Source: Sipunculus nudus
Taxonomy: Eukaryota; Annelida; Sipuncula; Golfingiida; Sipunculidae
NCBI GenBank assembly: GCA_026874595.1
Contig: CM049306.1
Coordinates: forward strand, 41,788,019 to 41,852,018
Reading direction: 5' to 3'
Length of the DNA stretch: 64,000 bases
Shown here piece by piece: positions 1 through 64,000 of this stretch (its first letter is position 1; the number at the start of each line of letters is the position of its first letter). The notes below the pieces were generated by a model. It did no database searches. It had not been told where the DNA came from and saw only the letters and a program-made list of their open reading frames with translations. Position numbers and translations under genes: made by a program.

Positions 1-719
1 ATTATCATCTGATTATGTATAGCCAACAGGCGAAGGTGGATATACTATTCAGATTATGGACATTCTGGTTTTACAACAGATCTATATCCATTGCCGTTCA
101 ATACTGACGGGACGCCAAAACGGTGAGTCTGACACGCTATATATGCCGTGTAGTGTTTGTTGATCCAGAATAAATTTGTGTTCGTTACAACATCATCGTT
201 TATCTGTATTGAACTTTTGAGGTGAATCTTGGGCATATGTCTGGGTTTGTGACAATAAAAGATTAAGGTGATCGAGATTTCCTAAAAACTTAAATGGACT
301 GTTTTTCGGAGGATACACCTACCCTAAATATAATTCCTTAATTATCCGTACATACATTTTTGCGTCAAGTTGTTAGCAGAAAAAAACATCCAAGTAACGG
401 ATAAGGGAAAATAATATAATAGTATAAGGGAAAAATAATACAACGCCAGCATGGTGGGGGTCTAATTATGTCAAGAAGTTTCTTGACAATCTTGCAGTCC
501 GCAGTGCCCCAGGGGTTCCCGAGTGGGAGTATAAACATAATGATTGTGGGTGGGAGAGCAACGGACGTCTGCTTTAGAAGTTCAGTCAAGTATGAAGGAC
601 ACGCTGTCCATACCAGTGAACATATAAGGACATATCCGTGTCTGATTATCTACCTCACTGTACTGGCTACCGGTGATGAGAGATTAGCTCCGGGGTCACG
701 AACCAGAAATTACTACAGA
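1..719. other. No recognisable feature
   Basis: A 93-codon frame at 468-749 has no recognisable domain and is probably chance. Confidence 0.5.
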
Positions 720-1010
720 CCGGTCAATATGACCTCCATTGATGATTAAACATCTTGACAGGCTGCACCATGACACACGAGGCTGCGGGATTGCTTGTTT
801 GTGCAGTCACCTCAGCATACTAACGAATATGAACTCCCCTGATAATTAAAAGTTTCACTCCGCCTGGCGATGGCATTTATAAGGCGACGGAACAGCATAT
901 TTATGTGGTCACCTAACAGATATAAAACCTCCCTTGATAATTAAAATTCTTCACACACTGTGCAAAATATACAGGGCGTGGGGATGGCATGGACCTTTAC
1001 TCACTCTTTC
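720..1010 (+). repeat. Short tandem repeat, about 100-bp unit, 3 copies
   Basis: Three diverged units, each carrying a motif like AACCTCCCTTGATAATTAAA, at about 728, 830 and 922. Function unknown. Confidence 0.6.
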
Positions 1011-2357
1011 AGTTAACACATGAGAGAAAGAAAGAATGAAGGAGAGACAGAGTATTCCACATAATATCTTCTGCCATTTTGTACCTTGTTTTCAGATTTA
1101 AGTTTGAAGTAAAATGGTAATTTTTGCATTTAATGTTGAAATTACATTCTATTCTGAAATTATTTTAGTAAAGCTATACACTATCCAAGAATCATGTGCT
1201 TCAATAAAATGAAAAATAAATTGCAAACATCATTTTTGAAAGCAGAAGCACTTAGTGAGATGTGTTGCAAATAGTTACAAAGAGTAATAATTTCTTTATG
1301 GAAAACGTGAAATGTATGTAATACGGACTCAAATGGACCCAAATATTTCACCGTCTAGACATCACGAAACCCGGGCGCTCCTAAATACAAACGCCAAAAT
1401 AGTTTGTGTGCAATTTTCTAGACATGAAACGCTTGGTAATATGACATTTTCATTAGTAAAATTGTGATTTCATTTATACATGATCAAGCGCTTGATTAAA
1501 TTATATTTTCGTTAACTTAAGAAGAGCTGATGGAACGCCCTATCTGACCAGACAAGCAGACCCCTCCGGACAATTCCCGGAAGACTCTTGGAGATTCTGA
1601 AGGATCCCTTGTGGATCATCGTCCGGAAGCAAAGTGTGCTCTTGGTCTGATATATAATGGAACATGTATTGCCGAAGTGTGCTGTGTAATTGCAACTTGT
1701 GGCGACCAGGGTAACGTACGAACAGTTTGCAGGCCGCTATAAACTGTCTCGGTGTTCCTGCATGTCCCGGCTATAGATAGTAGGTGTTCTCGAGGGGTGT
1801 CGGACTGAAACCGAGATTCGTAATATGCAGAAATGAACAGTCTTTGATTATCAAGCCAACTCAAACATACATTCTAATGGAATTAAAAAAATGGAACTGA
1901 ATATTTGATTATTCACTGCGTTTATGTTCACAACAAATACTGTCTGTTACACAGTAAAAACCTTGGTATGTGGAAGTCAAAATGACCCCCCCCCCCCTAT
2001 TAGAATTTGCATATCTGTCACTGATACTGCAGTCAGCAGTTATGTACTTTAACTTAAATTTTGTTTTATCTCATTATCAATAATTATTTACTGACTTTTT
2101 ATTTTTCAAATATTTTGCATTATTTATGTATGAAACTTTGGAATAGAAAGTGCTTCAACTTTTCTCCATTTTGCGCTCAAATTGCATAAGTGGACTTACC
2201 ACTTCCATACGAACTCAATTGGGCTACATAAAGTGCCCTGGCATATTGGGACGAATACCTCCGTCTATGACCAATATTTTATTTTACAAAACGGGTTAGA
2301 GCCTACCTATCAGGGATTACTCATTTAAAATGCACGCTTGTGGTAAGCCCGGCTTCT
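1011..2357. other. No recognisable gene
   Basis: AT-rich, with a somewhat GC-richer island at about 1510-1860 where a minus frame of 82 codons stays open. I recognise no domain. A C run lies at 1986-1997. Confidence 0.5.
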
Positions 2358-2383
2358 AAAAAAAAAAAAAAAAAAAAAAAAAA
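2358..2383 (+). repeat. Poly-A tract (26 A)
   Basis: An uninterrupted A run that could be the tail of an unrecognised retroposed element upstream, or a simple repeat. Confidence 0.9.
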
Positions 2384-2442
2384 GCGAACCAAAACTGAAC
2401 CAAAATTGTGGACTGAATATATTAGCTTCTACTGCAATTAAC

Positions 2443-2601
2443 GTTTTCAGCCGCCGCAAACTTTTTTAAGGGTTTCAGACCATATTTTGCGGCCTGGACC
2501 CCCCCCCCCCCTTTCCGGACCTCGGACCTTTTTTACGTTTTGTCATTAGTCCTCAAGGATTCACCCCCACCCCCTTTTCTTAAATCCTGGATCCGCCCCT
2601 G
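2443..2601 (-). mobile_element. G-rich miniature element, truncated copy
   Basis: Matches one half of the complete element at 54948-55171: GCCGCCGCAAAC, TTTTGCGGCCTGGAC, a C run, TCATTAGTCCT, and the end GGATCCGCCCCTG. The other end is missing. Confidence 0.7.
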
Positions 2602-3006
2602 TTATTAAAGAAACCAAAATTTGCCTTTTACACAAGTCTACGAAGATGTGGTTTATACCTCTTGACTTCATTACATATGTTTAATTTTAGGGTATCACTA
2701 TTTCTCGTATGGATCAGAGGACACTGTAGAATTAGATAAACGTGTTATATCATCTTAAATTATTAAAATAATGTTCGCCATTTGATCAATCAAATATATA
2801 AAACTAATTTAGTGGTGATTTTGTCTGTTTATTTCTGGTACCACGTGTTATTTATTTGATTGAAGGGAAGCTAGGTGCTATGACCAAAATCTCGCATACC
2901 TGAAACATGTATGCCCTCTAGAAAAGAATTCAAACAAGAGGAAACCTACTATTTAGAGGGCATTTGACAATTTACAAACTTACCTTTTCATATATAAATT
3001 ACTGCA

Positions 3007-6000
3007 AAATTCTCTTAACGGGTAAATGTAACATCCATTGAATTGTTAGCGGTAAGCATACCATCAGTAATGTAAGTTTCTTTCAGGACAAGTCTGTTCT
3101 CCCTTTATATCAGATTCATTAAGGACTAAGCATACCATTATATGATGTAAGTTTCATTAAGGGTAAGTCAATTATCCCTTGATTTGATATCAGATTCATT
3201 AAGGACTAAGCATACCATCCTATGATGTAAGTTTCTTAAGGTAAAGTCTATCATCCCTTGAATTAATATCAGATTCTTTAAGGGGATACCCATAAATCCT
3301 ATGATGTTAGTTTCTTAAGGGTAAGTCAATTATCCCTTGAACTGATATCAGATTCTTCAAGGGGTAAGCCTGTCATCCTATGATGTAAGTTTCTTAAAGG
3401 TAGGTCAATTATCCCTTAAACTGATATCAGATTCATCAAGGGGTAAGCCTGCCGTCCTATGATGTAAGTTTCTTTAAGTGTAAATCTATCATCCCTTGAA
3501 CTGACATCAGATTCTTTAATGGGTTAGCCTGCAATCCTATGAAGTAAGTTTCTGAAGGTTAAGTCAATTATCCTTTGAACTGATATCAGATTCATTAAGA
3601 ATTAAGCCTGCTATCCTATGATGTAAGTTTCTTAAGGGTAAGTCTATCATCCCTTTAACTGATATCAGATTCTTCAAGGGGTAAGCCTGCCATCCTATGA
3701 TGTTAGTTTCTTAAAGGTAAGTCAATTATCCCTTTAACTGATATCAGATTCATTAAGGGGTAAGCCTGCCATCTTATGATGTAAGTTTCTTAAGGGTAAG
3801 TCTATCATCCCTTTAACTGATATCAGATTCTTCAAGGGGTAAGCCTGCCATCCTATGATGTTAGTTTCTTAAAGGTAAGTCAATTATCCCTTTAACTGAT
3901 ATCAGATTCATTAAGGGGTAAGCCTGCCATCCTATGATGTAAGTTTCTTAAGGGTAAGTCTATCATCCCTTTAACTGATATCAGATTCTTCAAGGGGTAA
4001 GCCTGCCATCTTATGATGCAAGTTTCTTAAGGGCTAGTCAGTTATCCCATGAACTGATATCAGATTCATTAAGTGGTAAGCCTGCCATCCTATGATGTTA
4101 GTTTCTTAAGGGTAAGTCAATTATCCCTTTAACTGATATCAGATTCATTAAGGGGTAAGCCTGCCATCCTATGATGTAAGTTTCTTAAAGGTAAGTCAAT
4201 TATCCCTTTAACTGATATCAGATTCATTAAGGGGTAAGCCTGCCATCCTATGATGTTAGTTTCTTAAGGGTAAGTCAGTTATCCCATGAACTGATATCAG
4301 ATTCATAAAGGGGTAAGCCTGCCATCCTATGATGTTAGTTTCTTAAGGGTAAGTCAATTATCCCTTGAACTGATATCAGATTCATTTACGGGTAAGCCTG
4401 CCATCCTATGATGTAAGTTTCCTAAAGGTAAGTCAATTATCCCTTACACTGATATCAGATTCATGAAGGGGTAAGCCTGCCGTCCTATGATGTAAGTTTT
4501 TTAAGGCTAAGTCAATTATCACTTGAACTGATATCAGATTCATTATGAGTTAAGCCTGCTATCCTATATGATGTAAGTTTCTTAAGGGTAAGTCTATCAT
4601 CCCTTTAAATGATATCAGATTCTTCAAGGGGTAAGCCTGCCATCCTATGATGTTAGTTTCTTAAAGGTAAGTCAATTATCCCTTTAACTGATATCAGATT
4701 CATTAAGGGGTAAGCCTGCCATCTTATGATGCAAGTTTCTTAAGGGTAAGTCAGTTATCCCATGAACTGATATCAGATTCATTAAGGGGTAAGCCTGCCA
4801 TCCTATGATGTTAGTTTCTTAAGGGTAAGTCAATTATCCCTTTAACTGATATCAGATTCATTAAGGGGTAAGCCTGCCATCCTATGATATAAGTTTCCTA
4901 AGGGTAAGTCAATAATCCCTTACACTGATATCAGATTCATGAAGGGGTAAGCCTGCCGTCCTATGATGTAAGTTTCTTAAGGCTGAGTCAATTATCACTT
5001 GAACTGATATAAGATTCATTAAGGGGTAAGCCTGCCGTCCTGTGATGTAAGTTTCTTAACGGTTAGTATATCATGCCTTGAACTGACATCAGATTCTTTA
5101 AGGGGTAAGCCTGCCGTCTTATGAGGTAAGTTTCTTAAGGGTAAATATATCATCCCTTGAACTGACATCAGATTCATTAAAGGGCAAGCTTGCCGTCCTA
5201 TGATGTAAGTTTCTTAAGGGTAAGTCTATCATCCCTAGAACTGATATCAAATTCATTAAGGGGTATGCCTGCCGTCCTATGATGTACGTTTCTGAAGGTT
5301 AAGTCAATTATCCCGTGAACTTATATCAGATTCATTAAGGGGTAAGCCTGCCGTCCTGTGATGTAAGTTTCTGAACGGTAAGTTTATCATCCCTTGAACT
5401 GACATCAGATTCTTTAAGGGGTAAGCCTGCCGTCTTATCATGTAAGTTTCTTAAGGGTAAATCTATCATCCCTTGAACTACCATCAGATTCATTTAGGGG
5501 TAAGCTTGCCGTCCTATGATGTAAGTTTCTTAAGGGTAAGTCTATCTTCCCTTGAACTGATATCAGATTCATTAAGGGGTAAGCATGCCGTCCTATGATG
5601 TAAGTTTCTTAAGGGTAAGTATATCATCCCTTGAACTGATACCAGATTCTTCAAGGGGTAAGCCTGCCATCCTATGATGTAAGTTTCTTAAGGGTAAGTC
5701 TATCATCCCTTGAACTGATATCAGATTCATTAAGGGGTAAGTCTGCCGTCCTATGATGTAAGTTTCTTTAAGGGAAGTCAATTTTCCCTTAAATTGATAT
5801 CAGATTCATCAAGGGGTAAGCCTGCCATCCTATGATGTAAGTTTCTTAAGGGTATGTCTATCATCCCTTGAACTGATATCAGATTCTTTAAGGGGTAAGC
5901 CTGCCATTCTATGATGTATGTTTCTTAAGGCCAAGTCAATTATCCCTTGAACTGATATCAGATTCTTTAAGGGGTAAGCCTGCCATTCTATGATGTAAGT

Positions 6001-6080
6001 TTCTTAAGGCTAAGTCAATTATCCCTTGAATTGATATCAGATTCTTTAAGGAGTAAGCTTGCCGTCCTTTAATGTAAGTT
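3007..6080 (+). repeat. Satellite array, 79-bp unit, about 39 copies
   Basis: Head-to-tail 79-bp units built around CTATGATGTAAGTTTCTTAA, a half-way TGATATCAGATTC and GGGGTAAGCCTGCC. Each unit splits into two related halves (about 41 and 38 bp) that both contain a TTAAGGG(G)TAAG-like core followed by CATCC, so the unit arose from an older 39-bp repeat. Neighbouring units alternate between variants over parts of the array (about 3630-4010 and 4570-4900), giving a 158-bp higher-order period. Divergence is highest at the left edge and near 5000-5500. Confidence 0.95.
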
Positions 6081-6856
6081 CCTTTGTTAGGAGAATCCTA
6101 ATCAATAAGTCAAAATATATGTTCTCAGATATGGGCTTTACTTATGAATGTGAATATTATATTAAATGTCAAATACCCTATTTGTCCGTTAGTTATATGT
6201 ACAAGACAGTTTCTTGTATATGTTTATATCTTTCAAGAAAGGAGTGACAGTGAAGGTTAACGCTGGTCTAGCTTTATGACTCTGAAGACACAATTAGTTG
6301 TGAACATGCCTGTTTAGAGTCGAGTTTGGTGTCGTGTGCTCGCTGATAAGAGATGGATTGGTCATACCCTTTTCCGGAGACACCCTAAAGGGGCAGCAAT
6401 AAACGTGCAAAGGCTTCCTGGGCTAAGGATTCCATTTCACAGGAAATGGAACAAGTCTACTTTAGGCTTGAATAGGATACCAATAAAAATGTCATTGAAA
6501 GCAGCCACTTGCATGAAAGCCTACTTAGAATGCACAAAATTGCGCTCCTATTCCGCCCACACACATTACACTAAAGTGAAGCTTACACGTTTCTTTTCAA
6601 ATGGTTGCAAATTCTCGCCTCCTCTGCTTCAAGTAGTAAGTTTCATTTCCCAATTCTGCTCGGCCTTTTCGCTAAAAGTCTACGCATTTCTCTGTCTGAA
6701 AGGGCAGCTGTTCATCTAAGCGGGTTTACACTGTTAGGGTTGGTTATTTACAGAGACATTCAATACATTCGTCGCTTAAAATGCAATGACAGTATGAGTT
6801 GGAAGTTTGGTAATTTGGGCTACTATGCCACACGAACAGCCAGTGCATAAACCTCA

Positions 6857-7122
6857 CAGGCACTTGTCACAATGTATTCACCGGGTGAGCGATATTACCA
6901 GCGTCATTGGGCCCATCCCCCTGTCACCAATCTAACCAACCATCCCACTAATTAAGCCTCGTGGAGAGTTGATTTTAGCATAAATTAGGTTGATGGGCAA
7001 TCAAAGTAAGGGAACCATGTTTAATTAGTGGGATAGTTGGTTAGATAGGTGACGGGGAATGGGCCAAGTGATGCTTGTAATATCGCTCACCCGGTGAACA
7101 CATTGTGTCGAGTGCTTGTGAT
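6857..7122. mobile_element. Foldback/MITE-like element with about 107-bp inverted arms
   Basis: The left arm (CACTTGTCACAATGTATTCA, CCGGGTGAGCGATATTAC, down to CCCACTAATTAAG) is repeated in reverse at about 7015-7122, with about 12 mismatches; the loop is about 50 bp. A diverged second copy lies at 43334-43634. No clear target duplication was seen. There is no coding capacity. Confidence 0.82.
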
Positions 7123-9179
7123 AGCCTTTACCTCCATATTTAATACCACCTGCGTGGAAGGATAACTTTTGTATCAAGACCCGTCTCCCCACAATTTTCC
7201 ATTGATTTAATTTTCAAGGCCATTTAGATGTCATATAAATACACAAAAAAGACAAAAACCTACAAAGAAAACTAGAATGAGTTTGTTTTAGCGACAGCAA
7301 AAACAGATATAGCCCATGTCTCTCCTCCCTCTGGGGACTCCCATCCCCAAATGTGATGACACGTAAATCAACCATTTCAACAGTTGTTGGGTTCACAAAA
7401 ATCCTAAAATTCTGAAGATTTGACCTTGAATATTAAAGTCAATGTCACTGATTCTCGAATTCATCCGAGATTTTGGTAGAATTAAGTCAAATTTCAAATT
7501 TAATGAAAAATATTGAGTGATTCACAAGTTATCGCTTTCACAAGAAATGCAGACGACTATGGACGCCGCCGCCGACAACGATTACAGACCAAACATAACA
7601 TGTCACCCCCCTCCCCCCGCCCCCCCCCCCCCCCACCCACCCATGGGAGGAAGACAAAGATATGGTTTGCAAACAGATAAAAGGGAAAATATAAATTCTC
7701 TCAAACTTTAGCACAGAATTATATGGGTTTGCAGGCACATAAATAAGTTACACAATGCGGCACGGATTTCTTCCGTCGTCTAATGATTGCCTTGGTTTTA
7801 GGTTATTTTCCCAAAGGTAATCTTCAAACAACACGAAGCGTCAAACTGATGCTTAATCACAGAAATCCATCATCCAATGCGACACTGCCATTATCTTGTG
7901 ATTATAACAAAAGAAGACGGGGACATGGGCGTCTGCTGTCATCATAAGGAGACAAAATTACAGGCGTTGCATCGTAGTTGCGAATGTAATGTCTCAATAT
8001 CCACCGGGCTAGTCCCTTATTACAGATTAAAGATTTTCATTTTGAAGTTAATATTGAGATTAATCGGGGGATACTTATACAGATTGTGCAATTATGTCGA
8101 TCTGTACTCTATAATTATCTCCGGAGCCCCGTATATATGAACCATGTTTTAACCCACTGTATCAAAGTACTGATAAATAGAAGCATAATTTGCCGAACAA
8201 GCGGGACAATTTGTAGCCAGTTATAACCCGTCCTCCAAGAACTGCATGTTCATTGTGAGATTGATTCCAGAACAGTATTTGATTTAAGCAACTGGTGGCC
8301 GTTGGCTGAGGACAGGGGCGTCAATACAGGGACTGGGGGTGGGAGTATACATCCCACCACTTTCCTGCAAGGGGAGATGGTCATTCTAAACATCTCTCCT
8401 GCTATTTAGATAATAGCTATATATATTTGAAATAAAATATATTAATAATAAGAAATACAGTCTTTGGTTCCATTTCTGAGTTAACTATAAAATACTAAAT
8501 TTAAACCTGGTTTAGAAGTAATCTGTACGGGTAACATAATACCTAATTTATTAAAACCTTATACTTAATTGTAATAAATATATTTGGAATGTGTCACAGA
8601 TACAAAAAGTATACACCGAGTCATCCCACTGACCTTGACGATACACTGACGTCATTGAAGTCACTAGCTGAGACGACTCCTTGTAGCTTAACTTTAACAA
8701 CACCTGCTTTGGGGAAAAGGCTTTTTAAGCATATGCGTTCGGAATCCCCGGGAATGTTCCCTTAATTTGTGATATGTGCTTCTATACTGTTTTATTCCAT
8801 GTAGACACGATCGTGCTTTTTATCATTACAAATGAATTGAAATTCATTAACCTTTTTTTTTTTAATTTGGCATTAAGCTGATCCGAATTTTAAAGCATAT
8901 ATCCAAACAGGCTCAGTGCATACTCAAATTTGATGTTTGATGTTTTGTTTATAGATCTGGGAGCGCCACAAGTGATGGTAGTTTTACTTTTTTAAACACA
9001 GCTGTCAAAGGGTTAATATATAACGATAGAACATTTTTATCAAACTTTTTTTAAACCAGGGTCTTAAGTAGTTGTTATGTATTGAACAGGAACTGATGTT
9101 AATGAATGAAGTCTTCTGAATTTAAGGTTTTCAGTCTGTTTAGTCCAGGCAGTCACCAAGAATTTAAATACTCTTGTAC
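7123..9179. other. No recognisable gene
   Basis: Contains a 15-C run at 7620-7634 and short frames without recognisable domains. Confidence 0.5.
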
Positions 9180-9360
9180 CTGAGGTACTGGTGACGTTAC
9201 CCCAGTGATTGATTTGAGAGGCCAGGGAGCTTGTATCATTCAGGGACCCCACCTCCATCCCTATCACACGCTCAGCCCCAGCTTCTCTTGTGTTCTCTTC
9301 ATCAAGCTCTTCAGGCATCTCAGATTGGATTAACAAGGTATCCGCGTAATCAGGATTCAT
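9180..9360 (-). CDS. Possible first coding exon, unknown product (weak)
   Basis: A minus-strand frame starts at an ATG directly after an in-frame stop and runs 60 codons to a plausible donor (CTCAG|GTACAA; last exon base 9180, phase 1). The peptide is hydrophilic, acidic and non-repetitive (it contains EELDEEN and two sequons, NDTS and NVTS), which looks more gene-like than the surrounding frames. I recognise no domain, I found no partner exon, and a chance frame remains quite possible. Confidence 0.22.
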
Positions 9361-10559
9361 TTAATCCTCGTATCCCGGGCAGGTCTGGTCCACCAGGTAG
9401 GACAGATGGCATTCTGGTAATGAGGGCGGCAGATGTGACTGGAGACAAGAGTACTCGATGAACTTATGAAGCAAACTAAACACGCTGGACGTAGGAAGGA
9501 GCAGTCTGCTGAGCGGGATTCAAATGAGCAGTTTCTACTTACTGTCTTTCATCCGCAGGACATGTCACATGCATTGCCCCCGCCAGGAGGGTGCATGCGT
9601 TCATTCCCGTTCGTGTGTGTATGTGTTTCCTCACAGCAGAGCTAAAACAATAATAAATGGAATCACAAGTATTGTTCATGGCATTGAATGGTCCAATGAA
9701 GAGTCGAATATAATTTGGTGTTGATCAAGCTCAGAATCCGGATCCAGGAACTTTATTAAGTAACATATACAGATGTACAGGAAGCACAACAAATAGCATC
9801 ACACAAACCAAGATTTTTCAAGTTTACAACCGGTGTTTCTTCTGTGATCCTTTTTTTCATGTTCTTCTAATTGTTCCGCACACGCAAGATCGGACCTCTG
9901 ACTACACAGTCTTGTTATGGTTTATAAACCAAACCATAAAAGATAACGTATAAAACAGGTGAACTGCAGATAGATACTTGTTATCATAAGTTACAGCAGG
10001 AGAAATTTACCGGGGGGGGGGGGGGGGGGGCGCTAATGTTGGGTAAGCGGTTGATGGTATTGACATAGATATGTATATATATACATATATATTATAAAGT
10101 AATATATTTCAACTTATGACAAATATTTTTTAATTTCACCTATATGAATAAATTCTAGAGCCATTTTTTGTCAAGTTTATTACAGGTACACGGGGAAGGG
10201 TATTGGAGGGGATCACCCCCTCTCATATTAAGAAAAAATAAATATACAATATAAAGAGGGCATTTTGAGCCATCTATCACAAAAAATGAGGATTTTTTTG
10301 TTCCTCAACCATGAGTAAAGAGAACATTTTGAGCAAACTTTCACAAAAAAATATTACTTTTTTTCCCTCAACTACTATTTTCTTAAATGCCTTTTCATGA
10401 CGTCAAACTTCAAGGGGTAGGGGTTCACGTGTGGCCGGTTATTAAATTTATATTTCTTCAAAATTTTGATATTTACTAGAAAGTCTAAACATCCAATCAT
10501 TTGTAACATGCTGTTCGGTGTTATGACCCAGCAGCTTGTAATAATTGAAAGACTCCTTT
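9361..10559. other. No recognisable gene
   Basis: Contains a 19-G run (10012-10030) and a short TA-rich palindromic stretch near 10068-10092. Confidence 0.5.
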
Positions 10560-10691
10560 CCTTCTTCAGTTTAGAACCATTTGGATGTTTTCTTAATATC
10601 AGAGCTGTTCATTAATATCCTCAGCTTATGGATTAGAAAGTAATAAACTGTGGATAACTTTAATTGCTAGGGAATACCAAAGATATCTTAA
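10560..10691 (+). mobile_element. Dispersed SINE-tail-like repeat, left part (split by HINE)
   Basis: The segment around GCTGTTCATTAATATCCT and CAGCTTATGGATTAGAAAG also occurs at 23965-24110 and 61700-61790. The similarity continues on the far side of the HINE at 11717 (AATGAAATTAATTACGAATAA), so the HINE landed inside it. Confidence 0.65.
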
Positions 10692-11716
10692 ACTAGATGT
10701 GTCGGAACGACACGAATGCCCCCGCCTGGGCCAAATTAGAAACATTTGTTAAATTTTGTAAATTTTTTTAAGTTCAGGAGGTGTCGTATGGTCAAGAGTA
10801 GGTCAACGGAGACGAAACGCGAACTCGATCTGTAACTAGTCATTATCTGGCCACACATAAAAATTCAGGGTGGTATATGCAGGCATTGCGGAAAAAAGTC
10901 CGTACATATGCATTTGTTATGAAAATTATATTTTTCATGAAACTTTCTATATTCAGGAGCGGTCAAGGTCAAAAGTAGGTCAACTGAAACAAAACAAGAA
11001 CTTGATCTGTAGATGGTCATTATCCGCCCACACACCAAAAATCAGGCCCGTATCTGCGGTCATTGCGAAAAAAAGTCCGTACATGTGCACTTTTCATGAA
11101 AATTTATATTTTCTATGAAATTTTCTATGTTAGGGCACCGTCAAACAGTCAAAAGTAGGTCAACTGGGACAAAACGTGAACTCGATCTGTAACTGGTCAT
11201 TATCTGCCCACGCACCAAAAACCAGGCCAATATCTGCAGGCATTGCGAAAAAAAGTCTGTACATGTGTATTTGTCATGAAAATTTCTATTTTTCATGAAA
11301 TTTTCTATGTTCAAGAGCCGTAAAACGGTCAAAAGTAGGTCAACTGAGACGAAATGCAAACTCGATCTGTAACTGGTCAATATCTGCCCACAAACCAAAA
11401 ATCAGGCCAATATCTGCAGGCATTGTGAAAAAAAGTCTGTACATGTGTATTTGTCATGAAAATTCATGTTTTTCATGAAATTTTCTAAGTTAAGGAGCCG
11501 TAAAATGGTCAAAAGTGGGTCAACTGGGATGAAACGCGAACTCAATCTGCAACTGGTCAATATCTGCCCACACACCAAAAACCAGGCCAATATCTGCAGG
11601 CATTGCGAAAAAAAGTCCGTACAACTGTTTGATTTCGGAATGACGGAATGACGGAAGGACGGAAGGACGGACATGGGTAAAACTATATGCCCCAGCCACT
11701 TTGTGGCGGGGGCATA
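10692..11716 (+). mobile_element. HINE/pearl-like element with 180-bp core repeats
   Basis: The 5' end has a hairpin GTGTCG-GAA-CGACAC (10699-10713) followed by ATGCCCCCGCC (10716-10726). The 3' end has the exact inverse GGCGGGGGCAT (11705-11715), which also forms a local hairpin with TATGCCCC at 11685-11692. Between them lie about 4.8 copies of a 180-bp unit: the anchor AAAAGTAGGT recurs at 10971, 11151, 11331 and (as AAAAGTGGGT) 11511. A GACGGAAG short repeat sits near the 3' end. This is the layout of pearl elements in bivalves, later placed with Helentron-associated non-autonomous elements. It interrupts another dispersed repeat. Confidence 0.8.
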
Positions 11717-11800
11717 AAAATGAAATTAATTACGAATAACTGGGAAAGAAAAAGATAAAATGAGAGATGTTACTGCTTAACGGGGGGGGGGGGGGAGGTA
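11717..11800 (+). mobile_element. Dispersed repeat, right part, ending in poly-G
   Basis: Continuation of the repeat at 10560-10691 after the HINE. It matches 24060-24150 (ATTACGAATAA, then AGATGTT) and, like that copy, ends in a G run (11782-11795). Confidence 0.6.
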
Positions 11801-12841
11801 TTCATGTTGTACGCAGAACTCCACTCACATACCCGTATACCACATATATCTACAACCAATACTTGTACAGAAGGCGATGGATTGCCGTTGCCTCGGAGTA
11901 CTGCCAAAACAAAACAGGTAACCCGACCGTATCCACCATTTTATGCGGATCTGAACCAAAGTTTACTGATGTCTTTCCTGGACCATGTCCACCTCCTCTA
12001 CAAATTTCGGTTCTCTGCTGTTTTCATAAGCCTTCTGACAGACAAATATATTACAAACAACGTCGGACACGGGTGATTACATAACCTTCTTGGCGTAGGT
12101 ATTTAACGAAAGGTTGTATTTAAAATTGTCGTTTTAAGAATTGTATTGCATATTTATAAGACAATGAACGAGTATCAAATACATCGAAATGTAAACTTTA
12201 TATATTTTTCATGTTCTTAATTGAGACTCTTATTTTATACTCTTAGTGTTCTTATTTTAGACTACTGTATGACCTATTTGTTGCACTCATTGGCAATTAA
12301 AACGAAAGTAATCTTGATGAACTAGATTGGGACATCTGGTTCCTGGCTTACAGTTCCCATGTTATGTTCACAAGCATGGGAACTAATAAGTAAAAACAGA
12401 AATGAATTTGGGTATATCGAAAGTGTGCTTGCACAGTCATGTTCACATTCAGGACAGAGATTCTACAGATCTGTTGCACCAAACTTTCATTATTCCCTCT
12501 AAATTAAATAACCATAATACATTATTATTACTGCATGGGAGATTGGAACGGTTTCTTATGTCTTGGGATAACACTTGCGATAATACTTTTGATTATATTG
12601 CACTAGGGGATTTCTCATTTTCTCGTGAAATTGTGATTGTCGTAAAATTGCAGATTTGTCATTGTCGTAGAAATAATCATTTTCGCAAATGCTAACTATA
12701 ATAGCCTTGAGTGTTATGTTGCCTGAACCCGCACATGACAAAGAGCTAGAAAACATTTGTTCAATCAAATTAATGGTAGGCGTCACCTGCATATACGAAT
12801 CGCCTTGCTATTTAGAAACCAGGAGCACCAAGCTGCAGTTT

Positions 12842-13061
12842 CAGGGGCCGATCCAATATTTAGGAAAAGGAGGGGTCCAACGCAAGAGGACTAATGACGA
12901 AACCTAAAAAAGATCTCCAGTTCCGGAAAAGTGTGTATGTGTGTGGGGGGGGGGGGGGGGGGGGGGAGAGTTATGTCCAGACAGCAAAATTTGCCTGAAG
13001 ATTGCGGCGGCTACAAAAGATGGGGTCCGGACCCCTTGGACCCCTCTCTACATCCGCTTCT
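12842..13061 (-). mobile_element. G-rich miniature element, second copy
   Basis: Begins CAGGGGCCGATCC and ends CATCCGCTTCTA, with inside AGGACTAATGACGAAA, a 22-G run (12945-12966) and GGGTCCGGACCCC. It is inverted relative to 54948-55171. The target duplication is not clear. Confidence 0.75.
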
Positions 13062-13589
13062 AAGGGTTTCCGTGATCTGGAGAAATTATTTAAAGTAAAA
13101 CTAGTACACTATAAAAGGTTTTCGGTAGTCCCATATTGTTTTCGCCCAAGCATATTTGCGGAAATAATAAAAATACGTTATAATTAATTTATTCTTACCT
13201 TATAGATAAACATATGTACAGGGTTATATGATGTCTAAATGTGTATCGTTTCATGTTTACCCTCTTGTATTTAGTAAATATATGCATGTTTACTTCAGTT
13301 ATTCTACATATTTGTTACACCGTTTCAAATATATATAAGTATAAAAGGTATAGCCACAGTAATTGAAGGGCAGGAAATAGAATGTTATAAGAGCGAAGAG
13401 ACATGAACACTTCAAATTTTGGAAAAATTATTTAAAAAAATATCATCAATGTGACTTAAAGTCTAGTATATAATAAAGTAATAAGTGCGAAGAGGCTCAT
13501 ACACTCCATGTTTTGAAATTTAAAAAAAACAAAATCATTAGAATGTGACTAAGATAACGACGTCTTTATTTATTGTTGTTCCAATTACA

Positions 13590-13872
13590 ATGGGCTAATG
13601 TTTCCATTTGGGCGTATATGCGTTTTTCGTATACGCCTTGAAAATAGAAGCTACTCCTTCCAGGTGCACGTGTATGCGTATGTGTGTTTGTGCGTATATG
13701 CGTTGACAATTGAAGCTTATGTTTCCATGTGCGCGTGTATGCGTATGTGCGTTTACGCGTGATAAAATAGAAGCTAATGTTTCCATGTGAGCGTATATGC
13801 GTATGTGCGTTTGGGCGTATGTGCGTGAAAAAATAGATGCTAATGTTTCCATGTGCGCGTATATGCGTGACA
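13590..13872 (+). repeat. Tandem array, about 62-bp unit, 4.5 copies
   Basis: Units contain AAGCTAATGTTTCCATGTG followed by GCGTATATGCGTATGTGCG. Open frames of about 100 codons across it are repeat artefacts. Confidence 0.88.
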
Positions 13873-13959
13873 TGGTAGACTAATATAGTTGTACAGAGAA
13901 TCAAGCAGGTCTCCTCAAAACAGATATATAGTGGAATGACGTATTTTTACCCCGAACCA

Positions 13960-14110
13960 TTTAGTTCACGCATATACCTGCATGAGAATCGCTCCCGTGG
14001 CGAGTTCCCGCATACACGCTCATACGCTGATGGACACATAGAACCACAAGTTACAATATCATATGAGCGATTATTCACGCATATACCCGCACATATGGAA
14101 ACACAGCTAA
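13960..14110 (-). repeat. Inverted remnants of the 62-bp repeat
   Basis: ACGCATATACCTGCATGAG, CGCATACACGCTCATACGC and TCACGCATATACCCGCAC are inverse to the units at 13590-13872, so the array is flanked by an imperfect inverted copy. Confidence 0.6.
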
Positions 14111-15294
14111 ATATACAAGGTATATTTGAATGCGAGTGTTATATATCAAGCCTATATGTACAAGCACCCGGCACACTTGTTTGCTTGTGTTATGGTGTTG
14201 AGCAAGTTTTATCTAAATTGCTGCATCGGCCCATAAACAAAATGCTGGTCTACTATTAATGTTCACGGCGTTTTTTCTGGAAAAAATGCCCATATTATGA
14301 TTGAGTTATCTTAGAATTTTGATGAATTTTTATCGCTAAATAATGATACAGATTTGATAAATATAGTAACTCCATGTGTGGCCAAATTAGACAGGACCTC
14401 TAATTAGGCCCTCCCGCATAGACTATGAGTAAAAATCCGATTGAATCTGGCTACTCATTTTTTTATAACTGACTTTTCTTCCACAAATGCACTCATGTCG
14501 GTAACGTTAGCATGTTTTATTCGTAAACTTACTAATTACCAGTAATGAAGCCCACAGGAAGAGTCATCAAAGTCAGTACACCACTTGGTTCCTGTAGTCT
14601 AGGAGCTCTTCACTGTCAGGTGTGTAGCTATTAGAGTGCGCGGCCTGTTTTAGGATATGGATAGGTCGGACACGAGCTGATGGAATTGGTGCCCGCATCC
14701 CTTTTGTCTTCCAGGTGACGCAGTCTGGTTGGGTCTCAGACGTTTCGTAATTAAGACTCTGGCGAAATCGTTAAGTCCGAGCCTGCACAATGAAATGTCT
14801 GGCCTACGCAGGAACACCTAGAATTCGATACCAGAACGGCAACATCTGGATAAATTTCCGTTTTAACGATATACCAACATCAATGTCCTGTCCAAAGTAC
14901 TCCATAACAAGCGGCGGCAGTATAATTCACAATAGCACATGCTGGCAATGAATTCTAACAGAACCACTCCTTTTGTTTCAATCGATCAAGTCTTCATGGT
15001 ATTGTTAACATATTTTCCCCTAACAAAGTAAGGATTCAAAGCCCAACGCTCCTCATATACATACATAAACATGGTAACGCCAAAGCTGCAACACAGTTCT
15101 ATCAACAGATCTGAAATTTTAATAACTTATTGTTCTTCATTAATATTTTGGTCTGAATATAATAACTGAACAAGTTAAATGGGGTTTGAAAGTCCCGTGT
15201 GTTTTTTCCATGTATATAACATTTTCTGTCTATTTCTTTATATTTATCTAACATAATAAACGACCTCTTTTGTCTGATAATATTCAGTTCTTTG
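14111..15294. other. Unrecognised sequence downstream of the receptor
   Basis: A GC-richer part at 14570-14850 has no open frame of note. It may be an old repeat. Confidence 0.45.
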
Positions 15295-15300
15295 TTTATT
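15295..15300 (-). terminator. Candidate polyadenylation signal AATAAA for the GPCR
   Basis: AATAAA on the minus strand lies about 125 bases past the receptor stop codon. Another AATAAA overlaps the stop itself (15418-15423). In such AT-rich DNA the hexamer is common, so the site is only a candidate. Confidence 0.35.
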
Positions 15301-15422
15301 ATATCGTATGATATCTTACACAAATGCGTTGAATGGGCCACATCTCCGAGTCAAAATGTACGTTCAAGATATTAATGGTCATATTCTGCGTGTGTATTTT
15401 TCTATTATTTTCCAGAATTTTA

Positions 15423-16520
15423 TTAATCGATATCCACAACAACATCCTCTGTGCTGGCTTTCCGAAGTTTTTCTCTTTTTCTGCGACAGCATAAACACTG
15501 CCGGAAGTAGCGATTGCAACATGAATACAGGAACATATTTATAGAACGCGACGCGAAAAACAGAAAGAAGAGAGCATGTTGGGTAACTAGTATTTCGCTC
15601 GATATTAAAGCGTCCTCATGCAGTGATCCGCGGATTATGTGGTGAAACGTCATAATGTATGTCGGAAAAGCCAAAACGACGTACAGCAGCGTTGCCACAA
15701 GTGAAACTTTTGTCATTTGGATGTTGATGATGATTTGCGGGGTCCCACTTGGCGAAACGCCTCTTGTTTCCGTTGTGCATAACTCCTTTTGCAGTGAAAG
15801 CGTCACAATCATAAAGATTAAGACTGGTAGTATAAAATTGACTGCCATGTCCATTTTCGCCAGCACCCGCATGATAGACATGAGCTGTGGTACGGGCGTG
15901 CACATGTACCAGTCGTTGAAACTGAGAACTCCTTCCATTAAGCTTATATTCAGGGATACTACCATTGCAATAATTAACAAAGCTAAAATAACGGCCCGGG
16001 CTTTGAATGGAGTACAAAAGTTCTTGCGTTTCTCAGGAAAACGTATAAATATTAAACGATCCACCATTAGTGACACAGTTGTCCAAGTCGTTAGAAAATT
16101 ACTGAGCCGGCTTCCATAGGCAACGAACTGGCACCAGCCGATCGTCTGGTAGAAATATTCATGTGTATGCTTGAAATCCGCTAGCCACACAAGAAATACG
16201 GTCAACAGGAAGGCAGCATCTGCGCCTGCGCGGGCAGCAAGATAATGTGAGGGTGAGACATCTTTGAGAGGTGAACGTAACAGCGTAAACATACATAACA
16301 AATTTCCAAGCAATCCAAACCCGACCATGAGCGGCGTCCATACGATGGATAACCACCAAGCCTCATCCCGGTACATCAGAAGTTCTGATGTCAAATTTGT
16401 CTTGTTGTTAAAAAGTAGTTCGGTCACATGTTGCTGGAACGCTGCATCCGCGCGGACTAAATCCCATCGCATGGAAAAACGCAGGTATTGCTGAAGCTCT
16501 TCTTGGGTCACGTTAAACAT
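15423..16520 (-). CDS. Class A (rhodopsin-like) peptide-type GPCR, single coding exon
   Basis: A 365-aa seven-transmembrane receptor of the plasma membrane, expected to bind an extracellular ligand (probably a peptide) and signal through G proteins. The outside N-terminus (about 1-54) has N-glycosylation sequons at N3, N39 and N42. TM1 (about 55-81) has GLLGNLLC with N73 as residue 1.50. D101 is 2.50 in TM2. C130 (TM3) and C207 (ECL2) can form the conserved disulphide. The DRY box reads DRL (154-156). TM4 (about 175-191) lacks the usual Trp. TM5 has FILP (P232). TM6 has LAFP (P286) instead of CWxP. TM7 reads NMFLY (328-332) for NPxxY, so its proline is lost. The C-tail has Cys 334, 335, 342, 344 and 345, possible palmitoylation sites. 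Start: M is chosen just inside a splice acceptor; the frame stays open 50 codons further upstream, but that is intron. Similar receptors in lophotrochozoan expansions are often labelled FMRFamide- or neuropeptide-receptor-like; the ligand cannot be told from sequence. Confidence 0.9.
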   Translation of the reverse strand: MFNVTQEELQQYLRFSMRWDLVRADAAFQQHVTELLFNNKTNLTSELLMYRDEAWWLSIVWTPLMVGFGLLGNLLCMFTLLRSPLKDVSPSHYLAARAGADAAFLLTVFLVWLADFKHTHEYFYQTIGWCQFVAYGSRLSNFLTTWTTVSLMVDRLIFIRFPEKRKNFCTPFKARAVILALLIIAMVVSLNISLMEGVLSFNDWYMCTPVPQLMSIMRVLAKMDMAVNFILPVLIFMIVTLSLQKELCTTETRGVSPSGTPQIIINIQMTKVSLVATLLYVVLAFPTYIMTFHHIIRGSLHEDALISSEILVTQHALFFLFFASRSINMFLYSCCNRYFRQCLCCRRKREKLRKASTEDVVVDID

Positions 16521-16545
16521 CTTGAGAATTCTGAAAAAAAAACAC
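16521..16545 (-). promoter_or_regulatory. 3' splice acceptor and 10-nt 5'UTR of the GPCR exon
   Basis: On the minus strand a run of nine T followed by CAG (AG at 16531-16532) precedes AATTCTCAAG and then the ATG at 16518-16520. This is a textbook polypyrimidine tract and acceptor. It implies a non-coding upstream exon at higher coordinates, which I could not locate, so the promoter of the receptor is not identified. Confidence 0.75.
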
Positions 16546-18213
16546 GAGATAAAGTAGATTAACAAACATTTAAGAAAGGGAATAAAGCTTAAACAATCCA
16601 TGCCCACTACACACGAGGCCACTATACAAGTTAAGATTGCGTCATTTCCTGTTTTCGTCGAAACTTTCAACTGATATGGATGGATACTGTTGAGTATATT
16701 TTATCTTTTGTCCTTTGAAATCAGTTTTTTTGTCTATTACAGATGAAAATTTTCTTGAATCTTATTTTAATTCTGACCAAATCTGGCTATAAGCACATTA
16801 TCAAAATATCAGCCTAAACTAAATATTCCTAAAATTTCACGTAAAATCCTTTTCATATAGAACGTGTTAATTGTGTGGATAAACCAACAGAATATTAATT
16901 GAAGGTCAGCTGTGACAAATGATATGCTTTTAGAAAAAGAGTATTTAATAGTGTATTCATTATGTTCTTGATGAATTCTAATGTGTTTTTAGCTGAAATG
17001 ATGAATGGCAGAGAGTTATTCAAGTTTACTGTGTCGCTTTGATGTGTCAGAATGGTCAATATAAAATACTGATGTGAATCTATAGATCTGACATCTGTCT
17101 ATGTGTAACCTGAAACCAATCTTTATATGTCAATCACACAGAAATTCCATCCATGTATATGCTTCCGCCTAAGTATATTTTTTTTTACAAAAAAACATGA
17201 AGGACATATATTCACTCTTAGAATAATTTTTAACAAAAAAAAAAATACGTTTCCTCTTTAAATGACATCATCATAGCAACTTTTTTCATTAAAAAAAATA
17301 ACCTAAAACTATTAATCACCAAACGGTCAATAAAAGCCTTCCCATGGTATTCGCAACTGAGCGATAATGGGGAATAGGCTAGGGAGTGTACGACCTTTGA
17401 AATAAGGTCAAAGTCGAAATGAATATCAGGTGCATATTTGCGACCTATGACTAGTATTTTGCCTAAAGGTCAGTTACTGAAATTCAGCTGTATTTGAGAT
17501 CTTGCGCAAACACTGGCAGAAGAAAAAAGGAACAATTATTGTAATTGATAACCTTGCACCCTTACGGACATTCAAAGGCCACCCACAATTATTTTTATTT
17601 TACATTTTTTTAAATATTGTTATTAATGGTGGATTAAACTCATCAATCTTTATAAGCCGTGTTGGGTTGGGGCGGATCAACTATAAATTCACAGTAAATA
17701 CATTGGAGTAAGAAAATATGCGAAAAAAAATTGTATTGTTTGGAAAAGAACACAGTTGCTTTTATGTGTGGATAATCTTGAACATTCGTTTATTTAACCT
17801 ACGACTTAGTTGATTAACCAGTGGCAGAGAAAGAAACGCGTGAAGCAGTTTTTTAAGGACCAATGCCTGATCAAGCAGATATTTGAACGCACAGGAAAAA
17901 TGTAAGGACTGGTCGAGTCTAAAAAACTGGGTCATTCCAGGCACACCCCGGTAAGAAAAAAGACGTTTACGCATACAGCACAGAGACAGAAACCAGGAGA
18001 ACTTCGCGCTGTTGCTGTCAGTTTTCATTATAGCGACAGGAGCTTTCCGCTTAAAAAAAAACCGCGATAACTGAGTTTTTAAAACATATTGCGATCAATA
18101 TTTGACTGTGAATCCTGAAAAAATGTGTGTGAGATACAGAATGCGAGATTAAGGACCTGGTAGTGAAGATAAGCACTTCGTGTGTCCATCTTCTCTCCCT
18201 CTCTTTCTCCCTG
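16546..18213. other. Presumed intron and upstream region of the receptor
   Basis: AT-rich, no repeats recognised, no upstream exon identified. Confidence 0.45.
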
Positions 18214-18218
18214 CCCCC

Positions 18219-18228
<10 letters not shown>

Positions 18229-18249
<21 letters not shown>

Positions 18250-18257
18250 CCGCTGTC

Positions 18258-18308
<51 letters not shown>

Positions 18309-18318
18309 CTCTCTCTGA
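18229..18318 (+). repeat. (TC)n microsatellite
   Basis: CT dinucleotides with few interruptions, directly after a 16-C run. Confidence 0.95.
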
Positions 18319-18719
18319 AACATCATTTTTTATACATTCAACGTTATGAAACGTTCTCAAGGTAGCGGTATACCCTTAATTCCGCGACCTCTGTATATTA
18401 ATTCTCCTCCGCTGAATTTTTCCGAGGGCTTTGTTTCATAAGGGCTCGTAAATACAACAGGGAAGTACGGGACGAACAGTTCCAGATTGAATAATTTATT
18501 TGAGGAGAGAGCGGTATCCTCCAAGTAGAACGTTCTGGGCCCTTATCCGCAAAACATTTTATTATGACATACCACATAGATCGTGGATACTCTGATTTGG
18601 AGTAGGATGCCCTCAGCACCAGATGCGACTTCCACACATGATTTTAAATTTAATATCATGTAAATTTAAGACAAATTTTGGTTTTTGAATAAAATGAAAC
18701 CGAGTAATTCCAACCGACA

Positions 18720-18868
18720 AGTCCTTTATATAGTGGTCGTCGTAGTAAGGATGGTCGTCCGAACGAGGTCTGCTTTAAACAGCAACAACGAATTGGGACC
18801 GTGAAGAAATGGTCTTTATTTATAGGTGGTCGCTAAACCGAATTGGTCGTACGTGAGGCTTTACTGTA
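18720..18868 (-). mobile_element. pogo/Tigger-like miniature element end
   Basis: On the minus strand, TA is followed by CAGTAAAGCCTCACGTACGA and TTAGCGACCACC, the style of pogo-type inverted repeats (CAGTxxAxCCTC) with a TA target. The opposite end was not identified. Confidence 0.45.
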
Positions 18869-19235
18869 AAAATATCATTAACGATAGATTTTCATTAATC
18901 AGACTGGCAATTCTGCAGGTTTCTGTCTTACTTGTTACTTTGTCTTCTCTGTTACTTTTTTTATCGCTAATGCTTAATTTAAGACAATAATTAAGCTTGG
19001 TATGTTTGAAGACAATAGACACAAAATAAGAAAGAAATATATATCAGCGCAGCATGTACGCACGACTCGGTAGGAATTTAAATTAGACTGACAGAGCTCT
19101 GACGTCTTAATAGACTCTCTCACGTCAGAAAAGCAAAACAAGGCTGGTAGCAAAAAGAAACACAGCTTCTGAATTGAAGAAGATGCGAAGATCAAGCGAA
19201 CCCAGTCTAAGCGGGATTTTATCGAATCCTGAATG

Positions 19236-19752
19236 TTAAAAGGACATACTGAGGAGCAATATTATGCTTATTCCTTCACTATCAGTTTAGTTTTGCTTTA
19301 TACAAAAGTTTCCCAGCAACACCATGCAAGCACACAGTTTCACATACGGCTATTTAACACCTTTTTTATGGCTCTGCGTGTTGGTAAACACAGTCCACGT
19401 GTGTTTATTTACCCTAACAATGCCGCGTGACCGGAGGTTTGATCGTGAGCCGCAACACACCCTGTTTCAGCCAGCAGGAACATGAACATGTATTACATTT
19501 TTTGGGCCAAGTCAGTCAGGGTATCTCCTGCATGACACGTGTAGTGGCACCGCAATGCACATGCACGGCCCCACGCGCTGTGTTTATGTTGACACCTTTG
19601 ATCGCGTCCGGTTCACTGCTTTTAACACTCGTTTACGGGAGTAAGCAAACAGTTTCAAGGCAATATTTTGGCAAGTACAGATTTATTTTAATAGGAAGAG
19701 GCTATTTTTCGTGTTTGCTCAATATGTTTTAAAGGTGATTCGGCCCCTTTAA
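19236..19752 (-). mobile_element. TTAA-flanked DNA element, copy 1
   Basis: Bounded by TTAA at 19236-19239 and 19749-19752. The minus-strand start reads AGGGGCCGAATCACCT; the other end reads AAGGACATACTGAGGAGCA inward from 19240. An inverted copy lies at 40477-40893 and a partial one at 26907-27006. The TTAA target suggests a Kolobok- or piggyBac-type transposase in trans (inference). It has no coding capacity. Confidence 0.7.
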
Positions 19753-19819
19753 GCAACTGAAACCAGGTTTACTTTCTTTGAAGAATCTATTTTTTAGATT
19801 GATTGTATAAATATAAGGC

Positions 19820-20002
19820 AGTGTCCATGGCTCAAGTGTTGGCGTTCGGCAGTGTCTGGAGGTGGAGGAAACCGGAGATTCCGGAGAACACCACCAGCCT
19901 CGGACAGGCTACTACAACCCACTTTCATAGCCACGCCGGGGATCGAACCCTGGTCGCCAACGGAGAGATTCGAGCGCTTTACCACACGACTGACCAGGCC
20001 CC
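19820..20002 (-). mobile_element. tRNA-derived SINE, family A
   Basis: On the minus strand the head has an A-box-like TGGTAAAGCGC (19974-19984) and a near-perfect B box GGGTTCGATCCCC (19938-19950), spaced as in a tRNA gene. A body with GGTTTCCTCCACCTCC follows. A second copy is at 32656-32829. RNA polymerase III promoter function is expected from the boxes. Confidence 0.8.
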
Positions 20003-20649
20003 TAATCAGGTTTACTTTCACGAGATCTGCCTGTGAGCTGATAGCTGGCTGACTGACCTTTAATTAGGCTATGCCTTGCACTGAATTCTGTAGGATGAAA
20101 GCAAAAGGTCAATCTTATCGGAAGTTCGGTGAATGCCGTTGCTTCAAATTAATTTATTCAAAATGAGAGTTGCACGGACCTAAAAGCTTTGGTACCAGTC
20201 TATCTGAGAGGGAAAGAGCTTTGCTGCATGACTAGCATGTAGTCTGTTTGCTTATTTCCTTCTGTTTGCAAACGTGGCATCCATGCCAGACTCTGTTTCG
20301 AGACATTCATGCTAGAAACTGATTTTGTATGGTGTTCAATGACGTCCAAGAAAAAAATTCTCTACAGCAGTAGTCAGTGAATGCGTTATTATAACATACA
20401 ACCGAAGCATATGTCGAACATGTTTTCACAGCCTATGCCCAGAAAAAAAAATTATTCCTTTGATCAGTACAACACACAGTATATTTATTTTATATAAATC
20501 GATTATTAAATTTTAATTTAGATATTATACTTAACTTTGACAGGGTTTAACTTTGAGAAGATTAAATCTATTACGCAGGGTTAAGCGAAATTAGGCTAGT
20601 TAGAGTAAAATTAAGTGAGAAAGTCTCACGGCCTTTGTCTAGACACTAC

Positions 20650-21466
20650 TGTTACAGGTGCTCCTTTTATTATGTAACACGGGCGTAACTCCTGTTCTGG
20701 CACTCGTGTCTGGCCGCGTATTACATTCTATGTTTAATCCGTACTGGTTGAACTCTCGTTGTCATGTTTAGCCTTGGGTTTTCATGCCTGGCCGAGGTCA
20801 CGTGATGAGCCTGGTATGTGGAGATAGACAGCGCTGTTTTTCTAGAGAATTCCTGAAACGCGTGTTTACTGTGTTGTGCAAGATCTTATGGACTGTTCGA
20901 GAAGTGGACAATTCTCGGCCTGGGTTGTGAAGGTATATAAGGGGGCTGTGTTTCCGAACCAGGCAGGGGAGAGCAGCAGAACAGATTCCAGCAGACGCAT
21001 AAGCGTGTGTCAGTTTCTAGGACTTTATCCGACGAATGCGGCAATAATAGATTTTCAAAGACTTTCTCCTGGATTTTATGCATTTGGACTTTAGTTTACT
21101 TTCTGGGTTGTTGCAAGAACTTTCCACTGGACTGTCATTCTCCGAGAGTATACATTTAAAGAAAGTATCGTGGTGACGGTGTTGGTATCCAGGTATTGTG
21201 CACATTATTTTCTGTGTGATTGTATTGACTTTGTTGCTATACCGCTGTTTTACTGTATAATTGTATTGATTTAGTGTATTGTATTGTTAGGGTTGTTTTG
21301 AGAATAAATTATGGTTATTTGTTAACAAAAACACACTGACTTCTTTATTCATTCCCCTAGACATTTCACGCTGCCTAGTGTTACAGAATCTAATTTGTTT
21401 TTATCTCCGTTACAGGATTTGTGTTCATCACGCATAAGTGATCTGTTTATATTAGGTTCCGTAACA
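20650..21466 (+). mobile_element. Solo LTR, copy 1 (817 bp)
   Basis: Begins TGTTACAGGTGC and ends GGTTCCGTAACA, with the inverted ends TGTTAC/GTAACA. It is flanked by a 4-bp direct repeat CTAC (20646-20649 and 21467-21470). Inside are a TATA box (GTATATAAGG, about 20933-20942) and an AATAAA at 21303-21308, in the expected order of U3, R and U5. No gag or pol lies next to it. It is a solo LTR left by recombination; the 4-bp duplication suits Gypsy-type elements, but the clade is not proven. Confidence 0.88.
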
Positions 21467-21484
21467 CTACTCACGGGGCATTCA

Positions 21485-21640
21485 AACTTAGAGCCCGGCG
21501 TCGCCGCCATTTTGCGACGCCGCCAGCCGTGTTAAGATCAAGCCGAATCGAGCCGAGTCTATTAGGAGGCGCCGCCGTTTTTTCATTTAGCCGAAGTGAG
21601 CCTCTTTGTTTGCAGCTCGGTTTGGCTCGAAAAAAATTCA
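21485..21640. other. Short CpG-rich block with hairpin
   Basis: Directly downstream of solo LTR copy 1. GGCGTCGC (21497-21504) pairs with GCGACGCC (21514-21521) around a 9-nt loop. Further CpG-rich sequence and an imperfect inverse pair (CGAGCCGAG / GGCTCGAA) follow. It stands out from AT-rich surroundings; role unknown. Confidence 0.5.
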
Positions 21641-22407
21641 AAAAGACATTTTTTTTTTCAAATAAAAAAGGTCGAAACAGATGTTCAGGTTTCGCTATTT
21701 TTGTGACTGTTAAGTATGGCTTATGAAATCACCAGGATAAACTAAACTCGATATTTGATCACAAAATGTATTATATCACGTGTAATTTAGATTACTTTTT
21801 TAACTTTTACGGTTAACTTTTAAAATTGTCAAATGAATAGGCTTTCAGTTCAGTTTAAGTTCAAACCGAGTCGTGCAACGAAACTCGGCTTACTAAACTA
21901 AAGTCAGTTATCGCTTTTTGTCCATGCGGGCCACTGACATTTATGTGCATGGCTATCACGGCTGTATTCCAACTAGACCCATAGTGCTTATTTTGAACTA
22001 GGGCACTTGTATAAAAATACTCAAATGCCATGGCTGTCGATATTATCACAATGATACTGCTGTCCAATGGTTGAGGAACTAAAACACTGTTACACATGAA
22101 TGAACAAAGTAAAGCATAACTCAAGTCTCTATGGAGGCCCGGGCAGGAGTTACCTTTATAAAGCCAGAAATTTCGACAAAGATGCAAGAGATTTACCAAT
22201 ATGAGTTATGCAGCAGGAGTTTCCGTACAGGTATTGCTCGAATGTTAACAATAATTCACCCTATTTTATGTGACGCGATTACCGGCGAGGCTTTGCAAAT
22301 CTTGACGAAGATATATTTCAGCGAGATTTTCAGCGCACAATGCTGAATTAACTCTCTAATGACGCAGGGACATTTTTCCCATCTGTCAAGTCTTAAGACA
22401 AACCGTC

Positions 22408-22640
22408 TGCTGTGGCTCAGGGCTAAAGCACAGTATTCAAAGCCGGTAGTTCGTGAGCTCGAATCTCAGCCGACGCGGTGAGACTTTTCATGGTCGGCCC
22501 CACCCAGAGTGAGCGCTCTGCAGGGTAAATGGGAAGGCCGTGCCCAACGACTGTGTTTAACTCATAAATGAGTGCGTCTTTCGGGGATTCTTCAGTGATA
22601 TGACCCAGCAATGGGGACGATTACGCACCTATGACCCGCA
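22408..22640 (+). mobile_element. tRNA-derived SINE, family B
   Basis: The head GTGGCTCAGGGCTAAAGC (A box) is followed by GAGCTCGAATCTC (22455-22467, B box), then a core CTTTTCATGGTCGGCCCCAC and a tail with GCGTCTTTCGGGGATTC. A second copy enters the window end (63850-64000), and the core is shared with the SINE at 61546. Confidence 0.78.
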
Positions 22641-23964
22641 GGTGCAGTACTCACCTGGTTTAGTTGACACCAGGATAAAAAATGAGAGGAAGCGTGTGAT
22701 ACTGCCCTGTGACGTAGTCCGAAACCGGGATGGAATTCTGAAGATGTATTTACATGTATACGTAGTTAAGTTAGCGTTTAAAATGAGGCGGTTACCTCCA
22801 CCAAAAAAAATATAAAAAATATATATATATAAATAAAAAAAAATAAAAAGTCTCAAGGCCGAGGGCACCCTTCCTCTAGGAGTTGTTTTCATTCTTCATT
22901 ATCCTTTTACAGTTAGGCTGCGGGACACAAAGGACTACTTGTAGCAACAGTCAAACTTTAAAATCAAAATGTGTTACATCTCACTTTTACACATTCTATT
23001 ACATTTCACATGCCCATGCTGACAAAATATTACTTATTCCTTATCACAAAACACAGAAGTGTTTTATCTAATTTGCCTTGAATCAATTCTGATCAAACGT
23101 TTTTGAACAGACTATATTATCCTCTTCTGTACGCCGCTGTTGTACCCCCAATATTGAACCGTCAGTATAGCGCGTAATACTCTTGTGAGTCCGGTTATGT
23201 ACAGTGTGGTCTCGGACAGCTCTGTCTCGGTTACGTCAATAACATGGGTTCCTCCTGGAATTTAGCTTAAGACTGCCGTGATGACCTTTACAATGCACAT
23301 GTGACGTCACGGACCACCTTCAACGTTTATTACCGAAGGAGCCCTCTCTCAAAGGAAAGACTTATACTTCAATTTCTTTTCAGGGAATACTAAATCAAAA
23401 GCTGACGTTATCACAGAACACGAACGTATGCAAAAGCTGAGATTGTAGTATGCCTATCGTTTTCTGTCAGTCTTTTATCGTAGAGATGAACTAACACAGT
23501 CCATGATTACCATATTATAGGACATATGGTCCTATTCACACTGTATTAGTTCATTATAGATGACACTGTAGCTACGTGGCTTTCATGTTAACAACGTAGG
23601 CTGATCACTGTCATAGGAATTCCGTAAATTGGGTCCTACTGTTGAGTATAATGAAATTAAAAATTTGGTCACGATTAGATCGCTACGGGGGAAATGACCT
23701 ATGTTAAATTATTAGATCTAAAACCGTCTGATGAGACTTGTTATCAGGGTTGAACATTAACACATCTCTATCAGAAAAGGCAAGTTTATCTTATTACCTG
23801 CGTAAGTACCAGCGCATGTCCACTTTTTCTTCATATTGATATCACCTTTCGTAAGGAAATAATCAATGAAGTTGGGAAATCTGAACAACGATCGCGATCA
23901 TGGATGTTTATTGGATCGGTTATTGGTGGATACAACCTGCGTTCGTATTGAGTTAATCACAAAA
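22641..23964. other. No recognisable feature
   Basis: AT-rich single-copy-looking sequence with a short TA-rich stretch at 22810-22850. Confidence 0.5.
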
Positions 23965-24150
23965 GCTTTTAATTTATATTCTCAACTTATGAATTGGAGA
24001 GTAATGAAGTGTGGATGATATAATAATCTTTTTGCTAGGGACTAAGAAAAGGAAATCTGAAAATGAAAATTTATTACGAATAAATGGAAAAAAAACAGAT
24101 AAAATCAAGAGATGTTTCAGCTGAGGGGTGGGGGGGGGGGGGGGGGGGTC
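23965..24150 (+). mobile_element. Uninterrupted copy of the dispersed repeat
   Basis: Matches the two halves at 10560-10691 and 11717-11800 without the HINE: TTCTCAACTTATGAATTGGA, GTAATGAAGTGTGGAT, then ATTTATTACGAATAAATGG and AGATGTTTCAGC, ending in 19 G (24130-24148). It serves as the empty-site comparison for the HINE insertion. Confidence 0.6.
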
Positions 24151-26906
24151 ATTCGCCAATTGGAAATTCTAGAACTGCACAAAAATGAGTCAATGGCAGA
24201 TTTAAATGTACTCTGTAATTAACATTTACTTGACCTCTGGTAGACAAGTTGATCACTTGTGCACAGACCTTGCCTCATTTCTGCTAACCAGCTATCAAAA
24301 ACATGGGAGGAGTTTTAACAACACCTAAATCATTTATTTGAACACTTAACCATTTGTTTATGTTAACTTGACATCAATGACGTCATTGCCATCTTCCTCT
24401 TTCAAAAGACTGGATAACCGGGACTCATGTTGTATAGCAATTTACCAGTTTATAATAGGCTTAAAATAAAACATAGGAAAACATGCAATGACAAGCGATA
24501 AGTTGTTGATTAAAAGTGAAGTGTACCGTTATTTATGTCCTGCTGAACTGCTTTAAAAAATTTGCGGGTAAATTTTTAAAGCTTTAACCTGACACGAAGT
24601 AACCTGACACCCCATATATCGAAATTCATTTTGCTGATGCGTATCTGGTGATAATTCATACCGTTAAAAATTTGGACTGCGCGCACGTAATCCTGCTTGT
24701 TCAGCTACCTTGAACCGATGTAAATACTATAACCCCCATTTCAGGTTATCCCCCTATAATCTGAACTTAATTTCAGGTAAAGCCCTCACAGTTCAGAATA
24801 ACGCCTTGCTGATTTAACTTATTAATAAATTCTAATGCTTTTAACCCATGATATTTTATTTCAAGAAGCCACGTAAGAGATGCGAGATTTAAAAGATGGA
24901 ATCAATCCGTGAAAAATAAAGTTTCGCAAAATTGTCGCAATGATAGTGTATATTACATTATCTTGACTCATGAATTTCACCAAAGCAATCACACATTTAC
25001 CTATGACCCTTTACTTGCATACACTTATTTGTAAAATAAGAAGGATATTTGTTAAAAATTATATGAAATTTAAACCAATCATAAATATGAACGAGCATTT
25101 GGAAGGCTTTATCTGAAATCATATGGGGTAATCTGAAAATGATTTCAAGTAAGCGGGGGTAATCTGAAGAGATGGTAATCTAAAATCGCTACATCGCATC
25201 AATAATAGTTCCTCTTCGACCCATTGCAGAAGTTAACACAAATAAACGAATGTAGCGTTGGCGATCTGGAACGTGTTTGAAAGTTGCGCGTCCATTGTGT
25301 GCAACGACCAATCCTCATATGGTCTACCTGCACGGAGGTACGCTACAACAATAAAAATACGATATTTGGGTCTCTCATATATCGGAGATCAATTTAAACC
25401 CCCGCCTCGATCCTCCTCAGGTGTAGTAATCAGCAACAGAAGGTATGTCGCTACAGACGGAAAGTACGTCACATCAGGTATTTTCGTTCGCCGGAACAGG
25501 ATTCGCAGACACACACCAGCTTTGTTGCGTGTGTAAACTACTAGAGTATTATATATTATAAGAAGCAACTGCATGAAGTCTTGTTTTCTCCGCCGAATGC
25601 CGCCTAGGACAATTATCAGACCTGCACCCCTGCCACCAGCGAAACATCAGTTAGGCGCAGTTTTCTTTTGAGACATTCAAAAACTTCTTTGTTTCCATTT
25701 TTTTTAATTTCATCCTAGTTATGTTATCCCATACGTGTTCTTTTTAGAGTGAAATTTGGAGCATAAGTTTGAATGGCAACAATAATTGAAAATAAACGAA
25801 AATTAACGTTCGGAAATTTGAAATTTAATCAGTGTCTTATTATCTTCATGCGAGAATAAAAAAAAATTGTTCAGGAGTTTTCAGCAAATTACCATTAAAG
25901 ATGTCAACTATCTAAGACGAGTGAGTACACATTTAGATTTATAATGATTGGCGAGCACAAATTTGTATATTTATGCGGTTGTTGGAACTTTTTTGGGCAT
26001 CTTTCTAATCAGCAAGTATTTCAATATGTCTTATTTTCCTCTACTTGAACAATAATTGATAATACACGAAAATAATCACAAACGATTTCTTCTAGGTGTC
26101 TTCAGTGTAGTGTATTCATACAAGAATAAAAAGACAGAAATGTAGATCTAATTTAATCAGGAGACAGTTTTCGACAGAATAACAGTAATGTAATATTGAG
26201 ACAGATATGGAAAAGAATGCTCAGTTTTGTTTGATTTTAACATGCATGCGTAGCATGATTACTGTCAAATAGCGGCTGAGGTATTATTGAACACCCACAA
26301 TTGTCCAGATTACTGAGTATTTTATCGAGAATTATTTACCTTTTTACCGGAAACACACTAATTTGTCCAAAAGGAAAATTATTACTTTCTGAAAGCTGAA
26401 ACAGAATAAGTAAACATTGTTTTTCAGGTATAAAAGGAATCTTATTAAATCTGCTGGTATTTTGACCGTAAAAAAATATCATATGGACATTGAAAATTAT
26501 TTTACATACATAAACATCCGGTTGATTTTGTATTTTAACATTCTAATCGAGGGCCTACTATTTAAGACACATGCATAGCCATGCATAGAATCACTAGCTG
26601 AAACCAAATGTGTGGCAATTTACTTACATGTGCTGTTATGAACAATACATTGTTGTTCCTGTCTCGTCAGGTTGGTGTTTGTGCTATCATCATACATTCC
26701 CTTATTATTTGAAACAGTATATGTTAATTAGTGTCACCTGCTATATTTTTTTTCCAAGCACTATAATTACTACAAAATTAAAGTGTCTTGTTTATGATAG
26801 ATGAAGGTTGGTATCATGTTGTCCCTCTCGCAACGTAGGCGTAATTGGTAATTAACTGAAATTGAGCTCTAGATAAATAAAGTCAGTTAATTTTTTTTTT
26901 TTATTT
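24151..26906. other. No recognisable feature
   Basis: AT-rich. Nothing beyond short chance frames was seen. Confidence 0.5.
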
Positions 26907-27006
26907 CAGGGGAAAATATTTTGGCAGGTACCCATTAATTTCAAAGAGAAGTCTCTAATGTTCGTGTTATATTCAAGATGCCTTATGGGTGATTCGGTAC
27001 CTTTAA
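26907..27006 (-). mobile_element. TTAA-flanked DNA element, partial copy 3
   Basis: Matches about 100 bp of one end of copy 1: AATATTTTGGCA, GTGATTCGGTACC, ending at TTAA 27003-27006. The rest is deleted. Confidence 0.6.
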
Positions 27007-27084
27007 ACCGAATGGACTGAAAATAATGTGCTGCTACTGATTACAAATAAAAGGGAATTGAATCAATTGCCATTCTTAAAAACA

Positions 27085-27103
27085 ATATATATATATATAT
27101 ATA

Positions 27104-27135
<32 letters not shown>
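27085..27135 (+). repeat. (AT)n microsatellite
   Basis: Alternating AT with one AAAC interruption. Confidence 0.95.
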
Positions 27136-27138
<3 letters not shown>

Positions 27139-30100
27139 TCCATATTAATATGGAAACATAACAACATGAAGTATTGACTTTCTTGGCATAAACAATTTAT
27201 AATGTGCCAAATTATGTCAGGGTATATATTAACGTGCAGTTGACCCCTAATTGTAAATATAAAAAATGTCCAGCTGTAATTCTAGTTTTGAGCAGTTCTA
27301 AAGTGTAAATGTATTTTTCCCGTTAGAGAATTTTATTTTTAAAATAATAACTAAATTTAACTGATCACTCATATCATATGTTCATATGTGAGCGAAACTG
27401 AGAATAATTTGCACTTGAATAAGAGTTTGTTAACAATCAGTTATGTTCAAGTAATGATTTTGTATATTCTAATTTCATAATACATTCAAAATATAATAAA
27501 TTATATATTTAAGCTACGTATACAAACTCGATTTCGAATTCTCATTGGTGTTATCTTATAATCAAAAGGCCCCTGTCATTGGTGACCTGGATTCCTTGGC
27601 ATTCAATGGCTTAAGTCCAAGATGCCGCATTTTATGCTTACAGAGAACGGGTAATTACAAGTTGTTGCAGTACTAACATTTCCTTAAAATATACCAAGAT
27701 TTATGTGCTATGTTTACAGAAGAGCAATAGACATTTCCGGGTGTGGTATATTACATGATCATATTTTCCATTTCCCTTCAGAGACTATGACAAGTTTGAA
27801 GAAAGTATCTGATACTAATTCAATTTGTAGATTTATATTTTTGGCTGAGATTCATGTCGTTTTAAATTGAATTTCCTGCGTCCATTTATAATGATTTAAC
27901 ATAACATGGTTCAACAGAAGACATACATAAACTTGGTTCGCAGTCGGCTTCCAAAGCAAGTTCATTGCTTTATAGATATCTCCTGGAAATGTGTCATGAC
28001 TACAAAAAGTACGATCTCATAAATATGCAAGGCGTTTAATTGAATTTGGCCTCCGAGAAATCGTGCAGGATGATGCAAACATTGGCTGTCTTCCACGGAA
28101 ACCTGGCTATTTATTCTAATTATCAAAGAGAGAAACAAAGGAAGCGCTTATTTTGAAGCAAAGCAACTGTAAATCAATCAAGATTCGTTTTTCCTGTTTT
28201 ATCTGTTTGTTCATCAACAGAGCAGATCACATTTTACATGAAAGGGTGCCCCATTGAAACAATAATTACCAAAGTAGCCCTGACCCATCGAAATTTTCTA
28301 AACACGCCTTGGTTAAGAGAAAAGCACATAAACGGCATTTTAAAGAGTCATTGACTTCCATTGTAATTCTTTCCTGGTTACATTTTTGTTTAGTTTTCCA
28401 ACAAATTCTAGAATTATTAACACTAAACGCAATTTCTGTTCAGCTTTTGTTGTTCATATTACTTAACTTTTAACAGTTCTTACTAAGAGAGTTTGTTTAA
28501 GTTTATCTTAAGTATTTGGAATCTCATGTTTGACCTTGAAGAATCTGGCCATTTGAGGGAGTTCGAGGTGCCAATTTTGAGTGTCCATTTGTAAACCTGT
28601 TTTGGGCAATAAATGGAACAAAATACTGATCAGTATGAAAGCAAGATTAGTCCTGTAGACCAGTCGTACACACATATGATTTCAGTGGTCTTAGGATGCA
28701 CTTGTTTCTTTTATTAGCATTTAGTTTACATATCATTAAATTCTTTGCTATCTTGTTTATGATATTTATTGTATTTTGCTCTTAGCAAAGAATTCCGGGA
28801 ATGAGAGAACTATCATTGAGGCACGGGCCATCTTGCCTGCAGCAAGTCAATATAAAATAGGCGGGTTAACCTAAGTGTCGAGTAATTTCCGTTTTTTTTC
28901 CTCTGGTTTTACTTTCCAGCATATTTCATCAAAATCCATACATGACGAGTATATATGCTAACATACCATCTGAGTAACCAACCAACAAATAAAAATTTAA
29001 TATAAATTACTTACAGGTGGATTCCTCCTCCTAATAGATAATCCCGATTCATCTTCTGTTGTATACAGGGCAATGTATTCTTTTATAGTAAATAGAAAAC
29101 ACCACGGGCTACTTCCAAAAATATGTTGTAAATATACTTGTTGGAATACTTGCGGAGACAGCTGTTCTTCCGACTACATGTGGCTAAAGTGATTGCATAT
29201 AACAGTTATTATTTTAAAAACAGTGGACTCGTCTGAAGACGAAAATAATATTCTGATAATAGTTACATAGTACTAACATCATGTAAATGTACCTAAACGC
29301 TTACTGTAAATCTTTGTTTGCTTTCGTTCTCAAACAATGCTGTGATAGTTTGTTTGATAATTTTAATCTGTTGCTGTCTAAAGCATTGCAGGACATTTCG
29401 TCAAATAATTAATTTTCACTAATATCTATTATTTAGTGAGCCAAAGAGTGAACGAAACATGACCAATTCATCCTGAAATTATACTGGTAGTATTACTACT
29501 CAAGTCTTAAATCAAGTCTAAGCTGCTCGAAATGTTACAAAAATCATACTAACCATATATGTGTTAACTCTTTTTTCCTCTTTATTATTGTATGTTGCAT
29601 GGATACTGACCTATTATTTGTCGGCGAAATTTGAATGTGACGGTACAAAAACAAAGAAAAAAAAAAGAAAGTACAATGTACTTGTAAAATAGGAAAGTCG
29701 TCCGTGTTAATTGTACACTGATGGCTAGGATAAATATTTCAGACTGAATGTCTTTGTAAGTGAGAATAAATTGGGTCGTGCGCTCCTTTTATTATTTTCG
29801 CACATTCCGACTATCAGTATTAAAAATATGAATATATATATAAAGAGCTAAGACAATAAGCACCAGCTGGCATAATGGATGAACCAGATACCGCATTTCT
29901 TTAGTTAACCAAAATCCCAAGGACGTTGGACACAACAGCTTTTTTTATCTTCCTGTGATCCCTATGGGAACTTCCAGTTGATCCGCTCATGAAAACGTAA
30001 AAGGGGGGGGGGGGGGGGGTGAACAAAAACGTATGGATTTGAAAATCTATTAAACTTAATAGAAGATTAATAGAAGATCCTTGTTTAGGTTTAGCATTGA

Positions 30101-30855
30101 CAATGAACCATTGTTGTTCTATTTCAAATCAGATTGGAACTTCCTGTGCAAAAGTAAGTTTTCATACATACTTCGAGAATAAACTGTGCAGGGCAAGAGG
30201 CTTAATTACCATCCATACTCTTATCATTTCATTTATCTTTGGACTGCATCGAGCTTTTATAAATAGCATTACTAACCAGATGATTAGACCTAAGATGTCT
30301 GATAATAAAAGAATATAATTTAATAGAGTAAAGGTGTGGTGACTATTCCCATATTTTATATATTTTCCAAGCACGCCTAACAGCTTTGATAGAATTTTCA
30401 TATTGTATTACTTCAGGCATGGAGTCTACAGCATGTTTACCGTCTGCTGTGTAATGGTTGGCCACCAGGAGAATGTGTCGTGATGTTTCGGTATATAATC
30501 AATATAAGGGAATATTCATTTAAACCATATTTCCTTAGAGGGGGCACCACTGACCCAATGGAGTACTCTACTAATTATAAGCAAGGTCACACGTTATACA
30601 TATACCAGTTTATGATGTTCATAAGTTCTTAAAAGTCACCGAATTATTTCGCATAAAAGGATGGGCTATGTCTGTATAAATTTATATCTAAAGTGTAAAT
30701 TTTGATTTATTCTCCATCTACATCTGCGTTTTATTTTTACCAGGAGAGTCGTCGCGGAAGCGATAACAGAAGTTAATTTATCTGATCTAACAGAGAGCCC
30801 CCTTTTCTAGTCACCATGATTCTGTATGAAATATTCAGTGCAAGATACTGTTTAC

Positions 30856-30857
<2 letters not shown>
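27136..30857. other. Longest stretch without recognised repeats
   Basis: About 3.7 kb of AT-rich sequence with no tandem repeat or element that I recognise, apart from a 17-G run at 30003. It could hold non-coding or regulatory sequence, but nothing in it shows a function. Confidence 0.45.
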
Positions 30858-30897
<40 letters not shown>

Positions 30898-31125
30898 TAG
30901 ATGATTTTATTACGAATTTACTCCACACTTTAATCACTTTAAGATGTCATTGGATTCAAAGAAGAGAGAGAGAGAGAGACAGAGAGACAGACAGAGAGAG
31001 AAACTCTCTCTTGGATGATTTTATTACGCATTTCTCCACACTTTAAACATTCCTAAAGATCTGCAATAAAGATTTATGTGCAATATTTCATAGGAATCCA
31101 TGAGAGAGAGAGAGAGAGAGAGAGA
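30858..31125 (+). repeat. Three (GA)n arrays in a roughly 120-bp duplication
   Basis: GA arrays at about 30858-30895, 30963-31003 and 31101-31125. The sequence after the first and second (CTTAGATGATTTTATTACG and CTTGGATGATTTTATTACG, then a TCCACACTTTAA motif) is the same, so array and flank were duplicated together. Confidence 0.85.
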
Positions 31126-32487
31126 AGAGGGGATCTAACAAACACTGTTAATCTTTTTAGTATCGACAATATAACTGCGTACTGTTGCAAACAGTGCATT
31201 AAATTTAGTGTTCAATATATCCGTTATAAGTAAGTGTCTGCCAAATGCTGCAAGAACATCAGCAATATCTTATCCCATCAAAGTATATCCAAAAAGACGT
31301 TTATATGCAGGTTTTAATAAAATACATACAATTTTATACTATGTCGATGCATATGTTTTATACTTGTGCATAAAACACAAGCTGAGCGAAATAAATATGG
31401 TAATTTGCGAAATAAATATAGGTATGTTGAGTTTTCTCGCATTCTTATGTCGTTCACTGTCTGTCTGTTTATGCATAAAATGACCTACCTTGACTGGAAG
31501 TTAACTTATCAAGTTTGGTCCTGAGGCAAAATTTCTATTGTTACCCAGCTGTTGAAACTGCAAGGGTTATCTGCACTCTCTCGCTGCGATGGAACATGAA
31601 TTGAAGCCTTTTGTCGCTCTGCCCTGGGTATAAGCAACTCTATATACGGTATGTAAAGACGAGGCTATTACCTCAAGATATGGACTATTAGCGAGCTTAT
31701 AGGAAGCCAACTTTTTCCTGGCCCTAGGGTCCCTCTATAATTCTACAAAGTCATTGAGGTCTGGCCAAGTTAGTATCCGTGCAATGCCGATGTCTTGAGG
31801 GGATTGAGAGATCAAAAACAGGGCTAGTTTAATAATTTTATGGTGCTGCATTGTATTTCTTATTTCAATTTGACTGTGTTTTCGTTTATTGCTTTTTCTT
31901 GTACTTTACCCGTACATGACAAGTAGATAATCAACCGTGTGAATAGATATTGATTTGCGTTTCTTCTTCCCCTGAAGCAAGTCATGTCTTACTAAACAAA
32001 CTGGGCGCTTAAAATGAGGGCAAGTAACTCAAATAATGAAATGATTCTTTACCGTCTACCATTGATCAAGTGGCGACGAGACTCCAAACCCATGACTATC
32101 CAATTGGAACCCAATACATAAAGTCGAACCAAAGTCATGCCATTAAAACTTATATTGATTAAATATCATTATCTCCAAACCAAGTGTTTTCTTTATTCCT
32201 CTATATGTCTTCTTATATCATTTCTTTCTTTTTACATGTTTGTTTCTTACAGGTATATGAAATCAGCTATGGCAGCACGCGGAGAGGCTTAATTATTTAT
32301 ATGTCAGAATTTCTATGAATATTGCAGTTCCGAACTGAAAATGAATTAAAACTTTTGCATAAAAGATGGAAATGTGCCTAGGGCTGCTTAGATTATTAGT
32401 GCATGTACAAGGAAATTCCTAGTTCATTACGCAATCTGTTTTGGGAGGGTCATGATTAAATCCTTAAGAAGTCGTTCTCATATGGAA
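31126..32487. other. No recognisable feature
   Basis: AT-rich, short chance frames only. Confidence 0.5.
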
Positions 32488-32529
<42 letters not shown>

Positions 32530-32546
32530 ATACATATATATATACC
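32488..32546 (+). repeat. (AT)n microsatellite
   Basis: Alternating TA with two short interruptions. Confidence 0.95.
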
Positions 32547-32655
32547 TAATAAATCGGTTAATTAATTAACTCTGCACTGACTACGCCAGTAAGTAAAAAA
32601 AATTCAATCTTTTCACAGGGATTGTACAAATAGCTAAAATTACAAATACGAGGTA

Positions 32656-32829
32656 CTTCTTATGGCTCGGATGGTTGCGTTTGGTAGTTTTTGGTGGTGG
32701 AGGAAACGGCACAAGCTGGAGAGCTTGGACGGGGCACTACGTCCAATTCTCATGGCCACGCCGTAGATCGGATCTTTGTCGCCAGCGCAAAGCGCCTAGC
32801 GTTTTACCCCAGGAATGTCCAGGCCCCTT
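32656..32829 (-). mobile_element. tRNA-derived SINE, family A, diverged copy
   Basis: Shares ATGGCTC, GGTGGTGGAGGAAAC, CATGGCCACGCCG and GTCCAGGCCCCTTA with 19820-20002. The B box is damaged. Confidence 0.72.
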
Positions 32830-33494
32830 AATGCCCATTAATGAAAACATATTGTCCTTGGGTGTAAAAGTTTGCTCGAAGGAGATAAAATCGCATAACC
32901 AGAATACTTATATCAAGGCGGTGATTTTATTTCATAAATGAATTTAAAACCACGCTACAAACCCGAGTAAAGGGACAACTGGCCTCATTCAGAAGTCGTG
33001 TAACAGTTCATACACGAAATGTATGACCTTCTATCATAGGTAAACATACTATTCAGATTAGATTATATTCTACCATAATTCGTTGATGGAGCGCGGAAAT
33101 CCCCGAAAGGTCCGTCCGGTTTCTGCCTGGAAGATAAAATGGCCACAAAGCTCTCCCTTTCGGGAAATGTTCTCGGAGCAATTCCTGTCGTATTTCCATT
33201 CCTTTATAAAAACTTTTTTTTTTATTTCGTAAACATTATAGGAAGGCCATTTGCGTACAGTCTAAAAATCGCAAGTTGCATTTCAGAATTAGGATATAGC
33301 ACTGTAAAAATGTTGCCCTATTAAGAATATGCATAGATGAAAAAAGGCGTTTCTTGTCGATGGTTAACCAAAAAAATACGAGGAATCGTGATGTATCAAT
33401 TCAAAGTATGCCGGGGGTTCTTTTCATAATAAATCTTACCAACTTCAAATGACCCATAAGTTGAATTTGCTGTTTACAGCCTGCAACCAATGCA

Positions 33495-33534
33495 ACGGCG
33501 GATCAAGGATTTTTCAACTGGGGGGGGGGGGGGG
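33495..33534 (+). mobile_element. Fragment: GGCGGATC-type element end with poly-G
   Basis: GGCGGATCAAGG and a 15-G run, as at 61237. No second end was found; the fragment is followed by an AT array at 33572. Confidence 0.45.
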
Positions 33535-33567
33535 TCTAAAAAATCATTGATACAACTAAAGTACATA

Positions 33568-33571
<4 letters not shown>

Positions 33572-33630
<59 letters not shown>

Positions 33631-33640
33631 CCATATATAT
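33572..33640 (+). repeat. (AT)n microsatellite
   Basis: About 50 bases of pure alternating AT, then degenerate. Confidence 0.95.
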
Positions 33641-35289
33641 TAATCTATACACATATTTTTTGTTATTTAGAAAAGGAAAAAACATGAGGCAAGGTTGAGA
33701 CGAAACGGAAACACAGACTCAAAAGTCATAAAATTCTTAATATGATTATCGTTTTTTTTTTATTTGGGAAATATAACTTTTTATTTAATTTCCTATTTCA
33801 TTGATTAGGCGTTAACTGAAAATTACCCAATTACCTTCAATAGGAACTGTTATATTCGGAATGCTTTAAATCTGTTTTCTTTTAAATATAGACGTTTAGA
33901 CGCCACAGAATATATAACATTTGTCAATGAGAGGAGATGTGCTTTCTCCAAGAGTCTCTGAATGGCGGAGGGTGTGCGAGGGGGACATAGCACTAACGCA
34001 GGATGCGTTCATCTATTATAGATAACCACTTTGGGGTCTTTTTTTCTGTTCTAGATATTAACTCTCACTCAGTCACCGGAAGCTAATAAATCTACATTGA
34101 GAAAGATTAGATAAAAGACTAAATAGGATTTTCCTTGATTTTTTTCCATATTACTGACAAATAAATGTATTTAATGCATACTGACTTTGCCATCTCACAA
34201 TTGTTTTAAATCTTTCACTGACTAAAGTTCATATAAAAGGGATTTCATATAAATCATAATAACTGGTGAATCGATTATTCAAGCGATGATCGACAAAAGC
34301 TAAACCATCAATTAATAAATAACAAACTGAATTTTAAGTACCTTAAGTTTTACTTTGTGGTCTTTAAATTTTACTGCTTTGTCCAGCCCTGCCTTTATCA
34401 TTAAATATACAGAGACTTTTCATGAATTCATTAAAACACACTAACTGTTAAATTATAGGTGACATAATATGTCTTGTGTCGCCCTTCGGACCTGCAACTT
34501 TTCATAAATTGGATATCTTGTTCATTTTCTTCTATATATATTTTAAAGCAAATGAATATTGGTCTGCTTTTTTCTCTGAATTTAATATCTAAACATATAT
34601 TTCGAAAGTACTTATACCCGCGCCTCGCCCATACGTTTATTTTTACGAGGTTTGATAGCCAGGAAATATTTAACAACTTATAGTATATGGATAAAAGCAA
34701 ACTAATTTGGCGCAATATTTAAGAAAGAAACATTTTCTTGACTAGGAAATCCTGAATTACAGATTACATATGCAGACTTGACGGAATGTATGTATCTGAA
34801 AAAATATACGCATGTGTAAGCTTTAGACAGTTGCTTGCTACATGTATACCATTTTATACACATGAATCGGAAACATTCACGTCACGTAATCCCCTACGTA
34901 CTAAAAGACTATTTTTATAAATCTCGTGCAGTCTATAGCTGGTTTTCGCACATTTTGAGTCCTTTGGGCCATGGGGGTCGGGTCGACCGTAATTACCCTA
35001 CCCCTTATAGCTTATATGCCCTTTATCTTGTTATGATATCATACAGAGATGAAAATTAGAATTGAGCACACGCAAGGTCCCAACTATTAACTTTTGTTTT
35101 TATTATTTAACAGAACAAAGCTTATCCATTTGTGAAATAATAACAAACGTAAACATTCAATAGTAACAAACAACATTGAAACATTTAAATATTTATGTAA
35201 GGCAAACCGATACCCCGTTACAATTGTTATGCTCTAATTGCTCTGTTGATTTTACCCACTCGTATTTATTTTGATTAACTAGTAACTTC
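33641..35289. other. No recognisable feature
   Basis: AT-rich. Open frames at 34430-34715 overlap on both strands and lack domains. Confidence 0.5.
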
Positions 35290-35383
35290 TCTGATAAAAA
35301 CAACAACTGTGGTTTCGAGTGGGTGGGGAAAGGGGGGAGGTGGGCGGTAGCTTGAGCTCCCAAAGCCATTTGATCCGCCACTG
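35290..35383 (-). mobile_element. Fragment: CAGTGGCGGATC-type element end
   Basis: On the minus strand CAGTGGCGGATCAAATGG starts a C-rich stretch, like the family ends at 61237 and 33495. Confidence 0.45.
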
Positions 35384-35976
35384 ACCAAACCAATCCAATC
35401 TCTCTTCTTCATTCTTACTGCCTGACCCTGTGTGTATTTTTTTTTTCAGTATATACTGAAGGCCTTCAGGTCTATACCATTTGCCCTATATTGTGGTACG
35501 CTACCCTATACAGAGAGTATACAATCAGAGTTAAGATGGACATTTGTTTGGTTTCGTTTTTGTCTCGGTCGGAGTTCATACGTTAAACTGAGCTGTGAAA
35601 TGAACTTCGTTCAAAGCAACGCCAGTTAGGAAAACATAAACCTGTATTTTCTGAGGGTGGACTGCAGATTGACTAGTACGGCAGTTGTCTTGGGTTTAAT
35701 ACAAGGAGCCTGTTAGTGAAACTAAAACGAAAGTACATTCTGGTGACTAAATGAGTCCTCCAAACAGATACGGATTTGATAGGACTCAGCCTACGCAAAG
35801 GCGTATCTAGCTCTAACTAAATACTGCAGTAGTTTGCGAATGGGGAGTAAAGTATGTATTGGGGTTTGTTTGTATGCTGATCGCTTGTCTTCTCTACTTG
35901 TCCCACAAGGTTCTGACTTGTGCTGGTTAAACGAAAGCATCAAATATACCATATGTGTATGAAATTTATTTTCCTG

Positions 35977-36798
35977 TGTAACGGAACCTAATATAAACAG
36001 ATCACGTATGCGTGATGAACACAAATTTTGTAATGGAGATAAAAAAATCAGATTCTGTAACACTAGGCAGCGTGAAATGTCTAGGGAAATGAATAAAGAA
36101 GTCAGTGGTTTTTTGTTAACAAATAACTATAATTTATTCCTAAAACAACCCGAACATTACAGTACACTAAATCAATACAATTACTCAGTACAATAACAGT
36201 ATAACATCAAATCAATATAATCACACAGCCCTGAATAAACAAAGTGCACAGTACCTGGATACCATCACCGCCACATCCACAAAGTCTTTAAAATGTATAC
36301 TCTCGGAAAATAACAGTCCAATGTAAAGCTCTTGTAACAATCCAGAAAGTAAACTTGAGGCAGGCAGCAGTAAATTGTATAGAGTTAGAAATAGAAGAAT
36401 CCCTGAAATTACTCGATAATCGGACAGGTCCCACAAACTGACATACACACGTCTGTGTCCGCTTGAATCTTCTCTCCTCTCTCTCGGTTCTAAAACACAG
36501 CCCCCTATTTATAACTTTTTGCCCCAAGCCGAGAATTTTCTACTTCTCGAACAGTCTAAAGGATCTAACATAATACACAGTAAACACGCGTTACAGGAGT
36601 CATCTAGAAGAACATCGCTGTGTCTCTACATACCAGGGTTCACATGTGAGCTCGGCCAGGCGAGAAAGCCCCAAGCTAGCATGACAACGAGAGTTCAACC
36701 AGTACGGATCAAACTGAGAATGTAACAAGCGGCCCGGCGAGGGCGCTACAACACGAGTTATACGCCCGTGCCACACAATAAAAAGTGCATCTGTAACA
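35977..36798 (-). mobile_element. Solo LTR, copy 2, reverse orientation (822 bp)
   Basis: Same LTR family as 20650-21466, inverted. On the minus strand it begins TGTTACAGATGC and ends GGTTCCGTTACA. A perfect 4-bp target duplication CCTG lies at 35973-35976 and 36799-36802. The TATA-like region is at about 36505-36514 and AATAAA (minus) at 36133-36138. A separate duplication shows an independent insertion. Confidence 0.88.
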
Positions 36799-36899
36799 CC
36801 TGAAATAAGATCAGGTGAACAGACACCCTCGCCCTTGGCTTTTAACACCCACCCAGAAGTTTTATATTAGAGTTGTCTTAACCCTATACGATACGATAG

Positions 36900-37005
36900 T
36901 GTATATCTAATATATTATATAAGATAAATATAATATTATATTATATAATGTGATATATATATATTTTAATATATATATGTATCTATATATATATATATAT
37001 ATTGA
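36900..37005 (+). repeat. AT-rich simple repeat
   Basis: TATATAA-type degenerate and then pure alternating AT, 100 bp downstream of solo LTR copy 2. Confidence 0.85.
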
Positions 37006-38172
37006 AAAAAAATACGGGTTTAAAGTGCTCAAATAATAAAAGGAGCCTTGTTAAAAACTTAATGGAATCCCTAAATATGTCCCTGTATCCTATTTTCTAA
37101 GGCCTATGGACAAAACGCCTAATTTGAGCTCCTTAAAAGTCACTCTATTCATTGTTCAAGGTTCCTTAAAATAAATATTTTTACTCATAACATTACAAAT
37201 CAATACATGCATCACCTGTTTGCCAAATTCAGCAGAGCGTCATTGCCCATGGACCACTTGTTTAACTCTACATACACTACATGTATATCTTTCTTGTGTC
37301 CCTTTGAGATAACTGATAGCTTAAGCAGACTGGCTGAGCAGAGAGTCACTGGCTCCGGAACGTGTCGTTAACGTAGGAGTTCTCATTGTATTCGTAAGTA
37401 ACGTGAAAATGTTTTCCTTTTATAAAGTTGCCTCAAAATGAAACCATTTTGGATCAGTTGTTTCTTTTAATGAGGGTATATGTTACATGATTATCAGTGT
37501 TCTAATGAGAGCTGTCATTTTGCGATACTTCTTCCGCCTCCAATCTTCTACTGATAAACAAATAATTCAAATAACATCATATACGTGAATCTTGTGTAAA
37601 TGAGAGCTTCTCGGAGTAGATCATTACTTACAACTAAATGTATTTAATATTTTATTTTCAGAAGCATTTTTAGGCTACAGTGTTGGTTAAATCGCTCAGC
37701 AGAAATCCAAGAATATTTTTATTCAAAGACTGCTGATTTGTTAGATTGCTGGTTCTTTGAAGTGCGACAATGTTCATTTTGTTTTGACGTCCAAAAGCTT
37801 TCAAAGTAAAACGTTCTGCTGTCAGTTCATTAAATCGAGCGGGAAAATCAGGGGAAGATTAATATCGTTTTGAACGCTTCAAGGCAGCCTACATCAGAAA
37901 GTGACAGCTTTTAAACCGGCTGAAATGTCAAAGCTTGTTTTAGGAAATCTTTATTTCACCGCCTAACGAGAACACTATTACGGAGGATTATCAAACACTT
38001 TATTGGTTTCATTTTACGTACGATTTTGCCTCTGTTTTAGCATGTATGATGTTTCTTATTGAATGATTAAAATCCCAGGAAATAAATCCTGTTGATAACT
38101 GATGACTGCTAATGTTGAATATTGTGCATGTACTTGTTTGAATAATGTTGAAGTCACCCTTATTGTCACTGG
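37006..38172. other. No recognisable feature
   Basis: AT-rich sequence between an AT array and the 3' tail of the LINE relic. Confidence 0.5.
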
Positions 38173-38674
38173 TGCGATAAGATAAGATAATATATATCAT
38201 TTATTGCCAATAAGGACTTTGGGTGTCAAGCAATTGATATGTGGCACAACTAAGACAATAATAATTTTATTTAAATATAATAATAGTAATAAAAAGCATA
38301 TGATTAACGACTAGAAAATATGCTTTACATACGCTTATTGACAAGCACATCGCACTCGGTATAAATTTGTCCCTGAAACGATTTGTTTTGCACATGACGG
38401 ACTCTACTCGTCTTCCACATTTCAACTGTCTGATTTCTCCACTCAGCGGATGCTGACTTCTCATCATGGGTTTAAACTTACTCAGTACCTTTGAACAATA
38501 CATACTTTCAAAGTTTTCCAAGTCTACACCAATTATACCTTCTGCAGTTTTCCTCGTTCTTTCCAATCTTTCTTTGTAAGCGACACTCAAATTATTCCAC
38601 CAGCATATATACTAAAGGTTACCACACTTTGTACAAAAATGTGTAAAACAAAGTTAGTATTTTCTTATCAATAT
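38173..38674 (-). pseudogene. LINE relic, C-terminal part and 3' tail (CR1/L2-like)
   Basis: Continuation of the LINE relic after the inserted transposon. A minus-strand frame from about 38610 to 38267 reads CWWNNLSVAYKERLERTRK, then GRRVESVMCKTNRFRDKFIPSA, the familiar end of L2/CR1-type reverse transcriptases (C-W-x-x-NLSV; TxRxxxxFxPxA). Downstream, at about 38173-38205 on the minus strand, come CAATAAATGATA and TTATCTTATCTTATC, a typical LINE 3' end with short tandem tail. Upstream of 38610 the frame shifts. Confidence 0.7.
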
Positions 38675-39373
38675 TACTCTCCCGAGGCAGCGGAAATCTT
38701 GCGCTTCTAAAGAAGCAACTGATTTTCACGCTGCCAGCTTGGACCGTTTATGATATATTTAGACACCAGATGGCGGTTTGTTGTCCACTGAAATAAACGT
38801 GCGTACGATGTGACAAGCAGCCAATCAGATGCCAATAAACAAACACTCGACAGGCATCCTGGCTCCGCCCATTGCCGCGCTTCAAGCGCCGTTTGATGAG
38901 TTTCCGGTCGAATTTAAATTGCTCCTTCTGCATTCTCGCATCATCGACCGATTCGATTATGACATTATGACTGTGTTAGCGTACCCATGTATCTGTTGTC
39001 TGCAGAACTGAAACCAGCCAGCGAGGTGTGCACGCAGCCTTTGTTGTTACGTTTCGTTTGAATTACAGCTCACCGGCCGAGCATCCTATGTGCCCATGGC
39101 CCTAAGAAAACCACGTCAGGGGCAATTCTCTCTGAGCCTGTGGCCTGCTTAGACGGTTACGCTTGGGGATGAGCTGTCACTCAATAAGAAATTAATATGA
39201 TTGGCTCTGTGTATTTCTCGCTTGGCTTTGTCTTCCAGCACAAAGTTTCATCTGATTGGACAAAAGTACAGTGCTCCCCTCTGGTGTTGCAAAGCAGGAT
39301 ACGAGGTCATAACAAACAGCGCCTTACAATATAGGAAGTAGCCCTATAGGTAAAGCGCTGTGTAAAGAGCGTA
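38675..39373 (+). mobile_element. Non-autonomous TIR transposon, copy 1 (699 bp), inside LINE relic
   Basis: The ends read TACTCTCC and GAGCGTA, imperfect terminal inverted repeats of TACGCTC. The 8-bp sequence ATCAATAT lies directly on both sides (38667-38674 and 39374-39381), a clean target duplication. The LINE reading resumes across it, which shows the insertion directly. An inverted copy lies at 53738-54413. The interior has no transposase. It carries promoter-like motifs: CCAATCAG at 38821, CCAAT at 38832, a GC box GGCTCCGCCC at 38861-38870, and reverse CCAAT boxes near 39200 and 39255. TSD length points to Mutator- or Merlin-type transposases, by inference only. Confidence 0.85.
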
Positions 39374-39650
39374 ATCAATATGAAAGCATTTCAATTTTCT
39401 AAGAAAGTCCATCCTTTGACTGCCTTTTTTTTACATAAGGCCTCTGTGTTATCTGACCATTAAAATTTTTCGTCAATAACAGTACCAAGATATTTGTACT
39501 GAGGCACAATCTCTTCAGCATAACCATAAATGAAAACAGGGTAGTAGCATGTTGGTCTATTTCTGGGTTCAATAACAAGTACTTGTTAACATTAAGTAAA
39601 AGTTGAATGGCCAAAATATTGTTTAAACCAGCTATTAATCAACCTTTTCT
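39374..39650 (-). pseudogene. LINE reverse-transcriptase relic, upstream part
   Basis: Minus-strand frames with stops resemble the late reverse-transcriptase region of CR1/L2-type non-LTR retrotransposons: a stretch like LLLNVNK and later KKGSQRMDFLRKLKCFHI. The similarity runs up to 39374, where a 699-bp DNA transposon begins, and resumes on its other side at 38674. Several frames are needed to follow it, so it is an old dead copy. Confidence 0.6.
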
Positions 39651-39799
39651 ATAGAATTTATTTGATTTTGGTTTACTCTGCCTACATATTAATGTATTCT
39701 AGGGAATTCCTATATAAAAAAAAATCCTTTTTACGCCTCTATTACAGGTGTAAAAGCTTGTTTATCTACTAGCTATTAGTCAACCAATGATGTAGGACT

Positions 39800-39920
39800 A
39801 GAGTCCGGATTTGGACTCGTGCCACTCTTTTAAGGACTCGGACTTGGACTCGAGGGTCCTGAACTAGGACCTGCACTTGGACTCGAAGGTTAGGGTTGTA
39901 GTCCAACTCGAGTCCAGTGA
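39800..39920. repeat. Low-complexity GGACTCG/GGACTTGG repeat
   Basis: Degenerate runs of GGACTCGGACTTGGACTCGA and the inverse CTCGAGTCC. This resembles a decayed miniature element or simple repeat. Confidence 0.6.
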
Positions 39921-40476
39921 AAAACTCTGTCACAAACTATAAGACCTTTATGCATGTGCTAAATACTAATGTCATAATCCTATAAAAAAAGACTAGCTCT
40001 GCATTGGAAGCTAAATGTAATTAAACATTAAAGTAAAAGCACTCGGACCTAGATGATGTGGACTGGACTAAATCACTGTAGTAAGCACAGCAATCTTGAC
40101 AGATGCAAAACACCCTGTATAAAACTTTGGTTCGTCTGACTTGCCGCCATATGTCCTTGTTAAATGTGTTCAGATAATTTGATGGGCCCCTGCATGTTAT
40201 TACACCGTATATATTAACAAAATGAACAGCCTGTGTGTAGTGGGATCGGCGTCTTGTGGTCTATTTTATGAAAAAGTTCAAGGGAATATCTTCAGTTCAT
40301 ATACCTCAGACATCGGGAGAGGTACCAATTAAGATAGGACCATGACTTGTTGATGTTACTGGCTATCGAATGAGGGTAACCATACGAAAAGAATATTTTA
40401 TTATTACTCATTCCAAATGGAAATTCATGATAATTTAGGAATGATATAGAAGTCGTAAGACTCTCAAGAGAATCTC

Positions 40477-40893
40477 TTAAGGGGTTCGATCACCTGTAAA
40501 GCATGCTGAATTAACATAAATAATACCTTCTTCCCTCAAAATAAATCTGTTCCTTTCAAAAAATTCTTTTAAGCCGTGTGCATCGCGGAGCCACAACAGG
40601 TGTCAATCAGGAGATGCTCTGACTGACTTGGCCCAAACAAAATGTAATACCCGTTCCCGCTGGCGGAAACACCGCGGACCTCGGGTCACATGGCCTTGTT
40701 ATGGTCAAAGGACACTCTTTGACTGTGTTTACCAACTTGCAGAGCCATAACAAAGTGTTAAACAGCCGTTTGTGAGGTACTGAGACAGTGTACTGCGATC
40801 GTTTTGCTAGGAAATATTTATATAAAGCAACACTGAACTGATGGTGTAAAAATAATGGGCATATAAATATTGCTCCTGATTATGTTCATTTGA
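40477..40893 (+). mobile_element. TTAA-flanked DNA element, copy 2
   Basis: Starts TTAAGGGGTTCGATCACCT and shares GACTTGGCCCAAACAAAATG, TATGGCTCTGC (as its inverse GCAGAGCCATA) and AATATTGCTCCT with copy 1. The right boundary reads TTGA at 40890-40893, a mutated TTAA. Confidence 0.68.
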
Positions 40894-41374
40894 GCAGGCC
40901 GCACACAGGCAGAGCAGACAAGACGAGATCGGGCAGGACTTTCTCTCTTTGCCGCCCTTTACCGGACCGTAATGCCAGTCCTGAGAGATTTCGGACAAAT
41001 ACATTTTTTGGTGTGTAAAGACTGGTCTTGAGTTGGCCGGTCCGGTCCGTTTGGGTGTTTTTTTGTGGCGGTTCTAGGGCTAGACAGGATCGGAAGCACC
41101 CTTCTGCTCAAATCGAACCTAGCTGTTCCCGATATAGGCACTGTGGGACGGCCAGGACTACATGTCTCATCTGACAAACTTCAAAATATAAATTTTCAAA
41201 AAAAAGTTCTCAACTTTCTATTTACATTTCACAAGCGCATGCTCATAAGATATTGCTTATTCCGTGAAGCCCTTACCACAAGAACACCCATGTTAATGTA
41301 ATTTGCCGTTATGCAATTCATATCCAACATATTTTAAAGGACAACATCACCCTCTCATCTACATTTATATCTAC

Positions 41375-42122
41375 TGTTACAGGTGCTCTTTTGATTGTGT
41401 GACACGGGCGTAACTCGTGTTTTTGTTACATTTTGTGTTTAATCCGTACTGGTTGAACTCTCGTTGTTATGTGAGCCTTGGGTTTTCACGCCTGGTCGTT
41501 GGTCACGTGATGAGCCTGGTATGTGTAGAGAAACACGGCTGTGTCTTTCTAGATAATTCCTGAAACGCGTGTTGTGCAATATCTTATAGACTGTTCGCGA
41601 AGTGGCGAACTTGGGGCTTGGGGTGTGAAGGTATATAAAGGGCTGTTTTTTTACCAGCAGATACCAGCGGACGCAGAAGCGTGTGTCAGATTCTAAGACC
41701 TTATCCGACGAATGCGGCAATTATACATTTTCAAAGATTTTCTCCTGGATTTTATAATTTTGGACAACAGTTTACTTTCTGTGTTGTTGCAAGAACTTTC
41801 CACTGGACTGTCATTCTCCGAGAGTTTACATTCAAAGGATTTATCGTGGTGATGGTGTTGGAATCGAGGTACTGTACCATTATCTTTCTGTGTGATTGTA
41901 TTGACTTGTTGCTATAACGCTGTTTTACTGTATAATTGCATTGTTAGGGTTGTTTTAAGAATAAATTATAGTTATTTCTTAACAAAAAAACACTGACTTT
42001 TTTATTCATTCTCCTAGACATTTCACGCTGCCTAGTGTTACAGAATCTGCTTTTTTTTATCTCCATTATAAAATTTGTGTTCATCACGCATACGTGATCT
42101 GTTTATAATAGGTTCCGTAACA
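41375..42122 (+). mobile_element. Solo LTR, copy 3 (748 bp)
   Basis: Same family, plus orientation, about 70 bp shorter than the others through internal deletions. It begins TGTTACAGGTGC and ends GGTTCCGTAACA. The flanks are CTAC (41371-41374) and CCAC (42123-42126), a 4-bp duplication with one mismatch. TATA is at 41631-41640 and AATAAA at 41960-41965. Confidence 0.86.
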
Positions 42123-42251
42123 CCACGCTATATGTGTATTTAGAAGTCGCGATTTAGGGTTCAATCCATGAACAGCAGAGTCGTACTCTTGCGCAGTGTG
42201 GATTGGAAGTACAACATTCACTAATGGGAACAGCTCTCCGTTCCTTTAAAA

Positions 42252-42360
42252 TACAGTAGATCCTCCGAATTACGGACACTGAGGGCACCGGACATTTTGC
42301 GCTCAATAGAGAGGTGTCCTTAGTAGGGAGTTTATAGATTACGGGACCTACTCTCAAGGG
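42252..42360 (+). mobile_element. pogo/Tigger-like miniature element end
   Basis: TA then CAGTAGATCCTCCGAATTAC and GGACACTGAGGGCACCGGAC, a pogo-type end, just downstream of a solo LTR. No second end is clear. Confidence 0.45.
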
Positions 42361-42711
42361 ACTTCCAATCAGAGGCCGGAAACAGGAAAAAGATGAATGT
42401 ATGCCGAGATTAATGTGTCAAGTTTGACGAACTCGATGTTTGCATTAACTGTCGCTCTGTGTGCCAGAGTATATGCGGCCCAAATAAAAGTGTCTGCTTT
42501 ATATTCCATCGGTAGTTCACCATATAAAAGAAGCTCAAGATAAAATTATTAATATTTCACTAATTAATATCTTATTTAATTTATATTTATACAGATATAT
42601 ATTTTTTATACTTTGGTTTAAGAGTTCGTAATTCTTCGTGTGATAGGGTAATAGAGCACGTCATGGTGGATATGGTTTACGGTTTACCCATCTGAATTTA
42701 AATTATTATTT

Positions 42712-42766
42712 TTTTATTGTTATTATTATTATAAGTAGTAGTAGTAGTAATAGTAGTAGTAGTATG
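42712..42766 (+). repeat. (TTA)n and (GTA)n microsatellite
   Basis: TTATTATTA followed by GTAGTAGTA units. Confidence 0.9.
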
Positions 42767-43333
42767 CCTTAGAGGATCTAGTCGGGTTATACAGTACGTA
42801 TTCTTCACGCCCAGGTCATAAAGAAAGGAGGAATAGTTTAAAATTTAAAAAACATCTTTTATCACCACCGTTTATTTGAGACTAACCATAATATTGGATT
42901 TTTATTTTTTCACTTAAAACCATTTTACTAAATACATAAAATGGAAATGTGGTTCCTTGTAACCACATTAATTTACACTCAATAAATATTCGATAAATAT
43001 TTATCTTGAATGAAACACTAGATTGTTACTGCATTGCGTTCGCTAAAAAATAGAGGAGTTTTAATGGAAACCTTCCTTTGTAACTACAATACTTTAAATA
43101 AATAAAAGTAATATCCTGATGGAAATAATCCATTATAACTGCAGTATTATTTCATCCTTTAGTTGCTATGTTTTTGCTTTCAGCAATAGAAGACTCAGGT
43201 CTTAGCTATAATCTTAGCCCATCGACTTTTCCATTTAACAACAGTGGCTTATTGCTGATGCAGAAGCATATGTGTACACTGATAAAGCAATGACAGGACT
43301 TGGAATGGCCATGATTCGATATAATTGGTTCTC

Positions 43334-43634
43334 AGGCGCTTGATGCAGTGTATTCACCGGATGAGCGATAATACAAGTGTTTAAAGTCTCCGTATCACTG
43401 TTTACCCGACATTCCCACCAATTAAATGAACAAAATTATCAAGAAGAGTTGGAGCGACCAAGCAGAACGAATGAAGAGTTTTTTTAACCCTCATTTCCAG
43501 ATGAATATAGTATTGTTCATGCGGATAAGCAGTAAAAGTAAGCTTGTTGGAAAGTCGGCTAGGTAGGTGAAAGCGGGAATGGTCGATGATACTTATAACA
43601 TCGTTCACCATAATTAATTACAGTGTCAAGTGCG
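43334..43634. mobile_element. Foldback element, diverged second copy
   Basis: Shares AGTGTATTCACCGGATGAGCGATA with 6857-7122 and has the inverse (TCGTTCACCATAATTA, CAGTGTCAAGTGCG) at its right side. The arms are more diverged than in the first copy. Confidence 0.65.
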
Positions 43635-43782
43635 TACGAGTTGTATTTATCTTGAGAAAACACAATCATATAGATTTTGTAAGGAGTGGAGGTTAGTGTA
43701 AACACTATAAAGGTAGGTCAATGGAGACCATTTAGTGAAACTGGACATAATTTTAGCAATATCGAATTCTTGTTGTCGCCCA

Positions 43783-43866
43783 CACTGCCCACGCAGTGGT
43801 CGCATTCCATTCGTGGTAGGTGAAATGGATTACAAGGAATGGAATGCGACCGCTGTGTGAGCAGTG
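43783..43866 (+). ncRNA. Near-perfect 84-nt hairpin (pre-miRNA-like or tiny foldback)
   Basis: Arms of 30 bp (43783-43812 and 43837-43866) around a 24-nt loop. As plus-strand RNA they pair with 27 Watson-Crick pairs, two G-U pairs and one C-A mismatch. The size suits an animal pre-miRNA or siRNA hairpin, but the extended pairing equally suits a very small foldback element. Transcription is not shown. Confidence 0.35.
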
Positions 43867-44715
43867 AAGGTGTAGCCAGATAACCTAACAGCCCTTGCCA
43901 TATCTTTCGTAAACATTACTAACTAGAAAATTGCACTCTAAAGAATGCGAGCCTCCGCTATGTGAGTGCGTGTGTGTGTCGGGGGGGGGGTATGCTTCTT
44001 TTGTAGCATAGTCCCAAAAAACGTGTTTGTATTCACCTATTCGGCCATATTTCCATGTTTGTGCGTGCACAGGTGAATGTAGATTTGTGAATATTCCTTG
44101 ATAACGTTTCTGAATCCGGATCATGTGCCAGATTCACACACAAAAAAAATATAACCGTTCTTCATCAGGTCACTCCCGAAATGCAATTACAAAATTCATG
44201 ATATTCCGGCATTGACTGAGAGATTTTTTTTTTGTGAAAAAAAACTCGCACACACAAACAAACGCACACACAAACGGGGATGAACGCATACCCTTCTGTC
44301 GAAGGATATACACTTATGAACAAAGAAATAATATATTCCTTTAAAATAGATATACACGAATCATCTGTAGAAAGAAATACCCTAACGTTCAGTCTTAAAA
44401 GAAAGGAGAGACTCTTAGAACTGTGTAAAAATGGAAATAATGCTATATGATATAAAAAAATTACAGAGAAAAATAGAAATGAGTGAACAGCATCTGGTTC
44501 CTACATATAGTATTTATTTCGAACAGAAAAATTTAAACAAACGAACGTCACAATGACTGAGAATTTTTTTATTGTTAAGCCTTAATAAGGAGAATAAAGA
44601 ATACCTGCATCAGTTAAACAAATAAAATCGATAATCGATGTGATAGTAGATATGTATAACTATAACGCACCGGGATTTACCATCGTTACTATTACGAGCA
44701 AACATAAAATATATA

Positions 44716-46095
44716 TCAAATGAGCAGTAAGAAACAGGTCTTTAAATAATCAACGCACGGCGGTAACTCAAAATTACACTCCACCCAGGAGCTCTTCCGT
44801 GTATGACGAGGATACAGATAGTGTGCCTGCAAAACTTCTTGTGTTTTCCAGCGACGAATTTGCATGGCAGCATCTTGCGAAACATTTTGGGCTAAAGCAG
44901 CCGTAACGGCTGAAGGCCTGAAGGTTTTTGGCTTTATACACCTTGGTGTATAAACCTGCAAACACTATGGCTCGATCCACAGTTTTACTTATGGTGCAAC
45001 TAGACACGGCCTGATATGGCAGCCTGAGCGTGATAAATAGTGGATTGTCCGGAATAGCCCCTCTGATGGAGGCTGCACGATTGATATATTCTCGCACGCA
45101 TTGTACCTGGTCTGTCTGAAGGTCTGAACCTTAAAATCTGACCTCGTAGCATCATTCTTTATATAAAAAACCGAACGACAAAAGAACCGTTATCTTTACA
45201 AACCATTAATTGATAGCACGAGTACTTCAAATCAGTCTAGCTTGATCAAACCATGTCCCCTCGAGGCCATGAATACTATCGCTAATAGTGTAACGGCTTT
45301 CAGGCGTAAGTTACCCGTATTAAGGTCTTTGTTAAGTGGCCATGTTTTAAACAGTCTCGAGCACGGTTCTAGTGGCATCACTTAAGTGTACGATGCCGGT
45401 GCTGATGTATCTGATTTTACCAGGGCAGAATACATTTTTTAACAATCGGAAAATTGGTCGGTGAGTTATACACTCGAAGCATCAAAGTAACATTTGATGG
45501 CGGCCATTTTTAGTTGAGGTTCAGGGCGCGCAGAACCATATACAATGTCACTAAGTAGATCGACCACATTCCCTGGTGATACAGCCAAACTATGGGATCA
45601 CGGTCCAGACAATACAGACCAAGCCTGCTAAAAAAAAACCATTATATGTAGAAAGTGTAGAAGTAGCCCATGCTAATGACAGTTGTTTAGCTCCTCTGTT
45701 TGATAGTCCAAGTTTCCATGCATTGGCTTCCCAGAGACTGGCCAGGCAAACAGTCGCCATTTCCTATTTCTTAGTGGTTCTGCATTGCATTGGACCTTGG
45801 GGCCCTGATGGCTAAGCGATTGTTAGGGTTTCGGAGAGGTGGCGTAATGCACATTTTCATCAGACCTCTGCACCAACTTTGAGCGGGAAAAAAAATTGCG
45901 CAATCACTGTAGCATTGGCCTGTTACGTTTTGATGATTGTGAAAACCCTGGACAGAAGACTGAACGGAATTGATGTGGTCGTGCCAATGGTTTTGTGCCA
46001 GCGCATCTACAGCCATGTAGTCATTGGATCTTTGTAAATTCTGTTGTAGTTTGGCAAACAGTGCTGTAGCGAAAGAAGCAAACCTTTAGACATGG
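44716..46095 (-). pseudogene. Decayed DIRS-like retroelement: RNase H end and tyrosine recombinase
   Basis: Minus-strand reading frames, broken by stops and frameshifts, resemble the 3' half of a DIRS-type retrotransposon. At 45771-46095 one frame holds AVDALAQNHW and then IFFPAQSWCRGL...PPLRNP, like the end of a DIRS RNase H domain and its linker. At about 45240-45370 another frame reads TWPLNKDLN and LKAVTLLAIVFMASRG, the recombinase helix around the first catalytic arginine. At 44716-45110 come REYINRAASIRG, DNPLFITL and, after a frameshift near 44960, FRPSAVTAAL (44922 downward; second catalytic Arg region), RRWKTQEV and HYLYPR with a candidate nucleophile Tyr near 44820. No reverse transcriptase was recognised upstream, so the relic is truncated. 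A Crypton-like source is the alternative, but the RNase H-like part favours DIRS. It is clearly non-functional. Confidence 0.62.
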
Positions 46096-46110
46096 TGAGG
46101 GCCGACATGT

Positions 46111-46138
46111 ATGTGTGTGTGTGTGTGTGTGAGGGTGT
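46111..46138 (+). repeat. (TG)n microsatellite
   Basis: About 11 TG units immediately upstream (in its reading direction) of the DIRS-like relic, perhaps near its truncation point. Confidence 0.9.
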
Positions 46139-46430
46139 GTATAGAGAGGGTGATGCGCGTGTGTGTCAGCTAGGTTTACAATAGGTCTAAAAATAGGAGG
46201 GCCCGGGACACTGAGCTCAAATGTCGGAGAGTCAAATGGAATTTTGAAGCGTCATAAAAGGATAGGGTGGGGTTATGAAAAATGTTGACCTTTTTTAAGA
46301 CCTTACCTAATTATTGTATCATTAAATGGTAATATATCGTGACATTTTATGATTCTCTTATCTAAGTGAAATATAAGGGTAATTTGTTAGTTGCAGTGCA
46401 GTTATCGACTATAGCTTAATTGAGGAAATG

Positions 46431-46473
46431 TATATATATATTATATATATATAAATAGCCATTTAGTTCCACC

Positions 46474-46506
<33 letters not shown>

Positions 46507-46540
46507 GTATATATATATATATATATATACATATATATAC
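46431..46540 (+). repeat. Compound (AT)n-(TC)n-(AT)n microsatellite
   Basis: AT units, CTCTCT units (46479-46506), then AT units again. Confidence 0.92.
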
Positions 46541-46904
46541 TGTTTTATAACTACAACTATATGTAGTTTCATTACTACAACATAAGCCGTTATATAATTT
46601 TTTTTTTGTAATTGAAGTAAAGGGTCAATTTCATCCAATTTAACTTTTGATTACAGTTAAGCAGAATAATTATTATTGTTATTCAATTGCATTCAAGTGT
46701 TCCAGAATAATAGCTGTTATTGGCATAAAACATAATTCACGTGAACATACACGTGACCAAAAGAAAATCGGTTTGAACCTTAGGCTCTGCTTTGCTTGCA
46801 TTTTGCGAAATGAAACCATCGATACATAGGTATAATTAACTTAATCAGGCAATGTTAATAAAGTGATCCAGTCAACAAACTGAAAAAAAAAATCTTTCGC
46901 GTCG

Positions 46905-46906
46905 CA

Positions 46907-46952
<46 letters not shown>

Positions 46953-47129
46953 TTGCCTGTTTGTCTGTCTGTATCTCTCTCTCTGTTTTCCTTTTTATGT
47001 CTGTAAGTATCTCCGTCTGTTGTTTTCTGTTTGTCTGTCTGTATATCCCTCTGTTTTTTTTCTGTTCGTCTCTAGTTCTGTCTGTATCTCTCTCTGTTTC
47101 CTGTCTGTTTGTCTAATTTCATTGTTTTC

Positions 47130-47201
<72 letters not shown>

Positions 47202-47288
47202 CTCTGTCCGTCTATCTCTATTTCTTTCTGTTTTTCTCTGTATGTCTATCTGTCTGTGTTTCTCTCTGTTTTATCTTACTATCGTTTG

Positions 47289-47345
<57 letters not shown>

Positions 47346-47360
47346 CCGTTCCTCCCTCCC
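46905..47360 (+). repeat. Large (TC)n/(TCTG)n array
   Basis: Pure CT blocks at about 46911-46951, 47145-47197 and 47289-47342, separated by TCTG/TTTG-rich sequence. Serine- and leucine-rich open frames here are repeat artefacts. Confidence 0.95.
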
Positions 47361-50300
47361 TCCCTTTGCTACATTATCAGAAAATTGCAGCTTTTCAATT
47401 TAATAGGAAGGGTAACATATCGTCAGCAGAAGTAACTTTAATTGCAGCTATGATAATGTTTACTTTATAATACTTGTTATTGTGCATTATTTTACGAACA
47501 ATTTTTAGTGTGTGGGAAGTATTTAAAATTGTTAGAAAGCTACTGAAATAACACATGGTCGGAGAGGGTCAAGTTATATTTGATTGTAATTGATAGACCA
47601 TTTTCTGATAAATGTGATTAATTTAACTAATAAGATTTTGTGTGCAGTAATTAATGTCAATTATACGCCAGAAATATAAATAAAGACATAACGGATCCAA
47701 TATCTGCACATTAGTTATGCATATTTCTGTATCCTTATCATCCTTTTTTCCCCTCTTTTTTTAAATCCTATATTTTGAAGCAGACGCTGTACTAATTTGG
47801 AAACGGATCGCATAAAAGGTATTGCCCTTTAAATATGAAAATAATGATCCGCTCATTTAAAAAGATACTTGGATGTCATACTACCTATAATATGCATTCA
47901 TAGACTTTTGCAGACACATACGCAGATCCATTTCTCCTTTTGTGGCTTACTCCTGTGATGCAGGACGACAGGGTTCTACTCAGTGAGACCTTTAATTCTA
48001 ATATCTTATCTGCCCCTTTAGGGACATGTTTGGGTTATAATGAATGCTCGTCATATAAACTAACACAAAATGGTATCTTACTTTTGTTTGTTGTTTAATT
48101 GTTCTTTATTATTTTTTAGCAAAGCGTATTTTAAAATGTTGTATTCCTGAACCCCCCCCCCCCCCCCAAAAAAAAAAAACCGGGGAAAAAGGAAAATACC
48201 ATATTTGTGACGTACTCAAGCGTAATTTTAAACCGTTTTTTTCCTGTCTAGTACTCAAAAATTATGAAGTATGTCAAAACAGTAGAAAAAATGCGTCACA
48301 AAAGGAAATATTTTGTACGCTGCAACAGCATAACAAATATTCGTTACATCATATAACAGGCGAAAACAGGTACGTCACATCAGATTAATGGTAAAAACAG
48401 GTAACTCAAATCAGCTATTAGGTTAAAACAGGTATTTGTCACATCAGAAATCAGGTGAATCAGGTAAGTCACATCAGAAAACATGTCAAAACAGGTAAGT
48501 CACATCAGATATCAGGTGAAAACAGGTGAAAATAATATAAGGATCAAATACGCCACAACTATTAGAGATAAGAGTATACGCCTCAACAGGCGACCATAAT
48601 GTTACACAAGGTAATAAAGTATCGCAACAGGTGAAAATATGCATCATATCAGGTGACTGTGTACGCCGCATCAGTTAAAATATACATCACATGACTCACA
48701 TCATAGTGCAGCAGAAAAGATAATTATATATGGGTTTCCAGCACACCCATACTGGACGTTTGTCACCCTTTCTTAGCCCTGTGTGGATGGGATATTCATT
48801 AAAAAGCCTGCCAAAAGGCACAGATACAGCGATACCATATGGAGTTCTATGAAATTCTAGTTACATCCATGTCGCAGCAGCTGGAGACCAATACATTTTC
48901 ACTCAACTTTTTCTTTGTGGAACAAGAATAGTATTGTTTAATTTGTTGTTTTAACGCAATGGGAGTGGTTGTGCTATTTATTGTAACATGACGTGTCAGG
49001 AACCAGAAAAGCTTCTCGTTTGAGCTTCATGAAACTTTAAAGGTCACCAGCTGGGTGAACCAAAGATGGCCGTAAAAAGAACTATAATAAATAAACAAAC
49101 GCTATTTTTTCTCCGAAAGATTGTCGCCAAAGGTGATTGCTCAATTCCTGTTGTTGAGACAATAAAATCTGACACCAAGTTGGAAGCAAAGATACATTAA
49201 AAATATTTAGTTTTCACAATATGTTGTTATGAGTAAAATGTTCTTATCATTATATGATTGATGAATATGGTAATACGATGTTCACAAACTCATATAATAT
49301 AAAAAGGATGAGGAACAACATATTTGTTAAAAGGAATATTATATAATTATAAGAGGAAGAAAGATTTCAATTTTCGGTTACTTGGCCTGTTGGTTTGCAT
49401 TTTAACAATTAAACTTTAAAAGGTATGAAGGGATTTTGATTATATTTAATTTTAGGGTATCATCAAAGAAAGAATCCATGACATTTTGGTTCACAATGAT
49501 ACAAAACGGGACGAAAGGCTTAATCCGGCCAAGGGCCAGAACTGTATACTGTGATTGTTCGTAACGCATCCGGGTTTACTTTCAATTAAATCGAAAAGCC
49601 AACCCGGACTAGTAATTGATATTAACTTTTCACCCGAAAGGCAGTCTAAACCAGGGCTAACCAAGTGTGAGGCAATTCTCTCACGTTTAATCAATGCAGG
49701 GACGCTCGAAATTAGCACTACGTTTTAAACATCCTGTAATTGCACGTATTATCTATTCCAATTATCTCTGACTAGGACACGATAACATGATTGATCAATG
49801 TCCCCTGCCTTTACAAAGATTGTTGAAGTATTTGATTACTCATGCCTGCGCTGAATGTCTTCTGCAGAAACATTGGAGGAAATAATATTTTGCTCCCAAG
49901 TACTTCCGAAGTGATATTATTTACACTGAGCACTCAGTGATATCATTAAGAAAATAACACCAAAACTGAGGGAAGCGCCTGGAAGAAACCCAAATTATTC
50001 ATGAAGCAAACCTAATTTATCACCATATTTCGATGTCATTTTATGCCAGTGGTATGACCTACTGTGGTTATCCATTTAAACCGCGCGGGAAGTCACTTGG
50101 ATTGATAAATGTCTTCTGGCTTCCGCCTTAGAATTCCTAATCGTATTATCTGAAAACGTTCAACTGGTCGCGATTAGATTTCGTTTGCGAGAAATTTAGA
50201 CAGACTTACAACAAATTGTTTTTTTTTCTTGCATTACTCAAGGACAGTGTCTCCAGAGTGTTTTGGAATCCTAAGCGAATTTAAATTGAATTAACCGCGG

Positions 50301-50370
50301 CGACAATACTTGTTCCATCAAAATTGTCAAATATTTTGGCTAAAAACCATCACATGAAAGATAATGAAGT
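47361..50370. other. Mostly unrecognised; holds the 32-bp array and a C run
   Basis: Outside 48152-48167 and 48330-48690 nothing was recognised. Confidence 0.5.
48330..48690 (+). repeat. Irregular short tandem repeat, about 32-bp unit
   Basis: Variants of AACAGGTAAGTCACATCAGA recur through the stretch with spacing near 30-35 bp, becoming degenerate to the right. Confidence 0.75.
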
Positions 50371-50790
50371 CGTTGGCAGTCGCAGATAGTCGAAATATGT
50401 CTTCAGTCAGTTTCAAAATATCAAAATATCCTGCACACAAACCTTCCTTTGACTGATTTAGTCGTTGGCAGTGGCAGATATTCAAAAATTTGTCTTAAAT
50501 CAGTTTCAAAATATCAATTGAAAATATCCTGCACACAAACCTTCCTTTGACTGATTTTGTTGTTGGCAGTCGCAGATAGTCGAAATATGTCTTCAGTCAG
50601 TTTCAAAATATCAAAATATCCTGCACATAAACCTTCCTATGACTGATTGAGTAGTTGGCAGTCGCAGATAGTCGAAATATGTCTTCAGTCAGTTTCAAAA
50701 TATCAAAATATCCTGCACACAAACCTTCCTATGACTGATTTAGTCGTTGGCAGTCGAAAATTCGTCTTAAAACTAGCTTCAAACTAACCT
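50371..50790 (+). repeat. Tandem array, about 92-bp unit, 4.5 copies
   Basis: The anchor GTTGGCAGTCGCAGATAGTC recurs at about 50372, 50464, 50562, 50654 and (shortened) 50746. One unit has a 6-bp insertion. Confidence 0.92.
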
Positions 50791-51954
50791 GCTACCGTTC
50801 TGCGTAGGTGTAACATCGTCAGAAGCGGTAAAATGCCTCCAGGCCAGCGATGGCTCATAAAGATGATCATTCTGCAATCGTAAGACGATTTTACGACCAC
50901 ACATGGCTGGTCGGGTGATTGTCATGTATACACAACAAGTCACATGTGATAGCTGGTTGACGTGCGATATTCGTCCGATACTGTCTTGGACCCTCTGCAA
51001 GGAGGGTATGCTCTCATCTCTGTTTTTGTTAGGTTGTTTGTGTGTGCATGTTGTCTGTTTGTTCACAACGTAACCCACGCAATCATGACCGGAAATCATC
51101 ACGGCATTTCGGGAAATCTAAGCTCATAAGACTCTAAAAAGTTATTAATGACAGGGGAAATTTATACTTCAGGGCAGCGCAATATCGCATTAGGATCGTT
51201 TAATTTTGGTTTGAGATTCCTTGAATAGATTGAAATCACTAGCAGCAAAATAAAACCTAGCAGCAGTGATTATTGTAATTCGTCTCATTTTCTATCGCCG
51301 TCAATACCTTCTGGGTTTCGACTTTACAAATATTCTGTTATATTTTAACACAACGGAATTAATTATACAACGAAATGCTTTTGAATATAAAACACCCTGG
51401 AGGATTTCGCCTACGAAATTGTCTGAATCCACAATAATTAAACCAGAGTATCTTTTAAACCGAAGCGGAGAACGGCTTAGCAGCCACCATGTATTTCTTA
51501 TTGTCATTTTAAATTATCATTAGGGTATTTTTGCAAACGAATGAGGGTTTCGTGCGTGACATTTACGTTCACAAATCAGAAACTAATTGATATAATATGC
51601 TGTGGGTGGCGCAATGGTTTCAACTTTTTTAAATTGGATCAACTCTGCAGGTAGCATTCGCTTTGTCTCTCAACATTTAGTAAACTCATTACTCTAAATA
51701 TCCAACAGTTTTCTTTCACAGGATATACCCACGATTAAGATTAATATATTTATGTGATTTGCGTTACTGTATAACATATCATGTTTTTGTCCAAACTTCC
51801 TCTTCACATATACAACTGAAACATAATCAACTCCGAGCTAAGAAAAAAATTGTCTTTATATAGAGGATCTATACAAAAAAAGCTCTGTACTTATTTAAAA
51901 CTTTATAGAATCTAGGCGGATTATTCCCCCTACTTGGCATTGAACTATTAAGGT

Positions 51955-52860
51955 CAACATATGTTTAGACTATTCCACGAACATCAGATGACTACCAGTG
52001 ACCACCTGCAACCTGTTACGATTTTCAAATCATTTTTAGGTCATATTTGGTCATGGGGTGCTCTTTGACCACATTCATGACCGATCACTGCTTGTAAAGC
52101 CTAAGTCACATAAAACCTACGATTTTGACTGTTGTATGATTTCAGCAGGGCTACGACAGATGGAACCATCGTACGTTTAGCAGATTTTTTTTTATTTCAT
52201 GGAAGCGTTCACATAAAAAAATATATGTTAAAACGTATAAAAATATACGAGGGTCATGGGAAAAGAGTGGTCAGGGCTGTCAAAGTCTAATCGTACGCTC
52301 TTCCTACGACAGTCGTGTGAGGTCTTAACGAAACGTAAATACAAAATACAAATACGTAATACAAAAGAAAAATTTCTCCAATTTTCTGTAGTAGACCTGT
52401 GTATGCATGTGACTTAAGACAAACCCACGGCGGTCGCATGAATTACCTACAGTTGAAATTTGTAGGACCGTCATAGGTATAGAACGTGCGTAAATGGTTG
52501 GGCTGTCGTAGGAAAGTCCTACCATTAGTGGGACCCCAGATCAGAAAGTCGTACGACAGTCGTAGGTTTATCGTTACAACAGGCTTACAGGATCGGCCTA
52601 ACAAAAGAATAACCTACGCCTCTGAAAAAAATGAACATGTTCAAAATTCTACGACAAGAGGCTACGACAGTCGCAAAAACACCTAAATTTCGGCACATCC
52701 ACGACTTTCCTAGGAATTTCTCCAATTTCCCGCCGTAGACCTGTCGTATATGTGTTGTGCGGTGTATCTGACTTAGGCTTAAAGGAATACTGTTTGATGT
52801 GACTAGGTAAGATTATCGTAAGATGGTCGCAGTGTTGTCTGACACCGTATACCACAACTA
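51955..52860. repeat. Degenerate repeat region rich in ACGACAGTCGTAG palindromes
   Basis: CTACGACAGTCGTGTGAGG (52311), GTACGACAGTCGTAGG (52550) and GCTACGACAGTCGC recur. Two diverged direct copies, marked by TTTCTCCAATTTT...GTAGACCTGTGTATG (52373) and TTTCTCCAATTTCCCGC...GTAGACCTGTCGTATATG (52715), lie about 340 bp apart. The element type is unknown. Confidence 0.6.
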
Positions 52861-53728
52861 AACATTGGCTACCAATTTCCTCCCACGATTGCAGACCGTA
52901 CCTAGTAGGAACTGTTCATATAGGATGAACCTTATTGTGACTGGATCTTTGGAAGCTGCTTGAAGACTGATTGACCACCATGGCGCTATCATTGTCCCCC
53001 GGGACAAAAGGATGTCCATTTATTAACAGAGACGTAATTTGCTGGCATTACGCACACTATCACGTTTGCGTTGTTTACAGCTTCTAAAGGAATAAAGATA
53101 TTAGGTCGATCTTCAACAGATGTTAAAAGTGGTTCAAAATGAACAGTGAAACTGTAAACACGACAGTAACGAGCCAAATATAAACATGAATAGATTTGAG
53201 TCACTCATACGCAGAAAATTAAGGGAACCTTTCATTAAAATGAAGTCTTGCCAATTCTAAAAGTTTGATTAATTTACTGATCCATACGGTAGGCCACACC
53301 TAGTCACGTGTATGGGAAATCTCCTTTAAATAACTAAGGAGGTATTCACCAATAATGTTTGAGCACTGTCCAATATAAAAAAGGTCAAAGTAGAAGAAAA
53401 TAACTTTGAAACGTGTCTTCGTCTAGCAGTAGTTCTAGTCGAATGAAAGGGAGTCAATTGACCATATTTTTGATGGAGTATACCATGTAAAGCAGGACAC
53501 CGGCTATACCCTGCGCTTAAGTTCATTTGGATATCTTCAACTGACATACGACCATAATGAATATTCGCTCTACGTCTATTTCTTAACCCTTTCTGTTCAG
53601 GTTTATTTTGCATTTTTTTACACGTGTGAGGGCAAACAGTAAAGCCTTACTATACTCAAGATCCAAGGTTTGGATGAAAACGCACACAGAGTACTTTTTA
53701 TTAATATATAAAACTCTGAGCTATTCAT
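52861..53728. other. Unrecognised, with one open minus frame
   Basis: A minus frame at 53326-53613 (95 codons) has a varied composition but no recognised domain. It lies next to transposon copy 2. Confidence 0.4.
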
Positions 53729-53737
53729 GTGGAAATG

Positions 53738-54413
53738 TACGCTCTTTACACAGCGCTTTAACTATAGGCCTAGTACCTATATCGTTAGCGCTGTTTGTTA
53801 TGACCTCGTATCCTGAATTGCTACACCAGAGGGGAGCACTGTATTTTTGTCCAATCAGGTTAGACCTTGTGCTGGGAGACACTGCCAAGCAAGAAATACA
53901 CGGATCCAATCATGTTCATTTCGTTTTGATTGACAGCTCATCGCCTTGGTAACCGTCTGAACAGGCCACAGGCTCAGAGAGAATTGCCCCAGACGTGGTT
54001 TGCTTTGGGCCTCGGACACATAGGATGCCCGGCCGTTGAGCTGTAATTCAAACGAAACGTAACAACAAAGGCTGCGTGCACACCTCGCTGGCTGGTTCTG
54101 CAGACAACAGATATATGGCTACGCTAACACAGTCATAATGTCATAATCAAATCGGTCGATGATGGGAGAATGCAGAGGGAGCAATTAAAATTCGATCGTA
54201 AACTCATCAAAGGGGGCTTGAAGCGCAGCTATGGGCGGAGCCAGGATGCCTGTCGAGTGTTTGTTTATTGGCATCTCATTGGCTGCTTGTCACATCATAC
54301 ACAGCGGACAACGAACCGCCATCTGTTGTCTAAATATATCATAAACGGTCAAAGCTGCCAGAAAATCAGTTGATTCTTTAGAAGCGCAAGATTTCCGCTG
54401 CCTCGGGAGCGTA
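53738..54413 (-). mobile_element. Non-autonomous TIR transposon, copy 2 (676 bp)
   Basis: Inverted copy of the element at 38675-39373; by eye about nine bases in ten agree in the aligned parts. It has perfect 7-bp terminal inverted repeats (TACGCTC...GAGCGTA) and a perfect 9-bp target duplication GTGGAAATG at 53729-53737 and 54414-54422. It keeps the GC box (GGGCGGAGCC, near 54234) and CCAAT motifs near 54270-54285. A frame of about 43 codons is open in both copies, but the differences between them fall mostly on amino-acid-changing sites, so it does not look coding. Confidence 0.88.
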
Positions 54414-54947
54414 GTGGAAATGCCGCGTTGTCCTTGCTCCGACCTTACCTTTACAGTGGCCTAACCCGATACCAGACGTTTAAAATAAAAGATAATCATT
54501 CTAAGCTTTTTTTTTAAAATAGGCCAGACACCGCCAGTTACCACCACACACAGGCTATTCTTTTTGTTTATATCAACATGTTTAGGAGGCAAGACTTTTA
54601 AACCAGAGCTTTCCAAATGGTGAACACTTGTTGCAACAAGTAACCTATCAACGTACACATATATGTAAAGTACCAGAGCTTATGTACATATATTTTCCGT
54701 TTGTCAACATTGCTGTATTTACAATAAGGTTGACGATAAACTAGTTTATACAAGAACTGCTCTTATTAGGAAATACATCATTAATATATACACAAAGTAA
54801 GCAAAAAATCATGTAAATTCCTTGTATTATGTAGGTGAATGGGCGTGAAAACGTGGAAACGTGGTTCTTTTCGAACATACATAATGGGTCGCATACATCA
54901 CAGCCATGCCTTAAACAATACTACTACTATATATACTATACCCATCA

Positions 54948-55171
54948 CAGAAGCGGATCCGGGGGGGGGGGGGGGGGTCCGGACCCCCTCCCTTTTTCCA
55001 CGAAGCAACCTTTTTTAAGAGCTTCAGACAAAATGTTGTGGCCTGGAAACGCCCCCCCCCCCCTGTTTTCCGGATCTGGACACCGTTTTTTAGGATTTTC
55101 ATTAGTCCTCCTGGGTTGGAACCCCCCCCCCCCCCCCATTTTTTTTTTGCTAAATCCCGGATCCGCACCTG
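54948..55171 (+). mobile_element. G-rich miniature element, complete copy (224 bp)
   Basis: The ends CAGAAGCGGATCC and GGATCCGCACCTG are inverted repeats, and the 6-bp sequence CCATCA lies directly outside both (54942-54947 and 55172-55177). The inside holds one G run and two C runs of 12-17 bases and no coding capacity. CAGNGGCGGATCC ends resemble hAT-type elements, but a 6-bp duplication is not the usual 8 bp, so the superfamily is uncertain. Confidence 0.82.
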
Positions 55172-55177
55172 CCATCA

Positions 55178-58113
55178 GGAACCAAAACCAGTGTGTTTAA
55201 GTGAAAAATATGTCAACAAATCCGGACCTTTCGCGTTATTTATGAGGAAATATCAGAGGGGTAGGGTGTTAAGAAAACTATTATGAATATAAAAGTGGTA
55301 AAGTGGTCAATTTAATGAGATTCCGGAACAGTTTCTGCAGATATTCGTACTTTGTCGCAATATATTTAGACTAAGAGAACTATAATATGAATATGTAAAG
55401 CTTTGTTAATTTCAGCTGAGTCTCTTGAATTTTTAACAAGAACGAGCACTCGACGTTGAATAAATAAATTAAGTTGTTAGTTCTGTGTTAAAGAAAAGTT
55501 TTTAATATGACTCGCACAGTCCTAGAATATTTACATAAGAAGTGGGAACAAAGAGGCATCTTCAAATAAATGCAGCTTAAGGAAGCCACTTAATTCTCCT
55601 GCGCAGCTCTGATTCACGCCACAGTGGACATTTAAATAAATGATCTTCTTTTATGGGATAGCCCTAATCCTGTATCTCCACAAACAACCTCAAGAACATC
55701 TCCAGTGTCGGTGGGAATTACCTGAGCGCGATAATGGGTGCCAAGATACACTGACCAAAACCTTAGTTGTCCTCATGGAAACAACCTTTTGGTCATAAAA
55801 CTAACCAATCCTCTCATCAAACGCACACAGAGCCGAGTACACCTGCCGGTGATTTGGGTTTCCTTGACAACGGTCACAGGTTCGATTAACAGTAATTTAA
55901 AGTAGGCAATGAGCCATCTTCAAATAAGTTGTCTTTCATGATGCCGATCTGTAATAAATGCGGTCAATCATGATTATAGGAACCGGTCGGGATGAGACTG
56001 TTCCTTTGTAAGATCACGTAAAGTTTGATCAAGTGTATGCCAGCAAAACGGAAGTCTGACTTGGGTAAAACAAAATGTTTGTATTTGTCGGCCTGGGTAT
56101 TCTTGTGATATTTTTATGTGCGATATCTTGCGGGTACTACATTTAAGTACCAAGCCTGCGGGATAATTTTCCCAAGGGTATCAGACAATATACTCTTTTT
56201 ATTGGTCTGAAATGTCTCTGAGGTGCAAACCGAAATTGGTTCTCAGCTTTAAATACAAGTTAATTCATTATACGAGAGAATCGGGAATCGGCCTTATAAA
56301 ATGGAAAAATCTGTTTATATTACCAGTTCTTTGGTGGGTATGAAAACGGACTATGCCTGACTACAGGTCAAGTCAAGTCTACACTTATATCATATATATG
56401 CATATAATATTATTTCTATTTTCAAACTCGTGCTGCAGATTATCTAAAGGTTATCGGATAAAAATTTTAGAAGTTTTTTTCAAATAAAACATACCTTGAC
56501 ACTATTCTTTACATTTTCTTATATATATAAATACACTTGTGATTTAAGCCGACCGGAAAAAAGCGGCTTGCAAGGTTGTCAGTAGTATACACCACGGGTA
56601 AAGAATCGTGATAATAAACAATTCATTAGATATACTTTCTGTCCTTTACATACAGGTATAAAGGGCAGGAGATCAGCATGTGCGAATCATACCTGAGATA
56701 TATCACAAAAAGAGAAGATCTTATAGATAAACGGAGACAAACGTATAAAACATACAGGGTACCCTAAAATAAGATCTTAAAATAATACCTTAAAACGCTA
56801 TTGATAATTTGAGTCCTTGCTATCAAAGGGTTTATATCTTTACCTTTTGACATTATAGTTTCTATTGATGATTATGCAGATAAATACTTTTCCTAGAAGA
56901 AACACAACCTTGACATGTTGAGTGTAATGGCATATATATCCATATTTTTAATTGCATAATTGTCTTGTGTCCCGAATTGTCTTAAACACTTACTCACATA
57001 TATAAGTACATTTATATATTATATAAATATACATCTTATATAGATATATTTAATTTTATTGTCTGTGTGACACTTCTCAAATATAATACAATTAAGTATC
57101 TGGTTTTAAAATATAGAACTTTTCTTTTCCAATATAGGTTGATTATAAACCAGGTTTAGAAACCTGACATGCGGTGGACGGGCTTATTTTGATTTATTTG
57201 ATTTATCTTTTTGATATAGCTTTAACCGCACCGTCAGGCTTTCAGTAAATATGAACCATTATATTAAAAAGATATTTCTGTATATAGATCCCCCTGACGC
57301 TAGTTCCGCAATTCAAGAATCGTCTCTAGATACAAGACGCAATTTGAGTGTCTGAGAATTTCCAGTATATACGGAAGCCAAGATATCCACCCAGAGATAA
57401 CAACATCTCCATCTTTAACTGTATTTTTAGCTTCGGCTAACAGGGTATATCAATCTTTTAAACACTTTTTGGAATTAATTAAACGCGGATGCCACGTAAA
57501 TAGTGCGCGTAAGGCCCTAGAGGTTGCTTACAAATTAGTTCATTATATAATGCGCGACTGAAAACCATCAGCCAAGTCACTTTGGGTCCTTAGGGACAAG
57601 TCCTGATCATTCTCTGTCTCCAAGGACTCAGCCCTTGTCACAATGGAAGTGATGAACTGCGGTAAAAATGGCCCAGTCTAACAGTCAGACCACCTCAGTG
57701 GCGCCATGCAGACATCCGACTACACAAAGGCATACCATTAAATTTTATTTTCAATTGATATACACACTAATATCCTCCTACGTGCAACTGTGAATAGACT
57801 AAAACTCCCATCTATTGTCAACTGATTGGATTTTTTTGTTCCGAGTTAATAATTATATATTATACTTAAACAAGTCTATTGGAACTTGGGAGTCGGCTGC
57901 CCCCTGATCGTTAAAAATACTGTTATGTAAATAATTGGTTTGTCTTTTTGACATATTTATTATCTACTCTTTTTAACCCCGATCCATCATTCAAGGAAGT
58001 ACTTTTTTTGTGAATCGAAACAACAAAAAAAATAAACTGTTTTAAAACTCAATAAAATGTAAAAACAAGGTTAAACAGGAGATTGATCGGATTTGCATGA
58101 ATTATACCAATAT
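55178..58113. other. No recognisable feature
   Basis: About 2.9 kb of AT-rich sequence. No repeats or domains were recognised. Confidence 0.5.
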
Positions 58114-58920
58114 AGAAGTGTTGTGACGCGAGGATTCTTTTTCAATGAACTTTGTTTCCTATGAAAACTTAAAGTGTTGTGACGCGAGGATTCTTTTTCA
58201 ATAAAATTTGTTTCCGATGACAACTTAAAGTGTTGTGACGCGAGGATTCTTTTTTTAAATTGTTTCCTATCACAACATAAAGTGTTGTGACGCGAGGATT
58301 CTTTTTTTAAATTGTTTCCTATCACAACATAAAGTGTTGTGACGCAAGGATTCTTTTTTTTAAATTGTTTCCTATCACATCATAAAGTGTTGTGACGCGA
58401 GGATTCTTTTTTATAAATTGTTTCCTATCATATCATAAAGTGTTGTGACGCGAGGATTCTTTTTCAATAAAATTTGTTTCCGATGACAACTTAAAGTGTT
58501 GTGACGCGAGGATTCATTTTTTTTTTAAATTGTTTCCTTTCAAATCATAAAGTGTTGTGACGCGAGGATTCTTTTTCAATAAAATTTGTTTCCGATGACA
58601 AATTAAAGTTTTGTGACGCGAGGATTCCTTTTCAATAAAATTTGTTTCTGATGACAACTTAAAGTGTTGTGACGCGAGGATTCTTTTTTTAAAATTGTTT
58701 CCTATCACATCATAAAGTGTTGTGACGCGAGGATTCTTTTTCAATAAAATTTGTTTCCGATGACAACTTTAAGTGTTGTGACGCGAGGATTCTTTTAAAA
58801 AATTGTTTCCTATCACAACTTAAAGTGTTGTGACGGATGGATTCTATTTCAATAATTTTGCATCTTATCACAATTTAAAGAGTTGCGACGCGAGGATTCT
58901 TTTTCATTAAAATCTGTATC
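58114..58920 (+). repeat. Tandem array, about 54-bp unit, 15 copies
   Basis: A constant core GTGTTGTGACGCGAGGATTC alternates with two kinds of AT-rich filler: one with TTTCAATAAAATTTGTTTCC and one with TTTTTAAATTGTTTCC. Spacing varies from 51 to 58 bp. Confidence 0.93.
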
Positions 58921-59261
58921 CCATCACGATTACAACGTCTTACCGTCATAATAGAACAGACATTTTTTCCAGAATTTTCAGAGGTCAGGTGTTAAACATT
59001 ATGGATATCATTTAAACATATTGGTATCTTCTATACAGTGAATCAAAGACTGACCTATATGTGTGTTCCCGTATCAACCAAAATAGGAACACTGCTAGGA
59101 ACACTGCTTGCGCTGTTACATTTCAAAATATGGCCAAAAAGTCGGAATATCTTTATTGTATTCCTACAATTAAAAAAAAAAACCCTGACAGACCGAGCGG
59201 TTCTTTTTAAAAGATTGCTCTTTTTGGGATAGGATGTGGCCCAGCGGCTGATACCTCACCG

Positions 59262-59925
59262 CAGTGCAAATGCAAAACGGTTTATACCCGTTTTGAATGC
59301 GACCTGAGCGTTCAAATGGAAATCAAAAGCATTTCAAATCGTTTTGTCTAAAACGGTTTCAATCCAAATCAAGAGGTCCTTTTAAATCAAACTTTTTTCC
59401 AAAGCGAATCGGATTATCCGCTCCGCGAATGTGCCGTGTGAACGCATTTGCATTCAAAACGGGTTAGACCAAGTTTTGAAGCAGCGACTGAGTCGCAGCA
59501 CATGCTCGAATGCTTGTGTCAGCATGTTGTCACGTTGATTAACATGTGAAATGTGCACTGGTGCCAGATGCCATTGTGAACGCATTGATGCCAGATGCCA
59601 GTGTGAAAGCATTAGTGCCAGATGCCAGTGTGAAAGCATTAGTGCCAGATGCCAGTGTGAAGGCATTGGTGCCAGATTCCAGTGTGAAGGCATTGGTGCC
59701 AGATGCCATTGTGAACGCATTGATGCCAGATGCCGGTGTGAAAGCATAAGTGCCAGATGCCAGTGTGAAAGCATTAGTGCCAGATGCCAGTGTGAAAGCA
59801 TAAGTGCCAGATGCCAGTGTGAAGGCATTGGTACCAGATTCCAGTGTGAACGCATGAAACCGATTTGACAAATCCGGTTTGAGCAAAAAGTTTAAAACTG
59901 TTTTGTGTGTGAAAAGGGTATTAAT
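59262..59925. mobile_element. Possible miniature element hosting a 27-bp minisatellite
   Basis: Imperfect inverted ends: GTGCAAATGCAAAACGGTTT on the left, and on the right (minus strand) CACACACAAAACAGTTTTAA. Repeated AACGG/GTTTT motifs fill the left third. The minisatellite at 59555 fills the centre. Confidence 0.45.
59555..59860 (+). repeat. Minisatellite, 27-bp unit, about 11 copies
   Basis: Units like GTGTGAAAGCATTAGTGCCA plus GATGCCA. Because 27 is a multiple of three, several frames stay open on both strands (nine-residue peptide repeats); this is an artefact, not coding. The unit resembles the single-copy flanks GTGTGAACGCAT at 59438 and 59844, from which it probably expanded. Confidence 0.92.
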
Positions 59926-61236
59926 AATTGTTCCTTGTTCGATTACTACATCATGTGTCGCAAAAGCTTGGTGATTCAGCATAATGTCTTAAAGACAGGT
60001 TATGACTTCTGGATTATTCATAGCCCCACTTAGTAAAACCTGAAATCCAGAAGGCATAATAATAACATACCTTTCCTATCCTAAAGTTATTTTATCTCCA
60101 TTCAATTAAGAAATTGCTACAAACACACCATTGACCTCTCCAACATAAGAAAACAATTCTTAAAATTGTAAAAATGAATTGCCATTCTGTTAATTAGATA
60201 GAATTGTTTATCGACCCTGTTTTGCTCACAGAAGGCCAGCACAGAGGCTTGCGGATCATTTAAAGCTTATTTTCTAATCTTATTAATAAGACATTTAAAG
60301 TGACATATGTGACAATGTATGTTTGGAAAGCAAGATTTTAAAATTCATAAATTTTATCTGCCTCTGTATGGCAAATGTGTTTTGTGTATAAGGTTAGTGT
60401 ATGATGTTAATACTGCACTGTCAATCAAAATTAGCTAGTTCTAGCAGCTGAAATATATGCGACCCATTTCCCGAAATGAAATGACCTATCTATTTGAAAT
60501 AAAATCTATTCAGCGTAACATTTAAATGTTAATGGTTGCTTTTCTTGTAGCTGCGCATTTAAATGCTAATGCTAATTAATGCGACGTTCACAAGGTAAAT
60601 GCTAATGACTTGAAGCCGTGCTTGTGAGCAGGTATTGACTCACGCGGCTTACTCCTGTTACAGAATAGCACCTTATAATAGTTCCTTATATAGAAGCACC
60701 AATTACCACGTTGGCTTCCTAGTAGATCCGTTGATGTGTGATGTTGGACACAAGATAATTAGTTGCGTTTATCAGTCAGTCCTCAGGTGGTATATCTCAG
60801 ATTATAGTACACCAATAAGCAATGCTATACATGAATAAAGTTATAAAACACGTCAATGGCTAATTGTTATCAAATTCTTTTTTGTAATAGTTAGCCTCAT
60901 CATATATATTGTGGGTTGTTTTCAAATTAAGAAAAACTTTATACATTCAATTCAAATAGGGTGTGGAAGGTTGGGTGGGAACAAGCTCAGCTCTGTCAGT
61001 CAGCAACCCTGTTAAAATACCAGGCAAGGCTGTGAGAGAAGGTTATTGTAGGTCGTCCATGGTCGCATATTTTGTTTTTTTTTATTGCAGTAAATCGAAA
61101 GGCATTATCTGAGTCAATATACTGAGCTAATAGTTATTAGAAAGCATTTGTATAGCCGATAAAAAAAATAAAAAGTAATATGAATCCACTGCGTTGAAGT
61201 GGTTTGAAATATGTTTAATATAGAGAACGCTACCAA
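59926..61236. other. No recognisable feature
   Basis: AT-rich. Short repeats of AAATGCTAATG near 60560-60610 only. Confidence 0.5.
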
Positions 61237-61299
61237 GTGGCGGATCCAGAAATTCGTGACCTTGGGGGGGGGGGGGGATACTGGGTTGGCGGTTATATG
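61237..61299 (+). mobile_element. Fragment of a related CAGTGGCGGATCC-type element
   Basis: AGTGGCGGATCCAG followed by a 14-G run. Similar ends occur at 33495-33534 (GGCGGATCAAGGATTTTTC and 15 G) and, inverted, at 35369-35383 (TTGATCCGCCACTG). Only one end of each is recognisable. Confidence 0.5.
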
Positions 61300-61525
61300 C
61301 AGGGGCGGATATAGGATTTAGACAAAAAAGAGTGTCCAACCCAGAAGGACTAATGAAAATCCTAAAATAAAGGTAATCAGGCCTGGAAAAAGGGGGGGGG
61401 GGGTCCAGGCAGCAAAATTACTTCTAAAACCCCTTAAAAAGGTTGGGAGTCCGGGGGTGAAAAAAAAAGGGGGGGGGGGGGTGGTCCAGGGGTCTCGACC
61501 CCCCACCCCCCTGAATCCGCTTCTG
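61300..61525 (-). mobile_element. G-rich miniature element, third copy
   Basis: Runs from CAGGGGCGGAT to GAATCCGCTTCTG and matches 54948-55171 in reverse, including AGGACTAATGAAAATCCTAA and two G runs (61392-61403, 61469-61481). It lies next to another element end at 61237 and just upstream of a SINE. Confidence 0.78.
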
Positions 61526-61545
61526 ATGTGTATGTATTTATGCAT

Positions 61546-61800
61546 TTGACCGGCTTCAGTGGTTAAGGCTGGCGACATGAATAGGACACCAGAGCACAGA
61601 TAGTGAGTTCGAATACCGGAATCAGTAGAGGAGCCATAGGATTTTTTCACGGTCGACCCCACACCAGGCCGTGTCCCACTCCTTTGTCCAACTCCAGAAA
61701 GACCCCCTCTCTCATTATAGGAACATTTGGATGCTTCCCAGAGCAAATCATACTGCTGTTCATTAAAATCCTCAGCTTATGAACTAGATGACCATAGGTC
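61546..61800 (+). mobile_element. tRNA-derived SINE with shared core and dispersed tail
   Basis: A box TCAGTGGTTAAGGCTGG (61556-61572) and B box GAGTTCGAATACC (61605-61617), then a core TTTTTCACGGTCGACCCCAC like that of family B, then a tail CATTTGGATGC, CTGTTCATTAAAATCC and TCAGCTTATGAA shared with 10560-10691 and 23965-24110. This ties those repeats to a SINE 3' part. Confidence 0.75.
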
Positions 61801-61929
61801 GAACGCTTGGCGGATGTGAAAATGTAAAAGAGAGACAAGAAAACTTGGGAAAAATTGAAGACAGTAATTTGATTTAGCAATGTTCTGGGAGAGCAGACAC
61901 AATACCAGTTTTATGTATATATGCTGATA

Positions 61930-63170
61930 TTGAAAAATCGCGCACGAACGGACAGACAGACAAAACATATTTCCTGATTTTCTTTTAACTGAATGCCTTC
62001 GAGAAGCATTGTTAAAACGATGTGCAGAATAACATATGTCAGTACAAAGAACAAGCAGGCGGGAAAAACTGACAACAACAGACGAATAGACAGACATACT
62101 GAGATACTTTTAAAACCTGGATGAGAGTTGACCTGACCTCATAGTAGGAAATGAAGAGACGAATAAAATAAGCTACAGTATGTGTAGAGAGGGCAATATG
62201 ACGAAGTTATGAGCAAAATAAAACGACATTGTAGAAGACAATAGTCATCCTGCGCACTATTTGTTTAAAAAAATTTAATCGGGGGTTCGCTATAGGTCCA
62301 TATCAGGCAATTCCAAAAGAACTCAAAGTAGCACATACGCATCAGCCGTTCGGCAATTAAATATATCACTTGCAGCACAATAATCCAGTCAAATATTCTT
62401 AGTGATACGTCTTTTTTTCCTATAAAAAAATTGTATTTTATTTTTTCTTGTTTAATGTGTTTGTTTAAGCAAGCCAGTCAAGCCATATACTATTGTATGT
62501 GATGATCTTAAGCGTTGAACTATCTAAAATAAAAACTAAAAGCTTCGAGTTTTTTTTTCATCTGTTGTTTAATTTTAAGAGCGATTGCTTGAGAATTGTG
62601 ACCTGTATAGCAATAGAGATGAAATCTCGTAACATCTTGTTTACGCAAATTTCGCGAGAATTTGTACAAAATCGAGTTAATTGAACCAATGCTATCTGAA
62701 GCATTAAACTAGACCTCTCTAGCTTTACAACTCAAAAAGTTAAAAATGGGACCCCATATTTTGGAATTTCATGAAATGTCCTTCAAAATGCCTTACCATG
62801 GTAAGAGCAGTGTGAGTAAACTACACATCAGATGATAGACCGATAAGACGATACATTTTGATGAAGATATGAAGAAAAATAAAACGATTTTGTGTTTTTT
62901 ATGATCTTGATCTTTAACCTATAAACATTAAAAAAATGTAACTTCTAGAACTCCATCACCGGTGTAAGATTCAGAGGGACTGCTAAATTTTATGGGCTCT
63001 GGAATGCAAATGTCAGACGAAAGAAGAAACAGGGGGACGACAACAACTGACAGACATACGGACATACTGACACATCAGGGATGTCAGCTGACTTATCCAT
63101 CTCCTGGAGAAAGGAAAGCATAAAGAGGTACAAAATGAGTTATAGATTATGGTAGGTTAGGTAAGGTTCA
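61930..63170 (+). repeat. Two related stretches of unknown dispersed repeat
   Basis: The stretches 61930-62250 and 62860-63170 share pieces in a similar setting: GACAACAAC...GACAGACATAC, and ATGA(C/A)GAAG followed by AAAATAAAACGA. GGACAGACAGAC-type motifs are common at ends of SINE- and Helitron-like elements. No boundaries were established. Confidence 0.35.
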
Positions 63171-63849
63171 TACTTTTCGGAGATATGGCCAAAAAGTTAT
63201 ATGTTAGAATTTTGAGTGCAGCCCCCTTCCCCCCCCCCCCCGTGTCTATTTTCCGAAAATGAATAACCACTTTCGAGATCTTTGTGTAAGAGATAAGATG
63301 TACCGGTTTCATACGGACATGAGAAAACTAAAAATTAATAAAGAATGAATAGGACAGAAGTACATAAAATGAGGTGCGCGCAGGATCTGCTACTGGCTTC
63401 ATGTTGCCGTTGGCAACGTTACTTCCAATGAGCAGGTCCCACAGTTAAATGTCCCCTTGGTGCCAGGTCTTGGCCTAAATTATACTTCTTTAATACACTA
63501 GGCCTGTCAGTTATATAATCGAACGTGACATGTAACGCTATATTTAAGTCGATGAGACCCAGACCTATATATTTAAAGAACCAAATGCCAATAGGGCCGT
63601 TATTAAATCCAAACTTGCTGTTTGTACCAATATTGCTGCTTGCTTAATGTCAGACGAGTTCCAATATTGTGATGCTTAATCAGAGAAAAAATGAATATAT
63701 ATTCGTTTATGTTAATTTTTATGAAGAAAAAATATATCTATAGAAAACGTAATGCAGTAAAAAGATTTTGCTACCATATGAAACGTATTACGTTAAACAG
63801 GGAGAATTAGAAAATTGTAACAACTGATACCTATGGAACATCGTATGTT

Positions 63850-64000
63850 AGCATCTCAGCTGAAGCGGTGAGAGTTTTCACGATCTGCCCCGACCCAGGG
63901 TGAGCTTTCTGCAGGCTTAATCAGAAGGCAGTGCCAAACGGCCGTGTTTCACTCACAAACGTGTGCGCCTTTCGTGGGTTCCTCGACCGTACGACCCAGT
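63850..64000 (+). mobile_element. tRNA-derived SINE, family B, 5'-truncated, cut by window end
   Basis: Begins at the B-box region (ATCTCAGCTG) and matches family B through GGTGAGAGTTTTCACG, CTTTCTGCAGG, GTGCCAAACGG and GTGCGCCTTTCGTGGG. It runs off the end of the window. Confidence 0.78.

Follow-up and report, generated by a model that had tools for sequence, protein, structure and literature searches.

Internally deleted derivatives of P, Ac/Ds and mariner elements keep both ends and the target duplication, have lost their interior, and show variable junctions with occasional filler bases; abortive gap repair after excision has been described for P, Ac and mariner elements. Mutator-like elements (MULEs) duplicate 8–11 bp of their target, commonly 9 bp, and carry terminal inverted repeats that are typically but not universally long, with non-TIR MULEs also existing (PMC6446971). 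The 699-bp element analyzed here lies in a 64,000-nucleotide stretch of the Sipunculus nudus genome (hereafter, the window). It resembles the MITEs derived from MULEs in being short, gene-less and high in copy number, and in its 9-bp duplication and internal-deletion derivatives; the same genome also holds 131 listed MULE-domain matches, including a locus (L075) with a 9-bp duplication and different ends. It is unlike these MITEs in that its terminal repeats are imperfect and 18 bp long, whereas MULE repeats are typically long (PMC6446971), and in that no MULE transposase with its ends was found in the 3–6 kb examined at each of six places. With hAT MITEs it shares its short inverted repeats and, in a minority of its copies, an 8-bp duplication; the 9-bp majority and the terminal letters set it apart from them.

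The insertion and its family

The element occupies positions 38675–39373 (+) with exact boundaries, and lies between two exact 8-bp copies of its target site (ATCAATAT; left 38667–38674, right 39374–39381). With the element and one of the two target-site copies removed, the flanks form a single minus-strand frame that continues, with several stops, across the junction; we take this frame to be the C-terminal reverse transcriptase reading of a decayed LINE. Because the joined flanks continue as a LINE frame, the insertion is real and has the boundaries given in the preliminary description, which had proposed a 699-bp transposon with an exact 8-bp duplication inside a LINE. Two minus-strand stretches that we likewise take to be LINE remnants lie downstream (38270–38611) and upstream (39402–39638) of the insertion in LINE orientation; a Pfam search of the 114-aa LINE piece returned no family.

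The 5′ end reads TACTCTC and the 3′ end GAGCGTA (reverse complement TACGCTC), and older copies give TACGCTC as the ancestral 5′ end. In its ancestral form the terminal inverted repeat, TACGCTC...CAGCG (38675–38692, +; 39356–39373, −), is 18 bp long and imperfect: the 5′ and 3′ sides match at 13 of 18 positions when the ancestral G is used (aligned by eye). The longest stop-to-stop frame inside the element is about 75 aa, and no transposase was found among the four Pfam families matched by 73 frames of the window, which included one belonging to the element, in agreement with the earlier reading of a transposon that lacks this gene. An Rfam scan of the window gave no match at the gathering threshold, and the RNA fold of the element had a z of −3.2 (1 of 20 shuffles equally or more stable).

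Elsewhere, the window contains a second family copy (53738–54413, −; 88% identical) with a 9-bp duplication (CATTTCCAC). A 425-aa frame at 15426–16700 (−) has kisspeptin and opioid receptors as its nearest solved structures; one of the 73 window frames matches Pfam 7tm_1, presumably this one. A tandem array seen in the frames at 59457–59988 consists of AFTLASGTN-like units repeated on the minus strand.

The genome searched comprises 1.43 Gb in 153 contigs, of which the 17 encountered here are 61–111 Mb each. With the 699-bp query, all 40 scored matches (the best 40 of 2807 candidates) extended from position 1 to 699 at 97–100% identity, sharing the boundaries of the window copy. The exact 5′ end TACKCTCCCGAGGCAGCGG occurred 2373 times in the genome (1196 + 1177) and its reversed control not at all (0 + 0); the same end had no match in viral contigs, and five matches in prokaryote genomes totalling 257 billion bases, close to the chance expectation (estimate: 4).

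Target duplications were compared in three sets of copies. The 40 closest copies, picked by similarity, were the window copy and L009–L047. An exact 9-bp duplication was found in 34 of these (counting both L014 and L047, which have common flanks and represent one duplicated insertion), an 8-bp duplication in three (the window copy, L039 and L044), and no exact duplication in L018, L021 and L040; judged by its flank, L018 sits inside another family copy, and L021 matches at 8 of 9 positions. Among 20 older copies, the duplication was exact over 9 bp in five, exact over 8 bp in four, matched at 8 of 9 positions in four, and less in seven. A positional sample was taken from 100 listed 5′-end places, every one of them within the first 49 Mb of contig C1, of which 97 were used (the other three being L024 and the two window copies); since an intact first 19 bases was required, conservation there is by construction. 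Coverage was 880 bases for 40 of the 97 places and about 130 bases from the 5′ end for the other 57, and copy lengths were determined for the first 40 places only. Both ends were recognized at 36 of these 40 (L077, L086, L094 and L104, without a recognized 3′ end, were excluded), with a duplication in 33 of the 36 (exact 9 bp: 20; 8 of 9 positions: 8; exact 8 bp: 5). The family duplication is usually 9 bp, and the 8 bp of the window copy is a minority form. Base preferences were mirrored around the 9-bp duplication, three bases out on each side (34 copies).

The family comprises several subfamilies, and the window copy is of a young one with the 5′ end TACTCTC. The 32 copies of this subfamily, picked by similarity after L047 was dropped, show a mean pairwise difference of 1.4% and differ from their consensus by 0.73%; this type accounts for 3 of the 100 listed 5′ ends, the window copy included. 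In several cases, copies at two places have identical or similar flanks (L133; L153 and L155; C5:88894665 and C5:88907090), and these are local or segmental duplications carrying the element.

Based on its short length without a transposase (699 bp, frames of at most about 75 aa) and on its many copies with uniform ends and duplications (2373 5′ ends; 33 of 36 places), the element is very probably a member of a large, MITE-like family of non-autonomous cut-and-paste DNA transposons. A transposase encoded elsewhere in the genome would move it in trans by cut and paste, would recognize the ends TACGCTC...CAGCG plus what may be roughly 40 bp, and would duplicate 9 bp (sometimes 8) at the target; the window copy, of the young TACTCTC subfamily, landed in a decayed LINE. 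Judging by titles and the openings of abstracts, the family is not described in the papers listed on CTCF with transposons or MITEs (invertebrates, molluscs) or on 9-bp duplications of MULEs or MITEs, including PMC10294476. As far as this literature shows, it is a new member of a type of element that is otherwise ordinary.

CCAAT, GC and CTCF-like motifs of the interior

The preliminary description had drawn attention to CCAAT boxes in both directions and a GC box, and all are present: two forward CCAAT boxes (38821–38825 and 38832–38836, +), two reverse ones (39200–39204 and 39255–39259, −; ATTGG on the plus strand), and one GC box (38865–38870, −; CCGCCC on the plus strand). Together with a GC content of 47.6% in the element, where the flanking sequence of the 40 closest copies averages 36%, these boxes speak for a mobile promoter-like module that would start transcription at its landing site. 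However, their numbers are close to chance: of 1211 other 699-base stretches of the window, 5.0% contain at least four CCAAT boxes and 10% a GC box, and of 3000 simulated sequences, 3.8% and 14%, respectively. The older consensus has three CCAAT boxes, with CCAAC in place of the box at 38821. In the 29 long copies sampled by position, the shares of same-length stretches at least as conserved were 10%, 70%, 86% and 96% for the four CCAAT boxes and 31% for the GC box, and as a set the CCAAT and GC stretches were no better conserved than the rest. In addition, 13 micro insertions (see below) lack the entire interior that carries these motifs, which are missing at 15 of the 97 places that retained the 5′ end. 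Accordingly, the transposase-less transposon in a LINE is supported, but the promoter interpretation, with motif counts near chance, a set that is not better kept and micro forms without motifs, is not, and we consider promoter activity of the element, as judged from these motifs, very unlikely. What was supposed to be a mobile promoter becomes a non-autonomous transposon family of an ordinary type, and a few CCAAT boxes carry little weight as evidence for a promoter. We also rejected the idea that the inverted CCAATCAGATG pair serves as binding repeats for the transposase: of 1000 simulated sequences, 5.8% contain an inverted match of 11 bases, and the older consensus has no such pair.

In cephalopods, CTCF motifs are reported to sit at the boundaries of domains or at loop anchors (PMC12407938); in echinoderms they are reported, weakly, at boundaries, which their orientation does not follow (PMC13317027). 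Within the element, the best CTCF-like match of the whole window (17.4 bits) lies near the 5′ end at 38760–38778 (+), and a weaker one (11.0 bits) near the 3′ end at 39272–39290 (−), at a similar distance from its end. Such a pair could mean that the element spreads putative CTCF sites, which would fit the cephalopod data. Matches of at least 16 bits are expected 0.009 times per 699 bp of simulated sequence, although this figure depends on a hand-entered human matrix and on a motif picked after the fact. The forward site is identical in the older consensus, has a divergence that ranks at the 11th percentile in a set of 21 older copies chosen for their similarity, and retains its exact 14-base core at 48 of the 82 non-micro places. 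In the 29 long copies sampled by position, by contrast, 79% of 19-base stretches were at least as conserved, so that the site is not kept better than the rest of the element there. The weakness of the reverse site also counts against this reading, as does the echinoderm finding that motif orientation and boundaries do not correspond. Based on these sequence comparisons, dispersal of CTCF sites by the element is a minor possibility, and its interior, including the CCAAT, GC and CTCF-like motifs, would be passenger sequence.

Superfamily and candidate partners

The exact 9-bp duplication in 34 of the 40 closest copies falls within the MULE range, whereas the imperfect inverted repeats of about 18 bp are not the long ones typical of MULEs. 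We looked for the end pair of the element, with its duplication, at six of the 131 listed MULE-domain places (L049, which is the same place as L073, and L070, L071, L072, L074 and L075), and found none within the 3–6 kb covered at each, a span that farther ends would escape. A MULE family with a 607-aa frame, which accounts for 43 of the 131 listed matches, was rejected as the partner because no such ends were seen at L070 and L071. These two loci are 99.1% alike over 5.5 kb, and the 607-aa family apparently belongs to an element that is larger and has spread recently. No such end pair was found at L072–L075 and L049 either. The MULE-domain locus L075 has ends of its own (GGTTCAGGCCCGGCTATCCG / GGTGTCCGCCCGGCTATCCG), which are inverted, agree at 16 of 20 positions and are flanked by a duplication of 9 bp (GATATGACA); it is a different MULE family. 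Since no autonomous partner was seen at the six MULE places, the superfamily call rests on duplication length; Mutator-like is the likeliest candidate, with about an even chance of being correct.

A duplication of 8 bp, as in the window copy, would instead suggest a hAT-type element, and the same length was found in two more of the 40 closest copies and, exactly, in 5 of the 36 positional copies. These are outnumbered by 9-bp duplications in both sets (34 of 40, and 20 of 36 exact), and three 8-bp copies among the closest 40 do not make the 8-bp length of hAT elements the rule here. The ends of hAT elements usually start with other letters than these. We therefore regard membership in the hAT superfamily as very unlikely.

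Shrunken copies and micro forms

Among the 36 copies of the positional sample with full-length coverage, 25 measured 635–797 bp, four 455–474 bp, six 86–98 bp, and one (L090) 592 bp, with no copy between 99 and 454 bp. The 455–474-bp copies lack positions ~198–433, and L076 lacks ~46–90. Intermediate deletions are nevertheless not absent: L094 measures about 430 bp, with a 3′ end that the script did not recognize, and L173 has a junction of ~39 with ~406 (judged by eye), which would give about 330 bp if the copy is otherwise whole beyond the 130 bases covered. In the case of L090, the idea of the same ends around a captured interior was rejected: a search with the interior identified it as a repeat unrelated to the family (all 40 candidates scored, of 2324, matched), and three places with this repeat that were examined carry none of these ends. 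We take L090 as a family copy invaded by another repeat, though neither has a clear duplication. The invading repeat (also at L177–L179) is about 460–500 bp long, with 88–100% identity among the 40 scored of 2324 candidates.

The shortest class, hereafter micro forms, was found at 15 of the 97 positional places and represents 13 separate insertions, after two places in L133 were merged, as were L153 and L155, on account of their alike flanks. Micro forms retain ~35–54 bp of the 5′ end and approximately the last 40–51 bp of the 3′ end, and the centres of all 13 insertions differ, while in most of them the sequence bordering the junction agrees with that of the long element. By eye, the 5′ breakpoints fall within or just past a small hairpin (GCTTC-TAAA-GAAGC, 38703–38716, +), and the 3′ breakpoints (~648–660) immediately precede a small inverted repeat (TATAGG...CCTATA, 39330–39348, +) or coincide with its first bases; both structures were themselves identified by eye, as were all breakpoints beyond the first six micro forms and the micro status of L166 (8-of-9 duplication). 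A duplication could be recognized in 10 of the 13 insertions (exact 9 bp: 4; exact 8 bp: 3; 8 of 9 positions: 3) but in none of the remaining three. In a search with one micro form as the query, 29 of 40 scored matches (of 973 candidates), on 13 contigs, join the ends within 75–111 bp.

Two explanations of the micro forms were weighed. Abortive gap repair would leave the duplication in place, make a new junction each time and allow filler bases, which are perhaps present in L101 and L145; the break left by excision would be refilled from a template for ~35–54 nt from one side and 40–51 nt from the other and then joined, and such short repair synthesis would put the breakpoints near both ends. 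Alternatively, micro forms may be separate small mobile families descended from one or a few ancestral micro elements whose centre was free to vary. The recurrence of lengths such as 92 and 95 bp among the micro-query matches is consistent with this, as are L101 and L145, which lie 17 Mb apart and have common variants unseen in other micro forms. However, all 13 insertions differ in their centres, the junction-adjoining letters are mostly those of the long element with breakpoints varying over ~35–54 (5′) and ~648–660 (3′), and L173 has its 5′ breakpoint in the same zone with a different 3′ breakpoint. Descent from separate micro families is therefore possible but rather unlikely. Three observations count against gap repair in place as the sole source: L101 and L145, the three insertions without a recognizable duplication, and the other deletion sizes (L173, L094). 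Because L101 and L145 have common variants 17 Mb apart, some micro forms were probably transposed as such. For most micro forms, the explanation we favour is that they are products of abortive gap repair that lost the interior in place, with about an even chance of being correct. Compared to the derivatives of P, Ac/Ds and mariner elements, kept ends and duplication, lost interior, variable junctions and occasional filler are alike, whereas the breakpoints here lie mostly in narrow zones near both ends.

A further and more doubtful reading is that the micro forms constitute a genome-wide record of excision, each marking the departure of a full-length element followed by a short refill (35–54 and 40–51 nt). 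If this is true, about 15% of the sampled 5′ ends (15 of 97) would be excision scars, and the repair tracts would be unusually uniform, perhaps halted at the small inverted repeats found at the breakpoints. As a natural deletion series, the micro forms point to the minimal ends of the family. If they are gap-repair products, excision and the length of the repair tract would be measurable from an animal genome assembly alone.
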